DNA of 64,000 nucleotides from assembly GCA_013289585.1 (NCBI GenBank), contig JABCZR010000016.1:62001-126000 (forward strand), given 5' to 3'. The position numbers and the translations under genes were made by a program. The notes under the pieces are model-generated. The model saw only the letters and a list, made by a program, of their open reading frames with translations, did no database searches and was not told the DNA's origin. Within the stretch, counting starts at the first letter, position 1; the number at the start of each line of letters is the position of its first letter. Positions 1 through 64,000 of this stretch are shown piece by piece. The stretch is from Acidobacteriota bacterium. Lineage in GTDB: Bacteria > Acidobacteriota > Terriglobia > Acidiferrales > UBA7541.

Positions 1-607
1 GCCGTACATTTCGCGATGTCAGGTCTGGATCGAAAGCTGCCTTGACGCCGTACAGCGTTGCCAATTGCTCGTAAGCTGATTTCGTATCGCCCCGCAGGTT
101 GAGATCGTACGTTCCACTTTTCGGCTGAAGCTTTGGCAAGCCGACGATCTCCGTTGCCGCCGTTTTTGTGGGTGGTTCATCCTCCATCGTCTTCATTTGC
201 CCGAGCCGCTCCATGACGATGGCGTTTCCTGGATCTATTCTCAGCGCCGCAGCCAATGCTTCCGTGGCCTGGTCCAGATGGCCCGCCAAAGCGCTACGTT
301 CAGCAGCCTCTGTGTACATCCGCACTAGTTTGGAGCGAAGCGCCGCCGCGTGGCCGACGATGCCTGCGTCTTGCGGCGCGTACAGGGCAGCTTCCTGGTA
401 CGCAGCCAGAGCTTCCTCCCATTGCCCGGCTGCTTCAGCCTTGGCGCCGCGTTCCGCAGCCTTCTGTGAGCGCTTAGCGTCTGGCTTCGTATCTGGGCGC
501 GGTGTGGCTGATTGCGGCTGTGAGGTCGGAGGCGCCTGTGCTGGAAGCTGCGCGCAGATCAGCAGTACGGACAAGAGCAGGGAAGCGGATTGGCGGAACT
601 CGCGCAT
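1..607 (-). CDS. Secretin-like protein with TPR segment, N-terminal part only
   Basis: The frame runs off the left edge, so only about 202 N-terminal residues are visible. It opens with a signal peptide (hydrophobic run SLLLSVLLICAQLPAQA), followed by a Pro/Gln/Ala-rich stretch and then two TPR-like helical pairs around residues 45-145 (AAGQWEEALAAYQEAA and AGHLDQATEALAAALRIDP). The last visible part (LNLRGDTKSAYEQLATLYGV) resembles the short N-terminal domain of secretins and TonB receptors (STN). In Acidobacteriota this layout is typical of TPR-containing secretins of PilQ/GspD type. The ring-forming C terminus lies outside the window, so the secretin call is an inference. The gene diverges from the iron operon to its right. 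Confidence 0.6.
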   Translation of the reverse strand, partial: MREFRQSASLLLSVLLICAQLPAQAPPTSQPQSATPRPDTKPDAKRSQKAAERGAKAEAAGQWEEALAAYQEAALYAPQDAGIVGHAAALRSKLVRMYTEAAERSALAGHLDQATEALAAALRIDPGNAIVMERLGQMKTMEDEPPTKTAATEIVGLPKLQPKSGTYDLNLRGDTKSAYEQLATLYGVKAAFDPDLTSRNVR

Positions 608-665
608 AAGCAGGGAACAGGATAACCTATTGGCGGCCGAGGTAAGTCGGACTTAATTGGTCCGG

Positions 666-694
666 TTGACGCAAGTCCATTGCTGCGGTACACT
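666..694 (+). promoter_or_regulatory. Sigma70-like promoter of the iron-uptake operon
   Basis: TTGACG at 666-671 and TACACT at 689-694 are separated by exactly 17 bases, a near-consensus housekeeping promoter facing the FTR1 gene. Transcription would begin near 701. That rules out the upstream in-frame TTG at 694 as a start codon, because it lies inside the -10 element, and it supports GTG at 733. Confidence 0.6.
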
Positions 695-702
695 TGAATC
701 GT

Positions 703-723
703 AGTTGCAACTCAATTACAACT
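703..723. promoter_or_regulatory. Imperfect palindrome at the predicted start of the iron operon
   Basis: The left arm AGTTGCAA (703-710) and right arm TTACAACT (716-723) match as an inverted repeat at seven of eight positions around a five-base centre, CTCAA. The palindrome begins about two bases past the predicted transcription start and ends ten bases before the GTG codon, a usual place for a repressor operator. It does not look like a textbook Fur box or IdeR/DtxR box. Regulation by an iron-responsive repressor is therefore only inferred from the downstream genes. Confidence 0.4.
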
Positions 724-732
724 GGAGTTTCC

Positions 733-1995
733 GTGCTTTCGGCAATCCTTTTGGCACTGAGGGAAGGCGTTGAAGCCTCTCTCGTCGTCGGCATCATCCT
801 GGTCTACCTTTCCCGCACTGGCCGCGGCCACCTGGCGCGTTTCGCCTGGTACGGCGCGGCAGCGGCTGCGGCGCTCAGCCTGGGCGTGGCGGTGGCCTTG
901 GAGCGATTCCGCATCAGCGAGGACGGCTTTGAGGGCCTGATGCTCCTGGTCGCTTCGGTGTTCGTCATTACGATGATCGTATGGATGAACCGAGTTGCGC
1001 GCCACCTGAAAAAAGAGATCGAGGCCAAGGTTGAGGCCTACGCGGAGCGGGCAGGCAAGGCCGCGGGCTGGGGGATTTTCCTGTTTGTTTTCCTGATGGT
1101 GCTGCGCGAGGGCGCGGAGCTGGCGCTGATTTTGCGCGCCGTGGAACTGTCTAGCGAAGGATTGCAGACCTGGATCGGGACCATCGTCGGGATTGGCGCC
1201 GCCGTGGCCGTGGGCTTGTTTTTCTTCAAAGGGACTCTGCGCGTTCCGCTGCACCGCTTTTTTGCGGTGACCAGCGCCATCTTGATGCTCGTGGCGTTTC
1301 AGCTTGCGCTCACGGGTTTGCACGAGCTGAGCGAGGCGCGCTGGCTTCCGTCGAGCAAGACAGAGATGGCGTTGATTGGCCCCATCGTGAGGAATGAGCT
1401 GTTTTTCTTTGTCTTTATTTTCGGAGCGGCGGCGCTGCTGGTGCTGCGCGAATGGCAATCGGCGTCGCACGCCAAGGCCGCGCAAGACGCCGCCGGTGAA
1501 GCGGAGAAAAGATTGCTCGAATCGCAGAATCGCCGCCAGCGCCGCTGGATGATCGCCGCAGCAGGCGGATGCCTGGTGGTGATCCTGGTGCTGACCGCTG
1601 ATTTTATTTATGCGCGCGCGAACTCCGCGCCGCCCTCGGCGCGAACCGTTACCGCCGTGGGCAACGAGGTGCGCATCCCATTGAGTGAAGTGCAGGATGG
1701 AAGCCTGCATCTCTACAACATCACGGCCGGCCACCAGTCGCTGCGCTTCCTGATCATCAAAAAGCCGAATGGATATGGCACCGCCTTGGACGCTTGCCGG
1801 ATTTGTGGCGCCGAAGGGTATCGCCAGGACGGCCAGAACGTCATCTGCCGGCACTGCGGCTCAGCGATCTATGTGCCGTCGGTAGGCGATCAGGGCGGCT
1901 GCAATCCCATCGGCGTTCCGTCGCACACCGATGGCGGCGACCTTGTTCTGGATGTTTCCGCGCTCGTCGCAGCCACCAAGGAGATTCCCCAGTAG
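733..1995 (+). CDS. FTR1-family iron permease fused to DUF2318 Fe-S domain
   Basis: This integral membrane protein probably imports iron across the cytoplasmic membrane. The N-terminal part has about seven membrane segments and carries both FTR1 iron-binding motifs of the REXXE type, REGVE at residues 10-14 and REGAE at 125-129. After a charged linker and one more membrane segment near residues 270-290 comes a DUF2318-type domain with two CxxC pairs (the first at C355 and C358, then CRHC) and a further Cys in GGCNP. DUF2318 is usually a separate protein beside FTR1, so this is a fusion. The GTG start is chosen because GGAG lies seven bases upstream and the product then begins MLSAILLALREG, as FTR1 proteins usually do. 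It heads an operon with two permeases and an ATPase. Confidence 0.85.
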   Translation: MLSAILLALREGVEASLVVGIILVYLSRTGRGHLARFAWYGAAAAAALSLGVAVALERFRISEDGFEGLMLLVASVFVITMIVWMNRVARHLKKEIEAKVEAYAERAGKAAGWGIFLFVFLMVLREGAELALILRAVELSSEGLQTWIGTIVGIGAAVAVGLFFFKGTLRVPLHRFFAVTSAILMLVAFQLALTGLHELSEARWLPSSKTEMALIGPIVRNELFFFVFIFGAAALLVLREWQSASHAKAAQDAAGEAEKRLLESQNRRQRRWMIAAAGGCLVVILVLTADFIYARANSAPPSARTVTAVGNEVRIPLSEVQDGSLHLYNITAGHQSLRFLIIKKPNGYGTALDACRICGAEGYRQDGQNVICRHCGSAIYVPSVGDQGGCNPIGVPSHTDGGDLVLDVSALVAATKEIPQ

Positions 1996-2037
1996 GGGCC
2001 GATACATCGTGCCCGTGTATGAGCGGCCAGAAAATTT

Positions 2038-3381
2038 ATGTTCCTACGACTCGTCGCCGATTCTTTTGGACGCCGTCCGCGCCACAAACTCCTCACCGGA
2101 GCGGCGCTGGCGCTCGGCATGGGCGTGGCTACGGCGGCACTCAGTGTTTCACTAGAGGTAGGTGACCGTCTGGCCAAGGAATTCCGCAGCTTGGGCGCAA
2201 ATCTTCTGGTCACGCCGCAAGCGGATTCGCTGCCGCTCGAAATTGGAGGTGTCGACTACCGTCCCGTGAACGCTGGCGCGTATCTTCCCGAAGCCGACCT
2301 TCCGAAATTGAAAACGATTTTCTGGCACAACAACATTGTGGGTTTTTCTCCAATCCTCCAAATCTCAGTCGATAGCTTTGTGGAGGCGGGCCCCCCGACA
2401 TATTCGCGATTTGTGCAACCGACGAAGGCGCTTCTGATTGGCACTTGGGCTGAGCACCAGATTCCACTCCCCGACGGGGGTACTTTTACTACCGGGATAA
2501 CGAGGGCGAATCCTTGGTGGCAAGTGCGGGGACGCTGGTATTCCGACGCCAGTCAAGAATGTGTGGTCGGGGCACAGCTTGCAGCGCGCCTCGGCGTTAC
2601 CCCCGGGCAGAGCCTCTTAATTGCTCAACCAACTGAATGGATCAAGTTCATTTCCGGCGGTGATTTGCCGGCCCCCGCAAGAAAGCTTCTTGTTACTGGT
2701 CTCTTGGAGACCGGAGGCCCCGAAGATGATGCAATTGTGGTACCTCTAGTAATTGCTCAAGAGATGGCGCACAAACCGAATGAGTACCGCAAGCTGTACG
2801 TCAGCGCATTGACGAAACCCGAAGACGATTTTGCGCGGCGCGATCCGAAGACGATGAAACCGGATGAGTTCGAGCGTTGGTCCTGCAGCCCCTACGTTTC
2901 TTCCATTGCGTATTCGATACAGCAGGTCTTGCCCGGAGCTGATGTGCGTGTGATTCGCCGCGTGGCGGAAGGCGAAGGCGCGATCCTTACGCGAGTCCGC
3001 ATGCTGCTGTGGCTGGTTACGGGAGCGGCGCTGCTAGCCGCGGCGCTGGCCGTGGGGGCTTCCGCCGCGGCTTCCGTGATCGAACGGCGTATGGAGATTG
3101 GCTTGATGAAAGCGCTCGGTGCCGGCTCCGGCACAGTCGGCTTCCTGCTCGCCGCGGAACAACTCTTGCTGGCGTTTGTCGGTGGCGGGATCGGCTATGC
3201 GCTGGGAATTATCTTGGCGCGCCTTCTCGGTGAAAGGATTTTTGGCGCGGCCCCCGAGCCTTCTCTCATGGTATTCCTTGTGATTGTCGCGCTTGCCATC
3301 GGCGTCACGCTTCTCGGCAGCGCCATCCCCCTCCGCCGCGCTTCGCGCTACGAGCCGGCACCCATCCTGCGAGGCGAATGA
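2038..3381 (+). CDS. ABC transporter permease, FtsX/MacB type (first of two)
   Basis: This is a 447-residue permease with one membrane segment near the N terminus (about residues 20-40), a large extracytoplasmic domain (about 45-315) and three C-terminal membrane segments. The order is the FtsX/MacB fold. The C-terminal region has the typical MEIGLMKALGA stretch after the second segment. In Campylobacter Cj1661/Cj1662 and in E. coli FetP-like systems such permeases work with an FTR1 permease in iron uptake. The next gene overlaps by four bases, which implies translational coupling. No clear Shine-Dalgarno precedes the ATG, so a later ATG (2119) cannot be excluded, but the earlier one keeps the full first membrane segment. 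Confidence 0.85.
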   Translation: MFLRLVADSFGRRPRHKLLTGAALALGMGVATAALSVSLEVGDRLAKEFRSLGANLLVTPQADSLPLEIGGVDYRPVNAGAYLPEADLPKLKTIFWHNNIVGFSPILQISVDSFVEAGPPTYSRFVQPTKALLIGTWAEHQIPLPDGGTFTTGITRANPWWQVRGRWYSDASQECVVGAQLAARLGVTPGQSLLIAQPTEWIKFISGGDLPAPARKLLVTGLLETGGPEDDAIVVPLVIAQEMAHKPNEYRKLYVSALTKPEDDFARRDPKTMKPDEFERWSCSPYVSSIAYSIQQVLPGADVRVIRRVAEGEGAILTRVRMLLWLVTGAALLAAALAVGASAAASVIERRMEIGLMKALGAGSGTVGFLLAAEQLLLAFVGGGIGYALGIILARLLGERIFGAAPEPSLMVFLVIVALAIGVTLLGSAIPLRRASRYEPAPILRGE

Positions 3382-4538
3382 TGGCCGCCCTCCATACAGC
3401 CAATCGAGCCATGTTCTGGCGCATCCTCCGGCGCCTCTTCGGAGCCAACCCCGGTCGCCTTTTCGTAATGCTGCTAGCCCTTGGCGCGGGCGCCGCCGTC
3501 ACTGCCGCGCTGCTCAATCTGCAAGTGGATGCCAAGCGCCGCCTTACCGCTGAATTCAGCATCTTCGGTCCCAACGGCTTGATTCTTCCCCGAGGCGATG
3601 CCGCAACTTTTACCGAGGTTACCTTCGATCATTTAACTAAAAGCGGCATGCTGCCCAATGCGCAGGCCAATCTTTCCTTGATTTGCAGCATTTCCTCGCA
3701 GTCGACCGGTCAAAGGCCAGTGCGTGCGGTCGTAACAGGAACGCGCGCTCTCGACCCGATAGACGCACCGAAAAGGGGAACTGCGCCTTCCAGCGAATCA
3801 GAGCCATACGACAGCCGGCAGATCTGCTTCGCGGGTGGCCGACTAGCTTTAAAAATGAACGTCAAGGTTGGTGACAACATAGTGCTACGAGCTGAAGACC
3901 ACGAGGAACCTTGCATCATTAAGTTCATTTGGTCCCGCGGCGATGCAGGCGACGATCAAATTACGTCTTCTCTCGGGGTTGCTCAGCGGCTGGCAGGCAT
4001 GCCGGGCCGGGTAAGCATCATTCAACTTGACTTGAGAGGCAAACCAGCGGAACAAGATGCGTATTTCGCGAGCCTTCAACACGGTTTCCCAGATTTGGAG
4101 GTCCGTCCGCTTCGCGAATTCACCGAAGCTCAAGCCAAGATTTACGATCGAATCAGCGGATTACTTACCATGACGGTCGGAATTGTCCTGTTGCTGACCG
4201 CCCTGTGCGTCATGGCGGCGATGACCAACGTGGCGATGGAGCGCAAGATGGACGTTGGCTTGATGAAAGCCATTGGTGGCTCGATGCGGCGCGTGCTGCG
4301 CCTTTTCCTTGCTGAGGCGGCACTGCTCGGCCTCGCGGGCGGCATGATTGGCGCCGCGCTTGGCATTTTTCTATCCATCGGTTTAGGCAAAGCCGTCTTT
4401 GGCGTGGCGGCGCGGCCGCGGCTGATTGTGTATCCTGTAGCAGTCGCGCTAACGGTCATCGTCGCGATTCTTAGTGCTTTTCCGCTGCGGCGTCTGGCAA
4501 GCATCCGTCCCGCAGCGGTTTTTCGAGGTGAAGCGTGA
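3378..4538 (+). CDS. ABC transporter permease, FtsX/MacB type (second of two)
   Basis: This 386-residue protein has the same architecture as its upstream neighbour: an N-terminal membrane segment (about residues 28-48), a periplasmic domain and three C-terminal segments, with MDVGLMKAIGGSMRRVL matching the neighbour's MEIGLMKALGA. The pair probably forms a heterodimeric permease. Its ATG overlaps the previous stop by four bases, and its own last four bases overlap the start of the ATPase gene, so the three genes are tightly coupled. What the permeases move is not evident. In related iron systems they are required together with FTR1 and P19. Confidence 0.85.
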   Translation: MMAALHTANRAMFWRILRRLFGANPGRLFVMLLALGAGAAVTAALLNLQVDAKRRLTAEFSIFGPNGLILPRGDAATFTEVTFDHLTKSGMLPNAQANLSLICSISSQSTGQRPVRAVVTGTRALDPIDAPKRGTAPSSESEPYDSRQICFAGGRLALKMNVKVGDNIVLRAEDHEEPCIIKFIWSRGDAGDDQITSSLGVAQRLAGMPGRVSIIQLDLRGKPAEQDAYFASLQHGFPDLEVRPLREFTEAQAKIYDRISGLLTMTVGIVLLLTALCVMAAMTNVAMERKMDVGLMKAIGGSMRRVLRLFLAEAALLGLAGGMIGAALGIFLSIGLGKAVFGVAARPRLIVYPVAVALTVIVAILSAFPLRRLASIRPAAVFRGEA

Positions 4539-5740
4539 GTTCGGTCGTCCAAGTGCCACCGCTGACCGCGGCGACGCAAGTGGTCATCGAGAATTTGATC
4601 AAGCAATACGGCGCTCTGCGTGCGCTCGGCGGCGTCAGCTTTGGCGTGAACACCGGCGAGTGGGTCGCGCTCATGGGACCATCCGGCTCGGGAAAAACCA
4701 CTCTCATCAATATTCTCGGCGGCTTGGACACGCTAACCACTGGTCGCGTGGTCGTCGATGGCACCGACCTTTCAAAACTTCGTGAAAACGAGCTTGCGTG
4801 TTACCGCGCCGAAAAAGTCGGTTTTGTCTTCCAGCAATTTCATCTCGTGCCGTATCTCACCGCTGTCGAAAACGTGATGCTTGCTCAGTATTTCCACAGT
4901 GTCACGGATCAAAAGCAGGCTGAAGAGGCACTAAAACGCGTCGGCCTCGGCGACCGCCTGACGCATCTTCCCGCGCAACTCTCTGGCGGCGAGCAGCAAC
5001 GCGTCGCTATCGCGCGAGCGCTGATCAACGAGCCAAAGCTGATCCTGGCCGATGAACCTACGGGAAATCTTGACGAGGCCAATGAAGAAATTGTGCTCGA
5101 GATTTTTCGCGAACTGCACAACGCTGGTCACACCATCCTCATGGTCACGCACGATCCGGACATCGCGCGCCAGGCCGACCGACGCATCGAGCTCGCTCAT
5201 GGCCACTTGCATTTCGATACCGCGCAACACGGCCCGGGCCATCCCCTCGCTTGTCCTCTGGCTGATACCGCTGACTGCTGCACTCCGATTTCCACCGATG
5301 ACGAAATTCGCTTCGATCATTTGCTCGAACAGATCTGGATTTTCGGCGAGGAAGGGAAGCCTGCGCACGCGGCGAGTCTCCATGCCACCGGTTCGGCCGG
5401 GAAACTTCCGCTAGTGAACGATGAACCTGCCGCGCGGGTTCTTTCGCGCATGTCCGATCTCCGCCTCGTGGAAATGCAAAATGGAGAAGTGCAGCTCACG
5501 TCCGTGGGCAGCCAGCGCGCACGAAACGTCGTCCGCCGTCATCGCCTGGCCGAGCGCCTTTTCAAAGACACTTTTTCCATCGACGACACCGAAGCGCATA
5601 CGCAAGCCTGCAAATTCGAACACATCATCAGCCCCGAGCTCGACCAGCGCATTTGCACTTTTCTTGGCCATCCGAAAACCTGCCCGCACGGCAATCCCAT
5701 TCCGCCCGGCGATTGCTGCGATAGCAAGCCCAAGGTCTAA
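4535..5740 (+). CDS. ABC ATPase fused to DtxR-type metal-sensing module
   Basis: Residues 1-230 form a MacB/LolD-class ATPase with Walker [10 protein letters not shown], signature LSGGEQQR and Walker [14 protein letters not shown] Cys/His-rich linker ([17 protein letters not shown]) leads to about 145 residues that read as a DtxR-family regulator without the SH3 domain: a winged-helix-like part (about 257-330), then the metal-binding and dimerisation helices with HRLAERLF and [15 protein letters not shown]336, E340, H355, C359, E362 and H363 have exactly the spacing of the metal ligands H79, E83, H98, C102, E105 and H106 of Corynebacterium DtxR. By eye, H262 falls where DtxR Met10 lies. The helix-turn-helix looks degenerate. 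Inference: the ATPase senses iron directly, or the protein doubles as a repressor. Confidence 0.85.
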
Positions 5741-5755
5741 GCTCACCCCGGAACT

Positions 5756-6148
5756 ATGCCGACTCCTCTCGACCCGCGAAAAAAGCCCACGAGCATCAAG
5801 ATTCACATTTCCAGCGGCGCGGGTGTGGACATCATCTGGGCCGATGGCCACGCCAGCCATTACGATTTTGCATATCTGCGTGAAGAGTGCCCTTGCGCGA
5901 CCTGCAATGACGCGCGCGAGAAGAAGGCCTCTCTTGGAGCGTCCGCTCCAGCATTGCTCTCCTCTCCCGCGCTCCCTATGTTCAAGCCCAAGCCCCGCGC
6001 TCAATCCGCCACGCAGATCGGCAGCTACGCCATCCAACTCAACTTCTCCGACGGCCACTCCACCGGTATCTATAGTTACGATTATTTCCGCATCATCTGC
6101 CCCTGCGCTGATTGTGCCAAAGCCTTCCGCACCGTCGCAGCCGGCTGA
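5756..6148 (+). CDS. DUF971 (GBBH-like N-terminal domain) protein
   Basis: This 130-residue protein carries the DUF971 pattern twice. A first half has IIWADGHASHYDFAYLRE followed by CPCATC (about residues 25-48), and a second half has LNFSDGHSTGIYSYDYFR followed by CPCADC (about 88-118). The two CPCxxC clusters suggest a bound metal or Fe-S centre. Such domains occur in gamma-butyrobetaine hydroxylases and as small proteins near Fe-S assembly genes. It lies 15 bases after the ATPase-DtxR gene, so it is probably the last gene of the iron operon. Its role there is unknown. Confidence 0.7.
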   Translation: MPTPLDPRKKPTSIKIHISSGAGVDIIWADGHASHYDFAYLREECPCATCNDAREKKASLGASAPALLSSPALPMFKPKPRAQSATQIGSYAIQLNFSDGHSTGIYSYDYFRIICPCADCAKAFRTVAAG

Positions 6149-6231
6149 AGCCTCCTGCTGTTGTTTCTTGCCTCCTTTCTGTGGAATCCTCTGACCAGAT
6201 TCAAGTGATCCTTTCCCCAACGAGGTGTCTC

Positions 6232-7092
6232 ATGGCCTGCGACCCCCAGGAATTGAAGCACGTTCCGCTTTTTGCGCTGCTCGATGATGACGAAGCTGCC
6301 GTTCTCGCCAGTCAAGTCGAAGTGAGGCACTTTGCTCCGCGCCAGCGCATCTACAAAATCGGCGATCCTGCCGGTCAAGCTTACGTGATGATGTCAGGCC
6401 GAGTCCGCGTCTCGACCGTCGACGAAGATCATCAAGAGGTTGTCGTCGACGAGCCCGGTCACGGCGAATTTTTCGGTTTCGCCTCCATGCTCGAACGCAC
6501 CCCTCATCAAACCGACGCGACGGCCCTTGAGGAAACCTCCTGTCTCGAAGTTTCCCGCGACGACATCTCCGTTCTTCTGCAGCGCAAGCCCCACGCCGGC
6601 ATGGACATGCTCACCGTCCTCGGTAAGCAGTTTCACGCCTCTCAGCAGCTTGTGCGCCTCCGGGCCAATCGCCATCCCAACGAAATCATCGAAAAGGAAG
6701 CCACTTTTGGCGAACGCATCGCGGATGTGGTCAGCAAATTCGGGGGCTCGTGGACTTTTATCATTTCCTTCGCAATCGTTGGCAGCATCTATACGGCGAT
6801 AAACATAACTTTGGGGAAATCCGCCTGGGATCCCTATCCCTTCATTCTCCTGAATCTATTTCTTTCCTTGCTGGCCGCCATCCAAGCCCCGGTGATCATG
6901 ATGAGCCAGAATCGTCTGGACACGAAAGATCGCCTCCGCGGTGAACTCGATTTTGACGTCAACCGCCGCGCCGCCTCGGACATTCAAGGTTTGGCCAGAA
7001 AGCTGAATCTCCTGGGTGAGAAGATGGGCGACATTGAGGACCTGCTTCGCCAGAAACACATTACCCCTGCTGCTCCCGGTCCTTCGCACTAG
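6232..7092 (+). CDS. Cyclic-nucleotide-binding domain plus DUF1003 membrane protein
   Basis: The N-terminal half (residues 5-130) is a Crp-type cNMP-binding beta-roll, with the stretch IYKIGDPAGQAYVMMSGRV and the buried loop GEFFGFASML. No DNA-binding domain follows. Residues 150-250 match DUF1003, with two membrane segments (FIISFAIVGSIYTAINI and PFILLNLFLSLLAAIQAPVIMM) and the conserved FGGSW and NR motifs. The C terminus is a probable coiled coil. The ATG at 6232 is chosen because GAGGT lies six bases upstream and the longer frame would overlap the DUF971 gene. The function is unknown. A membrane protein gated or regulated by a nucleotide is plausible. Confidence 0.75.
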   Translation: MACDPQELKHVPLFALLDDDEAAVLASQVEVRHFAPRQRIYKIGDPAGQAYVMMSGRVRVSTVDEDHQEVVVDEPGHGEFFGFASMLERTPHQTDATALEETSCLEVSRDDISVLLQRKPHAGMDMLTVLGKQFHASQQLVRLRANRHPNEIIEKEATFGERIADVVSKFGGSWTFIISFAIVGSIYTAINITLGKSAWDPYPFILLNLFLSLLAAIQAPVIMMSQNRLDTKDRLRGELDFDVNRRAASDIQGLARKLNLLGEKMGDIEDLLRQKHITPAAPGPSH

Positions 7093-7148
7093 AGCGAGCT
7101 ACATCTTTCGAATGGCGCGTAGTCTGTCCGGCTAGACTTAGGGCCTCA

Positions 7149-7164
7149 AAAATGCGAGCATTTT
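7149..7164. other. Short perfect inverted repeat upstream of the APC permease
   Basis: AAAATGC (7149-7155) and GCATTTT (7158-7164) form a perfect 7-bp inverted repeat with a two-base centre, about 27 bases before the permease start. It could be an operator or a weak terminator for the preceding gene. The sequence does not decide which. Confidence 0.3.
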
Positions 7165-7190
7165 AACCTGCAACTTAACGAAACCCGTAC

Positions 7191-9458
7191 ATGAGCAGCA
7201 CTCCCAATAGCCCTGCTGCCGCAGGCAGCCGCGGCAACGGAATTCCGCGTGTTCTCGTAGCCACGACGGCGCTCCTGAGCTTCATTTCGTTCTGGCGCGC
7301 CGCAGCGATCGTCCTCAACGATCTCGCCTCTTCCGCCTACTACGCCGGCGGCGAAGCCGAAGGCTACATCGGCAAGGCCGCGCCCTGGTTCATCCTTGGC
7401 ATCATGCTGTTTTCCTACGCCGTACGCGCCATCTACGTCGAGAGCTGCAGCATGTTCGTCCGTGGCGGCGTCTACCGCGTCGTCAAGGAAGCGATGGGCG
7501 GAACGCTCGCCAAGTTCAGCGTTTCCGCTCTGATGTTCGACTACATCCTGACTGGACCCATCAGCGGCGTCTCCGCGGGCCAATATCTCGTCGGGCTCCT
7601 CAACGAAACCTTCGACTACATCCATCTGAGTTTGCACATTTCGCCGGGATTTGGCGCGGCCTGCTTCGCCATTCTCGTTACCGTTTATTTCTGGTGGTAC
7701 AACATCAAGGGCGTCGCCGAATCCAGCCAGAAGGCCATGCGCATCATGCAGATCACCACCGTCATGGTCGTGATCTTAATTAGTTGGTGCATCTACACGG
7801 TCTGGCTCCGGCATCCTGCCCTCCCTCCAATCCCTCATCCGAGAAACCTGAAGCTTGAACCGAACGCCATGGGTTGGCTCTATGGCGTGCACTTCGCGCA
7901 TCTGGCCGGAATCATCGCCATTTTCATCGGCCTTGGCCACTCCGTTCTGGCAATGAGCGGCGAAGAATCCCTCGCGCAGGTCTACCGCGAAATTGAACAT
8001 CCCAAGCTGCCGAACCTGAAGAAGGCTGGTTTGGTGATCTTCATTTACAGCCTGGTTTTCACCTCCCTGGTTTCATTTTTTGCCGTGATGATTATTCCCG
8101 ACAGCATTCGCCAGAACTACCTGGAAAATCTTATTGGCGGACTGGCGATGAATCTCGAGGGCCCCTTCCTGCTGCGGCTTGTCTTCCATGGGTTCGTCGT
8201 GGTTGTGGGCACGCTGATACTGGCGGGCGCTGTGAATACCGCGATCGTGGGATCGAATGGAGTGCTCAATCGCGTTTCCGAAGACGGCGTGCTCGCCGAC
8301 TGGTTCCGTCAGCCGCACCGGCGATTCGGCACTTCCTATCGAATCATCAATATTGTCGCGGGTTTGCAGATCATCACCATCATCATCAGCCGCGGCGATG
8401 TGACCTTTCTCGCAAACCTCTACGCATTCGGCGTGATTTGGAGTTTTGCGATGAAGGGCCTGGCTGTCCTCATCTTGCGCTACACGCATCCGGGCGATCG
8501 CGAATACCGCGTCCCGCTCAACTTCACGATTTTTGGCGTGGAAATTCCGCTTGGACTCGGCCTGATTACTCTGACCTTGCTCGGCATCGCGGTCGTAAAC
8601 CTCTTTACCAAGAAGGATGCGACCATTGCCGGAGTCACTTTCTCCGTCGTGCTTTTTATCGTCTTCACCATCTCCGAAAGGTTTACGCATCACAGCCGCG
8701 GTAACACGAAACACGTTGAGATGGATCAGTTTCATCTCGAAATGGAAGGCGAGCTGACGCCAGAAGCCGTCGGTGCGCGTCCCGGGAACATTCTTGTGCC
8801 CGTCAGCAACGTGCACGCCCTCTATCACCTGGGCAATGTGCTCGATCGCGTTAAACCTGGTCGCCGCGACGTCGTCGTGCTCCACGTGCGCTTGCTGCGC
8901 CGCTCGGCCTCCGGCGAATTCGAACTCGAAGCCGAACAACTCTTCGGCAGCATCGAGCAGCAGCTTTTTTCGCAGGCCCTCGCTCTTGCGGAGAAACGCG
9001 GCAAATCTATTCGCCTCGCCGTGGTCGCCTCGAACAATCTCTGGGACGGTATCCTGCGCGCAGCAACGTCACTGCAGTCCAGCACAATCGTTCTGGGGCA
9101 TTCCACGAAAGAAACCACGGAGGAGCAGGCCCGCCTGATAGGCGACGCCTGGGAAAAGCTCGGCGACCAGCGCCCGCAATTCAACCTTGAAATTCATATG
9201 CCCAACGGGGACAAGGTTTACAAGGTCCTCGGTCCTCACGCTCCGAATCTGACTGCCAACGAGGTCAATCTCCTCCACCGGCTATGGCTTCGTTTGAGTG
9301 ATGCCGTGGCGCCCACGGAAATACATCACCATGATGTCGTGCATTTCGCGCTGGAAGAGCTAAAAAAAGAGATGGACGAAGGACACGAAGACATTGTGGT
9401 CAGCCGCCTGCGTGCCCACCTAGAAGCCAACCAGAAGAAGAAAACTCCAAAGGCCTGA
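7191..9458 (+). CDS. APC-family amino acid permease with C-terminal stress-protein-like domain
   Basis: The 755-residue product has about twelve membrane segments in residues 20-500. The first half carries SSAYYAGGEAEGYIGKAAPW and the conserved GHSVLAMSGEES around residue 250, which fits the amino acid-polyamine-organocation superfamily. The final 230 residues are soluble. Stretches such as NILVPVSNVHALYHLGNVL and SSTIVLGHST resemble the universal-stress-protein fold, which in other transporters binds nucleotides and regulates transport. The substrate cannot be read from the sequence. The gene stands alone and ends convergently with mscL. No strong Shine-Dalgarno sequence precedes its ATG. 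Confidence 0.75.
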   Translation: MSSTPNSPAAAGSRGNGIPRVLVATTALLSFISFWRAAAIVLNDLASSAYYAGGEAEGYIGKAAPWFILGIMLFSYAVRAIYVESCSMFVRGGVYRVVKEAMGGTLAKFSVSALMFDYILTGPISGVSAGQYLVGLLNETFDYIHLSLHISPGFGAACFAILVTVYFWWYNIKGVAESSQKAMRIMQITTVMVVILISWCIYTVWLRHPALPPIPHPRNLKLEPNAMGWLYGVHFAHLAGIIAIFIGLGHSVLAMSGEESLAQVYREIEHPKLPNLKKAGLVIFIYSLVFTSLVSFFAVMIIPDSIRQNYLENLIGGLAMNLEGPFLLRLVFHGFVVVVGTLILAGAVNTAIVGSNGVLNRVSEDGVLADWFRQPHRRFGTSYRIINIVAGLQIITIIISRGDVTFLANLYAFGVIWSFAMKGLAVLILRYTHPGDREYRVPLNFTIFGVEIPLGLGLITLTLLGIAVVNLFTKKDATIAGVTFSVVLFIVFTISERFTHHSRGNTKHVEMDQFHLEMEGELTPEAVGARPGNILVPVSNVHALYHLGNVLDRVKPGRRDVVVLHVRLLRRSASGEFELEAEQLFGSIEQQLFSQALALAEKRGKSIRLAVVASNNLWDGILRAATSLQSSTIVLGHSTKETTEEQARLIGDAWEKLGDQRPQFNLEIHMPNGDKVYKVLGPHAPNLTANEVNLLHRLWLRLSDAVAPTEIHHHDVVHFALEELKKEMDEGHEDIVVSRLRAHLEANQKKKTPKA

Positions 9459-9501
9459 AGAAATCCGTTGTTAGTTCGATTATTGATCATAAGCAATCCC
9501 T

Positions 9502-9924
9502 TCACGCCAGCTGTGACGTGCAATGTCCACACCGTTTTGCAGCAAGGGGAATCGGCATAGCGCACTGCGGGCAATCTTTGGTAGTGGGTGCCGGTTTTGC
9601 AGCGAAACGATTAATCTGCTTGACCACGAGAAAGACGCAAAATGCGACGATCAGGAAATTGACAACGGTATTCAGGAAAATCCCATAGTTCAATGTGGCC
9701 GCGTGCGCTGCTTTCGCTGTGGTCAGCGAGTCGTAACTCTTGCCGTCCAGGCTGAGGAAAAGGCCCGAGAAATCGACTTTGCCAAGCAATTGCCCCAGGG
9801 GTGGCATCAACAAGTCCTCCACCAGCGACGCGACAATCTTTCCAAAGGCCGCCCCGATGATCACGCCGACCGCCAAATCCATCACATTGCCCCGCATCGC
9901 AAATTCTTTGAATTCTTTGAGCAC
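9502..9924 (-). CDS. mscL: Large-conductance mechanosensitive channel with C-terminal zinc ribbon
   Basis: MscL opens under membrane tension to release solutes during osmotic downshock. The N terminus [20 protein letters not shown] is the amphipathic helix and start of TM1, with the [14 protein letters not shown] pore helix. TM2 lies at about residues 82-105 ([21 protein letters not shown]). Where most MscL proteins end in a helical bundle, this one has a zinc-ribbon motif, CPQC then CGHC (about residues 120-137). The start is GTG with AAGGAG seven bases upstream. A TATAAT lies on this strand at 10014-10009, but I found no convincing -35. Confidence 0.93.
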
Positions 9925-10074
9925 CGGACTTCTCCTTTATTCTTTCGATGAGTGTGCATGATGGCCCGGGCGGATTCCTGGTCTCGGGAAGGGCCGTCTA
10001 TGGCGCGGATTATAGCTGAAGCAAACGGCGCAGCGAGAGAACAAATGAGAGTAATCAGTTTGCGCGATAGCGGA

Positions 10075-10434
10075 CTAGCGTGGCCGGAGCACCAGCGCGC
10101 AACCAATGATGCCGCGCAGCGCGAGCAATCCACCTGCGGCCGCCAGCATTGGCGCGACCCACAAGAAGGGCACGCGCGAAATCGCCAGCATCAGAATTCC
10201 CAGAAGCGAAAGAGAAAGACCGCGCGTCCAATTTTCCCAGCGCAGCCACCATTGTCCGGGTTTGTATAATGCTCGAAGCCCCCACAGAATCAGTGCCACG
10301 CTAAGAATAAGCCAACTCACGCCGTGCCGGTCGACCGCAATGTGCCGCACCAAAACGAGCCACGCAATTAGGCCGCCAAGCATGATGAAGATTAATTCAA
10401 TCATCAACCGCAGGAGCCGCTCCGGCGTGAGCAT
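10075..10434 (-). CDS. Small membrane protein of unknown function
   Basis: The 119-residue product has about four hydrophobic segments (IELIFIMLGGLIAWLVLV, GVSWLILSVALILWGL, LSLSLLGILMLAI and VAPMLAAAGGLLALRGIIG) and few charged residues. I recognise no family. It starts 14 bases after the cyclophilin gene ends on the same strand, so the two are probably cotranscribed. Confidence 0.6.
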   Translation of the reverse strand: MLTPERLLRLMIELIFIMLGGLIAWLVLVRHIAVDRHGVSWLILSVALILWGLRALYKPGQWWLRWENWTRGLSLSLLGILMLAISRVPFLWVAPMLAAAGGLLALRGIIGCALVLRPR

Positions 10435-10448
10435 GGGCTTGCTCGGTG

Positions 10449-10976
10449 TTACTTGACGCGCTCTATACGGACTTTTTGAAGCGCGACGGGTGTTTTCGGG
10501 CGGTCATTCGAATCGCGCGGCACGTTGGAAATCTTGTCTGCTACATCCTGGCCTTCCACCACTTCACCAAAAATTGTGTGCCGGTTGTCTAGCCAGGGGG
10601 TCGCCGCAACGGTAATGAAAAACTGGCTGCCATTGGTTCCCGGTCCGGAATTAGCCATAGAGAGCTTTCCGGATTTCGAATGCTTGAGCGAAGGATGAAA
10701 CTCATCGGCAAACTTGTAGCCCGGTCCACCCATCCCCGAGCCCTGCGGGCAGCCTCCCTGAATCATGAATTGCGGGATCACCCGGTGGAAAATCAAACCG
10801 TCATAAAACGGTTTTTTTTCTTTCTGTCCAGTTTTCTCGTTGGTGAATTCCTTCGTGCCTTCAGCGAGCCCCACAAAATTCGCGACGGTCTTTGGCGCTT
10901 CTGCTTCGAGCAGGCGCACCACAATGTTGCCCTGCGAAGTCTCGAAAATGGCGTAGGTTCCTGCCGGTCTGCTCAT
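10449..10976 (-). CDS. Peptidyl-prolyl cis-trans isomerase, cyclophilin type
   Basis: Cyclophilins catalyse cis-trans isomerisation of proline peptide bonds. Over 175 residues the protein shows the fold signatures [29 protein letters not shown] (with the catalytic Arg in FHRV and the FMIQGG strand), [16 protein letters not shown] and [10 protein letters not shown]. There is no signal peptide, so it acts in the cytoplasm. The ATG at 10976 has AAGGAGA seven bases upstream. A longer frame exists but has no comparable ribosome binding site. Confidence 0.93.
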
Positions 10977-11121
10977 GCGATCTCCTTTTGCACCGCACAA
11001 TCCTACACGACGGTTAGTGTGCCGCGCCACTTAGAGCCGCAAATAATGCAATTCTCAGGCGAAGTGCGGAACGATGCCGGCCATGAAGCGAAAAGATTGT
11101 TCCTTTTTGCGGGACGCGGTG

Positions 11122-11643
11122 CTACCACCCTTTTTTCTTGCGAAGCTCCGTGATGTGCGCGGCGTGATGCTTTCCGTGCCACTCATAGAGGAAAAGCAGC
11201 CAGTCCACCGTGCGCTCGCCATGTTCTGGATGGACAAGCACTCTCGCGAACTGTTCGGGCTTCATGGAGCGCCACAGCCGGTCAAAACGGGCATGCACGG
11301 AATCCAGCAGCGTTTGCGACACCTCGATGGGCGTCGATTTCGAATCCGCCAGCTCGGCCCAGGCCGCTTCGTCGTATGGCTTGATGGTTGGCTTTTCTTC
11401 CGTCAGCGCCAGCTTCAATCGCACATAAGCGTTCAGGTGGCTGTCCGGAACGTGATGCACCACCTGACGAACCGTCCACCCCCCTTCCCGATATGGGGTG
11501 TCGAGCTGCGCGTCGTTCAGCCCTTTCACCGCCGCACGCAACTTGGTGGGCGTTGCTGCAATCTCTTCAATCGCCTGTTGACGCCGTGCCGGAGTCACTT
11601 GTGCCGGCATCTCAAATTTTCCAATGGGGAAGCGAGGATCCAT
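11122..11643 (-). CDS. DinB/YfiT-type putative metal-dependent hydrolase
   Basis: The 173-residue protein matches the YfiT/BstA branch of the DinB superfamily. It begins MDPRFPIGKFE, carries GGWTVRQVVHHVPDSHLNAYVRLK with the first metal-binding His, and ends YEWHGKHHAAHITELR with the second His pair. Relatives are putative hydrolases or bacillithiol S-transferases, but acidobacteria are not known for bacillithiol, so the substrate is open. The ATG at 11643 has AAGGAG eight bases upstream. Confidence 0.8.
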   Translation of the reverse strand: MDPRFPIGKFEMPAQVTPARRQQAIEEIAATPTKLRAAVKGLNDAQLDTPYREGGWTVRQVVHHVPDSHLNAYVRLKLALTEEKPTIKPYDEAAWAELADSKSTPIEVSQTLLDSVHARFDRLWRSMKPEQFARVLVHPEHGERTVDWLLFLYEWHGKHHAAHITELRKKKGW

Positions 11644-11841
11644 CGTCACTTTCTCCTTATCCAAACTGATCCTTCCTCGGACTATAGCGAGCGCCATTTG
11701 TCCAGGTCAACGTCGCTCGCGCCAAAACGCTCTCCAATTTGGACGCCCGGTATTCCGAATCGTGAGGGCGGGAATGCTACAATACGGCTCCATTGTATCC
11801 GGCGGGTGCAGCGCTGAATCTAATGAATGGAGAAAGATCAA

Positions 11842-12762
11842 ATGTATAGTGTCATCATCATCGGCAGCGGGTGCGCCGGTCTTACTGCCGCGATTTACGC
11901 CGCGCGCGCGAATCTCAAACCGCTGGTTTTGGATGGGCACGAGCCCGGCGGCCAGCTCTCCCTCACCACCCACGTCGAGAACTTCCCCGGCTTCCCCGAC
12001 GGCATCATGGGGCCGGAGCTCATCGAAAACATGCGCAAACAGGCACAGAAATTCGGAGCGGAGTTCAAGGCAGGGGCAGTAACCGAAGTGGACGTCAGCA
12101 AGCGCCCGTTCAAGATCATCGCTGGAAAAAACACTTACGAAACCGAGGCCCTGATCATCGCTGCGGGCGCCTCAGCGCGTTTGCTGGGCTTGAAGGGTGA
12201 ACGCGAATTGATCGGCCATGGCGTTTCTACTTGCGCCACTTGTGACGGCTATTTTTTCCGCGGCAAGCCCATTGCGGTTGTTGGCGGCGGCGATTCCGCC
12301 ATGGAAGAGGCTAACTTCCTCTCGCGCTATGCCAGCGAAGTTTATCTCGTTCACCGCCGGAACGAATTTCGTGCTTCCAAGATTATGATCGACCGCGCCA
12401 AAGCAAACCCAAAAGTCGAGTTTGTTACTCCTTTCGCGGTGGAGGAGATTGTCGCTCCTGAAGGCCACGTCGAAGGCATGCGGCTGCGCAATCAGCAGAC
12501 CAAGGAAACACGCGAAATTGCCCTCCATGGCGTGTTCGTCGCCATCGGACACGATCCCAACAGCATCGTTTTCAAGGGAAAGCTTGAAATGGATTCGAAT
12601 GGCTATCTTCTCGCCAAACACGGCAGCCTGACCTCGATCCCCGGTGTTTTCGTGGCCGGTGACGTTCAGGACCACCGCTACCGCCAGGCAGTCACCGCGG
12701 CCGGGTCCGGCTGCATGGCCGCCATCGACGCGGAAAAGTTTCTGGAAGAGCACAAGCACTAG
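11842..12762 (+). CDS. trxB: Thioredoxin-disulfide reductase
   Basis: TrxB transfers electrons from NADPH through FAD to thioredoxin. The product has the FAD-binding GSGCAGLTAAIYAARA motif at the N terminus, the redox-active CATC (C131 and C134), the NADPH-binding GGGDSAMEEANFL and the C-terminal FAD motif GVFVAGDVQDHRYRQAVTAAGSGCMAA. Its length of 306 residues is usual for bacterial low-molecular-weight TrxB. The second ATG (11842) is preferred over 11827 because GGAG lies nine bases before it and the product then starts directly at the first beta strand. Confidence 0.95.
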   Translation: MYSVIIIGSGCAGLTAAIYAARANLKPLVLDGHEPGGQLSLTTHVENFPGFPDGIMGPELIENMRKQAQKFGAEFKAGAVTEVDVSKRPFKIIAGKNTYETEALIIAAGASARLLGLKGERELIGHGVSTCATCDGYFFRGKPIAVVGGGDSAMEEANFLSRYASEVYLVHRRNEFRASKIMIDRAKANPKVEFVTPFAVEEIVAPEGHVEGMRLRNQQTKETREIALHGVFVAIGHDPNSIVFKGKLEMDSNGYLLAKHGSLTSIPGVFVAGDVQDHRYRQAVTAAGSGCMAAIDAEKFLEEHKH

Positions 12763-12797
12763 TTTCGCTCTTTCCAGGCTGCCATAATTAGTCACGC

Positions 12798-13709
12798 ATG
12801 CTTCGTTCGACGCTCCTCAAGCTCTCTGAAAGCAAAGGCTTCGCCAATTGGGTCACTACCAATGGCACCACGCGCGGCATGGCCCGCCGTTTTGTGGCTG
12901 GCGAGACGCTCGACGAAGCCATCGCCGCCGCCCGCGCATGTAACGACGCCGGCATGCTCGCCAGTCTGGACTATCTTGGCGAAAACGTTTCTTCCACCGG
13001 AGACGCCCAGCATTCCCGCGACGCCTATCTCGAGGTCTTTGAACGCATCGCCCACGAAAAACTGAACGCCAACGTTTCCTGCAAGCTGACGCAGCTGGGC
13101 CTCGACCTCAACATCGATTTCTGCCAGGGCCTGGTCCTCTCCATCGTCGAGTTTGCTGCCCGCTACGAAAATTTCCTGCGCGTAGATATGGAAAGCTCTG
13201 TTTACACGCAACGCACCATCGATGTCGTCAAGCGCGTGCGCTCACGAAATCCGGGGATCGGCACGGTCATTCAGTCCTATCTCTACCGCAGCGAGACGGA
13301 CGTCACCGACCTACTGGCCTACGGCTGTCGCATTCGTTTATGCAAGGGGGCCTACAAGGAACTACCCGAAGTCGCCTTCGTGAGCAAAGCTGACGTCGAT
13401 GCCAATTACGTCCGCCTGATGCAGATGCTGCTTTCCAGCGGCTTCTATCACGGTATCGCCACCCACGATCCCCTGATGATCGCGGCGACCATCCGCTACG
13501 CAGCCGCAAAGCAGATTTCCAAGGATGATTTCGAATTTCAGATGCTGTACGGCGTGCGCACCGATCTGCAGCGTCGCCTCGTCCGGGATGGATATCGCGT
13601 CCGCGTCTACATCCCCTACGGCCGGGATTGGTTTCCCTATTTCATGCGCCGCCTCGCCGAGCGCCCCGCCAACGTCGGCTTCCTGCTTCGCAATTTCTTC
13701 CGCAAATAA
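12798..13709 (+). CDS. Proline dehydrogenase, stand-alone
   Basis: This FAD enzyme oxidises proline to pyrroline-5-carboxylate. The 303-residue protein is a short PutA-type PRODH barrel with NVSCKLTQLGLD, VDMESS, IQSYLYRSETD, RLCKGAYKE, GIATHDP and the C-terminal YGVRTDLQRRL and VRVYIPYGRDWFPYFMRRLAERP, where the Arg residues bind the substrate carboxylate. It stands alone, without the P5C dehydrogenase half found in fused PutA. It lies 35 bases after trxB without a strong Shine-Dalgarno sequence, and its stop faces the O-methyltransferase stop across only 13 bases. Confidence 0.92.
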   Translation: MLRSTLLKLSESKGFANWVTTNGTTRGMARRFVAGETLDEAIAAARACNDAGMLASLDYLGENVSSTGDAQHSRDAYLEVFERIAHEKLNANVSCKLTQLGLDLNIDFCQGLVLSIVEFAARYENFLRVDMESSVYTQRTIDVVKRVRSRNPGIGTVIQSYLYRSETDVTDLLAYGCRIRLCKGAYKELPEVAFVSKADVDANYVRLMQMLLSSGFYHGIATHDPLMIAATIRYAAAKQISKDDFEFQMLYGVRTDLQRRLVRDGYRVRVYIPYGRDWFPYFMRRLAERPANVGFLLRNFFRK

Positions 13710-13722
13710 AATTTGCTTCGCG

Positions 13723-14379
13723 TTAAAGCTTTCGGCAAACCGTGACGCCGTCGCGCAAGGGAATAAGGACGGGGTAAAGTTCCTTCGAAGCGTAAACCAG
13801 CCGGTTGAATTCCTGTACACCCTGCGTATGAATATCGTCGGGCGCCGCCGGCCGAGCCGCTTTCCCCGACCACAGCGTGTTGTCCGTAATCAACAATCCT
13901 CCGCGCCTCAGCTTGGGCAGCGCTGCGCGCAGTGCATCCGGATATTGATGTTTGTCCACATCGTTAAAAATCAGATCGAACTTGCCCGAAGCCTTCTTCA
14001 CCAGCTCCAGCGCATTGCCCACTCGCACGTCGATCCGCTTGGCCACTCCAGCGCGGCGAAAATACTCCTTCGCCCGCCGCGCTTTATCCGGATCGCCATC
14101 CGTGTAGATTACCTTCGCCTTTGGCCCGGCAGCTCTTGCCAGCCAGATCGTGGAGTACCCAATGGCCGACCCCATCTCAAAAATCCGTTTGGCGCCGGAA
14201 ACCTGCACAAATAGTGCCAGCATCCGCGCCACCGCTGGCCCGATGATTGGAACGCGATGCTCCGCGGCATACTCCTCGATCTCGCTGATGACCGCATCGC
14301 GCTCCGGCAGCAGCTTGTAGATGTACTCCTCGACGTCATCCTGGATGTAGCCGCTGCGCAGATTCTCAGTGCGAATCAT
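13723..14379 (-). CDS. Class I SAM-dependent O-methyltransferase, family 3
   Basis: The 218-residue protein shows the caffeoyl-CoA/catechol O-methyltransferase layout. It has FEMGSAIGYSTIWLARA (SAM motif I, about residues 66-82), KVIYTDGDPDKA (motif II acidic residue), FDLIFNDVDKHQYPDAL (metal-binding Asp residues) and GGLLITDNTLWSG. The family usually uses Mg2+ and methylates small phenolic substrates, but the substrate here is not readable. It starts 14 bases after the TlpA-like gene ends, so the two are probably cotranscribed. Confidence 0.87.
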   Translation of the reverse strand: MIRTENLRSGYIQDDVEEYIYKLLPERDAVISEIEEYAAEHRVPIIGPAVARMLALFVQVSGAKRIFEMGSAIGYSTIWLARAAGPKAKVIYTDGDPDKARRAKEYFRRAGVAKRIDVRVGNALELVKKASGKFDLIFNDVDKHQYPDALRAALPKLRRGGLLITDNTLWSGKAARPAAPDDIHTQGVQEFNRLVYASKELYPVLIPLRDGVTVCRKL

Positions 14380-14393
14380 AACCTCTCTCCGCT

Positions 14394-14918
14394 TCAGTTG
14401 GATCCCGCTGCCAGCAGCGAGCGGATAGCAGCTTCATACGTGTCCCGCGTGCCCTCGCCCATCACATGCCCGATCTGCCGCCCGTCCTTCGCATAGAAAA
14501 ACGTCGCGGGGAGCGATCCCGTCCACCCGGCTAGCACTGCTTGATCAAACGCCGCTTCGCCCCCGGGCTGTTTCCTATAGTTCCTGAATACCGGCTTGTA
14601 ACGCGCGATGAACCGCCGCATCAGGATCAGGTCGCCGTCGTCGTCCATGCTGATGCCAACGACCTTCAATCCCTGCGGCGCATACTGTTTTGCCAGTTCA
14701 TTCAGCATAGGGTACTCGTCGCGGCAAGGCTCACACCAAGTCGCCCAGAATGTAACCAGCAGGGGCTTTCCCCTATTCTGTTGCAGCAGCTTCTGATAGC
14801 CCTGCGCGTCAATGATCTCTGGATCGTGCTGGGCCCCCCCTTTGGGGGCCTGCGGAGCCGCGAGTGTGCTCGCGGCAGCTATCAATAGAAGTGCGACAAA
14901 TAGAGTCCGAGTTCTCAT
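14394..14918 (-). CDS. Secreted TlpA/ResA-like thioredoxin-fold protein
   Basis: The product has a signal peptide (MRTRTLFVALLLIAAASTLA) followed by a thioredoxin domain. The active site is WATWCEPCRDEYPML, a CxxC, followed by LKVVGISMDDD, the cis-Pro region GSLPATFFYAKDG and GHVMGEG. Proteins of this type reduce disulfides in the periplasm, often during cytochrome c maturation. The ATG at 14918 was chosen because it begins the signal peptide directly and AAGGGA precedes it. Longer frames would add 23 residues without signal character. Confidence 0.85.
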   Translation of the reverse strand: MRTRTLFVALLLIAAASTLAAPQAPKGGAQHDPEIIDAQGYQKLLQQNRGKPLLVTFWATWCEPCRDEYPMLNELAKQYAPQGLKVVGISMDDDGDLILMRRFIARYKPVFRNYRKQPGGEAAFDQAVLAGWTGSLPATFFYAKDGRQIGHVMGEGTRDTYEAAIRSLLAAGSN

Positions 14919-14959
14919 TACCGTCCCTTTCCATTCCATTCTATCCATACCCTCTACGG

Positions 14960-14988
14960 TTGAGAAACTCATTCCCACCGCGTACAAT
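14960..14988 (+). promoter_or_regulatory. Sigma70-like promoter of the ferredoxin gene
   Basis: TTGAGA at 14960-14965 and TACAAT at 14983-14988 are separated by 17 bases. Transcription would start near 14995, giving a leader of about 105 bases before the ferredoxin ATG. The promoter partly faces the divergent TlpA-like gene. Confidence 0.55.
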
Positions 14989-15101
14989 CAGTTCAGGCCG
15001 CTTGATGCTCCCAGCAGGCCCGTGATATAAGGATTTTTTGCCGGTCGTGCTGTAGCGTCCCATGGGCCGCCGGTCCGCAGTCCGAACAAAGGAGATCGTT
15101 A

Positions 15102-15365
15102 ATGGCTTACGTGATTGCCGAACCGTGCATCGGCACCAAAGACACCGCTTGCGTGGATGTTTGTCCAGTGGACTGTATACATCCGCGCAAGGATGAAGCA
15201 GCTTTTGAGGCTGAGACGCAACTGTACATTCACCCGACCGAATGCATCGACTGCGGCGCATGCGTCCCGGTATGCCCTGTGACCGCCATATTCGCGCTCG
15301 AAGATCTGCCCGAAAAATGGAATAGCTTCACGCCCATCAACGCGAACTGGTACGCCAACAAATAG
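15102..15365 (+). CDS. Ferredoxin, 4Fe-4S/3Fe-4S dicluster type
   Basis: This is an 87-residue soluble electron carrier. It has a first cluster motif with C9, then CVDVCPVDC around residues 17-25, and a second complete motif [12 protein letters not shown] at about 48-59. The spacing in the first half resembles the seven-iron ferredoxins FdxA, where one ligand of the usual four is displaced. A GGAGA ribosome binding site lies seven bases before the ATG. The gene is monocistronic, with a promoter at 14960-14988 and a strong terminator at 15407-15434. Confidence 0.93.
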
Positions 15366-15406
15366 CCGCGCCGGAAGGCGCGCTGGAAAATTTAGCGCAA
15401 GTTCTC

Positions 15407-15434
15407 GCGGCACGCACCGGCGTGCCGCTTTTTT
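15407..15434 (+). terminator. Rho-independent terminator after ferredoxin
   Basis: A perfect 9-bp stem, GCGGCACGC (15407-15415) pairing with GCGTGCCGC (15420-15428), encloses a four-base loop ACCG and is followed by six T residues. It lies 42 bases after the ferredoxin stop codon. Confidence 0.85.
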
Positions 15435-15554
15435 CTCCCGCGTTCGAACGCGAGTCTCCCGCATCACTTTGTGCCATCCTGCGGCAGGCACGATTCCAAC
15501 TTTTTCACTCGCGGCATCATCTACCCTCTTGGCCGTTAATCACGGAGGTCTCGC

Positions 15555-17339
15555 TTGAAGATTGGAAACTGGAGCCGAATCATCGCTGTCTCTTTCCTTG
15601 CGTTCCATCTCCAGCTTCCTTCCATCGCTTCTGGACAGACGCAACCTCCCACACACCGGCCTCAGGCACAAACCATCACGATCGGGTTGGAAGGCGACTG
15701 GGACGCCAAGTTGCAAGCCGGCGAAGCGGTTATTCATCTGGTTCTGCATCTAGCGAAGGCCTCGGACGGTTCCGTCAAAGCCACCATCGATAGCCTGGAT
15801 CAAGGCGTCTACGGCATCGAGGTGACTTCCTACTCGCAGAAGAATCTTACTCTTCGTTTCACGGTGTCCTCGGTCAGCGCTTCCTTCGAAGGAAGAATCT
15901 CTACAGACCACCGCACCATTGACGGAGTTTGGACGCAAGGAAGTGCCAGCCTTCCACTTGGTTTTCATCGTCAGGCTGCCGGTGCTGGCGCCAAAAAGCC
16001 GGTTGACGCCATCTCCCCCTCTGAAGGCGTATGGCAGGGCGCATTGGAAGGCAACGGCATGCGCCTGCGCCTGCAACTCCACGTCTCGCACGCGGATCAA
16101 AATCAACTCGTCGCTGCTCTCGACAGCCCTGACCAGACCATCAGCGGACTTCCCGCCACCCGAGTGAGCGAAAAAGACTCTGCCTTTCATTTCGAAATTC
16201 CAGTCGTGAACGGCACCTACGATGGCACGCTCAATTCCACTAGAAACGCTATCACCGGAACCTGGACTCAGAACGACGCCACGCAACCGCTGGAATTCAA
16301 GCGCTCCGACAAACTCCTTGAACTGATTCGCCCGCAAACTCCCGTGAAGCCTTTTCCCTATCGCGAAGTGGAAGTCGTCTTTCCGAACAGCCAGGCGAAA
16401 ATCTCTCTCTCAGGCACGCTCACTCTCCCCCCAGGTTCTGGCCCTTTCCCCGTCGCGATCCTCCTCCACGGCTCCGGGCCGCACGATCGCGATGAGACCC
16501 TTCTCGGACATCGTCCGTTTCTGGTTCTGGCGGACCACTTGACGCGCAAAGGTATTGCCGTCCTTCGTTTTGACAAACGCGGCAATGGGAAATCCACGGG
16601 TGACTACGCCAACGCGACTACCGAGGACTTCGCAAGCGATTGCCAGTCCGCCATCGCTTACCTGAAAACTCGCAAGGATATTGATTCGAAAAGAATCGGC
16701 CTCATTGGCCACAGTGAGGGCGGAATCATCGCCCCCATGGTCGCTGCGCGTTCGAAAGACGTGGCTTGGATCGTGCTTCTCGCTGGTCCCGGCCTCAACG
16801 GAGAAGATTCCCTGCTGCTCCAGTCGAAGGCCATCCTGAGAACTACCGGTGTGAACGAGGGCCAGATCGCCACCACGCTCAATTTCAACAAGCAAACATA
16901 CGCGCTGGTCCGCCAGCAAACGAATCGTGAAGCGCTCGAATCGAAGCTGGCCGATCTCGTGCAGTCCAGCGGGATGAGCCTGACGCTCCCATCCTCCGCC
17001 CTCCAGCTCCAGATGAGTATGCTCGTCTCGCCGTGGTTTCGATATTTCCTGGATTACGATCCCGTTCCCGCGCTTCAAAAAACCCAATGCCCGGTCCTCG
17101 CCCTCAATGGCGAAAAAGATCTCCAGGTTCCTGCGCAGGAGAATCTCGCAAGCATCGGGAAAGCTCTTCAAACCGGGGGCAATAAGGATTTTCAAATCAC
17201 GCCATTGCCCGGCTTGAACCATCTCTTCCAGCACTGTCCCACGGGCTCGCCAACGGAATACGGCGCTATTGAAGAAACCATCGCACCGGAAGCGCTCGAT
17301 GCCGTCTCTGACTGGGTGTTGAAGCATACCTCTCCCTGA
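15555..17339 (+). CDS. Secreted alpha/beta hydrolase with duplicated N-terminal beta domain
   Basis: The 594-residue protein starts with a signal peptide (about residues 1-26). Two homologous modules of about 95 residues follow (about 35-140 and 155-255), each with an ATIDSLDQ/AALDSPDQ-like stretch and a closing GVWTQGSA/GTWTQNDA then a phenylalanine. From about residue 270 comes an alpha/beta hydrolase fold with HGSGPHDRDE, the nucleophile elbow GHSEGG (S387) and a C-terminal PGLNHLFQ that supplies the catalytic His. It is probably a secreted esterase or peptidase of unknown substrate. The start is TTG with GGAGG six bases upstream, and it places the signal peptide at the very N terminus. 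Confidence 0.82.
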   Translation: MKIGNWSRIIAVSFLAFHLQLPSIASGQTQPPTHRPQAQTITIGLEGDWDAKLQAGEAVIHLVLHLAKASDGSVKATIDSLDQGVYGIEVTSYSQKNLTLRFTVSSVSASFEGRISTDHRTIDGVWTQGSASLPLGFHRQAAGAGAKKPVDAISPSEGVWQGALEGNGMRLRLQLHVSHADQNQLVAALDSPDQTISGLPATRVSEKDSAFHFEIPVVNGTYDGTLNSTRNAITGTWTQNDATQPLEFKRSDKLLELIRPQTPVKPFPYREVEVVFPNSQAKISLSGTLTLPPGSGPFPVAILLHGSGPHDRDETLLGHRPFLVLADHLTRKGIAVLRFDKRGNGKSTGDYANATTEDFASDCQSAIAYLKTRKDIDSKRIGLIGHSEGGIIAPMVAARSKDVAWIVLLAGPGLNGEDSLLLQSKAILRTTGVNEGQIATTLNFNKQTYALVRQQTNREALESKLADLVQSSGMSLTLPSSALQLQMSMLVSPWFRYFLDYDPVPALQKTQCPVLALNGEKDLQVPAQENLASIGKALQTGGNKDFQITPLPGLNHLFQHCPTGSPTEYGAIEETIAPEALDAVSDWVLKHTSP

Positions 17340-17470
17340 GGCATGCTGATTGTGCCTGCCTGAACGCGGGTCGCATTCGAGAAAGTTGCGTTTTTGGCCT
17401 TTGCCCGCCGGGGCTCGAATTCATTATTTCCTGCGGCGGGTTATCATGTGTTGAGAGAAAAACTGTCCCC

Positions 17471-19609
17471 ATGCCCCAGGATTTCCATCTCGCTCTGCTT
17501 ATTCACGCTCACCAGCCCTGCGGCAATTTCGAGCATGTCCTCGAAAAAGCTTACGAAACATCCTATCTCCCCTTCATCGAGGAGCTGGAGAAACATCCCG
17601 GCGTGCATCTCGGCCTGCACTATTCCGGTCCGCTCCTCACCTGGATCGAGGAGCATCGGCCCGAATATTTCGCCCGACTGAAAACGCTGGTCCAGAATGG
17701 CCAGGTCGAGCTCGTTGGCGGCGGCTTTTACGAACCGATTTTGATCTCCATTCCGCCGGAAGACCAGCGAGAACAAATCGCTCGCCTCTCTGCCTATCTC
17801 GAAAAACATTTTGGCCGGCTGCCCACCGGCGCGTGGCTCGCCGAACGCGTCTGGGAACCTCAGCTTCCCTCTGCGCTTGCCGCCTCCAATATTGCTTACA
17901 CTCTCGTCGATGATATTCACTTCCTCTCCGCGGGCTTTGAGCCCGAAGAGCTTTTCGGGGCCTACCTGGCCGAAGATCGCGGCCAGACTGTTTGGCTCTA
18001 TCCCGGCCAGAAGGCGCTGCGCTACCTCGTCCCATTTGGTAAGGTCGAAGAGGTTATCACTTGGCTTCGTGAAGCTGCCAACCTCCACCCCGGTGGCGTG
18101 GCCGCCATGGGCGATGACATGGAGAAGTTCGGAGTCTGGCCCGGCACGCATGAACACTGCTACACGGATGGATGGCTCGCTGATTTTTTCACCGCGCTCG
18201 AAAAGAATTCCGATTGGCTGAGAGTCTCCACGCCAGGTGAATATCTCGCGGCGCATGCGCCTCTCGGCCGCGCCGACCTTCCTACAGCTTCTTACACCGA
18301 AATGATGGAGTGGGTTTTGCCAACGCGCGTTCGGCAGCGCTATCACGCCGTGCTCAAGGAATTCAGCGCCCGCCCGGAAGTTCTCTCCTTCCTCCGCGGG
18401 GGCTCCTGGCGCGGTTTCTTTCGCAAGTACCCCGAATCCAATTTGCTCCACAAGAAAATGCTGCGCGTCTCCGCGCGTCTCGCCGCCGCTCCGGCACGCC
18501 GTGCCGGCACGAAATCGGTCGAAGATCTGCTGCGCGCTCGCGATCTGCTTTTGCGTGCCCAGTGTAACGACGCCTATTGGCATGGCATTTTTGGCGGAAT
18601 TTACGCCCCTCATCTCCGCACCGATCCGTGGCGCAATCTCATACGCGCCGAAGCCATTGCCGATCTGCATACCCCCGGCGCTCTCGTCGCCCGCGTTGAG
18701 CTGCTCGATTACGACGCCGACGGCGCCGGCGAACTGCTTTTCACCGCACCAGAATACCAGGCGCTCCTGAAGCCCAGTGATGGCGGTACGATCGCCGCAC
18801 TCGATTTTCGCCCCGCTGCCGCTACGCTCGTGAATTCCATTCTGCGCCGCCCGGAGTCCTATCACACCAGCCTGCGCGAAGCCGCCGGAAAGCCGGCCAC
18901 TGGTGCAGTTGCCTCCATCCATGAGCAAACCCGAGTCAAAGAGCCCGGCCTGGAGCGCTTTCTCCGCTATGACCGCTGGCCGCGCCACGCATTCCGCGTC
19001 CTGCTTTTCGATCCCGCGCGCACGCACGCCGACTACGAATCACTCGAGCTACAGGAAGATCCTGGTTTTGCAGGCGGCGCTTTCACCATCAAAAGTTCCG
19101 GCCCCCACGACGCCGAACTCTTCCGCGCCGACACACTCACGTTGCACGGCAAGAACGAATCAGCGGCAGTGAAGGTTCTGCTCTTGAAGCAATACTCTTT
19201 CGGTGCCTCGCCCAAAGGATGTGAAGTCGGCTGCGAAATTACCTTGCGATTCAAGGAACTGCCCGCAGAGCCCTTTGCCGTTGGAATCGAATCCATCATC
19301 AACATGCTCGCCCCCGCCGAGCCCGACCGTTTCTTCGAGACGCAAGCGGGCCGCGAGAATTTGCGCTTCAGCGGAAAACTTCCCGGTCCCATCCTCCGCA
19401 TGGAGGATGGCTGGCAACGCGTCCGCGTCGCCCTCCACGCGCCGCTCTCGGAAGAATTCTGGGTCGCTCCCATCGAAACCGTCTCCGAATCCGAGGAAGG
19501 TTTCGAACGCGTCTACCAGGGCTCCCAGATCCTCGCTCTCTGGCGCCCCGATTTCACCACACAAAAATCCTGGTCCGCGCGCCTAGTCTGGCGCATCGAA
19601 GCCTTCTAA
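17471..19609 (+). CDS. Glycoside hydrolase family 57, probable 4-alpha-glucanotransferase or amylase
   Basis: The 712-residue protein begins with the GH57 motif LLIHAHQPCGNFEHV. It continues through ELVGGGFYEPIL, GAWLAERVWEP with the nucleophile Glu at residue 125, and GDDMEKFGVWP with the general acid Asp at 215-216, all in conserved order. The C-terminal 400 residues correspond to the beta-rich DUF1925/DUF1926 part of Thermococcus-type 4-alpha-glucanotransferases. It acts on alpha-1,4-glucans such as glycogen, and the absence of a signal peptide puts it in the cytoplasm. The exact activity (transferase or hydrolase) cannot be decided from sequence alone. Confidence 0.88.
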   Translation: MPQDFHLALLIHAHQPCGNFEHVLEKAYETSYLPFIEELEKHPGVHLGLHYSGPLLTWIEEHRPEYFARLKTLVQNGQVELVGGGFYEPILISIPPEDQREQIARLSAYLEKHFGRLPTGAWLAERVWEPQLPSALAASNIAYTLVDDIHFLSAGFEPEELFGAYLAEDRGQTVWLYPGQKALRYLVPFGKVEEVITWLREAANLHPGGVAAMGDDMEKFGVWPGTHEHCYTDGWLADFFTALEKNSDWLRVSTPGEYLAAHAPLGRADLPTASYTEMMEWVLPTRVRQRYHAVLKEFSARPEVLSFLRGGSWRGFFRKYPESNLLHKKMLRVSARLAAAPARRAGTKSVEDLLRARDLLLRAQCNDAYWHGIFGGIYAPHLRTDPWRNLIRAEAIADLHTPGALVARVELLDYDADGAGELLFTAPEYQALLKPSDGGTIAALDFRPAAATLVNSILRRPESYHTSLREAAGKPATGAVASIHEQTRVKEPGLERFLRYDRWPRHAFRVLLFDPARTHADYESLELQEDPGFAGGAFTIKSSGPHDAELFRADTLTLHGKNESAAVKVLLLKQYSFGASPKGCEVGCEITLRFKELPAEPFAVGIESIINMLAPAEPDRFFETQAGRENLRFSGKLPGPILRMEDGWQRVRVALHAPLSEEFWVAPIETVSESEEGFERVYQGSQILALWRPDFTTQKSWSARLVWRIEAF

Positions 19610-19663
19610 CGACAACTTGAAATTGAATCGGGAATCGTTGCTGGATTGTTACAACTAATTCGA

Positions 19664-20632
19664 TTACTCCGCGATCAGCAGGTTTTGAGCGAAGGGCCAT
19701 TCGCGGTCGATCCATTGGCCATCGCAGCGGAATCCTGTGCGCGCTGCCATGCCAGCGATTTCTTCCGCCTTATATTTGTGCGAGCTTTCCGTCCAGATCG
19801 TCTCATCTTCATCTAGCATGAACCGCAGATTTGCCGCCGGAACGTGCACGGTTTGCCTGCGCGTGGAGCGTAGATGCATTTCGATTCGCCGCTCCGCGCT
19901 GCTCCACCGTGCTTCATGCTGAAAGCCGGCCAGATCAAAATCCGCGCCCAGCTCCCGGTTGATTCGCGCCAGCAAATTCAGATTAAACGCCGCCGTCACA
20001 CCTGCCGGATCATTGTAAGCCAGCAATTGCAGCTCTACGCTCTTCTCCAGATCTGTCCCAAGCAGCAGCGCATCGCCCGGCCGCAAGATCGCCCTCATCT
20101 CCTGCAAAAACTCATCGCCGGCATCGCGATCGAAATTCCCAATCGTGCTCCCAAGGAATAGCACCAGCAGATGATCCTGCTCCCCGCGTCCTTCGGCAAC
20201 TGTTCGCAGCCCTTCCAGATACGGCTGTTCGTGTCCCACAACACTGACCAGGTCGATCTGTCCCAGTTCCTTTGCGCAAGCTGCCAGCGCCGAAGGCGAA
20301 ATCTCAATGGGGTAGTAATACGTTTTCTGCCGCCTAGAAAGCGCCTCCAGAATCCACCGTGTCTTTTTTCCTGAACCGCTCCCAAGTTCGGCCACCCGAA
20401 TCGGCGACGGCAGCCGCCCCACAATTTCTCCCGAATACTTTTCCAGTAGCCGCGCATCGGCTCGCGTCAATCCATACTCTGGCAGGACGCAAATCGTTTC
20501 AAATAGCGCCGAGCCCACTTCGTCATACAAGTATTTTGAAGGTAGTTCTCGCTGGCCGGGTTTTGTCAGGCTCGCGCGCACTTCCGCCGCGAATTCAGAC
20601 ACAAGACGTACTGCAAGGTAAGCGGTCGCCAT
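19664..20632 (-). CDS. egtD: L-histidine N-alpha-methyltransferase of ergothioneine synthesis
   Basis: EgtD trimethylates histidine to hercynine. The 322-residue product contains PSKYLYDEVGSALFETIC at the N terminus, the SAM-binding RVAELGSGSGKKTRWIL (about residues 78-94), LFLGSTIGNFDRD, LLGTDLEKS and the C-terminal MHLRSTRRQTV and ESSHKY typical of the family. A GGGAGA site lies four bases before the ATG. It begins 24 bases after the upstream egtB gene ends, so the two form an egtB-egtD operon. Confidence 0.93.
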   Translation of the reverse strand: MATAYLAVRLVSEFAAEVRASLTKPGQRELPSKYLYDEVGSALFETICVLPEYGLTRADARLLEKYSGEIVGRLPSPIRVAELGSGSGKKTRWILEALSRRQKTYYYPIEISPSALAACAKELGQIDLVSVVGHEQPYLEGLRTVAEGRGEQDHLLVLFLGSTIGNFDRDAGDEFLQEMRAILRPGDALLLGTDLEKSVELQLLAYNDPAGVTAAFNLNLLARINRELGADFDLAGFQHEARWSSAERRIEMHLRSTRRQTVHVPAANLRFMLDEDETIWTESSHKYKAEEIAGMAARTGFRCDGQWIDREWPFAQNLLIAE

Positions 20633-20656
20633 GGGGTCTCCCGGGCTTGGGCTTGA

Positions 20657-21988
20657 TTAGTCCTCGACGCAACGGAAAGTTGCGTAGACATACGGATAAT
20701 GAGGTTGGAACCAGTTTCGAAACGACCGCCGCAGCATGCACGCAGCGGTGCGCGGCGAGCCGCCTTTCATTACGTAGTGCTTGCCGTCAAAGAAATTCTC
20801 AGAGTAGCCCGGATAGAAGGGCATACGCGTGAAGCCCGCGAAAGGAGCGAACGGCGTTCGCGTCCATTCCCAGCCGTTTCCGACCATGTCTTGCACGCCG
20901 AATGCACTCGCTCCCGCTGGATGTGCGCCCACGGGAGACGGATCCCACGACTGAAAATCAAAATTACCTTTGCTTGCACTCGGCGCTTCTTCGCCCCAGG
21001 GATAGCTGCGCTCCGGCGTGCCCTCCGGCGTTCCGTACGCTGCGCGATGAAACTGCGCCTCCGTCGGAAGTTTGCGGCCCAGCCACTTCGCATAAGCCGT
21101 GGCTTCCGCGTGGCTCACGTACACCGGCCACTCCTGTGGCAACCGGATCTCGCCAAACATCGTCCGGTACATCCACAGGTTGCCATCGCGCTTCCAGAAC
21201 ATCGGATGCTCGATGCTCTCCTTCTTCTTCCAGGCCCAGGCTTCCTCACTCCAAAGCGCGCGGTTCTCATAACCGCCGGCCTGGATGAACCGCAGAAAAT
21301 CGTGATTTGTTACATTGTGATTCTCAATCGCGAATCCCGCCGCCTCTACTTCGTGCGCGCCAAATTCATTGTCCCACCCGAATTCGTCTCCGTGCATTCG
21401 CTCCAAACCGAGCGTCGCTCTCCCCGCCGGAATATCCACCAGGTGCGACTTCACTCGCACTGCTTTCCACGAGGCACGTTCTGGCGCGCTAATCTTTCTG
21501 TTGCTCGGCAATCGGTGCAGCATGTACGCCAGCGTTTCCGCATGCATCAAGCGGTGCTCAATCGCCACTTCCAGCATCGTGCTGAGATGCGGGTGCCCCT
21601 CCGCGGGCCGCGCCAGTGCGTGCTCAATTGCCCGATCCAGCTCCGTGCGCAACCGCCGGTTGTACCGGTCAACCTCTTCCCGCCCAGGCCAATCCACGGG
21701 TGAGTCCGACGGTAATCCCCCGTCTACGGGGTCGATTCCAAAGGCAAACAGGTGGTCGAAGGTCCGTTGAAACGACCGCAATCCAAATGCGCGTTCTCCC
21801 AGCAGATTCCAATCGAACGCTTCCACATGTCCAACGTAAAAAATGATGCGGTGTCTTTCGGGGATCGGCCGGTCATACATGGCCTCTTCGCGGACTACGC
21901 GAAATAATTCATCCGTCTGCGCTCGTGCGTCGAGCAGTCTGGTGTGAAGGTCGTTGCGGATGCGGACAGCTACAGCAAGTGCTCCCAT
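20657..21988 (-). CDS. egtB: Iron-dependent sulfoxide synthase of ergothioneine synthesis
   Basis: EgtB joins hercynine to a thiol in an O2-dependent reaction. Residues 1-160 form a DinB-like domain with the three-histidine iron site: an early His in FYVGHVEAFDW and the pair in IEHRLMHAETL (HxxxHxE). Residues 180-443 form the formylglycine-generating-enzyme-like domain, with GWDNEFGAHEVEAAGF, KLPTEAQFHRAAYG, GVQDMVGNGWEWTRTPF and MKGGS. No egtA or egtC lies nearby. In the acidobacterium Chloracidobacterium the enzyme uses cysteine directly, which fits this two-gene arrangement. The length of 443 residues is usual for the family. Confidence 0.92.
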   Translation of the reverse strand: MGALAVAVRIRNDLHTRLLDARAQTDELFRVVREEAMYDRPIPERHRIIFYVGHVEAFDWNLLGERAFGLRSFQRTFDHLFAFGIDPVDGGLPSDSPVDWPGREEVDRYNRRLRTELDRAIEHALARPAEGHPHLSTMLEVAIEHRLMHAETLAYMLHRLPSNRKISAPERASWKAVRVKSHLVDIPAGRATLGLERMHGDEFGWDNEFGAHEVEAAGFAIENHNVTNHDFLRFIQAGGYENRALWSEEAWAWKKKESIEHPMFWKRDGNLWMYRTMFGEIRLPQEWPVYVSHAEATAYAKWLGRKLPTEAQFHRAAYGTPEGTPERSYPWGEEAPSASKGNFDFQSWDPSPVGAHPAGASAFGVQDMVGNGWEWTRTPFAPFAGFTRMPFYPGYSENFFDGKHYVMKGGSPRTAACMLRRSFRNWFQPHYPYVYATFRCVED

Positions 21989-22103
21989 GACTTTTTCCCC
22001 TTCCTTTGGATGCAGCTTCCGCGCGAAGGATGCGCCAAATTTCGGCGCCGGGAGGCTAGGTGCATTAAGATGTTCGCTCCGGGAGATGGGGCTGTCAATC
22101 GAA

Positions 22104-22886
22104 ATGAATACGAAAACCGTGGATTCTTCAGGAAATTCGATTGAATTTTGTGATGTGGCCTATCACATAAACGTTATTCCTGCGCGAATCATCGTTTCTG
22201 GTATTTCTTTAACGATTTCTCAGGGCGAGACCGTCGTTTTGCTCGGCCGCAGCGGCAGCGGCAAGACCACCCTCCTCAAATTGATCAACGGAATGTTACT
22301 GCCCTCAAAAGGCAAAATTCTCGTCCAGGGCCGCGCCACCGCCGATTGGGACCCCATCCGCCTTCGCCGCGGCATCGGGTATGTCATCCAGGATGCCGGC
22401 CTTTTTCCGCATTTCACCGTCGCGGAAAACGTCGCCCTCGTCCCCTCCTTGGAAAACTGGGACGCGGCTCGCACCGCTGCGCGCGTCGAAGAAATGCTCC
22501 AGCTGGTCGGTCTCAATCCGCGCGAGTATGCCAAGCGCCGGCCGCGCGAGCTCTCCGGAGGCCAGCGCCAACGCGTAGGGGTCGCTCGCGCGCTAGCTGC
22601 TGATCCTCCGATCCTCCTTACGGACGAGCCATTCGGCGCGCTCGATCCCGTCACCCGTGCCGAGCTTCAGCGCGAATTCAGCGCCCTCGCACGGCGCCTT
22701 GGCAAAACCATCGTCTTCGTCACGCATGATCTGCGCGAAGCGCTTCTTCTTGCTTCCCGTATCGTCCTGCTCGAAGCCGGTCGTATCGTTGCCAGCGGCT
22801 CGCCGAAGGAATTTCTTCACATCAATCATCCCGAAGTCCGCGCCTTCACTTCCTCGCTTTCTGTCCCTCCGGGAGCCTCCACATGA
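22104..22886 (+). CDS. Osmoprotectant ABC transporter ATP-binding protein
   Basis: This is an OpuCA/ProV-type ATPase with Walker A GRSGSGKTT, Q-loop IGYVIQDAGLFPHFTV, signature LSGGQRQR and Walker B ILLTDEPFGALDP. The C terminus is short and lacks the tandem CBS domains of OpuCA. The permease start overlaps its stop by four bases, and a substrate-binding lipoprotein follows, which supports quaternary-ammonium uptake. The start is uncertain: 22086 and 22104 are both in-frame ATGs and neither has an ideally spaced Shine-Dalgarno sequence. Confidence 0.85.
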   Translation: MNTKTVDSSGNSIEFCDVAYHINVIPARIIVSGISLTISQGETVVLLGRSGSGKTTLLKLINGMLLPSKGKILVQGRATADWDPIRLRRGIGYVIQDAGLFPHFTVAENVALVPSLENWDAARTAARVEEMLQLVGLNPREYAKRRPRELSGGQRQRVGVARALAADPPILLTDEPFGALDPVTRAELQREFSALARRLGKTIVFVTHDLREALLLASRIVLLEAGRIVASGSPKEFLHINHPEVRAFTSSLSVPPGAST

Positions 22887-23539
22887 GCTCTTCCATAATC
22901 GAGGTGCCTGGCAACTGGACCTTTTTCCTCGATCACCGCGCAGAGATCTTCAGCGCCACCCTCGATCACCTGACCCTCGTCGTCATCGCCATGGCCATCG
23001 CCATCCTGATCGGCGTTCCACTGGGCATGTTCATCGTGCAACGCGCCGCGCTGCGCACGATCGCACTCGGCATCGCCAGTATTTTCCAAACCATTCCCAG
23101 CCTCGCTCTCTTCGGCTTCCTCATTCCCATCCCATTCATTGGCGGCATCGGCAAGCGTACGGCCATCGTCGCCCTAGTCCTCTACGCTCTGCTCCCCATC
23201 CTCCGCAACACTTACGTCGGCCTTACCGGCATCGATCCCGCTGTCCTCGAAGCCGCCGAGGCCATGGGCATGACCCGCGCACAAATACTCTGGCGCGTCC
23301 GCTTTCCCCTCGCGCTCGCTGTGATCCTCGCCGGAATTCGCACCGCCACCATCATCACCATCGGTGTCGCTACCATCGCCGCCGCCATCGGCGCCGGGGG
23401 CCTCGGCACCTTCATCTTTCGCGGTGTAGCTCTCGTCAGCGATTCCCTCATACTCGCCGGCGCTATCCCTGCCGCGCTCCTTGCCATCCTCGCCGATTTC
23501 CTCCTCGGCCTCCTGGAACGCCGCCTCAAGGTTTCCTAA
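22883..23539 (+). CDS. Osmoprotectant ABC transporter permease
   Basis: The 218-residue protein has five to six membrane segments and the permease EAA loop EAAEAMGMTRAQILWRVRFPLALAVILAG, typical of the OpuCB/ProW family. The stretches SIFQTIPSLALFGFLIPI and IGVATIAAAIGAGGLGTFIFRG are family hallmarks. It overlaps the ATPase gene by four bases, so the two are translationally coupled. Only one permease gene is present, so it may act as a homodimer. Confidence 0.9.
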   Translation: MSSSIIEVPGNWTFFLDHRAEIFSATLDHLTLVVIAMAIAILIGVPLGMFIVQRAALRTIALGIASIFQTIPSLALFGFLIPIPFIGGIGKRTAIVALVLYALLPILRNTYVGLTGIDPAVLEAAEAMGMTRAQILWRVRFPLALAVILAGIRTATIITIGVATIAAAIGAGGLGTFIFRGVALVSDSLILAGAIPAALLAILADFLLGLLERRLKVS

Positions 23540-23550
23540 GCCCCTGTAGA

Positions 23551-23570
23551 GGCCGGGCTTTAGCCCGGCC
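23551..23570. terminator. Perfect hairpin between permease and binding-protein genes
   Basis: GGCCGGGCT (23551-23559) and AGCCCGGCC (23562-23570) are perfect inverted 9-bp arms around a two-base centre. A pyrimidine-rich stretch follows on the plus strand, but there is no true T run. It may attenuate transcription between the permease and the binding protein, or be a dispersed REP-like element. Confidence 0.35.
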
Positions 23571-23661
23571 CTCTCTTTCCGCCTTGTTTCTGGGTGTTCT
23601 CTGTGTTCTCCGCGACCTCTGTGTTAGATTCCTTCTTCTCCCATGAGCCGTTCCATCTAAC

Positions 23662-24558
23662 ATGCGCCGCGCACAATTCCGCTTCCTTTACTTCCTGTAC
23701 CTCCTTAACCTCCTCTACTTCCTCTTCGCCTGCCACCAACCTCCTCCATCCAAAATCACCATCGGCTCCAAGTTTTTCACCGAACAGGTCATCCTCGCCG
23801 AACTCCTCGCACAACATATCGAATCCAAAACCGGCATTCCCGTCGAGCGCAAAACCAACCTCGGCGGCACGCTCCTCGTCCACAAAGCCCTCGAAGCCGG
23901 CCAACTCGATCTCTACGTCGAATACACCGGCACTGCTCTCACCGCCGTCTTAAACGAATCCCCGCAGGGCGATTCGAACGCCGTCTATCAGCGCGTCAAG
24001 CAGCTCTACTCCGACCGCTTCCACTTCGAAGTCACCGAGCCCCTCGGTTTCGAAAACACCTTCGCCATGGTTATTCGCGGCGACGACGCAAAAAAACTCC
24101 ATCTCCAGAAAATTTCCGACATCGCACCGCTCGCGTCCAAATGGCGCGTCGGCGTCGGCTATGAATTTCTCGAGCGCTCCGACGGCTTCCGTGGCTGGAG
24201 CGACCGCTACAATCTTCGCTTCGCCGAAACTTCCAAAGTCATGGACCTCGGCCTCATCTACCGCGCTCTCGTCGATCATCAGGTAGACATCGTCGCCGGA
24301 AACTCCACCGACGGCCTTATCGATTTCCTCGGCCTCGTCGCACTCGAAGATGACCGCCACTATTTCCCGCCCTACGACGCCGTCCCTATCGTTCGCCAAT
24401 CCACCCTCGAGCAATTTCCGCAACTCCGCCCTGCCCTCGCCGATCTCGCCGGCAAGCTCTCCGCCGCCGACATGCGCCGCCTCAACTACGCCGTCGATGC
24501 CCAGCATCAGGACGTCGCCGCTGTCGTACGTGCCTTCCGCGCCTCTCATGGTCTTTAG
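23662..24558 (+). CDS. Osmoprotectant ABC transporter substrate-binding lipoprotein
   Basis: The N terminus is a lipoprotein signal with a hydrophobic run ending LYFLFAC, so Cys24 is probably lipidated. The mature part (about 275 residues) matches the OpuAC/OsmF family: ITIGSKFFTEQVILAELLAQ, TNLGGTLLVHKALEAGQLDLYVEYTGTALTAVL and VDIVAGNSTDGLI. It probably captures glycine betaine, choline or a related compound. It lies 122 bases after the permease gene, separated by a perfect hairpin, so its expression may differ from that of the membrane components. Confidence 0.88.
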   Translation: MRRAQFRFLYFLYLLNLLYFLFACHQPPPSKITIGSKFFTEQVILAELLAQHIESKTGIPVERKTNLGGTLLVHKALEAGQLDLYVEYTGTALTAVLNESPQGDSNAVYQRVKQLYSDRFHFEVTEPLGFENTFAMVIRGDDAKKLHLQKISDIAPLASKWRVGVGYEFLERSDGFRGWSDRYNLRFAETSKVMDLGLIYRALVDHQVDIVAGNSTDGLIDFLGLVALEDDRHYFPPYDAVPIVRQSTLEQFPQLRPALADLAGKLSAADMRRLNYAVDAQHQDVAAVVRAFRASHGL

Positions 24559-24750
24559 CTGGCCACCATCACCCTGATCTTCGGCCCTTTCGACGTTCCA
24601 ATCCGAAGTGTCAGCACCAGATTGGCACATGAGGGATGGCGCACCATCTGATTCTCGGCCACTTAAGCACAACCCGCTGGTTCGACAATTGCACCATCAA
24701 CAGAGGTGCAGAACTCTGTCTGCCCTGCTCACGTATTGGAGATTCGTAGT

Positions 24751-26037
24751 ATGCCCGTTCCCGAGAAACTCATGACTCCTGAAACAGCGGCACACTCTGG
24801 CCATGCCCCCTTGCCACATTCTCCCGTGGCCCGCGTCCTCATCATTGACGATGAACCCGCCGCCTGTAAGCTCAAGGCGTTGTTGCTGACCCAGGCAGAT
24901 TTCGACTGCAAAACCGCACTAAGCGGTGCCGAAGCTCTTCGCCTCCTGGAAAACGACACTCGAGACGCCATCGTTTGCGATCTCAACATGCCCGGAATGT
25001 CCGGTCTGGAGCTCCTCGCTGAAGTTCGCCGCCGCAGCCCTCGCGTGGCTTTCCTGCTTGCCACTGGCGTGGATGACGTGCGCATGGGAATACAAGCCAT
25101 GAAGTCGGGCGCCGACGACTATCTTGTGAAGCCCCTTCAGGAGGAACTGGTTATTGCCAGCCTCCATCGCGCCCTGCAAAAAAAGGGTCTTGAGCGCGAA
25201 GTCGAAGGTTACCGCCTGCATCTGGAAGAGATGGTCGCGGAGCGTACCCATCAGATTGAAGCCGCTCTTAAGCTCGTGGAACGCAGCTATGAAGACACCC
25301 TCGAAGCCCTTGGCGCCGCCATTGATCTTCGTGACGCTGCAACCGAAGGGCACTCGCGGCGCGTCTGTCGTTTCGCTCTGGAAATAGCAAAAGTCATGGG
25401 CCTCTCAGAGGGCCAGCACAAGACCATCGCCATGGGCGCTTACCTCCACGACATCGGCAAACTTGCTCTCCCCGATGGCATTCTCCTCAAACCAGGTCCC
25501 CTGACCAACGAAGAACGCGTATTTATGCAGCGTCACGTGCAGATCGGATTTGACCTGGTCAAACAAATCCCCTTTCTCGCGGACGCCGCGGAACTGATCC
25601 GCACGCATAACGAGCGCTTGGATGGCAGCGGCTATCTCCGCGGCTTGAAAGCCGAACAAATTCCCATCGGCGCCCGAATCTTCGCTGTGGCCGACACTCT
25701 CGACGTCATCACTTCCGACCGCCCCTATCGCAGCGCTCTCCCCTTCGAGGAAGGATTCAGAGTCCTTCACTCTGAGTCAGGCCGCCTCTTCGATCCGCAA
25801 GTCACCGGCGCATTCTTCAGCATTCCCAAGGAAACCTGGCCGTCGATCGCCTGGAATCAGCATGAAGTCTCTTCTCTTCCGTCCTGGCTACGCAGTGGCG
25901 GCTGTCGCCCCACTCGCTTCACCGGTCTCAGGTCGGCGGAGCTAATTACCTTCCTTGCCGCCAACACAATCGCAGGCCAGTCCTTCGGCCTCGGCGTCCG
26001 ATGGACCGCTCGTACTCTTCCACTAGGCGGTTTTTGA
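24751..26037 (+). CDS. Response regulator with HD-GYP-like phosphodiesterase output
   Basis: Residues 25-145 form a receiver domain with IIDDEP, the phosphoacceptor Asp in IVCDLNMPGMSG and the Lys in LVKPLQ. A coiled coil follows, then an HD-GYP domain from about residue 190: GHSRRVCRFALEIA, YLHDIGKLALPDGIL, and THNERLDGSGYLRGLK, where the usual HHExxDGxGYP is HNERLDGSGYL. HD and most metal ligands are present, but GYP reads GYL and the second His of the HH pair is Asn. It probably cleaves or binds cyclic di-GMP. The ATG at 24751 has GGAG nine bases upstream. Confidence 0.85.
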   Translation: MPVPEKLMTPETAAHSGHAPLPHSPVARVLIIDDEPAACKLKALLLTQADFDCKTALSGAEALRLLENDTRDAIVCDLNMPGMSGLELLAEVRRRSPRVAFLLATGVDDVRMGIQAMKSGADDYLVKPLQEELVIASLHRALQKKGLEREVEGYRLHLEEMVAERTHQIEAALKLVERSYEDTLEALGAAIDLRDAATEGHSRRVCRFALEIAKVMGLSEGQHKTIAMGAYLHDIGKLALPDGILLKPGPLTNEERVFMQRHVQIGFDLVKQIPFLADAAELIRTHNERLDGSGYLRGLKAEQIPIGARIFAVADTLDVITSDRPYRSALPFEEGFRVLHSESGRLFDPQVTGAFFSIPKETWPSIAWNQHEVSSLPSWLRSGGCRPTRFTGLRSAELITFLAANTIAGQSFGLGVRWTARTLPLGGF

Positions 26038-26127
26038 ATTAGAAAATTTTGCGTGCGTGGGAAAAGTGAGTGCACCCGTCCCATCGAAAGTGCATGGGAC
26101 TCTGCCAGCGATGGAGCCCGTAGCTCT

Positions 26128-27093
26128 TTATCGTTGGCTTTCCAGCAGGTCGCAATTGGCGATGCACTTTACATACTGCATCTCGATTTCAGCTTTCTTG
26201 TGAGGGATTTTCTCGTTGGCTTCCGGCGCCACGATCAGCGATTGCGGACCATCGGCCAGATTGAAGGTGCACTGGAATTCCAGGGACTGCACGCCACGCT
26301 GCTGGCAGGCATTCTTCTCCAGCGCAGGCTCGAACATCTCCGGCTTGGCATGCAACTGGTTGGCGATATCTGACGGCAGCATCGCCACCACCATCGGTAC
26401 AGGGGACTTGATCTTGATGCTGACCTGTACAGCGTCATGGTCCGGCGTGAACCCGCCATATACTTTCAGGAACGACGTCAGCTGATACTTCTCTTTAACT
26501 TGCTCGGTCCACTGAAACTGCGGCTGGATGCAATTTTCCACGCACAGCCAGCGGAAGTATTGGACATGCACATCGTTCGGAGCCTTGAAACGGCGCGTGC
26601 CGGGACCCTGCGCGGTAATCACCGCGGCAATTCCTCCGCCAACCGCGCGCTCGATCTTGTTATTCGAGTCCAGAACTGCGCCCAGTCCGGCAAACACCGC
26701 CTGATCGGGGCTAAATCGCTCGTCGCGGATAACCAACGTCAGCGCTTCCGGTGGCACGAAACAGGAATACCTGGTTTCCACCACATGCTCTCGCGGGCAC
26801 AACTGTCGCAAGTTGGCTAAGGCCTCGGGGTGCTGCAGCGCCGCGTTCCACTCCCCGGCGGGCGCCAGGAATATCGTCACGGGCAGCTCCGACTTGATAT
26901 CCACCTGCATATTGCCGCCGTCTCCGCCTGCGTGATACGTCTGCCCCGCGTGATAGTTCGCGGGGTCCAACCGCACATCCTCTTGATTGCCCGGCTGCCA
27001 GGTGAAAACTCGCTGTTGCTGGCCAAAAGACGGCCCTGTGGAGCCAAACAACAGGAATAGCGCAAGAATGCCTGGTAATTTGGGGTTTCTCAT
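26128..27093 (-). CDS. Secreted protein of unknown function
   Basis: The 321-residue product has a clear signal peptide (about residues 1-24, ending GPSFGQ) and no membrane segment. The mature part is beta-rich, with paired Cys motifs LCPREHVVETRYSC, LCVENC and CIANC that may form disulfides in the periplasm. I recognise no domain. It is the last of three minus-strand genes for secreted or membrane proteins and converges with the HD-GYP gene. Confidence 0.6.
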   Translation of the reverse strand: MRNPKLPGILALFLLFGSTGPSFGQQQRVFTWQPGNQEDVRLDPANYHAGQTYHAGGDGGNMQVDIKSELPVTIFLAPAGEWNAALQHPEALANLRQLCPREHVVETRYSCFVPPEALTLVIRDERFSPDQAVFAGLGAVLDSNNKIERAVGGGIAAVITAQGPGTRRFKAPNDVHVQYFRWLCVENCIQPQFQWTEQVKEKYQLTSFLKVYGGFTPDHDAVQVSIKIKSPVPMVVAMLPSDIANQLHAKPEMFEPALEKNACQQRGVQSLEFQCTFNLADGPQSLIVAPEANEKIPHKKAEIEMQYVKCIANCDLLESQR

Positions 27094-27232
27094 AGTAATT
27101 CCATTGAAACGCCGCGCGCCAATACCCGCAACGGTTCTGTTCGGATGTGTCTCTTGGAAGTATCCTGACCGATGGGACAGGCCACTCGCGAGCGCATTCT
27201 CGCCCTAAGTTTATGTCGTGCTATCTGCGCGC

Positions 27233-27841
27233 TCAGTACGTCAGCGACCAGCCAATCACCGTCATCGTCAGCACCAGCAACAGCATCCCCGTGCTGACGA
27301 TGCTCAGCGTCCTACCGTGCCCCAGCAGATAATCCCGCGACTCCGGATCGATGCAGAGAAGAATCGTGACCACTAGCACCACGCACCACGCCAGCAGTGC
27401 GGGAAGACCGGGATGCCTGCCGATCATGTCGAAGAATTGTCCTGGAGGCTGCCCTGCCGGAATCCACCACGGCAGCAACGGCGCCACACCCGCTGCCAGC
27501 GAAAACGTCAGCAGCTTGCGCGTAAACCAGCCCTTGACCTTGGGCCGCGCCTCTTTCCACACGAAATAGTCCCAGGCAAGCAGGCCTATCGCCAGCGGCA
27601 CCCAGCCATACAAAGCCGCCTTCTGGTCAAACCAGTACCAGCCTCGAAACAAGCCTTGGCCGTGCTTTGCCATCGCCAGCCGCGGCAGCAGGAATAATCC
27701 TAGAAGTGTGTTGCAAAGAACGGCAACCAGAATGGTCACCAGGCTCATGAATTGAAACCAGTACCGCGTCGGCACCCGCTTGCAGCGTGTGCACACGGAC
27801 TGTTTGGGCAGGAAATTCAGTCCACAGCGATCGCAATACAC
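27233..27841 (-). CDS. Membrane protein with N-terminal zinc ribbon
   Basis: The first 20 residues are a zinc-ribbon knuckle pair (CDRC, then CTRC). Five hydrophobic segments follow over residues 30-200, for example LVTILVAVLCNTLLGLFLL and LLAWCVVLVVTILLC. The function is unknown. The frame and high hydrophobicity leave little doubt that it is coding. It lies 139 bases upstream of the secreted-protein gene on the same strand. Confidence 0.6.
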   Translation of the reverse strand: MYCDRCGLNFLPKQSVCTRCKRVPTRYWFQFMSLVTILVAVLCNTLLGLFLLPRLAMAKHGQGLFRGWYWFDQKAALYGWVPLAIGLLAWDYFVWKEARPKVKGWFTRKLLTFSLAAGVAPLLPWWIPAGQPPGQFFDMIGRHPGLPALLAWCVVLVVTILLCIDPESRDYLLGHGRTLSIVSTGMLLLVLTMTVIGWSLTY

Positions 27842-28057
27842 GGTTGCTCTCCCAGGTCCCCAGAGAAGGGAAGTCGAGCTTGTGATCGCTGTCAGCTTAC
27901 TGCGTCTTTCTTTCCAAAAACTACTGGTCTGCGGGTCAGTTTTGGGCCCGGTCTTTTTTACTGCACAAAAGTTTCAAGGCCACGTGCAAAGGCGCGTGAG
28001 TTTTCTTTACAGCGCACTTCGCTTGTTTTTTCGCTCCGAATCGGTTTTTTCGAGGGC

Positions 28058-28681
28058 TCAGCGGAACCACGACGCGTCCGCTCCCGCCTTTCGCCCTTCT
28101 TCCTGCAATTCGTCCAGTTTTTTCTCCAGGTCCGCTTTTCTTTTCTCCAGTTGCTGCACCTTGCTGCTCCGGTTGTCGATGTAGATGATGTTGTCCTTCA
28201 GCCCGCTGGTGGCGTCGAACCCGTCGCTGCCGTACTTCTTGATCTCTTCTTTTGTCTTTGCGATTTCCTGCTCGGTTGATGCTATCCCGTCCAGCAGCGG
28301 TCGAGCCTTTCCGCGCCAGTATCCTTCGTCTTGTCCGGACATTGGCAATACACCGGGCTTGGCCTTTTCATCGGCCTTCTTCGTTCCCGCTGCGCCGCCG
28401 CCCGCCGGAGTTTCATCCCCCACAACCGACACGCCGCTTCCACGCATCGAGGACAAATCCTCCTCGGTATATACCTTTTTAGGTTTGGGCTTTTCTTTCT
28501 GCGCTCTTTTCGCCGCGTCCGCCGCCGTTTCATCCTTTTGTTGCGGCTGCGATTGCGCCGGCGATGAGGACTGTTGCGAAGATTGTGTTGACTGCGGCTG
28601 TGATTGGCCGAATGCAAATGCCGCCGGCCCAAGCGCGACGAATAAAACCCAGTGAATCTCATGGCGGATGCAGTTTTTCAT
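28058..28681 (-). CDS. Secreted coiled-coil protein of unknown function
   Basis: The 207-residue product has a signal-like N terminus ending AFAFGQ, a Gln/Ser-rich low-complexity linker (residues 25-55), a Lys-rich stretch (KEKPKPKKVYTEEDL), and a C-terminal region (about 125-200) of heptad-patterned charged residues (STEQEIAKTKEEIKKY, VQQLEKRKADLEKKLDEL) that should form a coiled coil. In Acidobacteriota such short secreted Gln/Ser-rich proteins are common but uncharacterised. The ATG at 28681 is chosen because the signal peptide then starts at once. Confidence 0.55.
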   Translation of the reverse strand: MKNCIRHEIHWVLFVALGPAAFAFGQSQPQSTQSSQQSSSPAQSQPQQKDETAADAAKRAQKEKPKPKKVYTEEDLSSMRGSGVSVVGDETPAGGGAAGTKKADEKAKPGVLPMSGQDEGYWRGKARPLLDGIASTEQEIAKTKEEIKKYGSDGFDATSGLKDNIIYIDNRSSKVQQLEKRKADLEKKLDELQEEGRKAGADASWFR

Positions 28682-28885
28682 AGAAGGCCTCGTTTCACGA
28701 GGGTACAAATCGAACGCTACTCCCGCACGCCATCATGGTCAAGGCGATTCCGGCTCATGCGGCGCAAGCGGCACCTGCACTCGTCGAGCCGCCCTCTTCC
28801 GCCTGCAGTTGCCCGCGCCACAGGCCCTTTGATACAGTGCCAATTCACGTTCGACCAGCCGGTTTCATCCGCAAGGGAGACACAC

Positions 28886-29059
28886 TTGACCATTCCGAAA
28901 GAACTCCTCGCTATTCTGGTCTGTCCCGTCTGCAAAGCGCCCGTAGATTTGCAGGCCGACGGCTTGAGTCTGAAGTGCCGATCCTGCCGCCGCGTGTATC
29001 CCATCCGCGACGATATTCCCGTCATGATGCCGGAAGAAGCAAAGATCGTTCAGGACTAG
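28886..29059 (+). CDS. Trm112-family small zinc-binding protein
   Basis: The 57-residue product reads as a compact zinc-ribbon protein: KELLAILVCPVCKAPV, then LKCRSCRRVYPIRDDIPVMM. Trm112-type proteins partner with methyltransferases in eukaryotes and archaea, and bacterial relatives of the YcaR type are uncharacterised. The start is TTG at 28886, because GGGAGA lies about five bases upstream and the product then matches the family's N terminus exactly. Longer frames upstream have no such site. It ends 33 bases before the heptose kinase gene. Confidence 0.85.
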   Translation: MTIPKELLAILVCPVCKAPVDLQADGLSLKCRSCRRVYPIRDDIPVMMPEEAKIVQD

Positions 29060-29092
29060 TTTGTCGAGGGTCAGAAAAATTAAAGAGCCTGC

Positions 29093-30157
29093 ATGCCCAA
29101 CAATATCGCCGATTCCGTCCCTCGCTTGAAACGCCTGATCCCCCGCCTCCGCGGTAAACGCATCGGCGTCCTCGGCGATCTCATGCTGGACCGCTACCTC
29201 TGGGGCACCGCTTCGCGTCTCTCCCCCGAAGCTCCCGCTCCGATCGTGGATTTCGTCGAACAAAACGAATGCCTCGGCGGCGCAGGCAACGTAGCCGCCA
29301 ACATCGCTACGCTCGGTGCGCGCGTCGAAGCCTTTGGCGTGATCGGCAATGACGAGCCCGGCCGCGCCCTGCAAAAATGCTTGCGCGCTGCCGGCATCGC
29401 GGACAAAGGAGTCCTCGCCGATTCGAAACGCATCACGACCATAAAAACCCGCATCATCGCCCGCCACCAGCAGGTCGTCCGCGTTGACCGCGAACGCCGC
29501 GAGCCACTTCGTTCCGAGACCGAGCAAAAACTGCTTCGCCAAGTTTTTGCCTCGCTCAACCATCTCGACGCTCTGGTCTTTTCCGACTACAACAAAGGTT
29601 TGATCACCGATTCCTTAGCGGATCGTGTCCTCAGCCGATGCCACGAAGAAAACGTTCCTGTCTTCGTCAGCCCAAAAACCTCGCGGCTCTATGCTTATCG
29701 TGGCGCCCGTGCGGTCGTGTGCAACATCGATGAAGCCAGCAGGTTTGTCACTCATCCGCTCGTGGACGAAAAGTCTATAGAGGAAGCCGGTCGCGCGCTC
29801 CTAGCCCATTTCGGCTGCAGCGCCGTGGTCATCACGCGCGGGGGAAAGGGCATGAGCGTCTTCGAGGAATCCTCGCCGCGCCATATCCTGATTCCCGCGA
29901 CAAGTTTTGAAGTGACTTACGCCCGTGTAGGCCAACCTGGCATCGAACGCGGCGCGACGGGACGACAAGTCTTTGACGTTACCGGTGCGAGCGACACGGT
30001 TCTCAGCGTTTTGTCTCTCGCCGCCGCCGCCGGTGCGCCTCTCGCCGCCGCCGCCCTGCTTGCCAATATCGCCGCTGGCGTCGTAGTCGGCAAACTCGGT
30101 ACCGCCAGCGTCAGCCCGCAGGAACTCCTCCACGCCCTCGACGACATCCGTCGCTAG
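29093..30157 (+). CDS. rfaE1: D-glycero-beta-D-manno-heptose-7-phosphate kinase
   Basis: This PfkB-family kinase acts in ADP-heptose synthesis for lipopolysaccharide. The N-terminal GVLGDLMLDRYLWG and ECLGGAGNVAANIATLGA are the HldE kinase-domain motifs. The C-terminal VFDVTGASDTVLSVLSLA carries the anion hole and catalytic Asp, with GASDT in place of the usual GAGDT. The length of 354 residues corresponds to the kinase half only; there is no nucleotidyltransferase half, as in two-gene systems. Confidence 0.92.
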   Translation: MPNNIADSVPRLKRLIPRLRGKRIGVLGDLMLDRYLWGTASRLSPEAPAPIVDFVEQNECLGGAGNVAANIATLGARVEAFGVIGNDEPGRALQKCLRAAGIADKGVLADSKRITTIKTRIIARHQQVVRVDRERREPLRSETEQKLLRQVFASLNHLDALVFSDYNKGLITDSLADRVLSRCHEENVPVFVSPKTSRLYAYRGARAVVCNIDEASRFVTHPLVDEKSIEEAGRALLAHFGCSAVVITRGGKGMSVFEESSPRHILIPATSFEVTYARVGQPGIERGATGRQVFDVTGASDTVLSVLSLAAAAGAPLAAAALLANIAAGVVVGKLGTASVSPQELLHALDDIRR

Positions 30158-30192
30158 CCTGTCCGCATTTGTTTTTAGGGAAATCCGGGCGT

Positions 30193-30639
30193 TTAGGGAA
30201 CCGGGAAACTAAGTGACTTGTCTGACGCCAGGACCCACAACACGACGACCTTCGTCTTGCGGCTCTTCTCGATATCCGAATTCTCCGGCATCGGCGTGAA
30301 CGGGCTTACATTCACCGCCACCGCAATGGCATTCGAACCTTTGGGCGCCTCGGCATGCAGGATCTTGTAACTTTTCACCGGACCGTAGTAGCCCTCCGGC
30401 CCCCAGTCGGCCAGAAAATCCTTCATCGCATAGCTCGGCCCCGGCTTCCAGAGTTGATAGGCCTTGGCTGCGTCGCCCGCGACCAATGCATCGAAAAAAT
30501 GTTCCGCCGCTTTCTTTTCCGGATAGTAGCGGAACGTGAACCACAAGAGCACAACCGCGACCACCGTCAGCGCCGCAACGGTGAACGCCATCGCCCGTGA
30601 TTTATCCGGTTTTCCGGCAGGTGGTTCAAGAAGTGACAT
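30193..30639 (-). CDS. Membrane-anchored protein of unknown function
   Basis: The 148-residue product has one membrane segment near the N terminus (AFTVAALTVVAVVLLWFTF) and a soluble domain with FFDALVAGDAAKAYQLWKPGPSY, reminiscent of small alpha-plus-beta DUF4878-like folds but not firmly recognised. The ATG at 30639 has AGGAGA seven bases upstream, better than the longer frame to 30705. It converges with the heptose kinase gene across 35 bases. Confidence 0.55.
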   Translation of the reverse strand: MSLLEPPAGKPDKSRAMAFTVAALTVVAVVLLWFTFRYYPEKKAAEHFFDALVAGDAAKAYQLWKPGPSYAMKDFLADWGPEGYYGPVKSYKILHAEAPKGSNAIAVAVNVSPFTPMPENSDIEKSRKTKVVVLWVLASDKSLSFPVP

Positions 30640-30869
30640 TCGGTAATCTCCTGCCCCGCAAGCGTCAGAATCCTTCTTGCCGCCGCGCCAATGCCATCCC
30701 CGCACCGCGCAGCCACGGTCAAAATCCTAACAGACTCCGCGTGTCCGAGTAAAAGCCGGCGATTTAAGGGCGGCCAGTCTATATTGCAGAGTCGAGATCC
30801 ACCCGGCGGATCGACTGGAAGCTTTGGGTGGCCAAAGAGTTAGCGCAAGCTCGCACACGCGCGGTGCCC

Positions 30870-31768
30870 TCAGTTCTTCTCCGAAGCTTCTGAGTACTCC
30901 AAATTGTTGGGTTCTAGCTCATGCGCTCGTTGATAAGCGCCCTTTGCAGCAGACATATTACCGACACGCTCATAAGCGATACCGAGGTCGAACCAGTATG
31001 CAGATACCTTTGGTTGGAGCTTAGCAGCATCGCGCAGCCACCGAACGGCGTCTTGATTGTTGTTAGCAATCAGTGCGTCGTATCCCCATTTTCCTTCCTC
31101 AAACCCAGCCCTGCCCGAAAGGTTGACCATGGTACGTCCGAGCGTGGCTGCCCATAGGCCGAATAGCAGGATCACATCTAAGCCAGCGACAAAAAATACA
31201 CGTCGATTTGGCAGAGTGATGGCGAAACCGGTGAGTGCACCAATGAGGGCGCCTGCGCCATGAGCCACATTCGCAACAACGAAGGTGTGAGTAACAGTCG
31301 TTACGATGCAGATGAAAAACCATCCGGCAAACAGCTTGACGGTTCTTCGATCGATGACTCCGCGGAATCGCTCATCGCGGTCAGACAGGACACACAGTAG
31401 ACCGAATAAGCCATACCTACTCCAGAGAGCCCGACACCGCCTTGAGCAAAGGCAAAATCCAAGGAGTTGGACCCGACCGCGAATAAAAGGAGCAGCAAGG
31501 CTGTCTTGGCATGCCCGTAGACGCGCTCAACAACAGTTCCCAAGGCCCATAGCCAGTAAAGATTAAATGCAAGGTGAAGAATATCAAGATGCGGGAAAAT
31601 GCTTGTCACCAGCCGCCATAATTGGCCGCGACGAATTTCTGCACTTTCGAAAAGTGAAGAAATATCCACCTTGGCCCACCAAGCGATCGTCACTCCGACA
31701 GCAAGGGCCCCGATGCCTGCAATGACTGGGTACTTGGGGATCTCGTTCCACTTTGGGGCACCAGGCAT
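30870..31768 (-). pseudogene. Rhomboid intramembrane serine protease with C-terminal TPR, frameshifted
   Basis: Two frames read as one gene of about 299 residues. The first (31768 down to about 31416) holds membrane segments and HLAFNLYWLWALG, then GVGLSGVG with the catalytic Ser. If one base is added near 31415-31416, the other frame continues as YGLFGLLCVLSDRDERF, VIDRRTVKLFAGWFF, ANVAHGAGALIGALTGF with the catalytic His, and a short TPR (YWFDLGIAYERVGNMS). The catalytic Asn-Ser-His set is thus present but split. Either a single-base deletion has inactivated the gene or the assembly lost a base. Confidence 0.8.
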
Positions 31769-31853
31769 TATCTCACCCGCTCTATTTTGCCCGGCGCGGT
31801 GGACTGCCCAGCACTATGAAACTTGAACGGACCTGCTGACTGCAACCGAACCA

Positions 31854-32984
31854 CTAGGCCTCCAGCGCCCCGCCCGCCCCTTCCGGCAATTCAATCTGAT
31901 ATTTCGTGCGCGCTTTTTCCGCGTGCTGTTCGAGCGCTAGCTCGATCAGCTTGTCGATCAACTCGCGAAAGGGAATTCCGCTCGCTTCCCACAGCTTCGG
32001 ATACATGCTGATCGAAGTAAATCCAGGGATGGTATTCACTTCATTGAGATAAATCTTCCCGCCTTTTTTCTCCAGGAAGAAATCCACCCGCGCCATGCCG
32101 TTCAGTTCCAGCGCGCGAAACGCGTCTACCGCGTACTTCTGGATTTTCTTCACCTGTGCGGGCAGGAGCTTCGCGGGAATCAGCAGTTGCGTGCCTTCTT
32201 CCAGATATTTTGCGGCGTAATCGTAAAATTCCCGGTGCGGCACAATCTCCCCCGGAATCGACGCCTTCGGATCGTGGTTGCCGAGAACCGAGACTTCAAT
32301 CTCCCTCGCGATCACGCAGCGCTCCACCAGAATCTTCATCGCAAATTCCGCTGCGAGATCGAGCGCCGGCCCCAGCTCCGCGCGCGAATGCACTTTCGTC
32401 ATTCCGACTGATGACCCCAGCGTTGCCGGCTTCACAAACACCGGATACTTGAATTTCTTCTCGATCGCCGTTCGAATCCCCTTGGGATCGCGCTCCCACT
32501 CCGCGCGCTGCACCGTAATCCACGGCACCACCGGAATTTTCGCCACCTGCAACAGCCGCTTCGAAACGTCTTTATCCATCCCGATCGCCGAGCCCAGAAC
32601 TCCCGCACCAACGAAGGGTAATGCTGCCAAATCCAGCAGACCCTGAATCGTTCCGTCTTCGCCAAACGTCCCGTGCATCACGGGAAAAATCACGTCGAGC
32701 CTGTGCCCCCCGCCGCTCCCGTCCAGCCGCACCAGCACCGCGTCCGACGGGTCCGCGGTCATCATCACGCGCTGCCCGCCCTTCAACACCTCCGGCAGCA
32801 TTTTTTGCGCGCTCGCCCCGATCAGCCAGTGGCCCTCCTTGGTAATTCCAATGGGCAGCGCTTCATATTTGTCCGGATCCAGTCCGCGAATCACGGAAGC
32901 CGCCGACGCCAGCGAAACTTCATGCTCGCCCGAGCGCCCGCCAAAAAGGACACCAACTCTCAATCTTTTTTTTTCTGGGGTCAT
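31854..32984 (-). CDS. ddl: D-alanine--D-alanine ligase
   Basis: Ddl makes the D-Ala-D-Ala dipeptide for peptidoglycan. The 376-residue protein starts RVGVLFGGRSGEHEVSLASA, carries VMHGTFGEDGTIQGLLD and GSAIGMDKDVSKRLLQ, then the ATP-grasp lysine and glycine loop VFVKPATLGSSVGMTKV, and ends ARVDFFLEKKGGKIYLNEVNTIPGFTSISMYPKLWEA, which contains the Mg2+-binding residues. The longer frame to 33071 adds an unrelated 29 residues; ATG at 32984 begins directly before the conserved first strand, although no strong Shine-Dalgarno sequence is visible there. Confidence 0.95.
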   Translation of the reverse strand: MTPEKKRLRVGVLFGGRSGEHEVSLASAASVIRGLDPDKYEALPIGITKEGHWLIGASAQKMLPEVLKGGQRVMMTADPSDAVLVRLDGSGGGHRLDVIFPVMHGTFGEDGTIQGLLDLAALPFVGAGVLGSAIGMDKDVSKRLLQVAKIPVVPWITVQRAEWERDPKGIRTAIEKKFKYPVFVKPATLGSSVGMTKVHSRAELGPALDLAAEFAMKILVERCVIAREIEVSVLGNHDPKASIPGEIVPHREFYDYAAKYLEEGTQLLIPAKLLPAQVKKIQKYAVDAFRALELNGMARVDFFLEKKGGKIYLNEVNTIPGFTSISMYPKLWEASGIPFRELIDKLIELALEQHAEKARTKYQIELPEGAGGALEA

Positions 32985-33131
32985 AGGAGTATTCAGCCGT
33001 CCGTTTTCAGTTATAAGTGAAAAAAGCGGCTCGGTGGTGTGCTTGTTTTTGCAGCAGTTCCGAACAGGCAATGCGGCTCGGCGCGAGTCCCGCGAAAAGT
33101 TCCAAAACGCGAAATGTTCGAATCCCCGCGA

Positions 33132-34598
33132 TTACATTCTCGCCGGCGTTGCCAGCATCTTGTTCTTTTGCGGCATCGGAAGCTTGCCGTCCGCCCCGCT
33201 GGTCAGCGCAATGAACTGCGGCTCTTCGCGCAAAGAAGCAAACACGGCATCCACGCGCGCTTCCATCATTTCTTTCGTTCGAACCGCATCGTAGCGCTCG
33301 TACTCGAAGAAGTGCCGCTTCAGCAGGTCCAGCGCTTTTTGTTTCTGCCCCAGCTGCGCATAGATCGCCGCCAGATTATAAGACGCCGGAAGCATCGCTT
33401 CATTTTCCACCGCGATTTTCAGCGCCTCGTCCCCGTGCCCATTGCCCGCGAGAAACGCCGCCGCAAACACAAGATTATAGGGATCGGTCGGATCGAGCTT
33501 GGTGGCTTCGCGCGTGTAGTAATTCGCCTTCGCCGTGTCGCCTTCCGAATTCCAATACACTGCAAGGTTCCGGTAAGCCAATGCCAGCGGATACTCCCGC
33601 ACGGAATCTTCCATCAAGTGCAAACCCGCAAGAAAATCGCCGTCGTGAATCGTCATCTTCCCGAGTCCGTGCATCGCCACGGCGCGCGAAAGCGGATCGG
33701 CGGGCATCGCCAAAATCGCCTCGAACTCCTGTCGAGCCTTGTCCCAATCACCCAGGTGATGGCGATATAACTCGCCGAGATACCGCAACGGCGCCGGATC
33801 GGCGGGATCCATGCTGCGCGCTTCCGAATACAGCCGCTCCGCCTCTTCGTATTTCTCATTCATCTCCGCCGCCAGCCCGCGCTTCATCACCGCTTCAATC
33901 TCCGCGCTCTTTGCGGGATCCATGACCGGCGCATCGAACAGCCTCACCGAAGCGTCCACACCCAGTTTCTTAAGTTCTTTCGCCGCTTCTTTCGCCTTGC
34001 CGGGAAAGAGGCATTTTTCATCCAGCACGGAACGATACAGGGGAATGGCGCCATCCTTATCGCCCGACTTGGCTTTTTCCTTAGCGGCCTTGAGCTGCTC
34101 TTTAACTGCCTCTTCCCTCTGCTTCACTTCTGATTCGACGAGCTTTTCCACCTGCTCGACTTTCAGATACCCCTTCGTGTTTTGCAGTTTGTTGAGGACC
34201 GTCCCGTCCGATTTTGCCAGCACCACTACCGGCAGTTTTTCGCCGCTCGCGAACTTTTGCCCCAGCGTGGTGCTGGCATCCGCGATTCCCATCGTGACGC
34301 ACTGCGACGCGTACTGCGACAAGCTGCGCGAATTCCGCAAGCTCGAGCGTTGAAATTCGTCAACCGAAGACGGGAACCAGTAAACGACAAGCCCGCCGGC
34401 GATCGGCGCATCCTCCGGTTTGACCAGTTTCCAAGGGACTTGGTAGACCTGCTCGTCGCCGAAAGCGCCGCGCCCGCCGCCGGTTCCCATGCCTCCCGTT
34501 CCCCCGCCGCCGCCACCGCCGCAGGTGGCCCAGTCGGGAGCAGGTAACAACAGCAGAACCATGAAAATCGTAATCAGGCGGGAAATCTGTTTTCGCAT
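33132..34598 (-). CDS. Secreted protein with thioredoxin-like and TPR domains
   Basis: The 488-residue product has a signal peptide (about residues 1-25), then a glycine run (GGGGGGGTGGMGTGGG), then a thioredoxin-like domain without CxxC (APIAGGLVVYWFPSS, EKLPVVVLAKSDGTVL, KVEQVEKLVESE), then a Lys/Glu-rich helix, and from about residue 240 six or more TPR repeats (for example YEEAERLYSEARSMDPADPAPLRYLGELY). It probably assembles or anchors other envelope proteins. The ATG at 34598 has GAGGTG six bases upstream. Confidence 0.65.
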   Translation of the reverse strand: MRKQISRLITIFMVLLLLPAPDWATCGGGGGGGTGGMGTGGGRGAFGDEQVYQVPWKLVKPEDAPIAGGLVVYWFPSSVDEFQRSSLRNSRSLSQYASQCVTMGIADASTTLGQKFASGEKLPVVVLAKSDGTVLNKLQNTKGYLKVEQVEKLVESEVKQREEAVKEQLKAAKEKAKSGDKDGAIPLYRSVLDEKCLFPGKAKEAAKELKKLGVDASVRLFDAPVMDPAKSAEIEAVMKRGLAAEMNEKYEEAERLYSEARSMDPADPAPLRYLGELYRHHLGDWDKARQEFEAILAMPADPLSRAVAMHGLGKMTIHDGDFLAGLHLMEDSVREYPLALAYRNLAVYWNSEGDTAKANYYTREATKLDPTDPYNLVFAAAFLAGNGHGDEALKIAVENEAMLPASYNLAAIYAQLGQKQKALDLLKRHFFEYERYDAVRTKEMMEARVDAVFASLREEPQFIALTSGADGKLPMPQKNKMLATPARM

Positions 34599-34834
34599 TG
34601 TATTCACCTCAGTCTCGCGATGATCTCGAAACGAATCGAATGGCCCTCGCACCGGGAGCAACCGTATTTTCCTGGTCTGATGCGTATTCGGGGTGAAAAC
34701 GCTGTATCTCCGAGCATTGTACGACAGGCAGTACCAGCATACCGAGAAGACTATTGGTGCGACTAGGATATTCCCCTAAAACAGCACTCGAGCCATTGCC
34801 GCCAAAAAAGCGGGAGCAGGCTCTACCGGCCAAA

Positions 34835-35746
34835 TCACAGGATTTTCTGGCCAAGCCCGGAAAGCACTAGCTCCACGCCCAGTAGCGCAGTCCGATTGTG
34901 CTCATCGAGGATGGGATTGATCTCGACGACTTCAAGAGAAACCATGGACTCCGTGTCCGCAATCATTTCCATGGCCAGATGGGCTTCGCGGTAGGTGACG
35001 CCGCCACGCACGGGAGTGCCGACCCCAGGCGCATCTGACGGATCGACGAAGTCCATATCCAGGCTGACGGCGACGCCCGCGGTATCGTCCATCGCATATT
35101 TCAGTGCGTCGGCCATCACTTCGCGCATCCCGCGTTCGTCAATATCGCGCATGGTGAAAACATGAATCCCGGATTTTTTTACGATCTTGCGTTCCTGCGC
35201 GTCGAGATCCCGCGCGCCCACAATCACAATATTGCCCGGTTCGGCCTTGGGCTTGAATCCGAGAAGATCCACAAGTTCCGGCGCGCCGTAGCCCATAATG
35301 GCCGCCAGCGGCATGCCGTGAACGTTCCCCGATGGAGAAGATTCCGGCGTATTCATGTCCCCATGTGCATCCAGCCACAGATATCCGATCTGCTTTTTCT
35401 CTTTGCGAAAGTGGTTAGCCACCCCCGCCGCCACTCCCGCCGCGATCGAGTGGTCACCACCCAGTACCAGGGGAAGAAATCCTTCACTCAACGCCTTTTC
35501 CGCAGCGGCGGCGACATCGCCGCACGTCTCCGCAATTTCCTGCATATACTTGGCGCGTTTTTCACCCACGGGCATCTCTTCCGGCTGCTTCACCGAAAGA
35601 TTGCCGATGTCCTCCACCTGCAAGCTCAGCTTCTTGATGCTGGCCTGCAGTCCCGCACCGCGAAGCGCCGATGGTCCCATGTCCACGCCGCGCCGGCTCT
35701 GCCCCAGGTCCATGGGCACACCGATAATCCGAACTTTTTGTGCCAT
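34835..35746 (-). CDS. rocF: Arginase
   Basis: Arginase hydrolyses arginine to ornithine and urea. The 303-residue protein carries all manganese-binding motifs of the ureohydrolase family: LGGDHSIAAG, LWLDAHGDMNTPESS, and VAVSLDMDFVDPSDAPGVGTPVRGG, plus the C-terminal SLEVVEINPILDEHNRTALLGVEL. The start MAQKVRIIGVPMDLGQSRRGVDMGP is canonical, and GGAG lies seven bases before the ATG. Confidence 0.95.
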   Translation of the reverse strand: MAQKVRIIGVPMDLGQSRRGVDMGPSALRGAGLQASIKKLSLQVEDIGNLSVKQPEEMPVGEKRAKYMQEIAETCGDVAAAAEKALSEGFLPLVLGGDHSIAAGVAAGVANHFRKEKKQIGYLWLDAHGDMNTPESSPSGNVHGMPLAAIMGYGAPELVDLLGFKPKAEPGNIVIVGARDLDAQERKIVKKSGIHVFTMRDIDERGMREVMADALKYAMDDTAGVAVSLDMDFVDPSDAPGVGTPVRGGVTYREAHLAMEMIADTESMVSLEVVEINPILDEHNRTALLGVELVLSGLGQKIL

Positions 35747-35896
35747 ACGACAGCTCCGTGACTGTTGGCTGGCCACTCGCGACAGTTCCATGGCCGAGCG
35801 AGTAGCTCAGCGGCAAACCCTGCCACAAAATTCAGGCCAGTCCTTGCTCTCAACAGAAATGCGGGAACGCCAGGAAAACTGCTGAACTACCCCGCT

Positions 35897-37198
35897 CTAA
35901 GGATACACGCGGTAAATCATGCGAGGGAAGGGGATGACCTCCCGAATGTGTTCGGTGCCGCAAATCCAGGCGACCGTGCGTTCCAGGCCCATTCCGAAGC
36001 CCGAATGCGGCACGCTGCCATACCGCCGGAGATCCAGATACCACTGAAAAGACTCTTCCGGCAGCTTGTGTTCGCGCAGCCGTTTCAGCAGCAAATCGTA
36101 ATCGTGGATACGCTGGCTTCCGCCGATAATCTCGCCGTATCCTTCCGGCGCGATCATGTCGAACGCCAGCGCCAGCTCCGGCCGTTGCGCATCCGGCTGC
36201 ATGTAAAAAGCCTTCATTGCCGACGGGTAATGGTGAATCAGGACGGGCCGGTCGAACTCTTTCGAGATGATGGTTTCTTCGTCGCCGCCGAAATCGTCTC
36301 CGAATCTCGCCGGATTTCCGTTCTTGTTCAGCACCGCCACCGCATCTTCATAGCTGATGCGTGGGAAAGGAGGCTTCACGTTTTCCAGCTTCGCCGTGTC
36401 GCGCTTCAATGTTTCCAGCTCGCGCGGCTTGTTCTTCAGTACAGACTGCACGATAGCCGTGACCAGACCTTCGCCGAGCCCCATCGCTTCATCCATCTCG
36501 ACGTACGCCGCTTCCGGCTCCAGCATCCAGAATTCCGTCAGGTGCCGCCGCGTTTTCGATTTCTCCGCGCGGAAAGTCGGCCCGAACGTATACACCTTGC
36601 CCAGCGCCATCGCCGTCGCTTCGATATACAGCTGGCCGCTCTGCGTCAGATATGCCTTCTGGTCATCAATGTAATTCACTTCGAAAAGCGTGGAAGTCCC
36701 TTCGCACGCTGCCGGAGTAAACATCGGCGCATCCGTCAGTGTGTAACCTTGCCCATCCATGTACTCGCGCCCCGCGCGAATGGCCTCCGCGCGAATCCGC
36801 AGAATCGCGGCCTGCCGCGGCGTTCGAATCCATAGGTGCCGGTGGTCCAGCAGAAAATCAACACCGTGCTCTTTCAGCTGAATCGGAAAAGGCGTGTCTT
36901 CCGAAACTTTCTGTACGATCTGAATTTTCGTCACGCCGATTTCGAATCCGCCCGGCGCGCGCTTTTCCGCGCGAATCTTCCCGGTAACGATCACACTCGA
37001 TTCCTGCGTCAGCCCCTTCAGAGATTCGAACGCTTCCGGATTCTCCTTCAGCGCGCAAACCCCCTGAATAATCCCCGTCCCATCCCGAAAAATCGGGAAC
37101 AAAAGTTTCCCTGACTCTCGCAGGTTGTACAGCCACCCCTTCAAGGTGACTTCCTGCCCCTCGTACTTTCCCGACTGCTCGATGGTAATCGTCGTCAT
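35897..37198 (-). CDS. asnS: Asparaginyl-tRNA synthetase
   Basis: This is a class II synthetase of 433 residues. It has an N-terminal OB-fold anticodon-binding domain (TLKGWLYNLRESGKLLFPIFRDGTG), motif 2 (TFRAEKSKTRRHLTEFWMLEPE, about residues 210-230) and motif 3 (GFGMGLERTVAWICGTEHIREVIPFPR) near the C terminus. The residue pattern favours AsnRS over AspRS. The gene stands alone and diverges from a TPR-protein gene across about 295 bases, in which I see no further gene. Confidence 0.95.
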   Translation of the reverse strand: MTTITIEQSGKYEGQEVTLKGWLYNLRESGKLLFPIFRDGTGIIQGVCALKENPEAFESLKGLTQESSVIVTGKIRAEKRAPGGFEIGVTKIQIVQKVSEDTPFPIQLKEHGVDFLLDHRHLWIRTPRQAAILRIRAEAIRAGREYMDGQGYTLTDAPMFTPAACEGTSTLFEVNYIDDQKAYLTQSGQLYIEATAMALGKVYTFGPTFRAEKSKTRRHLTEFWMLEPEAAYVEMDEAMGLGEGLVTAIVQSVLKNKPRELETLKRDTAKLENVKPPFPRISYEDAVAVLNKNGNPARFGDDFGGDEETIISKEFDRPVLIHHYPSAMKAFYMQPDAQRPELALAFDMIAPEGYGEIIGGSQRIHDYDLLLKRLREHKLPEESFQWYLDLRRYGSVPHSGFGMGLERTVAWICGTEHIREVIPFPRMIYRVYP

Positions 37199-37492
37199 AA
37201 GTAGGTTTTTATGGCGCTATGCCAAACCAACAGTTTATCAGAGAAGCTTAATTTCTTCCGGCCCGGCCAAGCAGCGCAACGAGCCAGTTTCCGTTACCGT
37301 ACCGATCTGGCACTGAGCATGTTGCCGATGCGACGATCACGGTAGCCAGAAGTGTTTAATGCCAACCCCGAAGTTTGTCCTGGCTGGGATTGGGCAACAG
37401 GCTCGCACAACGGTACTCGCCGCCTATTGCTATCCACGAGCGTGTTTGGCCAGATGTTGTCAAATGGAGAGCCTGCCCATCCTGGAGCCTTC

Positions 37493-39145
37493 ATGACGCA
37501 TTTGTGCTCGACGAGTCATGGCCTGAGCATAGCGGGCCCAAGGCGCCCTGCCGTCTCCCGAATTCTGGGAATGAACGGCCTGCTCTTCCTCGCCCTCTCT
37601 GGCCTCGTTGCGCTGCCTCTGCACGCACAGGAGGAGGAGTGGCAGAAGACCCACGACCAGATTCAAAAGCTCAATGATGCCGGAAGATACTCAGAATCTC
37701 TCCCGCTGGCCATTCGAAATCTGCAGCTCGCCAAGGACACCTTTGGGTTAAACCAACCGAACACCGCGACCAGTTTGACGGACTTGGGAGAAGTAAATCT
37801 GCAACTGGGAGAATATGCGGCGGCGGAGCCCTTGCTCCGACAGGCGCTGGAAATGACGGAGAAGGCGGTTGGAACAAACAATGGGCGCGCTGGTGGGCTG
37901 ATGACCGATCTGGGTTATATGTACTGTTCGCAGGGAAAGTACAAAGAAGCGGATCCGCTGGCGCGGCGGGGAATGGAGATTCTGAAGTCAGCTCCCGGGA
38001 GTACGGAAAAGGGTTTGTTCACCGCCATGAACAACGTGGCCGTTGTGGATGAGCAGGAAGGGCGATACTCAGAAGCTGAAGTGCTCTTCAAGGAGCTAAT
38101 ACAAAAGAAGGAAAAGGCCTTTGGGCTGGACGACCCCGAAACTCTAGTGAGCGTTCACAATCTGTCGCGGATATTTGAGGAAGAGGCCAAGTATGCTGAA
38201 GCCGTCGCGACTCAGGAGCGTGTGATCGCCAGTTGGGAACGGACCCTCGGTCCCAATCACCCGCACGTAGCGATAGCACTGGACGAGCTGGCGCGAATCT
38301 ATTGGCGGCAGGGCAAATTTGAGGAGGCCGAGGGGCTCTACAAGCGGGCGCTGGCCATCAGCGAAACAGTTCTCGGCCCCGACCATCCGGACGTGGCGAT
38401 GGAGCTGAGTGACTTGGCTCACGTGGCTATGTCCAAAGCAGAGTTTGGGAAAGCGAGATTGCTGCTCGAACGTGCCGTAGCGATTGAACAAAAAAGCCTA
38501 CCGGCGGACAGCGTGATTCTGGCGTCCACCCTAAGCGTACTGGGGGATGTAAATTTTCAGACCGAACGTTACGACGACGCCGAGGCGCAATACCGGCAGG
38601 TACTTACCATCGTGAAGGCTGCGCTCGGGGGAGAGCATCCACGTGTGGCCGCGGCTCTGGGGAGTCTGAGCAACATTGCGTCGCGGCGAGGAGACATTGC
38701 GACAGCCATGGAGCTTGCAGAAAAGTGCCTTGAGATCAACGAGAAGGCATTCGGGCCGGAGCATCCGGCGGTGGGCATGGCGCTTTCGAATCTGGCGTAC
38801 CTCCACATACAAAAAGGAGAATTTGCGAAGGCCGAGGTCTTATTATTGCGTTACCTGGAAATGGCCAAGCAAATCTTTGGCCCGCAGCACCCGGAAGTCG
38901 GCATGACGCTGGATCATCTGGCGCAGGTGTACTGCAAAGAGAAAAAGTACGCGGCGGCGGATCCGCCGAGCGCGGAAGCTGTGGCAATCGTTAAGCTCAG
39001 TCTTGGCCCGGATCATCCGGCGGTGGCGGGAGCGTTACAGACGCGGGCGCAAGTACTGCGAGGCCTGGGTCGCAACGAGGAAGCAGATGCCGCGGATGAA
39101 GAGGCGGAGCAGGTATTGGCCCGGCATGCGCAGCGGAATCCATAG
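37493..39145 (+). CDS. Secreted tetratricopeptide (kinesin-light-chain type) repeat protein
   Basis: The 550-residue product has an N-terminal signal region (hydrophobic run MNGLLFLALSGLVALPLHAQ, preceded by about 26 residues), then about ten 42-residue TPR repeats of the kinesin-light-chain kind. Each contains versions of LGPDHPDVAxxLxxLA and YxxAExLYxRALxI. The repeats run to the C terminus, where the last one ends in Ala/Glu-rich residues. It is probably a periplasmic scaffold. The start at 37493 has GGAG five bases upstream. ATG 37571 would give a shorter signal peptide but lacks a good site. Confidence 0.7.
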   Translation: MTHLCSTSHGLSIAGPRRPAVSRILGMNGLLFLALSGLVALPLHAQEEEWQKTHDQIQKLNDAGRYSESLPLAIRNLQLAKDTFGLNQPNTATSLTDLGEVNLQLGEYAAAEPLLRQALEMTEKAVGTNNGRAGGLMTDLGYMYCSQGKYKEADPLARRGMEILKSAPGSTEKGLFTAMNNVAVVDEQEGRYSEAEVLFKELIQKKEKAFGLDDPETLVSVHNLSRIFEEEAKYAEAVATQERVIASWERTLGPNHPHVAIALDELARIYWRQGKFEEAEGLYKRALAISETVLGPDHPDVAMELSDLAHVAMSKAEFGKARLLLERAVAIEQKSLPADSVILASTLSVLGDVNFQTERYDDAEAQYRQVLTIVKAALGGEHPRVAAALGSLSNIASRRGDIATAMELAEKCLEINEKAFGPEHPAVGMALSNLAYLHIQKGEFAKAEVLLLRYLEMAKQIFGPQHPEVGMTLDHLAQVYCKEKKYAAADPPSAEAVAIVKLSLGPDHPAVAGALQTRAQVLRGLGRNEEADAADEEAEQVLARHAQRNP

Positions 39146-39262
39146 AAAGTTTTGAGTTGTGCCGTTGAGGCTTAACGGTTAGGCAGCGTCCGGGTGTTTC
39201 CATTCCATCGGCCGTTCGACTGTCTGCTAGCAGGGAAATTCTTCAGAACTGCACCAACGGAT

Positions 39263-40123
39263 TTACTCCCATTCTTCTCCGAAGCGGTCCATGGCCTTGC
39301 GGGCGGCTTCGAGGTGGTCCGCCGCGCTCGGGGCTTCGGGGCCAGTTTTTTCTTTCAGCTCGATCACGAGGGGCAGATTTGCATTGGGTGCGGTCTTAAG
39401 CACTTTGATTGCCGCGGGCCATGCGATGGCGCCGTCGAAGGGCGGGAGGTGCTCGTCCTTTTCGCCGTGATTGTCGTGGAGATGCACACTGGCGACGAGT
39501 TCACGCAAGGGCGCGAAACTCTTTTCGATCCGTTGTTCCTCGGGGCTATCCGCGAGGTGTGCGTGGCCGATGTCAAAATTAAAGCGTAGGCCCGTCAGCC
39601 GCGTTTCATCGACGAAGGCGCGAAGATAAGCGGGATCTCCCATCTCGCTGGTGGTATTTTCCACGCAAATCGTCACGCCCGCGTGGTGCGCGTGCAGGAC
39701 CAGATGTTCGAGAGTGCTGAACGCCGCGTCGCGCTTGCGCGGATCGGCGGTTTCGCGAGATCCGCCCATGTGCAGAATCAACCGCGCATACGGCAAATCG
39801 TCGGCGACGTCGATCACGCGCTTCAACTCGTCCATCGCTTCAATGCGCCGCACGCGTTCTACTTCGCAGATGGACAGGGGCATCCCGCTCTCGCGCATGG
39901 CGCTGGTATCCCGGCTCGTGGGAGCGTGCAAGGAAACGAGCTGCAATTTCTGCGCCTCGAGTGCGCTGGCGATCGCGCGCACCTCTGTTTTCGCGGCGTA
40001 TTCAAAGTGGCTGCGCGTGCAGAAAATCTCCAGGCCCTGGAATCCCGCCTCGGAGATTTGCCCCAGGAGCTCGGGCGTTAATTTTCGCGAAACGAACAAG
40101 TACGTCGAAAGTAGTCTCTGCAT
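39263..40123 (-). CDS. TIM-barrel sugar phosphate isomerase/epimerase-like protein
   Basis: The 286-residue protein belongs to the AP endonuclease family 2/xylose isomerase-like superfamily. It has GFQGLEIFCTRSHF and LVSLHAPT in the first strands, then ILHMGGSRE, VTICVENTTSE, and LRFNFDIGHAHLADSPEE with the metal-binding Asp and His, followed by VASVHLHDNHGEKDEHLPPFDG, which carries further metal ligands. Relatives isomerise sugars or ketoacids in catabolism or act as lyases. The substrate is not evident and no pathway genes flank it. Confidence 0.85.
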   Translation of the reverse strand: MQRLLSTYLFVSRKLTPELLGQISEAGFQGLEIFCTRSHFEYAAKTEVRAIASALEAQKLQLVSLHAPTSRDTSAMRESGMPLSICEVERVRRIEAMDELKRVIDVADDLPYARLILHMGGSRETADPRKRDAAFSTLEHLVLHAHHAGVTICVENTTSEMGDPAYLRAFVDETRLTGLRFNFDIGHAHLADSPEEQRIEKSFAPLRELVASVHLHDNHGEKDEHLPPFDGAIAWPAAIKVLKTAPNANLPLVIELKEKTGPEAPSAADHLEAARKAMDRFGEEWE

Positions 40124-40147
40124 AGTCCGGTCGAAAAAACTCTTTCT

Positions 40148-41965
40148 TTAGTATCCCACCGCCGCACCCTGATCGCGTGGATCAGCGGCGCCCAGCCGCT
40201 CGCCTGATTGCGGATCAATGCCGATGGCGTTCACCAGGCCGATGTGCCCGCGGCGCTTCGTCTGATAGCCTTGCGCGTCCAGCGCTGCTTCGACGCTTGC
40301 GGGAATTTCATCTTCCATCAGAATCTGGTCCGGCAGCCACTGGTGATGAAACCTCGGCGCGTTGATGGCCGCCTGCGCCTCCATCCCCAGCCACATCCAG
40401 TTGATCACGCTCAGCAGCGTCGCGGAAATAATCATCGGTCCGCCGGGTGAACCGGTGACGAAGCTCAATTTGCCGTCGCGAAGCAAAATCGTCGGCGTCA
40501 TCGAGCTGAGTGGCCTGTGTCCCGGCGCGATGGCGTTGGCTTCCGACTGCATCAACCCATACAAAGCGTTAGGCACGCCCGGCTGTGTGGTGAAATCGTC
40601 CATCTCATCGTTCAGCAAGTATCCGGCGGTGCATGTTACGTGCGAGCCGTAGTTGTCATTGAGCGTGTAGGTGCTGGCAACGGCGTTTCCCGCCGCGTCC
40701 ACAACGGAGAAGTGCGTGGTGTGCGGCCCGTCGCCGAGACTCGAAATCGTTTGTGGCCCCGCCACGCTGCTCGAAGCTTTTCCGCATCCGACGGGATCGC
40801 CCGCCTTCACATTTTTGCTCGACGATGCTTTCAGCGGATCGATCGTGGCAGCGCGCTCTTTTGCGTAGCACGGCGCGGTCAAGCCGGCGACGGGCACATT
40901 GGAATAATCAGGATCCGCAAGATACGCCGCGCGGTCCGCAAAAACGCGCCGCAGGGTTTCCGCAACCACGTGGACACTTTGCGGATCCGTCCAGCCCTTC
41001 AGCGGCACGCCCTGCAGCATGTTCAGCGATTCGATTACCGCAACTCCACCAGAACTGGGCGGCGGCGAGGTGAGAACTTCCCAGGAATGCCCGCCACTTT
41101 CGTATTTTGCGCGCAGGACCTCACGAACTTTCGGCGTGTAATGTGCGAGATCATCGAGTGTGATGAGTCCGCCATTCTTCGCCATTTCCTCCGCAAGCAT
41201 TCGCGCCGTTTCGCCGCGATAGAATTCTTCCGCGCCGTTTTTCGCGATGCGCTTCATCGTCGCGGCCAGTTCCGGCTGCTTCAGGATATCTCCCGGCTTA
41301 AACATTTGTCCGTCGTTCAGAAAAATGCGTTTGCTCATGGGAAATTGTTCGAGTCCGGGCCGTTCCTCTTGCAGTTCGCGCGCCAGTTTTTCGCTCACCG
41401 CGTAACCGTCTTCCGCAAGCCGGATCGCCGGCGCCATCACATCGGCGAGCTTCATGGTCCCGTAGGTTTTCAGCGCAAGCTCCAGGCCCGCGACCGTCCC
41501 TGGAACGGCCACCGATTTGTAGCCAATCACGGAAGCTTCCGGATCCAGCTTCCCATCCTTGCCGATATACATATTGCGCGTGGCTTTTCCGGGAGCCACT
41601 TCGCGGTAATCCAGAAACGTGGTTTTTCCACCGGCCAGGCGAATCAGCATGAAGCCGCCGCCACCGATGTTTCCCGCCGCAGGCTCGACCACCGCCAGCG
41701 CAAATGCCACTGCAACCGCGGCGTCAATGGCGTTGCCGCCGCGCTTCATGATGTCAACGCCGACCTGCGAGCCGAGAGCTTCGTCCGTGGCGACCATCCC
41801 GTGCGTGCCGCGTACAGCTTGCTGTGGCCAGTCCTTAGAGGATTTTGCAGGAGTGTCAAGCTCGACTGCGTTTTGTCCTGACGCGCTGAGAGCAAAGGAC
41901 AAACTTGCTGCGAGCAAGAGCAGCAGAGAGTGCGGCGAGATTTTTCTCACGGAAATCATAAACAA
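40148..41965 (-). CDS. ggt: Gamma-glutamyltransferase
   Basis: This secreted enzyme cleaves glutathione and transfers gamma-glutamyl groups, after self-cleavage into two subunits. A signal peptide ends near residue 30 (LLLLLAASLSFALSASG). The large subunit has IDAAVAVAFALAVVEPAAGNIGGGGFML and FLDYREVAP. The small subunit begins at the nucleophile Thr416 in GPHTTHFSVVDAAGNAVA and contains MTPTILLRDGKLSFVTGSPGG. The length of 605 residues is slightly above the family's usual 560-580. It is the first of two minus-strand genes that end near 40.1 kb. Confidence 0.94.
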   Translation of the reverse strand: MFMISVRKISPHSLLLLLAASLSFALSASGQNAVELDTPAKSSKDWPQQAVRGTHGMVATDEALGSQVGVDIMKRGGNAIDAAVAVAFALAVVEPAAGNIGGGGFMLIRLAGGKTTFLDYREVAPGKATRNMYIGKDGKLDPEASVIGYKSVAVPGTVAGLELALKTYGTMKLADVMAPAIRLAEDGYAVSEKLARELQEERPGLEQFPMSKRIFLNDGQMFKPGDILKQPELAATMKRIAKNGAEEFYRGETARMLAEEMAKNGGLITLDDLAHYTPKVREVLRAKYESGGHSWEVLTSPPPSSGGVAVIESLNMLQGVPLKGWTDPQSVHVVAETLRRVFADRAAYLADPDYSNVPVAGLTAPCYAKERAATIDPLKASSSKNVKAGDPVGCGKASSSVAGPQTISSLGDGPHTTHFSVVDAAGNAVASTYTLNDNYGSHVTCTAGYLLNDEMDDFTTQPGVPNALYGLMQSEANAIAPGHRPLSSMTPTILLRDGKLSFVTGSPGGPMIISATLLSVINWMWLGMEAQAAINAPRFHHQWLPDQILMEDEIPASVEAALDAQGYQTKRRGHIGLVNAIGIDPQSGERLGAADPRDQGAAVGY

Positions 41966-42101
41966 AAGACACTAAGTGATTCGCAAGATAGCGTCAAGGC
42001 AACCGCGAAAACAATTTGCGGCCGAACGCGAAAGATCCGGGCAGAGTTCGGAATCTCGCCGGCAAGAGAAAGGAGTAAGAGTCAGCATACGATCGGAGTG
42101 A

Positions 42102-42977
42102 TTAAGCTTCGCTGAGAAATTCGACGGTTGCTGGGCCGGGAAGAAGGCCGGCTTTGGTGCCGCGCTTGATCAGTTCTTTTACGGCTTGCTGGCCTTTTTC
42201 ACCATAGCCGAGGGTCCATTTGTTGACGTACATGCCGACAAATTTGTCGGCCAGCTCGGCATCCATTTCGCGGGCGAACTGCATGGCGTAATTGAGAGCT
42301 TCTTCGCGGTGTTCGAGACCGTAGGAGACGCTGTCGCGGATGGTTTTAGCAATCTGGCGGCCGAGCTGAGGACCCAGCGAGCGGCGGACGGCATTACCGC
42401 CGAGCGGCAGAGGCAAACCGGTAAGTTCCTGCCACCACACGCCGAGGTCAATTACGCGGTGAAGCCCCATCTTTGAAAAGAAAAGCTGGCCTTCGTGGAT
42501 CAAGAGGCCGGCTTCCACGACATTGTTCTGGACAGCATCGAGAATTTTGTCGAAGGGCATGACCACGGGCTCGAAATCCGATTCGTAAAGTTTCAGCGTG
42601 AGATAGGCAGAAGTTTTCAATCCGGGCACGGCGATACGCTTTCCGGCCAACTCCGCCGGCTTCAGGGACTTGGCGGAGACGACGATGGGGCCGTAGCCTT
42701 CGCCGAAGCTGGCACCGCAATCGAGAAGTATGTACTTATCGCGCAGCGTGGGATAAGCGGCGAAACTGATGGCGGTGACGTCGTAGGTCTCCGTCAGGGC
42801 CGCTTCGTTTAGCGACTGGATGTCCGAGAGGACGTGGGTGTATTTGTAGCCAGGCGTGGCGAGCTTGTGCGTCGCCAGTGCATAGAACATGAAGGCATCG
42901 TCGGAATCCGGCGAATGCGCGAGCTTGATTTCAACCGGCGACTTCTCGGTCTTTGAAGCGGTTTGTCTGGCTGCCAT
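42102..42977 (-). CDS. mqnD: 1,4-dihydroxy-6-naphthoate synthase of the futalosine menaquinone pathway
   Basis: MqnD converts cyclic dehypoxanthinylfutalosine to 1,4-dihydroxy-6-naphthoate. The 291-residue protein has the family's N-terminal LAHSPDSDDAFMFYAL, then YDVTAISFAAYPTL, ILLDCGASFGEGYGPIVV, AVPGLKTSAYLTLKL, and VEAGLLIHEGQLFF with the catalytic His. The C-terminal VGMYVNKWTLGYGEKGQQAV is also conserved. No other mqn gene lies in the window. An AAGGAT site precedes the ATG by about ten bases. Confidence 0.85.
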   Translation of the reverse strand: MAARQTASKTEKSPVEIKLAHSPDSDDAFMFYALATHKLATPGYKYTHVLSDIQSLNEAALTETYDVTAISFAAYPTLRDKYILLDCGASFGEGYGPIVVSAKSLKPAELAGKRIAVPGLKTSAYLTLKLYESDFEPVVMPFDKILDAVQNNVVEAGLLIHEGQLFFSKMGLHRVIDLGVWWQELTGLPLPLGGNAVRRSLGPQLGRQIAKTIRDSVSYGLEHREEALNYAMQFAREMDAELADKFVGMYVNKWTLGYGEKGQQAVKELIKRGTKAGLLPGPATVEFLSEA

Positions 42978-43512
42978 GGGCTAGGCGATCCTTGTTTTTA
43001 ACTTGGCCTCGTTCTTCCCAGAGAGACGTTCAGCTCCAAGGAGGTGCCGCAGGGAGACAGAAGGGAAAGGACGTGCGCATCGCTGGGACCTGCGCGGCGC
43101 TGGGCCGGGCGATTTTTGCAATCGAAAGCCTAGCATATTGGCGGCTGGCGGACAAACGGTGGGGAGGGGAAAAAACGTCGAAATGTTTGCATGTTAGAGT
43201 GCCGGAAAGCTGCAAGGTCGACCAGGATAGCCCGGGATTTAAAGTAATCCTTGAGGGATTTTGGTGGGGTACCCCTGACACCCCGGCATTTTTTAAAAAG
43301 AGTGCGGATCCCGTTGATCGCAAAAGAGTTGTGAAACGCTCTTGGTGCAAAAAGCGTCAAGAGAGCGAGAATCGTATCGTTTAAACCTAGGGGGCATTGC
43401 AGTTGCGTCCGGAATCCAAATTGTGAATGTGAACGCCGGAATGCCGGCCGGCGCTGCCCGGAGGTGTGCGAGTACCAAACTGCGCCCAATCACGGGCGGC
43501 CGCAACTTTCTC
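42978..43512. other. Gene-free 535-bp stretch
   Basis: No open frame here looks like a protein on either strand; the long plus-strand frame near 42953-43384 has no recognisable motif, no ribosome binding site and atypical composition. The right half is A+T-richer than its surroundings and holds a 10-bp palindrome GGGGTACCCC (43266-43275). Presumably it holds the mqnD promoter and the 3' end of the lectin transcript, and possibly a dispersed repeat. I saw no clear terminator. Confidence 0.4.
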
Positions 43513-44553
43513 CTATTGCGTGTAGCCGATGAACCAGCGCTGGTTACTGCCGCCGTTGCAGTTGTACTGAATGATGTTGGTATTGTTGGCGTTGCCGCCG
43601 CCCTGCACGTCCAGACATTTGCCGCTATTGACGTTCACCAGTTCGAAGTTGTTGTTTGGAGCGCGGCCGCGCCAGCGCTGGTTTGCTCCACCGTTCCAGG
43701 TGTATTGCTGAACGTTGGCACCGTTGCCGCGGCTGCCTCCGGCAACCTCCATAACCATGCCGCTGTTTACGCTCTGGATCACATACTCATTTCTACCCAC
43801 GGAGATGAACACCCATTTCTGGTTCGCGCCTCCGTTGCAGCCGTACTGCTGCACGTTCGCTCCGGGCCTACGACTGTCGCCGTAGACGTCCACGCACTTG
43901 CGCGAGCCCACATTCAAGATCATCCCGGTAAACTGCCGCGGGCCCGGAGGGCCGACCATGCCGGGCGGCGGAGGTGGTGGCGGGATGCCCGGACCTCCCG
44001 GTCCGCCCGGATAAGCGGGGCCGCCTGGTCCGCCAGGGATCGAATAGCCAGCGTACCAGCGCTGATTCGCTCCGCCGTTGCACTGCCACTGGAGAATGTT
44101 TACGTTATTGCCCATGCCGCCGCCCTGGACATCAAGGCATTTGCCGCTGTTCACGTTGACCAGCTCAAAATTGCTGTTTGGTCCGCGCGCGCGCCAGCGC
44201 TGATTCATGCCGCCATTCCAGGGGTATTGCTGCACGTTTGCGCCATTGTCGCGGCCACCTCCCGTCACGTCGAGAACCATGCCGCTGTTTACGTTGCGGA
44301 TAGCGAATTGGTCGCCTCCCAACGCGATAAATTCCCAGCGCTGGTTTCCGCCGCCATTGCAGGCGTATTGCTGAACATTTGCGCCCTTATTCGTGCTGTC
44401 TCCGTAGACGTCCACGCATTTGCCTGAATTGACATTGCGAATCAATCCTCCGTACTGTGAGCTTCCCTGCAGCTCCATCTGTGCGGACGCTACGGCAGCA
44501 GTGAACAATGAGAAGACAACTAGAGAGCAAAACATGGCTGAAGTTCGCATCAT
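43513..44553 (-). CDS. Secreted double ricin-type beta-trefoil lectin
   Basis: The 346-residue product has a signal peptide (about residues 1-25) and two ricin B-type domains (about 35-168 and 205-345) linked by a glycine/proline run (GGPGGPAYPGGPGGPG, then PPPPPPP). Each domain has three internal repeats with a QxW signature: NQRWEF, NQRWRA and NQRWYA, then NQKWVF, NQRWRG and NQRWFI. LVNVNSGKCLDVQGGG recurs in both halves, so the two domains arose by a recent duplication. It probably binds polysaccharide outside the cell. GGAG lies six bases before the first ATG. Confidence 0.9.
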   Translation of the reverse strand: MMRTSAMFCSLVVFSLFTAAVASAQMELQGSSQYGGLIRNVNSGKCVDVYGDSTNKGANVQQYACNGGGNQRWEFIALGGDQFAIRNVNSGMVLDVTGGGRDNGANVQQYPWNGGMNQRWRARGPNSNFELVNVNSGKCLDVQGGGMGNNVNILQWQCNGGANQRWYAGYSIPGGPGGPAYPGGPGGPGIPPPPPPPGMVGPPGPRQFTGMILNVGSRKCVDVYGDSRRPGANVQQYGCNGGANQKWVFISVGRNEYVIQSVNSGMVMEVAGGSRGNGANVQQYTWNGGANQRWRGRAPNNNFELVNVNSGKCLDVQGGGNANNTNIIQYNCNGGSNQRWFIGYTQ

Positions 44554-44728
44554 GGCAGGCTCCTTGCGGCGCGTCCTTGCATGTGGGGCGCAATTCGCTC
44601 TGAGAGTTGAAGCAGCGAGAGATGAGGAGAGGATACCACTTCTGAAATTCGTCGGGGAGAAGCGGGATGGGGAAGGCCCTGGAGAAGATCGTAAGGGACG
44701 CTCGTCCGGGAGTGGCTACGGAACGAAC

Positions 44729-45499
44729 CTACCTGGCAGTCCAGCCGCCGTCGATCAGAATGGTGTGGCCGGTGATGAGGGCGGCAGCGGGCGAGGCCAG
44801 GAAAATGATGGCGCCGGCGACGTCCATGGGTTCGCCGATACGGTGGAGCGCGGCGATACGCTCGATAACGTCATCGCGAAATGCGGGGTCGGCGAGGGCT
44901 TCGTCGGTGCCAGGAGTGGCTATGAAGGTGGGGGCGACGGCGTTCACTGTGATGTTATACGGGCCCCATTCGACGGCGAGACATTTTGTGAGGTGTGAAA
45001 CGGCGGCTTTGCTGGCGCAGTAGACCGATTCGGTGGGCAAGGCGGCGAATCCGGCTTGCGAGCTCATGTTGATGATGCGGCCACCTTTTTGGCGCATCAT
45101 GATTTTGGCAGCGGCCTGGCTGGCGAAGAAGGTTGATTTCAAATTGAGCGCGAGCGTCAGATCGAAGTCTCGTTCGCTGACGTCGAGAGCGAGGCCGCTG
45201 ACGCCATTGCCGGCGTTGTTCACAAGTATATCGAGCTTGCCGAAATGTTCGGCGGCGTCCTGGATGGCGCGGGAGATTTGAGCGAGATTGGTGACATCCA
45301 TCTGCAAACGGAGCGCCTTGCGGCCTTTCGCTTCGATTTCGCGAACTAGATCGTGCGCGGTGCTGCCGTCGCGTAAACCGAGAGCGACATCCGCACCCGC
45401 GTGAGCAAACGCCAGAGCAATGGCGCGGCCCAAACCACGCGCGGCGCCGGTTACCAGTGCGATTTGCCCAGTGAGGCTGAAACTTGGAAATTCATTCAT
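44729..45499 (-). CDS. Short-chain dehydrogenase/reductase
   Basis: The 256-residue protein is a classical SDR with the cofactor loop TGAARGLGRAIALAFA (about residues 15-30), NNAGNG, the catalytic Ser and YCASKAAVSHLTK (Tyr and Lys), and the C-terminal IIFLASPAAALITGHTILIDGGW. The Asp/Arg pattern after the second strand does not settle NAD or NADP preference. AAGGGG precedes the ATG. Its substrate is unknown; the next gene upstream is a putative metalloprotease. Confidence 0.9.
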   Translation of the reverse strand: MNEFPSFSLTGQIALVTGAARGLGRAIALAFAHAGADVALGLRDGSTAHDLVREIEAKGRKALRLQMDVTNLAQISRAIQDAAEHFGKLDILVNNAGNGVSGLALDVSERDFDLTLALNLKSTFFASQAAAKIMMRQKGGRIINMSSQAGFAALPTESVYCASKAAVSHLTKCLAVEWGPYNITVNAVAPTFIATPGTDEALADPAFRDDVIERIAALHRIGEPMDVAGAIIFLASPAAALITGHTILIDGGWTAR

Positions 45500-45570
45500 T
45501 CGAACACCCCTTCGACCTGCGGGATGCGGTTATCAAGAAAGTGTAAAAAACTCCACGAAAAAAAACGATG

Positions 45571-46656
45571 CTAAAGCGAAGACACCATGCGGGCGATGGC
45601 GTCGCTGAAAGTGGCGCGGCCGTCGAGATAGGGCTGCCAGAATCTTTGCAGAACATCTAGGTAATCTTTCCAGCCACGCGCGTAGAGGCCTTCGCGGACG
45701 GCGTAAGGAGTGTAACCACCGCCGGGGACGCTGCCGCTGTGGCTGGCGGGAGCGACGTCGGAGGAGGCGAGGATGGGACGGATGACTTCACCGGTGGTGT
45801 AAAAAATCAGTGCGTGCCAAAGATCGCGCGGAATGGCTTTATCGCGCTGGCGGCACTCGCGAATGATGGCCTCCTGAACAGGTTCAGCGATGCCGTGAGA
45901 GGCTTCGTGGAAAAGAACTTCGAGCGCTTCCGGACCCTGGTTGCGCGGATCGAGACTGGCAATGGTAACGCGCAAAGGATCGACCGTGGTGTAGGCGCCG
46001 GATGAATTGGCGTAGGCAGAAAGGTCGACGCGGATTTTCTGGCGCGGCCAATGAGTGTCGTAAATATCGGCGAGGCGTTCGGAAATGCCGACGCCTTGTT
46101 CGATCACCAGAGGAGAAACGCGCTGAATCCAGCGGCGGTTGGCGCGATCGTGATCCGGCCAAAGATGCGCGCGGTAGACGGGGGCGGCGGCTTCCAGCAC
46201 CTGAGCGAGCTTTGGCTGCAAACCGGCGTCGCAGAATCTCCGGTTTCTGCCGGAGAGTTCGTCGCAATCCTCGAAGTCGCCGAGCTGGTTTTTCAATTGG
46301 ATAAGCTCGGTGGTGAAAAGGGGATCTTTGGAGGCGAAGTTTGCAGCGTAGTAGGCGACGGCTTCGTCCCAGATTTTTTGTTCGGCAGACGTGAGCGTGG
46401 GCTTGGCGTCGGGCGATGTTTTCATTACCGGCGCGGAAGATTTGCCGCCCTTTTCCGAAGCCGTTGCTGCCGCAGTCAGCTGCCTGGCTTCGTGGTAGAG
46501 CGTGTGATGAAGATTGATCCAGAATCCGCTGTGAAGCTCGAAGACGGGAAGAGGGCCGTAGGTGGAAGCGGATTGCGGGGCCGCCGCGGCGCGCAAGCAA
46601 GCGAACGATGCAAGAAACAGCAGCAAAAAGAAGCGTATGTGAGCTGGACGGCGCAT
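45571..46656 (-). CDS. Secreted putative HEXXH zinc metalloprotease-like protein
   Basis: The 361-residue product has a signal peptide (RFFLLLFLASFACLRAAAA) and contains LEVLFHEASHGIAEPVQ, an HEXXH motif at H250-E251-H254. A downstream Glu, possibly in LIFYTTGEVIRP, could be a third ligand as in gluzincins. I do not recognise the family; the rest has no known domain. The ATG at 46656 is chosen over the longer frame because the signal peptide then starts immediately, but no Shine-Dalgarno sequence is evident. Confidence 0.6.
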   Translation of the reverse strand: MRRPAHIRFFLLLFLASFACLRAAAAPQSASTYGPLPVFELHSGFWINLHHTLYHEARQLTAAATASEKGGKSSAPVMKTSPDAKPTLTSAEQKIWDEAVAYYAANFASKDPLFTTELIQLKNQLGDFEDCDELSGRNRRFCDAGLQPKLAQVLEAAAPVYRAHLWPDHDRANRRWIQRVSPLVIEQGVGISERLADIYDTHWPRQKIRVDLSAYANSSGAYTTVDPLRVTIASLDPRNQGPEALEVLFHEASHGIAEPVQEAIIRECRQRDKAIPRDLWHALIFYTTGEVIRPILASSDVAPASHSGSVPGGGYTPYAVREGLYARGWKDYLDVLQRFWQPYLDGRATFSDAIARMVSSL

Positions 46657-46798
46657 TAAGAATCGCACGATAGTAGCGCCAAGTCTTACGCAGCACAAAT
46701 GCGTCGGCCGAAGAATCGAGCGAAGGAGTGAATGGGGCTCCCGCTTGGGCGGCAATCGCGTTATTATCCCGGCGCAACTCACTTGTTAGAGAGGCCTC

Positions 46799-48388
46799 AT
46801 GAAAAAGTTGATTCGAACGGCATGGCTCACGGGCGTTCTGCTTCTGCCCGCGGTTCTCCTGGCCCAACAGCCGGCGGAACTGCCGGCGCTCAAGCAGGAA
46901 GCCGTCACGGAGGTGGACCGCCTGCAGACATTCACGCAACAGATGGTGGACCAGATCTTCAGCTACAGCGAGCTGGGCTTCCAGGAATTCGAGACTTCGC
47001 GCTACGTCACGGGAATCCTGGAGAAGAATGGATTTCATGTGGAGCGAGGAGTCGCGGGTATTCCGACCGCGTGGGAGGCTACCTACGGCAGCGGAAAGCC
47101 GGTTATTGCATTCATCACGGACATTGATTGCATCCCGCGGGCCTCGCAGAAGCCCGGCGTGGCGTATCACGAACCGCTGATCGAGGGAGCGCCGGGACAC
47201 GGCGAAGGGCACAATTCGGGGATGGCGGTAAACGTCACGGCAGTATTGGTGCTGAAGAAACTGATGGCGGAACACAAGATCGCGGGAACCCTGAAAGTCT
47301 TTCCCGGGGTGGCTGAGGAACTGCTTGGCTCAAAAGCATTTTACGTGCGCGCGGGACTTTTCAAGGATGTGGACATCGTGCTGGGCACGCATGTGTGGCA
47401 CGAGTTTTCGACGTCGTACGGGACCGGCGAAGGGAAGTCGAGCGGATTGGTTTCGGTGCAATATTTTTTCCATGGTAAGGCGGCGCACGCGGCGGGTGCG
47501 CCGTGGGACGGTCGGAGCGCGCTGGACGGAGTTTCGCTGATGAATGCCGGCTGGGAATTTCGCCGGGAACACCTGCGGCTCCAGCAGCGGTCGCACTACG
47601 TGATCATCAATGGCGGCGATCAACCGAATGTGGTCCCGTCGGAGGCCGCGGTCTGGTATTACTTCCGCGAGCTGGACTACTCGCACATCAAAGGACTCTA
47701 TGAGATCGGCAATACCGTGTCCGAAGCGGCGGCGAAGATGAGCGAGACCACGGTCGATCGCAAGCTGGTAGGTTCGGCGTGGCCCACGCACTTCAACAAA
47801 GTGATTGCCGAGGCGCAGCAGAAGAATATCGAACAAGTGGGAATGCCGAAGTGGAGCGAAGCGGATCAGACGCTGGCGAAGTCGCTGCAGAAAGAGATTG
47901 GCGCGAAAATGGAAGGGCTGAAAGACAAAGTCAAGCCGCTCTCCGAGCCGGTGAAAGATCCCATCGGCGGCGGCTCAGACGACGTCGGCGACATTTCCTG
48001 GAACGTTCCCATGGTGTACATGTTTTACCCGGCGAATATTCCGAATCTGCCGGGACACAGTTGGGCAAACGCGGTGTCCATGGCCACGCCCATCGCGCAC
48101 AAGGGTTCAACGGCGGGCGCCAAGGTGCAGGCAATGACTGCGCTGGATTTTCTGCTGCAGCCGGAACTCGTGAAGCAGGCCTGGGATTATTTTCGCGATG
48201 TACAAACCAAGGAGGTTCATTACGAATCGTTTTTGGCGCCGGGAGACAAGCCTGCAATTGAAATGAACAAGGAAAAAATGGAGCAGTTCCTGCCGCAACT
48301 GAAGAAATATTATTACGATCCGACGAAGTATAAAAGCTATCTGGAGCAGCTCGGGATTTCCTATCCGACCGTTAAAGCGCAACCGTAA
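46799..48388 (+). CDS. Secreted M20-family amidohydrolase
   Basis: The 529-residue product has a signal peptide ending LLAQQ and an M20D-type metallohydrolase domain resembling the p-aminobenzoyl-glutamate hydrolase subunit AbgB. It has AFITDIDCIPRAS and APGHGEGHNSGMAVNVT for the metal-binding Asp and His, FPGVAEELLGSKAFYV with the catalytic Glu pair, THVWHEFSTSYG, and PIGGGSDDVGDISWNVP with the final ligand. The dimerisation domain begins near residue 215 (VSVQYFFHGKAAHAAGAPWDGRSALD). The natural substrate is probably an N-acyl amino acid or a peptide. Confidence 0.88.
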   Translation: MKKLIRTAWLTGVLLLPAVLLAQQPAELPALKQEAVTEVDRLQTFTQQMVDQIFSYSELGFQEFETSRYVTGILEKNGFHVERGVAGIPTAWEATYGSGKPVIAFITDIDCIPRASQKPGVAYHEPLIEGAPGHGEGHNSGMAVNVTAVLVLKKLMAEHKIAGTLKVFPGVAEELLGSKAFYVRAGLFKDVDIVLGTHVWHEFSTSYGTGEGKSSGLVSVQYFFHGKAAHAAGAPWDGRSALDGVSLMNAGWEFRREHLRLQQRSHYVIINGGDQPNVVPSEAAVWYYFRELDYSHIKGLYEIGNTVSEAAAKMSETTVDRKLVGSAWPTHFNKVIAEAQQKNIEQVGMPKWSEADQTLAKSLQKEIGAKMEGLKDKVKPLSEPVKDPIGGGSDDVGDISWNVPMVYMFYPANIPNLPGHSWANAVSMATPIAHKGSTAGAKVQAMTALDFLLQPELVKQAWDYFRDVQTKEVHYESFLAPGDKPAIEMNKEKMEQFLPQLKKYYYDPTKYKSYLEQLGISYPTVKAQP

Positions 48389-48447
48389 CGGGGCGCTCGC
48401 TAGGGTTGATTCGAAAGAGCGATTGGCAGATTTTTGGAGCTGCCACG

Positions 48448-49398
48448 TTATTCCGCCTTGGGATCCGATTCGTTGCCGACAGCGCCTTGATGGTCGGCTG
48501 CATGCATGCTGCCGTCGGCGTCGCGGAAGAAGGATCGTTGGCCGGTGCGGCCGTAGTGAAGCGGGGTTGCCGCAAGCTGGTATTTTGCCGGAGCGCCAAG
48601 GTTGCTGGCTCCGACGATGACGTAGCGAAAGGTGTAGCCGTCTTTCACGCCCGCCGCGAAATCGGCATCCAGGAGGCCGGCAGCGTCCCCATTTGCTTCG
48701 CCACGCGCGGGCGGACCCAGGTTCGCGAGGGACTCGGGCAACCGTGAATATTTCTTGCGATAGGCTTCGACGGCCGCGGCGATCGCTTTCACTGCCTGGA
48801 TGGCGTCCTTCTCATTGGTTTCACTTTCCGCGGCGTCCCACTCTGCTTCGAGCGCGGGAAGATCGAGAAGCAGCAATCCCAGGGAGAGCAGCTTCCATTC
48901 GCCTTTCTCGAGTACAAAACCCATAGTGACATGGCGAAGGGTTGCCCCGGCCGCATCGTTGGCGTCGCGAAGGTCCATGGGCAAAAAGGCGATGTTGTCG
49001 CGAAGATCCGTGCCGCCGATCTGCATCTCGGTGGTGACTTCGGGAGTCTGGCAGCGCAGGATCGGGCGACCGGCGGGATTCGCGGAAGTGGTGGCTTTGC
49101 CGGGCTCATTGAGCAGGACGAAACGTTTCATGAACGCGACTCGCGCGGGCGGAGTCATGCGTGTGAAGGCTTCTTTGTTGCGCGCAGTGAGAAAACGGGC
49201 GAAGTCCGCCTGGCTTTGGGAACATGCGGCGGACAAAACGTCGCGTAGCGCCAGATCGGGAGTGGTGGCCGCGAAGGAAACGATAACCCCCGGAGCTCGC
49301 GAACTTGATTCTTGCGCAAGGGCAGACGCGGCGGCGAAGAGAGCCGCGCAAAACAGGAACAGGGTTCGTCGAAGCATGTTCTTTGGATGCGAACTCAC
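48448..49398 (-). CDS. Secreted protein with pilin-like C-terminal domain
   Basis: The 316-residue product has a signal peptide (FLFCAALFAAASALA). Residues 40-200 form an unrecognised region. The C-terminal 110 residues (AVEAYRKKYSRLPESLANLGPP, then GYTFRYVIVGA and the closing GRTGQRSFFRDADGSMH) resemble the globular part of acidobacterial type IV pilins and T2SS pseudopilins. There is no prepilin cleavage motif at the N terminus, so the domain seems detached from pilus assembly. The start is GTG with AAGGA six bases upstream, one base after the preceding gene's stop. Confidence 0.6.
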   Translation of the reverse strand: MSSHPKNMLRRTLFLFCAALFAAASALAQESSSRAPGVIVSFAATTPDLALRDVLSAACSQSQADFARFLTARNKEAFTRMTPPARVAFMKRFVLLNEPGKATTSANPAGRPILRCQTPEVTTEMQIGGTDLRDNIAFLPMDLRDANDAAGATLRHVTMGFVLEKGEWKLLSLGLLLLDLPALEAEWDAAESETNEKDAIQAVKAIAAAVEAYRKKYSRLPESLANLGPPARGEANGDAAGLLDADFAAGVKDGYTFRYVIVGASNLGAPAKYQLAATPLHYGRTGQRSFFRDADGSMHAADHQGAVGNESDPKAE

Positions 49399-49399
49399 G

Positions 49400-49750
49400 T
49401 CAATCCTTTGCCATGCTCAAGATGGCCGCTAAATTCTGCGTGAAGGACGAGCGCGGCAGCACTTCGTCGCAACCGGCGGCTTGCGCCTCAGCGGCGAGTT
49501 CTGTCTGCACGTGCGAGAGGAATCCCACCACGCGGACGTCTTTCCGGGAGACGCGCAACAGCTCGATGGTCTGGATGGGGTGGCTGCGGGAATTCAGATC
49601 CACGATGACGAGTTTTGGCTGGCTCGTCATGAGATCCATCAACGCATCGCCGGTTGCCGCCACTTTCACATCCACGCCGAGCTGCTTGGCGGTCTCCGCC
49701 AGTTTCATCTGGAAAAACAGGTCATCCATCAACGCCACAACTTTTCCCAT
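49400..49750 (-). CDS. Receiver-like protein without clear phosphoacceptor site
   Basis: The 116-residue protein folds like a CheY-type receiver: VVALMDDLFFQMKLAETAKQLG, LVIVDLNSR with an Asp in the phosphoacceptor position, VRVVGFLSHVQTELAAEAQAAGCDEVLPRSSFTQNL. The Lys that normally follows the fifth strand is replaced (LPRSSF), and the N-terminal acid pair is incomplete, so it may not be phosphorylated. The ATG at 49750 has GAGGA nearby. It is followed by the pilin-like gene with only one base between stop and start. Confidence 0.6.
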   Translation of the reverse strand: MGKVVALMDDLFFQMKLAETAKQLGVDVKVAATGDALMDLMTSQPKLVIVDLNSRSHPIQTIELLRVSRKDVRVVGFLSHVQTELAAEAQAAGCDEVLPRSSFTQNLAAILSMAKD

Positions 49751-49966
49751 GTGCCCGATCCTCGCTATTCCGACACTGAACATTATGCGCTAGTTCTTCC
49801 CCGCATTCTTTCGAACGGTTTTGCAGGCATTGGGTCAGTTTCCGGTTAGCACGACTTGCCAGGCGCTACAAAGACACGACGGTCTTCCTACGCTTGGGAC
49901 ACCAATTCGAGTGAAATCCGCTGGAACATCTCGGATATATAATGCGGGTCGGAGAGTAACACGTCT

Positions 49967-50975
49967 ATGCTTCGGTATAAGAAACGAGCGGCTTTGATGC
50001 TGTTCCTCTCCCTCATGGGTTCTATTCGCGCCCAAAAGCCCGTATGGAAAGACCCATCGCCTCACACCTCGCGATTTGTGACGGTGGAGAAGGGTGTTCG
50101 CTTGGAAGTGCTCGATTGGGGCGGTTCTGGCAGGCCTCTAGTTCTACTAGCAGGCGGGAGAGACACGGCGCACGTATTTGACGATTTCGCGCCCAAGCTA
50201 ACGCCCAGCTTCCACGTTTACGGCATCACTCGGCGCGGCTTCGGCCAATCCGGTTTTTCCCCTGAGGGCTATGGAGCCGACCGTCTTGGAGACGACGTGC
50301 TAACCGTCCTTGACTCGCTCGAATTGAAAAAAACCAGTGCTGGTGGGACACTCGCTCGGCGGTGAGGAGTTAAGTTCCCTCGCTACGCGACATCCAAACC
50401 GCGTCGCTGGGCTGGTGTATATAGAGGCCGGGTATCCATACGCTTTCGACAATGGCAAAGGACCCTCGATGAAGGAGTTTCTAGACGCCAGGAAACTGAT
50501 GCCGCAAGCTCCGCCGCCAAGCGAATCCGATCCAAGTTTGGCAAGTTTTGCTGCATTACAGCAGGCCTGCCTGCAAGCCTTGGGATTCATCTATCCGGAA
50601 GGAGAGCTTCGACAGCAATACTCTACGACGCCAGAGGGACGGGTCGGAAAGCAACGCGAATTTCCTGGTGACGCGGTGATGCTACAAGGCATGAAGAAGT
50701 ACGCCGATATTCCTGTGCCCGCGCTGGTGATCTTTGCAATCCCCCACGCTCAAGCGAGATGGGTCGATGAAGGCACCGACCACAGGGTGCGTCAGGCTGC
50801 GAAGGCTTTCTCCGCAGCGGAGCTGGCTCTGACAACACAACAAGCGAAAGCATTTGAAGACGGAGTTCCAACCGCACACGTAGTCCGGCTGCGTGGCGCG
50901 GACCATTACGTCTACCTATCAAACGAGTCAGATGTACTGCGCGAAATGAAGTCCTTCCTCAGCACCCTTCAGTAG
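49967..50975 (+). pseudogene. Alpha/beta hydrolase split by a frameshift at a seven-A run
   Basis: The first frame (49967-50365) has a signal peptide, then [22 protein letters not shown], and ends in an unrelated tail after LDSLELKK. The second frame starts [16 protein letters not shown], with the nucleophile Ser, and runs to 50975, ending in RGADHYVYLSNESDV with the catalytic His. Removing one A from the seven-A run at 50327-50333 joins them as [14 protein letters not shown], which is exactly what the family needs. Explanations are a sequencing or assembly error, a true pseudogene, or transcriptional slippage at the A run. Confidence 0.8.
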
Positions 50976-51056
50976 CAAAGCCCGATAAACGCGTACTCGG
51001 AAACTGACCCACCACCGTTTTGCGAGTAAGATGGAGGCCTGCCCGGGAGGTGCCCC

Positions 51057-51587
51057 ATGCAGCCTGCCTCTGCCAGCGATATGCAGCCCGCCGTCTCGCT
51101 CCTGGAAAAGACGCCGCGGCTTCTCGAAACAATGCTTGGAGATTTATCCGGCGAACTTCTGCACTGGAAGCCGGCGCCGGAGCGATGGTCGATCTCCGAG
51201 GTCCTCGCGCATCTTGCGGCGCTCGAACAGGTTTACGCCGAACGCACGTTGCGAATGGTCGCCGAAGATTCCCCTTCACTCGCGAAATACGATCTAGCAG
51301 GGGCCACTTCGCGTGGGGAGTACTCCCGCGGATCCGCGGGAGAAAACCTGGCGCTTTTCACGCGTACGCGACGCTCCACGCTCGCTCTTCTCGTGGGGCT
51401 CCCAGATTCCGCCGGATCTCGCGCCGGAATACATTCGGAGCTAGGAAGCATTACGCTGGCGGAAATGCTCAATGAGTGGGCCAATCATGATCTCGGCCAC
51501 TTGCGGCAAATCGCGGAGCTCTATCGAGCCTACGCTTTTCATCCCAATTCCGGACCCTTCATGAAATATTCGAACCCCACGCCGTGA
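51057..51587 (+). CDS. DinB-like putative metal-dependent enzyme
   Basis: The 176-residue protein is a four-helix DinB-family member: LEKTPRLLETMLGDL, HWKPAPERWSISEVLAHLAALEQVYAERT with the first His ligand, and LNEWANHDLGHLRQIAELYRAY with the second His pair. Relatives use a metal and a thiol cofactor. It overlaps the glutaredoxin-like gene by four bases, so the two are coupled, and a thiol role is a reasonable inference. GGAGG lies eight bases before the ATG. Confidence 0.8.
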   Translation: MQPASASDMQPAVSLLEKTPRLLETMLGDLSGELLHWKPAPERWSISEVLAHLAALEQVYAERTLRMVAEDSPSLAKYDLAGATSRGEYSRGSAGENLALFTRTRRSTLALLVGLPDSAGSRAGIHSELGSITLAEMLNEWANHDLGHLRQIAELYRAYAFHPNSGPFMKYSNPTP

Positions 51588-51874
51588 GCGACTCGCCGGA
51601 AGAGTTGCGCCTTGCCCGCTGCGGGCCTCGCGACGTGACCCTGTATACGCGTCCGGGTTGCCATCTTTGCGATGAAGCGAAGGAGGCAATCGCGCCGCTG
51701 CTGCGCGAGTTCGGCGCGGTGCTGCACGAAGTGAATGTTGATGAAGACATGGTGCTGAAGGAACGGTACGGGTGGGATGTTCCAGTCATCTTTATCGGGC
51801 AACACAAAGCGGCGAAGCATCGCGTGGACTTAGCGCAGTTTCGAAGGCAGCTTCAGAGTGCAGGAACGAACTGA
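51584..51874 (+). CDS. Glutaredoxin-like protein
   Basis: The 96-residue protein has the DUF836/glutaredoxin fold with VTLYTRPGCHLCDEAKEAI (CxxC), VLHEVNVDED and the cis-Pro region YGWDVPVIFIGQHKA. It probably reduces disulfides or glutathionylated proteins in the cytoplasm. The GTG start overlaps the DinB gene's stop by four bases, with no separate ribosome binding site. Confidence 0.85.
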   Translation: MSDSPEELRLARCGPRDVTLYTRPGCHLCDEAKEAIAPLLREFGAVLHEVNVDEDMVLKERYGWDVPVIFIGQHKAAKHRVDLAQFRRQLQSAGTN

Positions 51875-51913
51875 GATTCCGCCGCGATTTTTTCCCGCGA
51901 ACGGTCAGACGGG

Positions 51914-52357
51914 CTAGTGTCCGTCAGCCGGTTCGTGCGCGCCGACGGTTTCGTCCGGAACGGCGCCTTTGCGGCCCTTCACGCGGTCGTACACACTGAG
52001 CTGGCTGACTGAACCGAGCGCTTCGTTGTAGAAAGTGGGAACGCCCAGAGCGGTGCGCAGTTCCTCGTTGAATTTGCGCAGGTTTTTGAGATGCACCGCG
52101 AGCGCCGGGACTTTCAATCCTTCGTCGGTGAGCAAAAACTTCTGGTAGCCGGCGTCCCACAGCCGGGTGAACTGGCCATTCAACATGACGGTCGGAAGAA
52201 TGGTCATCTGGTAGAGACCGTCGGTTCCTTTGCGGAACTCGGCGCCGGCGCCGTATTTTTCGACGCGGACCACGCCGCGCGTGCTTCCAACGGCAAAGCC
52301 CAGGGCTGCCAGGCCTTCAATTGCTTTCGGTGAGAAGCGTTCTTCGACATTCCACAT
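51914..52357 (-). CDS. Hypothetical protein
   Basis: The 147-residue product begins MWNVEERFSPKAIEGLAALG and has no signal peptide, membrane segment or recognised motif. The even codon use and the compact charged-hydrophobic pattern suggest a real soluble protein. No Shine-Dalgarno sequence precedes the ATG. It converges with the glutaredoxin-like gene and diverges from the next gene. Confidence 0.5.
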   Translation of the reverse strand: MWNVEERFSPKAIEGLAALGFAVGSTRGVVRVEKYGAGAEFRKGTDGLYQMTILPTVMLNGQFTRLWDAGYQKFLLTDEGLKVPALAVHLKNLRKFNEELRTALGVPTFYNEALGSVSQLSVYDRVKGRKGAVPDETVGAHEPADGH

Positions 52358-52579
52358 GATAAGTTCAGAGTACGATGTACTTCGCGCGCGTGTAAAGGCC
52401 CGGAGAGTGGCCTCGCGTGGTAGGCAACGGAAAACTGTGAGAGGGCGCGGTATAAGAATTGTATTCTGGCAAGTGCACCGCCAGAACTCTGGCCGCGGAA
52501 TTTGTTTCGAGGCGGCGATTCTGTTCTACGCTAGACAGGTTCGCTCGCGAATTTGGGAAAGCCAACTGGAGGTAAAAAG

Positions 52580-53029
52580 GTGAGAAAGATTTTTCTGTCC
52601 GTCGGGATGCTGTTGCTCTTTGTCAGCTCGGCGGCCGCGCAGCAAGCGAACATGAGCGACGAAGGCGGGCGTGTCTTGGCGCTTGAGAACGCATGGAATC
52701 ACGCTCTGGAAGCAAAAGATACGAAGGCTCTGGACATGTTGTTGGCAAACACGTTTATATCCGTCGACATCGATGGAAGCATTTCCTCCAAGAGCGAGTT
52801 TCTCGCGAGCATCAAAGCACCTGAGTATCAGCCGTCGCAGGCCGTCACGGAGCAAAGCAGTGTGCAAGTCTACGGAGATGTCGCTGTAGTTGTCGGCGTG
52901 TTTCGAATAAAGGGAACGGAGAAAGGGAAACCATACGTGCACCGCGAACGGTTCGTCGATACGTGGATAAAGCTCAGTGGCGCCTGGCAGTGCGTGGCTA
53001 CGACGAGCACGCTGATAACAACGAAATGA
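52580..53029 (+). CDS. Secreted DUF4440/SnoaL-like protein
   Basis: The 149-residue product has a signal peptide (KIFLSVGMLLLFVSSAAA) followed by an NTF2-like alpha-plus-beta domain: VLALENAWNHALEAKDTKAL, MLLANTFISVDIDG, VYGDVAVVVGVFRIKG and DTWIKLSGAWQCVATTST. Such domains bind small ligands or act as enzymes, but no catalytic residues are evident. The GTG at 52580 has GGAGG seven bases upstream and gives the signal peptide directly. Confidence 0.8.
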   Translation: MRKIFLSVGMLLLFVSSAAAQQANMSDEGGRVLALENAWNHALEAKDTKALDMLLANTFISVDIDGSISSKSEFLASIKAPEYQPSQAVTEQSSVQVYGDVAVVVGVFRIKGTEKGKPYVHRERFVDTWIKLSGAWQCVATTSTLITTK

Positions 53030-53242
53030 GACGTGCCGTTCAGGACTCGAAATCATGTGCCCCGGGCCACCACGACTTTGGTAACAGACTGCGGTTCGCA
53101 TGCCAGCCACTCGTTGACTTGAGCTGATCCACCACCGGTATATCTACGGTCTAGGTTGCCGCATCCAATTCGGAGTAAAATGGTCGGATATCCTGGAGCT
53201 TTTAAGACCGCTGCTTTCTCCGGGAAATGAATCACCGCAATC

Positions 53243-54205
53243 ATGGGGCATATGGCTTCACCGATTCACGAATCCACGGCTCGGCAAGGCCCTCTGGGCG
53301 AAGGATTGCTGGAACGCATTGGAAATACGCCCCTGTTGCGCCTGGAGCGTGTTGGCAAGGAGTTTCCCAACGTGGAATTCCTGGCCAAGGCGGAATGGTT
53401 TAATCCGGGTGGGTCCGTGAAGGACCGGCCGGCGCTGAGCATGATGCAAGCGGGCCTGGCCAGCGGAGCACTGCGTCCGGGCAAGACCTTGATTGATGCG
53501 ACGAGCGGAAATACCGGCATTGCTTACGCGATGATCGCCGCGGCGATGGGCTATTCCGTGAAGTTGTGCCTGCCGGACAGCGCTTCGCAAGAGCGGAAGC
53601 GCATACTCGGCGCGTTCGGGGCGGAGCTGGAGATCACTCCAGGCGACGAAGGAACAGACGGCGCGATTCGCCGGGTGCATGAAATTGTGGAGGCCGATCC
53701 GGAGAAATATTTTTATCCCGACCAGTACAGCAATCCAGCGAACTGGCAGGCCCACTACCGGACCACCGCGAACGAAATTTGGGAGCAGACGGGCGGGCGG
53801 ATTACGCATTTTGTGGCGGGGCTAGGAACGAGCGGCACGTTTGTAGGGACGACACGGCGGCTGAAAGAGCTGAATCCCGCAATTCAATGCGTGAGTCTGC
53901 AACCGGACGGCGCCTTTCACGGGCTCGAAGGCTGGAAGCACATGGAGACGGCGATTCGCCCGGCGATTTACGATGACAAGCTCGCGGACGAGACTTTCGA
54001 AGTCTCCACGGAAGAGGCTTACCGGATGGTGAAACGCGTGGCGAGGGAAGAGGGGTTGCTCATCAGCCCGAGCGCTGCTGCCGCGCTGCTGGGCTGCTTC
54101 CAGGTCGCGGCGTGCCTTTCGAAGAAAATTCACGCCGTGATCGTCACGGTTTTTGCGGATTCCGCGTCGAAATACCTGAACGAGCGCTTCTGGGACGAAG
54201 AGTAG
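53243..54205 (+). CDS. cysM: Cysteine synthase of the sulfur-carrier type
   Basis: This PLP enzyme makes cysteine from an activated serine and a sulfur donor. The 320-residue protein has IGNTPLLRLERVG, the PLP-lysine motif NPGGSVKDRPA, TSGNTGIAYAMIAAAMG and LGTSGTFVGTTRRLK, where PLP phosphate and sulfur binding occur, and a long C terminus. Its operon partners are a JAMM protease, a ThiS/MoaD-like carrier and an E1-rhodanese protein, as in the Mycobacterium mec-cysO-cysM pathway, where CysM uses the carrier's thiocarboxylate and O-phosphoserine. This makes CysM rather than CysK the better call. The start at 53243 is uncertain, with 53252 as an alternative. Confidence 0.9.
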   Translation: MGHMASPIHESTARQGPLGEGLLERIGNTPLLRLERVGKEFPNVEFLAKAEWFNPGGSVKDRPALSMMQAGLASGALRPGKTLIDATSGNTGIAYAMIAAAMGYSVKLCLPDSASQERKRILGAFGAELEITPGDEGTDGAIRRVHEIVEADPEKYFYPDQYSNPANWQAHYRTTANEIWEQTGGRITHFVAGLGTSGTFVGTTRRLKELNPAIQCVSLQPDGAFHGLEGWKHMETAIRPAIYDDKLADETFEVSTEEAYRMVKRVAREEGLLISPSAAAALLGCFQVAACLSKKIHAVIVTVFADSASKYLNERFWDEE

Positions 54206-54208
54206 AAA

Positions 54209-54697
54209 ATGACGGACGAATCCACACTTTGGCTCAGCGGGCATCTGGCGGAGAAAATCCGCGCGCATGGGGCGGAAACGTATCCGCATGAATGCTGCGG
54301 CGCGTTGCTGGGCCGGGATTCTTCCGAGCTTGGTGGAAGCGATCCAGAAGCGCAGGCGTCAACGCCGGGGCGGGAGATTCTAGGACTTTTTCCACTGGTG
54401 AACCGGCGGGACGATTCTCCGCGCAACCGTTTTTCGGTGACCTCGGAAGACGTGCTGGCCGCAGAAAAAGAGGCGCGCGCGCACGGCCTCGATGTCGTCG
54501 GCTGGTATCATTCGCATCCGGATCATCCGGCGCGGCCCAGCGAGTACGATCGCGACCACGCCTGGCCGTGGTACAGCTACATCATCGTGAGCGTACAAAA
54601 TGGCGCGGCGCAGGAGATGACTTCCTGGCGTTTGAACGACGATCGGCAGGAATTCTCGCCTGAGGGAATTGAGATTCGGCACCGCGCGGCGGTGTAA
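54209..54697 (+). CDS. Mec-type JAMM (MPN+) metallopeptidase
   Basis: The 162-residue protein has the JAMM zinc-protease core: ETYPHECCGALLGR with the catalytic Glu region, then VVGWYHSHPDHPARPSEYDRD, the HxHP-x7-SxxD motif. In Mycobacterium, Mec releases cysteine from the CysO-cysteine adduct. In pseudomonad QbsD systems the same family trims extra residues after the Gly-Gly end of the carrier, which the neighbouring carrier here would require. It starts three bases after the cysM stop and ends 30 bases before the carrier gene. Confidence 0.92.
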   Translation: MTDESTLWLSGHLAEKIRAHGAETYPHECCGALLGRDSSELGGSDPEAQASTPGREILGLFPLVNRRDDSPRNRFSVTSEDVLAAEKEARAHGLDVVGWYHSHPDHPARPSEYDRDHAWPWYSYIIVSVQNGAAQEMTSWRLNDDRQEFSPEGIEIRHRAAV

Positions 54698-54727
54698 TGT
54701 GGTTTTGCTAAGAGACGGAGAGAACAG

Positions 54728-55009
54728 ATGCCCGTGAAAGTCATGATCCCGACGCCGCTGCGCCCCTACGCGGGGAAACGCGATTCGGCGGAGTTTCAAG
54801 CCAAGACGGTAGGCGAAGCACTTGGCCACTTGACGACCGAGTTTGCCGAACTGCGGAAGCATCTTTTCACCGAAGAGGGCAAGCTGCGCAGTTTCGTCAA
54901 CGTGTATGTGAACGACGAAGATATCCGTTATCTCGCGAAGGAAAACACGCCCACGAAGGATGGCGACACCATCAGCATTATTCCTTCGATTGCCGGGGGC
55001 CGTAGCTAG
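54728..55009 (+). CDS. cysO: ThiS/MoaD-like sulfur carrier protein (CysO type)
   Basis: The 93-residue ubiquitin-fold protein begins VKVMIPTPLRPYAG, contains LTTEFAELRKHLF and FVNVYVNDEDIRYL, and ends TISIIPSIAGGRS. The usual carriers end in Gly-Gly, the site of thiocarboxylate formation. Here Arg-Ser follows the Gly-Gly before the TAG, so trimming seems necessary. In other bacteria a JAMM protease does this, and one is encoded 30 bases upstream. Confidence 0.92.
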   Translation: MPVKVMIPTPLRPYAGKRDSAEFQAKTVGEALGHLTTEFAELRKHLFTEEGKLRSFVNVYVNDEDIRYLAKENTPTKDGDTISIIPSIAGGRS

Positions 55010-55061
55010 CCGCTGCATCCGGAAAGAAGCGAACGGAATCCAATAGGAGCGGGGAATCGCA

Positions 55062-56246
55062 ATGGCCACAACTACACAGCCGCAGACCGGCACAAAACCG
55101 GCGGCGAGCCTTTCGAATGAAGAAATTCTGCGCTACAGCCGGCATCTGATCATGCCGGAAGTCGGCATGGACGGGCAGTTGAAACTGAAGAACGCCAAGG
55201 TGCTGCTGATTGGCACGGGCGGGCTGGGCGCGCCGCTGGGGCTATATCTGGCGGCGGCTGGAGTTGGCAGGCTGGGATTGGTTGACTTCGACGTCGTGGA
55301 TTTCACCAACTTGCAGCGCCAGGTCACCTTTGGCACCAGCGACGTGGGCAAAGCGAAGAGCGAAGCCGCGCGAGTGCGGCTTTCGAATCTCAATCCGGCG
55401 ATTCAGATCGAGTCGTTCGAAACGCAACTGACCAGCGCGAACGCTCTGGAACTCTTCAAGGACTTCGACATCATCGTGGATGGCACGGACAATTTTCCCA
55501 CGCGATATCTCGTCAACGACGCCTGTATTTTACTCGGAAAGCCGAACGTGTACGGCTCGATCTTTCGATTCGAAGGACAAGTCACCGTTTTCGGAATGCC
55601 CGACGGGCCGTGCTACCGCTGCTTGTATCCGGAGCCGCCCCCGCCGGGGCTGGTGCCGTCTTGCGCGGAAGGCGGCGTGCTTGGCGTTCTGCCCGGCATC
55701 GTCGGTTCGATCCAGGCGATGGAGACTATCAAGCTCATTCTCGGTGCGGGTGATAGCCTGGTCGGACGATTGCTGCTTTTCGATGCGCTGGGAATGAAAT
55801 TCCGCGAGCTGAAACTGCGCAAGAATCCGAATTGCCCGGTGTGCGGCACGAACCGGACGATTACCAAGCTCATTGACTACTATGAATTCTGCGGCGTGCG
55901 CGGCGAAGAAGCTCCCGGCCCGGCAGTGCAAGTGCCGGAGATTACTCCGCGCGAGCTGAAGTCGCGTCTCGATCGCGGAGACAATCTTTTCATTCTGGAT
56001 GTGCGCGAGCCGCACGAATACCAGATCTGCAATCTGCATGGACATCTGATTCCGCTCGGCGAGCTGACGCGCCGCGTGCACGAGCTGGATTCCTCGCGGG
56101 AAATCGTCGCGCATTGCCGCAGCGGCAAGCGTTCGGCCGAGGCGGTGGACTTTCTGCGTAAAGCGGGTTTCCGCAAGATCCTCAACTTGAAGGGCGGCAT
56201 CCTCGCATGGTCGGACGAGGTAGATCCCTCCGTGCCAAAATACTGA
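55062..56246 (+). CDS. moeZ: MoeZ-type adenylyltransferase-sulfurtransferase (ThiF plus rhodanese)
   Basis: This E1-like enzyme adenylates the carrier's Gly-Gly end and transfers sulfur to it. The 394-residue product has a ThiF/MoeB domain with LRYSRHLIMPEVG, the nucleotide loop VLLIGTGGLGAPLGLYLAAAG, GTDNFPTRYLVND, the zinc pairs CYRCLYPEP and CPVCGTN, and a C-terminal rhodanese domain (about residues 285-394) with LDVREPHEYQ and the active-site loop HCRSGKRS. It completes the cysM-mec-cysO-moeZ operon, 53 bases after cysO, and is followed by a strong terminator. Confidence 0.93.
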   Translation: MATTTQPQTGTKPAASLSNEEILRYSRHLIMPEVGMDGQLKLKNAKVLLIGTGGLGAPLGLYLAAAGVGRLGLVDFDVVDFTNLQRQVTFGTSDVGKAKSEAARVRLSNLNPAIQIESFETQLTSANALELFKDFDIIVDGTDNFPTRYLVNDACILLGKPNVYGSIFRFEGQVTVFGMPDGPCYRCLYPEPPPPGLVPSCAEGGVLGVLPGIVGSIQAMETIKLILGAGDSLVGRLLLFDALGMKFRELKLRKNPNCPVCGTNRTITKLIDYYEFCGVRGEEAPGPAVQVPEITPRELKSRLDRGDNLFILDVREPHEYQICNLHGHLIPLGELTRRVHELDSSREIVAHCRSGKRSAEAVDFLRKAGFRKILNLKGGILAWSDEVDPSVPKY

Positions 56247-56280
56247 TTCGCTTTCCAAAATCTGTGCGGTCTTCACCGAC

Positions 56281-56309
56281 AGGCGCCCTGCTTTTATTCC
56301 AGGGCGCCT
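56281..56309 (+). terminator. Strong hairpin terminator after moeZ
   Basis: AGGCGCCCTG (56281-56290) and CAGGGCGCCT (56300-56309) form a perfect 10-bp stem around a nine-base A/T-rich loop, followed by a pyrimidine-rich tail with a short T run. It lies about 35 bases after the moeZ stop, ending the cysteine operon. Confidence 0.7.
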
Positions 56310-56369
56310 TCCTTTGTGCTTGCCGGTGCTCGGAAGTATCTGCATACTCGTGCTACATCAGGAGAAAAA

Positions 56370-56603
56370 ATGGCGGCGACGAAAATCACGGTCAATCACA
56401 ATGGCTCAATTCGGGTGGAAGGCGATTTCGAGATTTTCGATCCGGAAGGGAAGCCCTTTGGCCTTGCCGGCCGAACAACCATAGGCCTATGCCGTTGCGG
56501 CCACTCCGCTAACAAACCCTTCTGCGACGGGTCTCACAAGACCAGTGGATTCACCGACACCGCGGCAGCGAGGGAGCTACCCCCACCCAAGCCGAAGCTC
56601 TAG
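56370..56603 (+). CDS. CDGSH-type iron-sulfur protein
   Basis: The 77-residue protein has a single CDGSH motif: CRCGHSANKPFCDGSHKTSGF, with three Cys and one His that hold a [2Fe-2S] cluster in the mitoNEET family. It is small and soluble, with a role in electron transfer or iron homeostasis inferred only from the family. GGAGA lies about six bases before the ATG, and it is separated from moeZ by a terminator. Confidence 0.92.
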   Translation: MAATKITVNHNGSIRVEGDFEIFDPEGKPFGLAGRTTIGLCRCGHSANKPFCDGSHKTSGFTDTAAARELPPPKPKL

Positions 56604-56642
56604 GAAGTGCGGTTCTCACGGCTTTCCGGGTGTTTCAAAGTG

Positions 56643-56667
56643 TGAGACTGTCTCAGGCTGAGACAGT
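56643..56667. promoter_or_regulatory. Clustered inverted repeats upstream of diguanylate cyclase
   Basis: ACTGTCTCA (56647-56655) and TGAGACAGT (56659-56667) are perfect 9-bp inverted arms around GGC. A second TGAGAC (56643-56648) forms an overlapping palindrome with GTCTCA (56650-56655). The three half-sites lie about 200 bases upstream of a candidate sigma54 promoter, a usual place for an NtrC-family enhancer-binding protein. That role is inferred. Confidence 0.5.
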
Positions 56668-56858
56668 AGTGTTTTCTTCCATGATACTGGCCATATGCCC
56701 GGTAACTCCCACGAAACAAAAATGATAGGGTCTTAATCCGCAAACTTGCTGGGCTTTTCGCTGTCTCGATTCCCCAGAGCACATCCTCGCACTTAGGCTG
56801 CCCTCCTGTAAGTAGTTCAATAACAGCAGTTTACGATGCGACATTTTTGGTCTGGAAA

Positions 56859-56872
56859 GGTCACAAACTTGC
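56859..56872 (+). promoter_or_regulatory. Candidate sigma54 (-24/-12) promoter of diguanylate cyclase
   Basis: GG at 56859-56860 and GC at 56871-56872 have the invariant ten-base spacing, and TTGCA around the -12 matches the consensus exactly; the -24 side reads GGTCAC against the usual GGCAC. Transcription would start near 56884, about 34 bases before the GTG start, and the preceding TTG at 56885 would then be too close to it. The rest of the 56604-56917 interval contains no gene. Confidence 0.5.
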
Positions 56873-56917
56873 ACCTCTTGGTAGTTGGCAGTTTTTCTTC
56901 GGCATTTGGGGGATATC

Positions 56918-58276
56918 GTGGGGGGTTGGGCCACAATCGCAGGGTTTCTCCGGGGCGACCGCATCGCGGGCTCTCCGCTGATCACCCGGGCGCGCCTCCT
57001 TTTCGCCTCCGGTATTGCCTTATTGATGGTTTTCCTGGCTTGCATCTTCTACCTGCGCCAGACAAGCATCGCTGGGTCCCCACATACTTATCTTTATCTC
57101 GAAGTTGGCGGGACGCTGATCAGCTTCTGCTATGCGGCCAATGCACTCGTCCGGTTCCGCGGAACTCACGATCGCACCGCGCTGATCCTGGCGTTCGGCT
57201 TCGTCCTTTCCGGGATTATTGAGACGGTTGGCTATTTTGGTTTGAACGATGCGCTGGCGTCAGGTCCGGCGGCGCTCTCGGGCATTCCAGCGGGCTGGAT
57301 GGTGAGTCGCACGCTTCTGGCGGTACTCCTGCTGGCGGCCATTGCCGTTGACCGCTACATGCCTACGGCCCGGCAGCCCAGCAAGGAAACGGCTGCGGCA
57401 CTGCTCGTCGTAGCTCTGGCGGCTTATCTGACGAGTGCCGCGTTCCTGGCTGCGCCGGCATCGCCCGTGGCGCACGCCAGAAACCTGCTGTCTCGTCCGT
57501 GGGATCTGCTCCCCGCGGCGCTATTCCTGATTGCCGCAATCTGCTTTCGCCAGCGCTTGAAGCACGACAAGGAAAGAAAAAGCCCGGCAACTTTGTTCGA
57601 CTATTCGCTGTTTATCGTTGCCTCGCTCAACGTCGTCTGTCACGTGGCGGCAGCGTTTTCGCGGCAACTTTTTGATGGCCCATTTTTCCTGGCGGAGTTG
57701 AGCAAGACGGCCAGCTATATCGTGATGCTCTCCGGTGCGCTGTTGGATCAGGCGCGCCTGTTCGAACAGGTTCGTTCCATGGCCGTCAGCGATTCGCTGA
57801 CCGGCCTGGCCAACTACCGCCGTCTGATCAGCGTGATGGAAGCGGAACTGGACCGTTCGCGTCGCACACAGCGCCCGTTCAGCATCGTGCTGCTGGACAT
57901 GGACGGCCTGAAGACCATCAACGATCACTACGGCCACCTGACCGGAAGCCGCGCGCTGGTGCGCATCGGCAAGATTCTGCGCAATCACTCGCGCGCCATC
58001 GATACGGCGGCACGCTACGGCGGCGACGAATTCGCTCTCGTGCTGCCGGAAGCTCCCAAGGATATCGCCGCGCGCATTGTCTCCAGAATTCGCGAACGGC
58101 TTTCGACGGAGCCGGAGCATCCTGTGCTTTCCGTCAGCGCCGGTGTCGCCGCTTTTCCGGAAGACGGCGATACGCCCGAAAAACTTCTTGGCGCCGCGGA
58201 CCGCGCTCTGTACGCCATGAAGCACCGGCGGGGCAGCAGCGTACACAATCTCACGCGGATTGCCGCGTGCCTGTGA
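56918..58276 (+). CDS. Membrane-bound diguanylate cyclase
   Basis: The 452-residue protein has about seven N-terminal membrane segments (residues 15-275) and a GGDEF domain that synthesises cyclic di-GMP: MAVSDSLTGLANYR, then DMDGLKTINDHYGHLTG and RYGGDEFALVLPEA, with GGDEF at residues 368-372. RAID, five residues before it, is an intact allosteric inhibitory site. The sensor part is unrecognised. GTG 56918 is chosen over TTG 56885 because the predicted sigma54 transcript would start only at about 56884 and GGGGGA precedes the GTG. A PilZ protein follows after 15 bases. Confidence 0.85.
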   Translation: MGGWATIAGFLRGDRIAGSPLITRARLLFASGIALLMVFLACIFYLRQTSIAGSPHTYLYLEVGGTLISFCYAANALVRFRGTHDRTALILAFGFVLSGIIETVGYFGLNDALASGPAALSGIPAGWMVSRTLLAVLLLAAIAVDRYMPTARQPSKETAAALLVVALAAYLTSAAFLAAPASPVAHARNLLSRPWDLLPAALFLIAAICFRQRLKHDKERKSPATLFDYSLFIVASLNVVCHVAAAFSRQLFDGPFFLAELSKTASYIVMLSGALLDQARLFEQVRSMAVSDSLTGLANYRRLISVMEAELDRSRRTQRPFSIVLLDMDGLKTINDHYGHLTGSRALVRIGKILRNHSRAIDTAARYGGDEFALVLPEAPKDIAARIVSRIRERLSTEPEHPVLSVSAGVAAFPEDGDTPEKLLGAADRALYAMKHRRGSSVHNLTRIAACL

Positions 58277-58291
58277 GGATGAACAACGATC

Positions 58292-58609
58292 ATGCCTCGC
58301 AAAGCCAAATTTTCGTTTCACCGGGCCGAAAACCGCATCTTGATGGAGATACCCGTGCTCATCGACGGGCATCGCCAGGTGCCCGGCTCGGAATCGACTT
58401 TTACGGAAAACGTGAGCGCGCGCGGTGCCCGAGTGGTGAGTGTGCGCCGCTGGGATCAAGGCGAGAAACTGACCTTCGCCTCACGTACCGGAGACTTTCG
58501 CTCCTCGGCCCGGGTAGCTTACTGCCAGCCACTGCAAGGCGACGGCTTTGCCATTGGCGTAGAGTTTCTCGAGCCGAAAGGGCGATGGGTAGTTCAATCC
58601 CCAAGATAG
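58292..58609 (+). CDS. PilZ-domain cyclic di-GMP-binding protein
   Basis: The 105-residue protein is a single PilZ domain. It has RAENR (the RxxxR motif, residues 11-15) and NVSARGARV (the D/NxSxxG motif, around residue 40), which together bind cyclic di-GMP. It begins 15 bases after a GGDEF gene, so it is a probable receptor for the nucleotide made by that neighbour. No output domain is attached. Confidence 0.87.
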   Translation: MPRKAKFSFHRAENRILMEIPVLIDGHRQVPGSESTFTENVSARGARVVSVRRWDQGEKLTFASRTGDFRSSARVAYCQPLQGDGFAIGVEFLEPKGRWVVQSPR

Positions 58610-58694
58610 CTTGACGTCAAACGGCGAGCGGACAGGAGGGAAACGCCTGGAACACAGAGAAGACAGAAACTGACGCGAAAAATTCAAGAAGGCT

Positions 58695-58735
58695 TGAAGC
58701 GCTTGGCGGCTCTGGAAAAACTGCCAGGCGCTTCA
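58695..58735. terminator. Hairpin between convergent PilZ and glycosyltransferase genes
   Basis: TGAAGCGCTTGGC (58695-58707) and GCCAGGCGCTTCA (58723-58735) pair over 13 bp with one G-T pair, around a 15-base loop. On the plus strand TCTCTTT follows. It lies between convergent genes and may terminate both transcripts. Confidence 0.6.
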
Positions 58736-58752
58736 TCTCTTTGGGGAGCTAC

Positions 58753-59835
58753 TCACTTCTTCTTTAGAACTTCCTCGTAAACGCGAATGGTATTCGCGAC
58801 CATCAGGTCGGCCGAGAATCTCTCTTTCACTTCGCGCCGGCCCGCATCGCCGAGCCTCCGTCGCAACTCTCCATCTCCTAAGAGCCTGAGCATGGCGGCG
58901 GCGAATTCTTTTCCAGTGGGTTCCGCGATCAGCGCAGTGCGCTCGTGATCCACCACTTCAGCCAGCGCTCCACGGCTTGTCGAAATGCACGGCAAACCCG
59001 CGGCCATGGCGGCTTGCAGCGCGGTTCCCAGGCCTTCGAATTCCGAGGGAAATGCAAACGCATCGAGTGCGGCATAGACCCGGGGGACATTGTTCACGAA
59101 TCCCGGGAAGAGAACCGCCTCGGCCTGGCCAAGTTTCTTTGCGAGCGCTTCCAGTTCCGCGCGGCAGGTGCCGTTGCCCGCGAGCAGCAGCCGCGCTTCA
59201 GGGTGCGCGGTCCTCACCGCCGGCAGTGCTTCGATTAGATGCCGCTGTCCCTTTTCCGGGACAAAAACGCTGACGCATCCGAATACGAAATCATTTTCTT
59301 GAAAACTCCAGTGCTGTCTTGCACTCTTTCGTTCTTGGGTGGTTGGGAGAACCGAAATCTCCACGCCTTCGTTCACGATAGAAATTCTTTCCGCAGCAAT
59401 CCCGGAACGGATCAAGCTCTGTGCGACGTCCACGGAGTTGGCAACGAAGCGCTTCACGGCCCGGTATCGCGCTTGTGACACGAAATTTTTCTGAAGCGGG
59501 AACCCAATCCGGCGGGAGAGGAGCAGAGGAACTTGTTTGTGAGCGCCCGCGAGCCACGCCGCCGTAAGGGCGTGTGGCTCGTTGAGATGCACCAGTTCGA
59601 ACTGGTTCTTGGCGATGAGGTTCCGCAACGCGCCAGCGGCCCACACTCTCAATCCGAGCCGCGGAACAGCATGCACGCCAATTCCTGTCTCCGCCACGCG
59701 TTTTGCGAGTGGTGAATCTTGCGCTGCCAACAGAAGAACTTCATGCCCGCGGTCGCGCAGCCCGCGCAGCGTGAGCCATGCCTGGCTCTGGCCGCCGCGC
59801 CATTCGCGCTCCAGGTCCACATAAAGCACTCTCAT
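58753..59835 (-). CDS. Glycosyltransferase family 4
   Basis: The 360-residue protein has a GT-B fold: LVHLNEPHALTAAWLAGA in the N-terminal domain and, in the C-terminal domain, FGCVSVFVPEKGQRHLIEALPAV, LLLAGNGTCRAELEALAKKLG, VLFPGFVNNVPRVYAALDAFAFPSEFEGLGTALQAAMAAGLP (the EFEGLG nucleotide-sugar motif). It probably adds a sugar to a lipopolysaccharide or exopolysaccharide. Its ATG overlaps the stop of the upstream GT2 gene by four bases, so the two are coupled. Confidence 0.88.
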   Translation of the reverse strand: MRVLYVDLEREWRGGQSQAWLTLRGLRDRGHEVLLLAAQDSPLAKRVAETGIGVHAVPRLGLRVWAAGALRNLIAKNQFELVHLNEPHALTAAWLAGAHKQVPLLLSRRIGFPLQKNFVSQARYRAVKRFVANSVDVAQSLIRSGIAAERISIVNEGVEISVLPTTQERKSARQHWSFQENDFVFGCVSVFVPEKGQRHLIEALPAVRTAHPEARLLLAGNGTCRAELEALAKKLGQAEAVLFPGFVNNVPRVYAALDAFAFPSEFEGLGTALQAAMAAGLPCISTSRGALAEVVDHERTALIAEPTGKEFAAAMLRLLGDGELRRRLGDAGRREVKERFSADLMVANTIRVYEEVLKKK

Positions 59836-60608
59836 GGCGCTTCCACTTCGCCACGTTGCTGTTGTGCTTCAACCAGCTTTCCTAATTTTTTGAATTTCAG
59901 CCACGTGCCGCGCGCCGCCATGCGTGAAATCAGCCATCCCTGGCGTCCATCGAGGAAGCCCAGCCTTAGTACGTAGTTGTTGAACCAGCTCCAGGGCGTG
60001 GCCAGCCACATCGCGGCGCGCCAGCTTCGCTTTCCATCCATGAACATTTGCTGCGCGGCGAGCGTCGTATAACTCTCGACCTTGCGCTCGTGCTCCTCGA
60101 ATGAGCCAACCGTGTAATGCAGCAGGTCGCCGCCGAGCCGACCGGGTTTTCCTTCGAATCGCAGCGCTTCGTGAATAATTCCTGAGAACTGTGCCGCGTC
60201 ACGGCGGAAAAGCCGCCGCTGAAAATCCGGGTACCATCCCGTGTGCTTCACCCACGCGCCAAGATACCAGGTGCGCCGCGAAAACTCGTACACCCAAAAC
60301 TTCGGCTCTTCTCTTTTCCAGCCGAGCAGCGCGTCGCGCAGCTCCGGGCTCAGTTCTTCGTCGGCATCCAGCGACAAAATCCACTCATAACTCGCCGCCG
60401 CCGCCGCCGCGTTTTTCTGTTCCGCAAAATTCGTCCATGGGCGCATAACCACTTTCCCGCCACGCTCTTTCGCAATTTCCGCAGTACGGTCCGTGCTTCC
60501 GCAATCGACAATGACAACCTCGTCGGCAATTCCTTGCACCGAATTCAGCGCGCGCGGCAGGTTTTCTTCTTCGTTGAGCGTGATCAGGCAGACGGAGAGG
60601 AGGTTCAT
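59832..60608 (-). CDS. Glycosyltransferase family 2 (WaaE-like)
   Basis: The 258-residue protein is a GT-A transferase: LITLNEEENLPRALNSV, EVVIVDCGSTDRTAEIA, EWILSLDADEELSPEL with the DxD motif, and WYPDFQRRLFRRDAAQFSG. This pattern matches the lipopolysaccharide core beta-1,4-glucosyltransferase family, and a role in cell-surface glycan synthesis is probable. It overlaps the GT4 gene by four bases. Confidence 0.88.
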   Translation of the reverse strand: MNLLSVCLITLNEEENLPRALNSVQGIADEVVIVDCGSTDRTAEIAKERGGKVVMRPWTNFAEQKNAAAAAASYEWILSLDADEELSPELRDALLGWKREEPKFWVYEFSRRTWYLGAWVKHTGWYPDFQRRLFRRDAAQFSGIIHEALRFEGKPGRLGGDLLHYTVGSFEEHERKVESYTTLAAQQMFMDGKRSWRAAMWLATPWSWFNNYVLRLGFLDGRQGWLISRMAARGTWLKFKKLGKLVEAQQQRGEVEAP

Positions 60609-60711
60609 CGTACCCCGGAAAAGTAGGGAATCGGCGCTAGTATCTCACAAACGCAAAGAGTGAAGGCCGCCCGTCGGGAAGAATGACTTCTTGCATTCTG
60701 GAAAGCTTGCG

Positions 60712-61245
60712 CTATTTTCGCTGGAAATTCACACGAATCACGCTTCCGCCAATTCGAAACTCCGTGCCATCCTGCAGCATCGCCGCGCGCACCCGCTCCT
60801 CATCAAAAAACGTGCCGTTCGTCGAATCCATGTCCTTGAGGTTGATGTAGTTCTCACGCACTTCCAGCAGGCAGTGATGCCGGGAGATTTCCGGATCGTC
60901 CAGAGCAATATCCGCGCCTTCGCGCCCCAGGATCACGCGTGGCTTCGTCAGTGTATGGCGCGTGCCTTGCGAAGGCCCGGAGACGATACTCAAGATCACG
61001 TTGACTGCCGCAGGAAGGCGCAGCGCGGGATCTACGGGTGGCAAAGGGGAATTTGAGCTGGTTCCCGCGGCGCGCGCAAAAGTAGGAAGTGGAGACATCA
61101 CCACCGTGGAATCCACCCGCCGCTTGATTTCCACGATCGTGCTTTTCCCGCACTTCGAGCAGCGGAATTGCACTCTCACATGGCCTCCAAACTCGCCATC
61201 TTTTAGGGAGTGCTCCGCACCACAATGCGTGCAGGCGGTCTTCAT
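60712..61245 (-). CDS. FHA-domain protein with N-terminal zinc ribbon
   Basis: The first 35 residues form a zinc ribbon (CTHCG, then CSKCGK) of the kind common in Acidobacteriota and Myxococcota regulators. A linker with Pro and Ser precedes an FHA domain (about residues 80-177) with RVILGREGADIALDDPEISRHHCLLEV and DMDSTNGTFF, the full set of phosphothreonine-binding residues. It should bind phosphorylated partners of Ser/Thr kinases. No kinase gene is in the window. Confidence 0.85.
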   Translation of the reverse strand: MKTACTHCGAEHSLKDGEFGGHVRVQFRCSKCGKSTIVEIKRRVDSTVVMSPLPTFARAAGTSSNSPLPPVDPALRLPAAVNVILSIVSGPSQGTRHTLTKPRVILGREGADIALDDPEISRHHCLLEVRENYINLKDMDSTNGTFFDEERVRAAMLQDGTEFRIGGSVIRVNFQRK

Positions 61246-61412
61246 ACTTCGAAGTTAGCACTTTCCGGCAAGGAATTGAGCGAGTCGGACGTCTTGCGGG
61301 CGGAAAGGTAAAGCTGAGATTGCATTCCAGCGTATTCCGCGAGCCTTGCGTCCGCCTTGCCCCTTCGTCTTATGTTACGATTACTGATTCCAGATCAATC
61401 AGGAGAGCGTGT

Positions 61413-62135
61413 GTGACGGAACATATTTCTCGCAAGGAACTGAAGCAGGACAAAATCAAAGAAACCATCGAGCACGGCGCCGAAGCTGTCATTTCGCACG
61501 GGCAGTTTACGTTGATTCTCGTGATTGTGGCGCTGGTGGTGGCTATCGGCTACGGTGGCTGGCGCTTTTACGTCGAGCGCCAGACGGTGCAGGCTTCCTC
61601 CGAATTCGACAATGCCATGAAGGCTTACCAGGGCCGCGTCGGCGCCGCTCCGGATCCCTCGGCGCCGAATGAGCCCGTTTATGCCAATGACATGGCGCGC
61701 GCGGAGGATGCTTCGACAAAGTTTGCGGCCGTGGCCAATAAATATCCCAGCACGAATCCGGGAAAGCTCGCGCGCTACTACTCCGCGCTTTGTCTCGAGG
61801 ATCTCGAGCGTCACAACCAGGCCACCGAAGAGCTGAAAAAAATCAGCGGCGGCAGCGACAAGGAACTGGCCGGCATGGCCCAGTACCAGTTGGCGGTCAT
61901 TTATTCACGGACGGGCAAGACCGACGAGGCCATCAAGATGTTTCGCGGGCTGGCCGACAAGCCCACTGTGCTCGTGCCGCGCCAACTGAGCCTCCTGGAG
62001 CTCGCCGGCGTGCTTCGAACCACCAAGCCGCAGGAAGCTGTGACAATCTACCAGCAGCTCAAAAAGGATTTTCCAAATACCGCCACAGCGGATGCAGCCG
62101 ATCGCGGCCTGGAAGCGATTTCACCGAAATCCTGA
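61413..62135 (+). CDS. YfgM-like membrane-anchored TPR protein
   Basis: The 240-residue product has a short cytoplasmic N terminus (HISRKELKQDKIKE), one membrane segment (FTLILVIVALVVAIGYGGW, about residues 32-50) and a periplasmic TPR domain (YSALCLEDLERHNQATEELKKI, YQLAVIYSRTGKTDEAIKMF). This is the layout of YfgM, a partner of the SecYEG translocon and periplasmic chaperones. The GTG at 61413 has AGGAG seven bases upstream and suits this topology better than the longer frame. Confidence 0.75.
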   Translation: MTEHISRKELKQDKIKETIEHGAEAVISHGQFTLILVIVALVVAIGYGGWRFYVERQTVQASSEFDNAMKAYQGRVGAAPDPSAPNEPVYANDMARAEDASTKFAAVANKYPSTNPGKLARYYSALCLEDLERHNQATEELKKISGGSDKELAGMAQYQLAVIYSRTGKTDEAIKMFRGLADKPTVLVPRQLSLLELAGVLRTTKPQEAVTIYQQLKKDFPNTATADAADRGLEAISPKS

Positions 62136-62223
62136 TCCGTCTCGCGGATAAGCGATTACGCAAATCCGCCGGAACCTTACGGAGCGGTCCATCGAACGAG
62201 CTCCCACTCCTGCTCCCTGGGCA

Positions 62224-63339
62224 ATGCGCGCGGAACTTTCCCGTGGCCGGCGCTATCCGGAGTCCGCGCATCCTTACCGCAGCTCTTACGCACGCGACCG
62301 CGACCGCATCATTCATGCGCGGGCATTCCGGCGCCTGGAAGCCAAGACCCAGGTTTTTACCACGCGCTACTCCGATCATTTCCGAAATCGCCTGACGCAC
62401 ACGCTGGAAGTCGCGCAGATTGCCCGCACCGTCGCCTCTGCACTTGGGCTGAACACCGAGCTGGCCGAAGCGCTCGCTCTGGTCCACGACATCGGCCATC
62501 CGCCGTTCGGCCACGCCGGCGAACGAAAGCTGGACGAGCTGATGCGCGCCCACGGCGGAAATTTCAATCACAATCTACACGCGCTGCGCATCGTCGAGCA
62601 ATTCGAACAGCGCTATCTCGATTTTCCGGGGTTGAATCTTACCTTTGAAGTTCGCGAGGGCATCATCAAGCATTCTCGCGACTATTCCGCAGCGGAATTC
62701 CCCCAGTTGGCTGACTACCTTCTGGATTTGCGGCCTCCGCTCGAAGCGCAACTCATCGATTGGGTGGACGAGATTGCTTACAACACCGCGGATCTGGACG
62801 ACGCGCTCGAAGCCGAACTCCTGGATGTGGACGCCCTGCGCCAAGAAGCTTCGTTTTTTGGCGAAATTTATGCTCAGATCGATGCCGCCCACCCTGGCGC
62901 TCGCGAAAAACTCAAGTTCAACGAAGCGCTCAAACTCGTGCTCGATGGACTGGCTACCGACCTGATCGAATCCACGCAGCAGCGCGTCCTGGCCTCTGGC
63001 GCAGCCACCACCGAGGATATTCGCCACGCGCCGAAACGGCTTGCCGGTTTCAGCGATGCCGCCGCGGCCCGCAACGCCAAGCTCAAGCGATTCCTTTTCT
63101 CCCACATCTACGACCATCCCGCCATCACCGAAGACCGCGATCGCTCCGTAGCCTGCCTGGAAGAGCTCTTCCGTTTCTATCTCGATTCGAATGGTTCGAT
63201 GCCGGCATCCTATGAAGAACTCGCGCAGATTGCGCCGCGCCACGTCATCGTTTGCGATTACATCGCTGGCATGACCGACCAGTTTCTGCTTCGCCAGCAT
63301 CATGAGCAATTTGGGAGTGCTGAACAAGGTCGTCCGTGA
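62224..63339 (+). CDS. dGTPase-like HD-domain triphosphohydrolase
   Basis: The 371-residue protein belongs to the Dgt family: RDRIIHARAFRRLEAKTQVF, SDHFRNRLTHTLEVAQIARTVA with a metal-binding His, and ALALVHDIGHPPFGHAGER with the HD pair. Further downstream EIAYNTADLDDALEAEL holds the fourth ligand. Members hydrolyse deoxynucleoside triphosphates. Its length and N-terminal region fit the type 2 family of shorter dGTPase-like proteins. Confidence 0.9.
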   Translation: MRAELSRGRRYPESAHPYRSSYARDRDRIIHARAFRRLEAKTQVFTTRYSDHFRNRLTHTLEVAQIARTVASALGLNTELAEALALVHDIGHPPFGHAGERKLDELMRAHGGNFNHNLHALRIVEQFEQRYLDFPGLNLTFEVREGIIKHSRDYSAAEFPQLADYLLDLRPPLEAQLIDWVDEIAYNTADLDDALEAELLDVDALRQEASFFGEIYAQIDAAHPGAREKLKFNEALKLVLDGLATDLIESTQQRVLASGAATTEDIRHAPKRLAGFSDAAAARNAKLKRFLFSHIYDHPAITEDRDRSVACLEELFRFYLDSNGSMPASYEELAQIAPRHVIVCDYIAGMTDQFLLRQHHEQFGSAEQGRP

Positions 63340-63370
63340 GTGTTGTGATCCCGAGCGGGTGGAGGAAGCG

Positions 63371-64000
63371 TTATTGCGCGAAAGTGTTGCAGGCGGAGAT
63401 TAATCCGGAATCGAAGCCTTTTCGGAACCATGCCATGCGCTGCTCGGAGCTGCCATGCGTGAACGAATCCGGGTTGACATGGCCTGTCGCCATTTTTTGC
63501 AAGCGATCGTCTCCCACCGCCGAAGCCGCGCCTAACGCTGATTCAATGTCTCCTTGTTCGAGCAGTCCTCTCTGCTGCGTCGAATGCGCCCAGATTCCCG
63601 CAAAGCAATCCGCCTGCAGCTCCAATTTCACCGACAAGGGATTCTGCGCGCGCGGATTTTCTTCCTGCAATTGCCTCATTTTTCGTTCAATTCCGAGGGT
63701 ATTTTGCACGTGGTGGCCCAGTTCATGTGCGATGACGTAAGCCTGCGCGAATTCGCCGGGCGCGCCAAACCGGCGTTTCAGCTCATCGAAAAATCCCAGG
63801 TCGATGTAAACCTTCTCATCGTTCGGGCAGTAAAACGGGCCGGTGGCGGATTGCGCTCCTCCGCAACCCGACTGAATGTAATCGCGGAATAGGACCAGTT
63901 TCGCGTGGTGATACGATTTCCCCGTCTGCTCGGGGAGAATTGCTGTCCAGGCCTTCTGCGTGTCATCAAGCACGAATGAGACAAACTGCACCATCGGCTT
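63371..64000 (-). CDS. YpfJ-family neutral zinc metallopeptidase, 3' part
   Basis: The frame runs off the right edge, so the N-terminal part of the protein is missing. The visible 209 residues carry the zinc site YVIAHELGHHVQNTLG, preceded by GPFYCPNDEKVYIDLGFFDELK and followed by LELQADCFAGIWAH with the third ligand and VNPDSFTHGSSEQRMAWFRKGF, all conserved in the YpfJ/KPN_02809 family. A membrane anchor is expected in the missing part. The function of the family is unknown. Confidence 0.88.
   Translation of the reverse strand, partial: KPMVQFVSFVLDDTQKAWTAILPEQTGKSYHHAKLVLFRDYIQSGCGGAQSATGPFYCPNDEKVYIDLGFFDELKRRFGAPGEFAQAYVIAHELGHHVQNTLGIERKMRQLQEENPRAQNPLSVKLELQADCFAGIWAHSTQQRGLLEQGDIESALGAASAVGDDRLQKMATGHVNPDSFTHGSSEQRMAWFRKGFDSGLISACNTFAQ

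Follow-up and report, generated by a model that had tools for sequence, protein, structure and literature searches.

A DtxR-derived metal module on the ATPase of a Fet-type iron transporter suggests direct control of uptake by iron in many Acidobacteriota

Background

Iron control in bacteria is described mostly as transcriptional, with Fur and DtxR as the regulators concerned. In the window analysed here, a stretch of 64,000 nucleotides from an Acidobacteriota bacterium, a DtxR-type metal-binding module is encoded in the same frame as a transporter ATPase, raising the question of what a piece of a repressor does on a transport motor. Our analysis suggests that the iron-uptake motor of many Acidobacteriota carries a repressor-derived metal sensor through which the cell's own iron would directly control the transporter. 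Should the module indeed detect iron and work on the motor itself, bacteria would have an iron-dependent parallel to the feedback of MetN and ModC, and the module would offer a handle on the role of the unexplained FetBCD ABC transporter.

The fused gene, its relatives and its operon

The first-pass annotation described an ABC ATPase and a DtxR-family module in a single frame at 4535-5740, and profile searches of the window protein confirm both halves. Pfam matches the ABC_tran model to residues 32-176 (E 1.2e-36) and Fe_dep_repr_C (PF02742) to residues 322-390 (E 4.3e-28); in the C-terminal part nothing else is listed at E ≤ 1 apart from a weak AAA_assoc_C (0.17, residues 305-335). The gene is divided as follows:

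4535..5740, + strand: fused gene, FetD-like ABC ATPase with DtxR-derived metal module (single frame, 401 aa, GTG start)
4574..5218, + strand: ABC ATPase domain of MacB/YbbA/LolD type, aa 14-228 (Pfam, NCBIfam and structure matches)
5219..5308, + strand: linker, aa 229-258 (length differs among relatives in alignments)
5309..5359, + strand: first helix of the DtxR N-terminal domain, aa 259-275 (ligand table, dN/dS, L123-IdeR alignment)
5360..5497, + strand: degenerate helix-turn-helix and wing, aa 276-321 (PF01325 absent, dN/dS, low pLDDT)
5498..5680, + strand: DtxR metal-binding/dimerisation domain, aa 322-382 (PF02742, PDB sequence matches)
5681..5719, + strand: C-terminal C-P-H-G...C-C motif, C383, H385, C394 and C395 (conservation counts)

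The ATPase domain holds GPSGSGKT (Walker A), the LSGGE signature and ADEPTGNLD; its nearest NCBIfam models are LolD and MacB, every one under its cut-off, and its structure matches, among at least 50 listed, include MacB, MJ0796, YbbAP and LolCDE (Z 27-32). A structure search with the whole fusion gave only ATPase relatives among the matches listed and is uninformative for the DtxR part. PDB sequence matches of the metal domain are DtxR-family repressors, with E as low as 2.2e-18, and the Fe_dep_repr_C part aligns to IdeR gap-free across the ligand stretch. In the structure model pLDDT falls below 50 within the linker (aa 236-241 and 243-251).

The domain pair, sought in other genomes and checked by profile as had been proposed, was found in 84 different fusion proteins, complete or partial and including that of the window, with PF02742 in 84/84; nearly all are from Acidobacteriota and most have the same operon. 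Of 385 named relatives the best 80 include 75 single-frame fusions, and FTR1, FtrD and both permeases adjoin the fusion in 68 of these 75. A sequence identical to another, or contained in it, was not counted again, and some of the 84 are cut by contig ends (L049, L072). For comparison we used 35 proteins of a sister family (group B) and 25 other DtxR-family members (group R), both samples drawn from the matches listed. Left out of all three groups were L026 (cut frame), L176, a low-scoring fusion that has lost ligands, matches only the end of PF02742 and lies under its cut-off, and L117, L119 and L160 (at a contig edge, or with frames that are split or odd).

The fused gene is the last of four, in the order FTR1-FtrD, FtsX permease, FtsX permease and ATPase-DtxR, and its start overlaps the second permease gene by 4 bases. 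The upstream part of the operon reads:

648..664, + strand: palindrome CGGAC-N7-GTCCG before the -35 box, possible operator (sequence)
666..694, + strand: probable sigma-70 promoter, TTGACG-17 bases-TACACT (read from sequence)
704..722, + strand: inverted repeat GTTGCAA...ACAAC after the -10 box, possible operator (sequence)
733..1995, + strand: FTR1/EfeU-type iron permease fused to an FtrD (DUF2318) domain (FTR1 5e-38, FtrD-like 1.4e-23)
2038..3381, + strand: FtsX/MacB-type permease, FetB-like (FtsX 7e-16, MacB_PCD 1.3e-7)
3378..4538, + strand: second FtsX-type permease, FetC-like (FtsX 1.1e-10)

For FTR1-FtrD the GTG at 733, which follows GGAG, is the likelier start and was preferred to the mechanically called TTG at 694. 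Upstream regions numbering 25 were obtained from 28 loci, and patterns were counted over 26 regions: TTGAC-N15..21-TAnAnT occurs in 26/26, GGAC-N6..8-GTCC in 18/26 and TTGCAA-N5..9-ACAA in 15/26 (20/26 with a looser pattern). The repeat at 704..722 may resemble a Fur site.

A comparable cluster is described in C. jejuni, where fetMP-fetABCDEF brings together an FTR1-type permease, FtrD/DUF2318, two ABC permeases and an ABC ATPase and where mutants in fetA-D show poor growth when iron is scarce (PMC10783030, excerpt). Here, in contrast, FTR1 and FtrD are a single protein, a search of the genome (97 % complete) for FetP/P19 (PF10634) gave nothing at E ≤ 0.001, and the ATPase bears a DtxR-derived module, none being mentioned for FetD in the available part of that account (PMC10783030). 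Thioredoxin-like (FetE/FetF type) families were absent among the Pfam matches of the seven window proteins scanned.

The metal site is kept and the DNA-reading part decays

The six ligands named in the first-pass annotation, H336, E340, H355, C359, E362 and H363, are all correct residues of the window protein, and their steps of +4, +15, +4, +3 and +1 are the spacing of DtxR, where we take the matching ligands to be H79, E83, H98, C102, E105 and H106. Across the fusions E340 (84/84), C359 (83/84), E362 (84/84) and H363 (83/84) are near-invariant, C359 and H363 both being lost in one fusion (L038); the position of H336 varies (H in 70/84), as does that of H355 (H in 34, E in 29 and D in 12 of 84).

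Additional to these six are candidate ligands at 262, E265, C383, H385, C394 and C395. Position 262 in the first helix, presumably that of DtxR M10, is H in 53, E in 28, D in 2 and N in 1 of the 84 fusions, and E265 in the same helix, presumably at the place of MntR E11, is found in 78/84. Judged by sequence, the ligands of the DtxR primary site (position 262 with C359, E362 and H363) are thereby largely preserved in the fusions. In the tail C383 and H385 are present in 84/84 and C394 and C395 in 83/84. The 25 other DtxR-family members rarely have the cysteines (C383 in 3, C394 in 1, C395 in 1) but almost always the histidine (H385 in 24), so that the cysteines, not the histidine, distinguish the CPHG...CC motif, which is common to the fusions and the feoB-linked sister proteins.

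The helix-turn-helix had been judged eroded, and this holds throughout the set: PF01325 was not found in the window protein at E ≤ 1, and at E ≤ 0.01 it is present in 0/84 fusions versus 23/25 other DtxR-family proteins of the phylum, the two without it being L191:3702 and L202:4848. In the structure model aa 287-295 have pLDDT below 50.

We compared dN/dS by region (pairwise Nei-Gojobori with Jukes-Cantor correction; 496 non-independent pairs for the fusions) with a control of eight other DtxR-family members of one genus, region borders being cut by eye. With synonymous sites close to saturation (pS 0.55-0.70) the values serve as ranks only, and in the fusions they run from the first helix (0.038, the lowest region) through the tail (0.051), metal domain (0.079), ATPase (0.092), linker (0.148) and wing (aa 307-321, 0.169) to the recognition region (aa 276-306, 0.335, the fastest), compared with 0.147 for the first helix, 0.159 for the recognition region, 0.109 for the wing and 0.057 for the metal domain in the control. 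These ranks indicate strong constraint at the metal site and weakened constraint in the recognition region.

A proposed iron feedback on the transporter motor

We favour, with moderate confidence, the reading that the fused gene encodes a Fet-type ATPase with a C-terminal DtxR-derived sensor, a former transcription factor that would now exert Fe(II) feedback on uptake. Gating by cytoplasmic Fe(II) was one half of the proposal made in the first-pass annotation, and it is favoured by the sequence evidence of a conserved metal site, a DNA-reading part lost or evolving fast, an iron operon and sister proteins linked to feoB. Two copies of the ATPase would lie under the FetB/FetC permease pair, where their two DtxR modules could dimerise; the Fe(II) site would bring together H/E262 and E265 of the first helix with C359, E362 and H363 of the dimerisation domain, and cytoplasmic Fe(II) filling it would cause the modules to lock the ATPase pair and bring uptake to a stop by its own substrate, by analogy with MetN and ModC. 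On the same analogy, the module is probably a feedback inhibitor of the ATPase; we infer the identity of the metal, the formation of the dimer, and the effect on the ATPase and its sign. MacB-type transporters need not import anything, and feedback on uptake is spoken of here because FetBCD is assumed to drive iron import.

MetN and ModC have C-terminal regulatory domains on their ATPases and undergo transinhibition (PMC10710835, excerpt). The fusion likewise has a C-terminal domain on the ATPase of an uptake system, the domain order suggesting a regulatory role, but its domain family is a different one (PF02742), its ATPase is MacB-type and its control is proposed. With DtxR, IdeR and MntR it shares the PF02742 domain, the DtxR-type ligand spacing and a Cys at the C102 position, but it lies behind an ABC ATPase, has no recognisable DNA-binding domain or FeoA/SH3 domain and carries the additional C383, C394 and C395. 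A module whose sensing half is kept and whose DNA-reading half has decayed would be a clean system for how metal occupancy is transmitted. Within the open literature, subscription journals and preprints being outside the scope, we found no paper with a title or abstract on a DtxR-fused ABC ATPase or on a feoB-linked DtxR-FeoA protein without a DNA-binding domain.

A sister family linked to feoB

Among the matches listed, the closest free-standing relatives of the fusions are DtxR-FeoA proteins (group B), which combine the metal domain of DtxR with a FeoA domain and have a predicted winged-helix part; one of them (L123) matches the structures of DtxR (Z 18.3 over 132 residues, 1.9 Å) and FeoA (Z 13.9). 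PF01325 is present in 2/35, or in 1/34 minus L157, an ordinary family member by its PF01325 match (49.5 bits). Sister proteins and fusions form one group (SH-aLRT 98). The sister gene lies directly downstream of feoB in 29/35 under a rule that tolerates overlaps of up to 150 bases; outside the rule fall L142 (same strand, just exceeding the limit), L147 (contig edge), L108, L132, L134 and L157. By the same rule feoB is directly downstream of 3/25 and directly upstream of 0/25 members of group R; at two further loci of this group (L191, L200) the overlap with a FeoB-like frame exceeds 150 bases. The window's own genome has seven FeoB_N matches in frames of 360-969 aa, the best scoring 71 bits against 170-185 bits for five FeoBs; judged from frame size we took the seven matches for other GTPases such as Der, Obg and IF2, and FeoB is probably absent from this genome.

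PgMntR of Porphyromonas gingivalis resembles the sister family in combining DtxR-family and FeoA domains and in being encoded with a FeoB-type transporter, but it is a DNA-binding protein with a pair of FeoA domains, whereas the sister proteins mostly lack the DNA-binding profile and follow feoB (PMC4805248, excerpt). FeoA proteins with fused DtxR-type domains were excluded from the data set of one study (PMC8980893, excerpt), and the word DtxR does not occur in the available part of a paper on Feo evolution. It is possible, at a little under even chances in our judgement, that a DtxR branch left transcription and became a portable sensor of Fe(II), or perhaps of Fe-S, carried on the Fet ATPase and, via FeoA, on FeoB. 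If so, a candidate FeoB partner protein would be named, and two unrelated transporters would share the same direct post-translational iron feedback.

FeoC holds an Fe-S cluster and protects FeoB (PMC10710835, excerpt), and the sister family is like FeoC and other FeoB partners (PMC8749426, PMC10710835, excerpts) in its place directly after feoB, its predicted winged helix and its Cys motif. The module might by this comparison keep the ATPase assembled, or shield it from proteolysis, when occupied by metal or an Fe-S cluster, with a sign that is positive or redox-dependent. The sisters' occupation of the feoC position would fit, and the near-invariant C383 and C394-C395 of both groups could hold a cluster, but PF09012, the FeoC profile, is not among the families matched at E ≤ 0.01 by any of the 84 fusions or of the 35 sisters, the latter having the DtxR metal and FeoA domains instead, and the DtxR-type Fe(II) site is conserved as strongly as the Cys motif; we consider this account unlikely. 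An iron acceptor or structural part, serving as a metal delivery site or as glue for the ATPase dimer with no sensing, would agree with the conserved metal-type residues, the known dimerisation domain and the existence of homologues without the DtxR module (unfused ATPases). The strong selection on first-helix residues, which would bridge the two subdomains, would then be less clear, making this distinctly unlikely in our view.

Could the module still read DNA?

The other half of the earlier proposal, an ATPase that doubles as a repressor, would make the fusion a metal-dependent DNA binder, maybe linking operon transcription to transporter occupancy. Descent from the DtxR family speaks for it, as do the two palindromes found in 18/26 and 15/26 upstream regions, and the wing and a helix in the place of the recognition helix (299-308) are still present in the structure model, where nucleic-acid binding is conceivable. 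However, all 84 fusions are without PF01325, the recognition region evolves fastest, unlike in other family members, and the classic 19-bp DtxR box does not occur in the window even when 3 mismatches are allowed. The own genome moreover already encodes a separate DtxR-family protein with PF01325, which together with one Fur-family match above cut-off could do the transcriptional work. This half of the proposal is disfavoured as very improbable, and Fe(II) gating of the motor is the half we retain.

Spread of the fusion among relatives

That an error in sequencing or assembly had merged two genes, or had removed a stop, the case the first-pass annotation held to count against a true fusion, was rejected as having a negligible chance given 84 distinct fusions, a linker length that follows lineage and purifying selection on both halves. 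In a quick tree (132 columns) the fusions fall on one side of a branch with a support of only 77, a placement that would be compatible with a single origin of the fusion. Names from outside the Acidobacteriota among the best 80 of 385 relatives are, for fusions, L058 (Betaproteobacteria) and L102 (Xanthobacteraceae) and, for the rest, L095 (archaeon), L105 (bacterium), L108 (Nitrospirae) and L119 (Anaeromyxobacteraceae), labels that may be wrong since 79/80 of these loci are labelled MAG. No Fet genes are detectable in the at least 4.7 kb upstream of L102, which makes the association of module and Fet operon less than universal; the L102 locus might be a misassembly. In a quick tree built from the ATPase part, five unfused FetD proteins (L163-L167) nest among the fusions (SH-aLRT 80-91), a placement that points to probable loss of the module.

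An ABC ATPase fused to a DtxR-derived module closes a Fet-like operon

Frame reading and Pfam searches identified a single open frame of 401 codons (window 4535-5740) encoding an ABC ATPase domain followed by a DtxR metal-binding/dimerisation domain, as the first-pass annotation had described, and the six metal ligands that it had read with DtxR spacing (H336, E340, H355, C359, E362 and H363) proved correct. Both sequence and predicted structure place the ATPase half in the MacB/LolD/YbbA class. The best-scoring sequence models all stay under their cut-offs, and the 50 structural matches listed have Z 27-32, over ~220 residues for the best match. PDB sequence matches of the DtxR half were to DtxR-family repressors, with E-values down to 2.2e-18. 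The fusion is classed as a transporter motor whose built-in regulatory domain derives from an iron repressor. The annotation knew of no characterised example, and no description of this domain make-up was found in the literature searched. The features of the operon are as follows.

648-664, + strand, palindrome beside the promoter (pattern in 18 of 26 upstream regions)
666-694, + strand, sigma-70-like promoter of the operon (pattern in 26 of 26 upstream regions)
704-722, + strand, inverted repeat beside the promoter (strict pattern in 15 of 26 upstream regions, looser pattern in 20)
733 or 694 to 1995, + strand, FTR1-FtrD gene, first in the operon
2038-3381, + strand, FtsX-type permease
3378-4538, + strand, second FtsX-type permease
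4535-5740, + strand, ATPase-DtxR fusion, last gene of the operon

The start of the fusion overlaps the final codons of the preceding permease gene. Downstream lie genes for a small GBBH-like_N protein (5756-6148) and a cNMP-binding and DUF1003 protein (6112-7092), both named from Pfam.

The core of the Campylobacter jejuni Fet system consists of the same gene set (FTR1-FtrD, two FtsX-type permeases and an ATPase). Deletion of fetA, fetB, fetC or fetD impairs growth of C. jejuni in low iron, and what the ABC part does is left unexplained in the portion of that report considered here (PMC10783030). Unlike the classic Fet system, which has FetP, the window's own genome (97% complete, 4.7 Mb) yielded no FetP; since no likely FeoB was found there either, the Fet-like operon may rank among the main iron importers of this organism. 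By its nearest named relatives the genome falls with the Acidobacteriota known as gp2 or Candidatus Acidiferrales.

Transcription of the operon can probably be managed without the fusion, since the promoter and its palindromes are accompanied in the same genome by a separate DtxR-family protein with the N-terminal DNA-binding domain PF01325 and by one Fur-family match above cut-off. The best other matches in the genome to the repeat at 704-722 are a pair of sites at G000:C1:472356-472422, at the start of a frame resembling an outer-membrane protein and followed by a cytochrome c-like frame (names from sequence reading); these sites and the fet promoter maybe form one iron regulon.

The fusion is widespread and has been lost in some lineages

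Scanning of named genomes returned 385 relatives of the DtxR part, and of the best 80, which were analysed, 75 were single-frame fusions. FTR1, FtrD and both permeases adjoin 68 of these 75; three of the remaining seven have both permeases only (L047, L061, L081), and no Fet neighbours were detected at four, three of which start at or near a contig end (L049, L072, L082). The fourth, L102, is a true exception with no Fet protein found in more than 4.7 kb of upstream sequence. The ATPase half of its fusion (L102:4747-6351, +) is more divergent (51% identity), reflecting either reuse of the module on another ABC ATPase or a misassembled contig.

With further relatives added and distinct sequences, full or partial, counted once, we obtained 84 fusions, and the search for the same domain pair suggested in the annotation matched ABC_tran and Fe_dep_repr_C in all 84, ruling out a stop codon lost through sequencing error. 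Across 396 genomes drawn evenly from the phylum, comparison of two match tables by eye found at least 22 in which the DtxR match falls in a frame of ≥ 354 amino acids and FtrD lies ≤ 4 kb away, with contig and strand shared; the sequence was read in six of these (L001, L135, L137, L149, L151, L153).

The annotation had also allowed that homologues might encode the two parts separately, and unfused ATPases do occur. Inspection of 20 FtrD loci from the phylum for ATPase type identified this operon, its ATPase unfused, at six (L163-L167, L174), an unfused ATPase with one detected permease at eight and a decayed module at one (L176); no ATPase was found at five, three of which are explained by contig ends. 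In a quick ATPase tree L163-L167 nest within the fusions (SH-aLRT 80 to 91), suggesting that these lineages lost the module; L174 took no firm position in the tree.

The metal site is kept and the DNA-reading part has decayed

PF01325 was matched in none of the 84 fusions. Among 35 sampled close relatives that stand free it was matched in 2, weakly in L123 and also in the ordinary member L157, and among 25 other members of the DtxR family in the phylum it was matched in 23, so that the fusion departs from the DtxR family in its DNA-binding part and the helix-turn-helix does look eroded, as first suspected. Four ligands are nearly invariant in the fusions (E340 84, C359 83, E362 84 and H363 83 of 84) and 78 have E265. 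At position 262, aligned with DtxR M10 via L123, 53 fusions have H, 28 have E, 2 have D and 1 has N. Position 336 is H in 70 and R in 11, and position 355 holds H in 34, with E in 29 and D in 12. By these counts the primary metal site, including its two first-helix residues, is better conserved than the ancillary site.

Substitution rates (dN/dS, to be read as ranks) in 32 fusion sequences of the genus and family were lowest in the first helix (0.038), followed by the C-terminal motif (0.051), metal domain (0.079), ATPase (0.092), linker (0.148) and wing (0.169), the recognition region evolving fastest (0.335). In a control of eight other DtxR-family members of one genus, with a metal-domain identity of 84% vs 86% in the fusions, the recognition region was slower (0.159; identity 71% vs 47%) and the first helix faster (0.147). 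As the AlphaFold model of the fusion (mean pLDDT 81.9) contains a first helix (254-272), a low-confidence stretch (287-295), a helix at 299-308 and a wing, a shell of the DNA-binding fold is predicted to persist.

A sister family is encoded beside feoB

The nearest free-standing relatives are DtxR-FeoA proteins, with PF02742 and FeoA in 35 of 35. A feoB-like gene, found by similarity to one FeoB, lies directly upstream of 29 of the 35 (same strand, gap -150 to 400 bases), and Pfam confirmed FeoB in five checked frames. By the same rule feoB precedes none of the 25 other DtxR-family members and follows three. Fusions and sister proteins (84 and 34 rows) group apart from other members with SH-aLRT 98 in a quick tree of only 132 columns. 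Common to both is a CPHG...CC motif, whose residues C383, H385, C394 and C395 occur in 84, 84, 83 and 83 of 84 fusions and in 33, 33, 34 and 34 of 35 sister proteins; few of the 25 other members have the cysteines (3, 1 and 1) and most have H385 (24). The PDB relatives compared are without the first Cys and the His, and the motif could serve as an additional site for a metal or cluster. The winged-helix fold itself would be retained in the sister branch, since structure prediction and search gave L123 a complete DtxR-like fold with FeoA at high confidence (pLDDT 92.4).

Three DtxR-family proteins (L191:3702-4775, -; L200:3620-4732, -; L202:4848-5888, +) have a hydrophobic N-terminal stretch and twin FeoA stretches and lie directly 5′ of, or overlap, a FeoB-like frame. 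PF01325 is matched weakly in L200 (17 bits) and in neither of the others; they may be metal sensors of FeoB anchored in the membrane. One metagenome bin, labelled archaeal (L095:3589-6648, +), has feoB flanked on one side by a short DtxR protein well matched by PF01325 and on the other by a DtxR-FeoA protein whose match is marginal (E 0.057), a repressor next to a presumed transporter partner.

Proposed control of the Fet ATPase

The module retains what a sensor would require, a metal site that would bridge two subdomains and a dimerisation domain, and sits behind an ATPase that would work as a pair; it likely senses. In layout the fusion resembles MetN and ModC, whose regulatory domains are also C-terminal on the ATPase and, according to the part of the source considered, bind the imported substrate and keep the transporter resting (PMC10710835). 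Since metal site and dimerisation domain are kept in such a layout, we propose that Fe(II) of the cytoplasm, once bound by the module, would slow the Fet ATPase, inhibition rather than activation being chosen by analogy. Alternatively, as the sister proteins occupy a place like that of feoC, the role may be stabilising or redox-related. Weak points of an Fe(II) brake are that some lineages have lost the module or its ligands and that the fusion at L102 stands outside a Fet operon.

The fusions L176:8213-9241 (+) and L038:7594-8658 (+), which have lost metal ligands from the module, are natural tests of the need for metal binding. The unfused FetD relative at L174:122-1135 (-) ends in a Cys/His-rich tail of another kind (CPTD...CPNCGMNLFKKHEH) where the DtxR module would be, perhaps another metal-sensing add-on.
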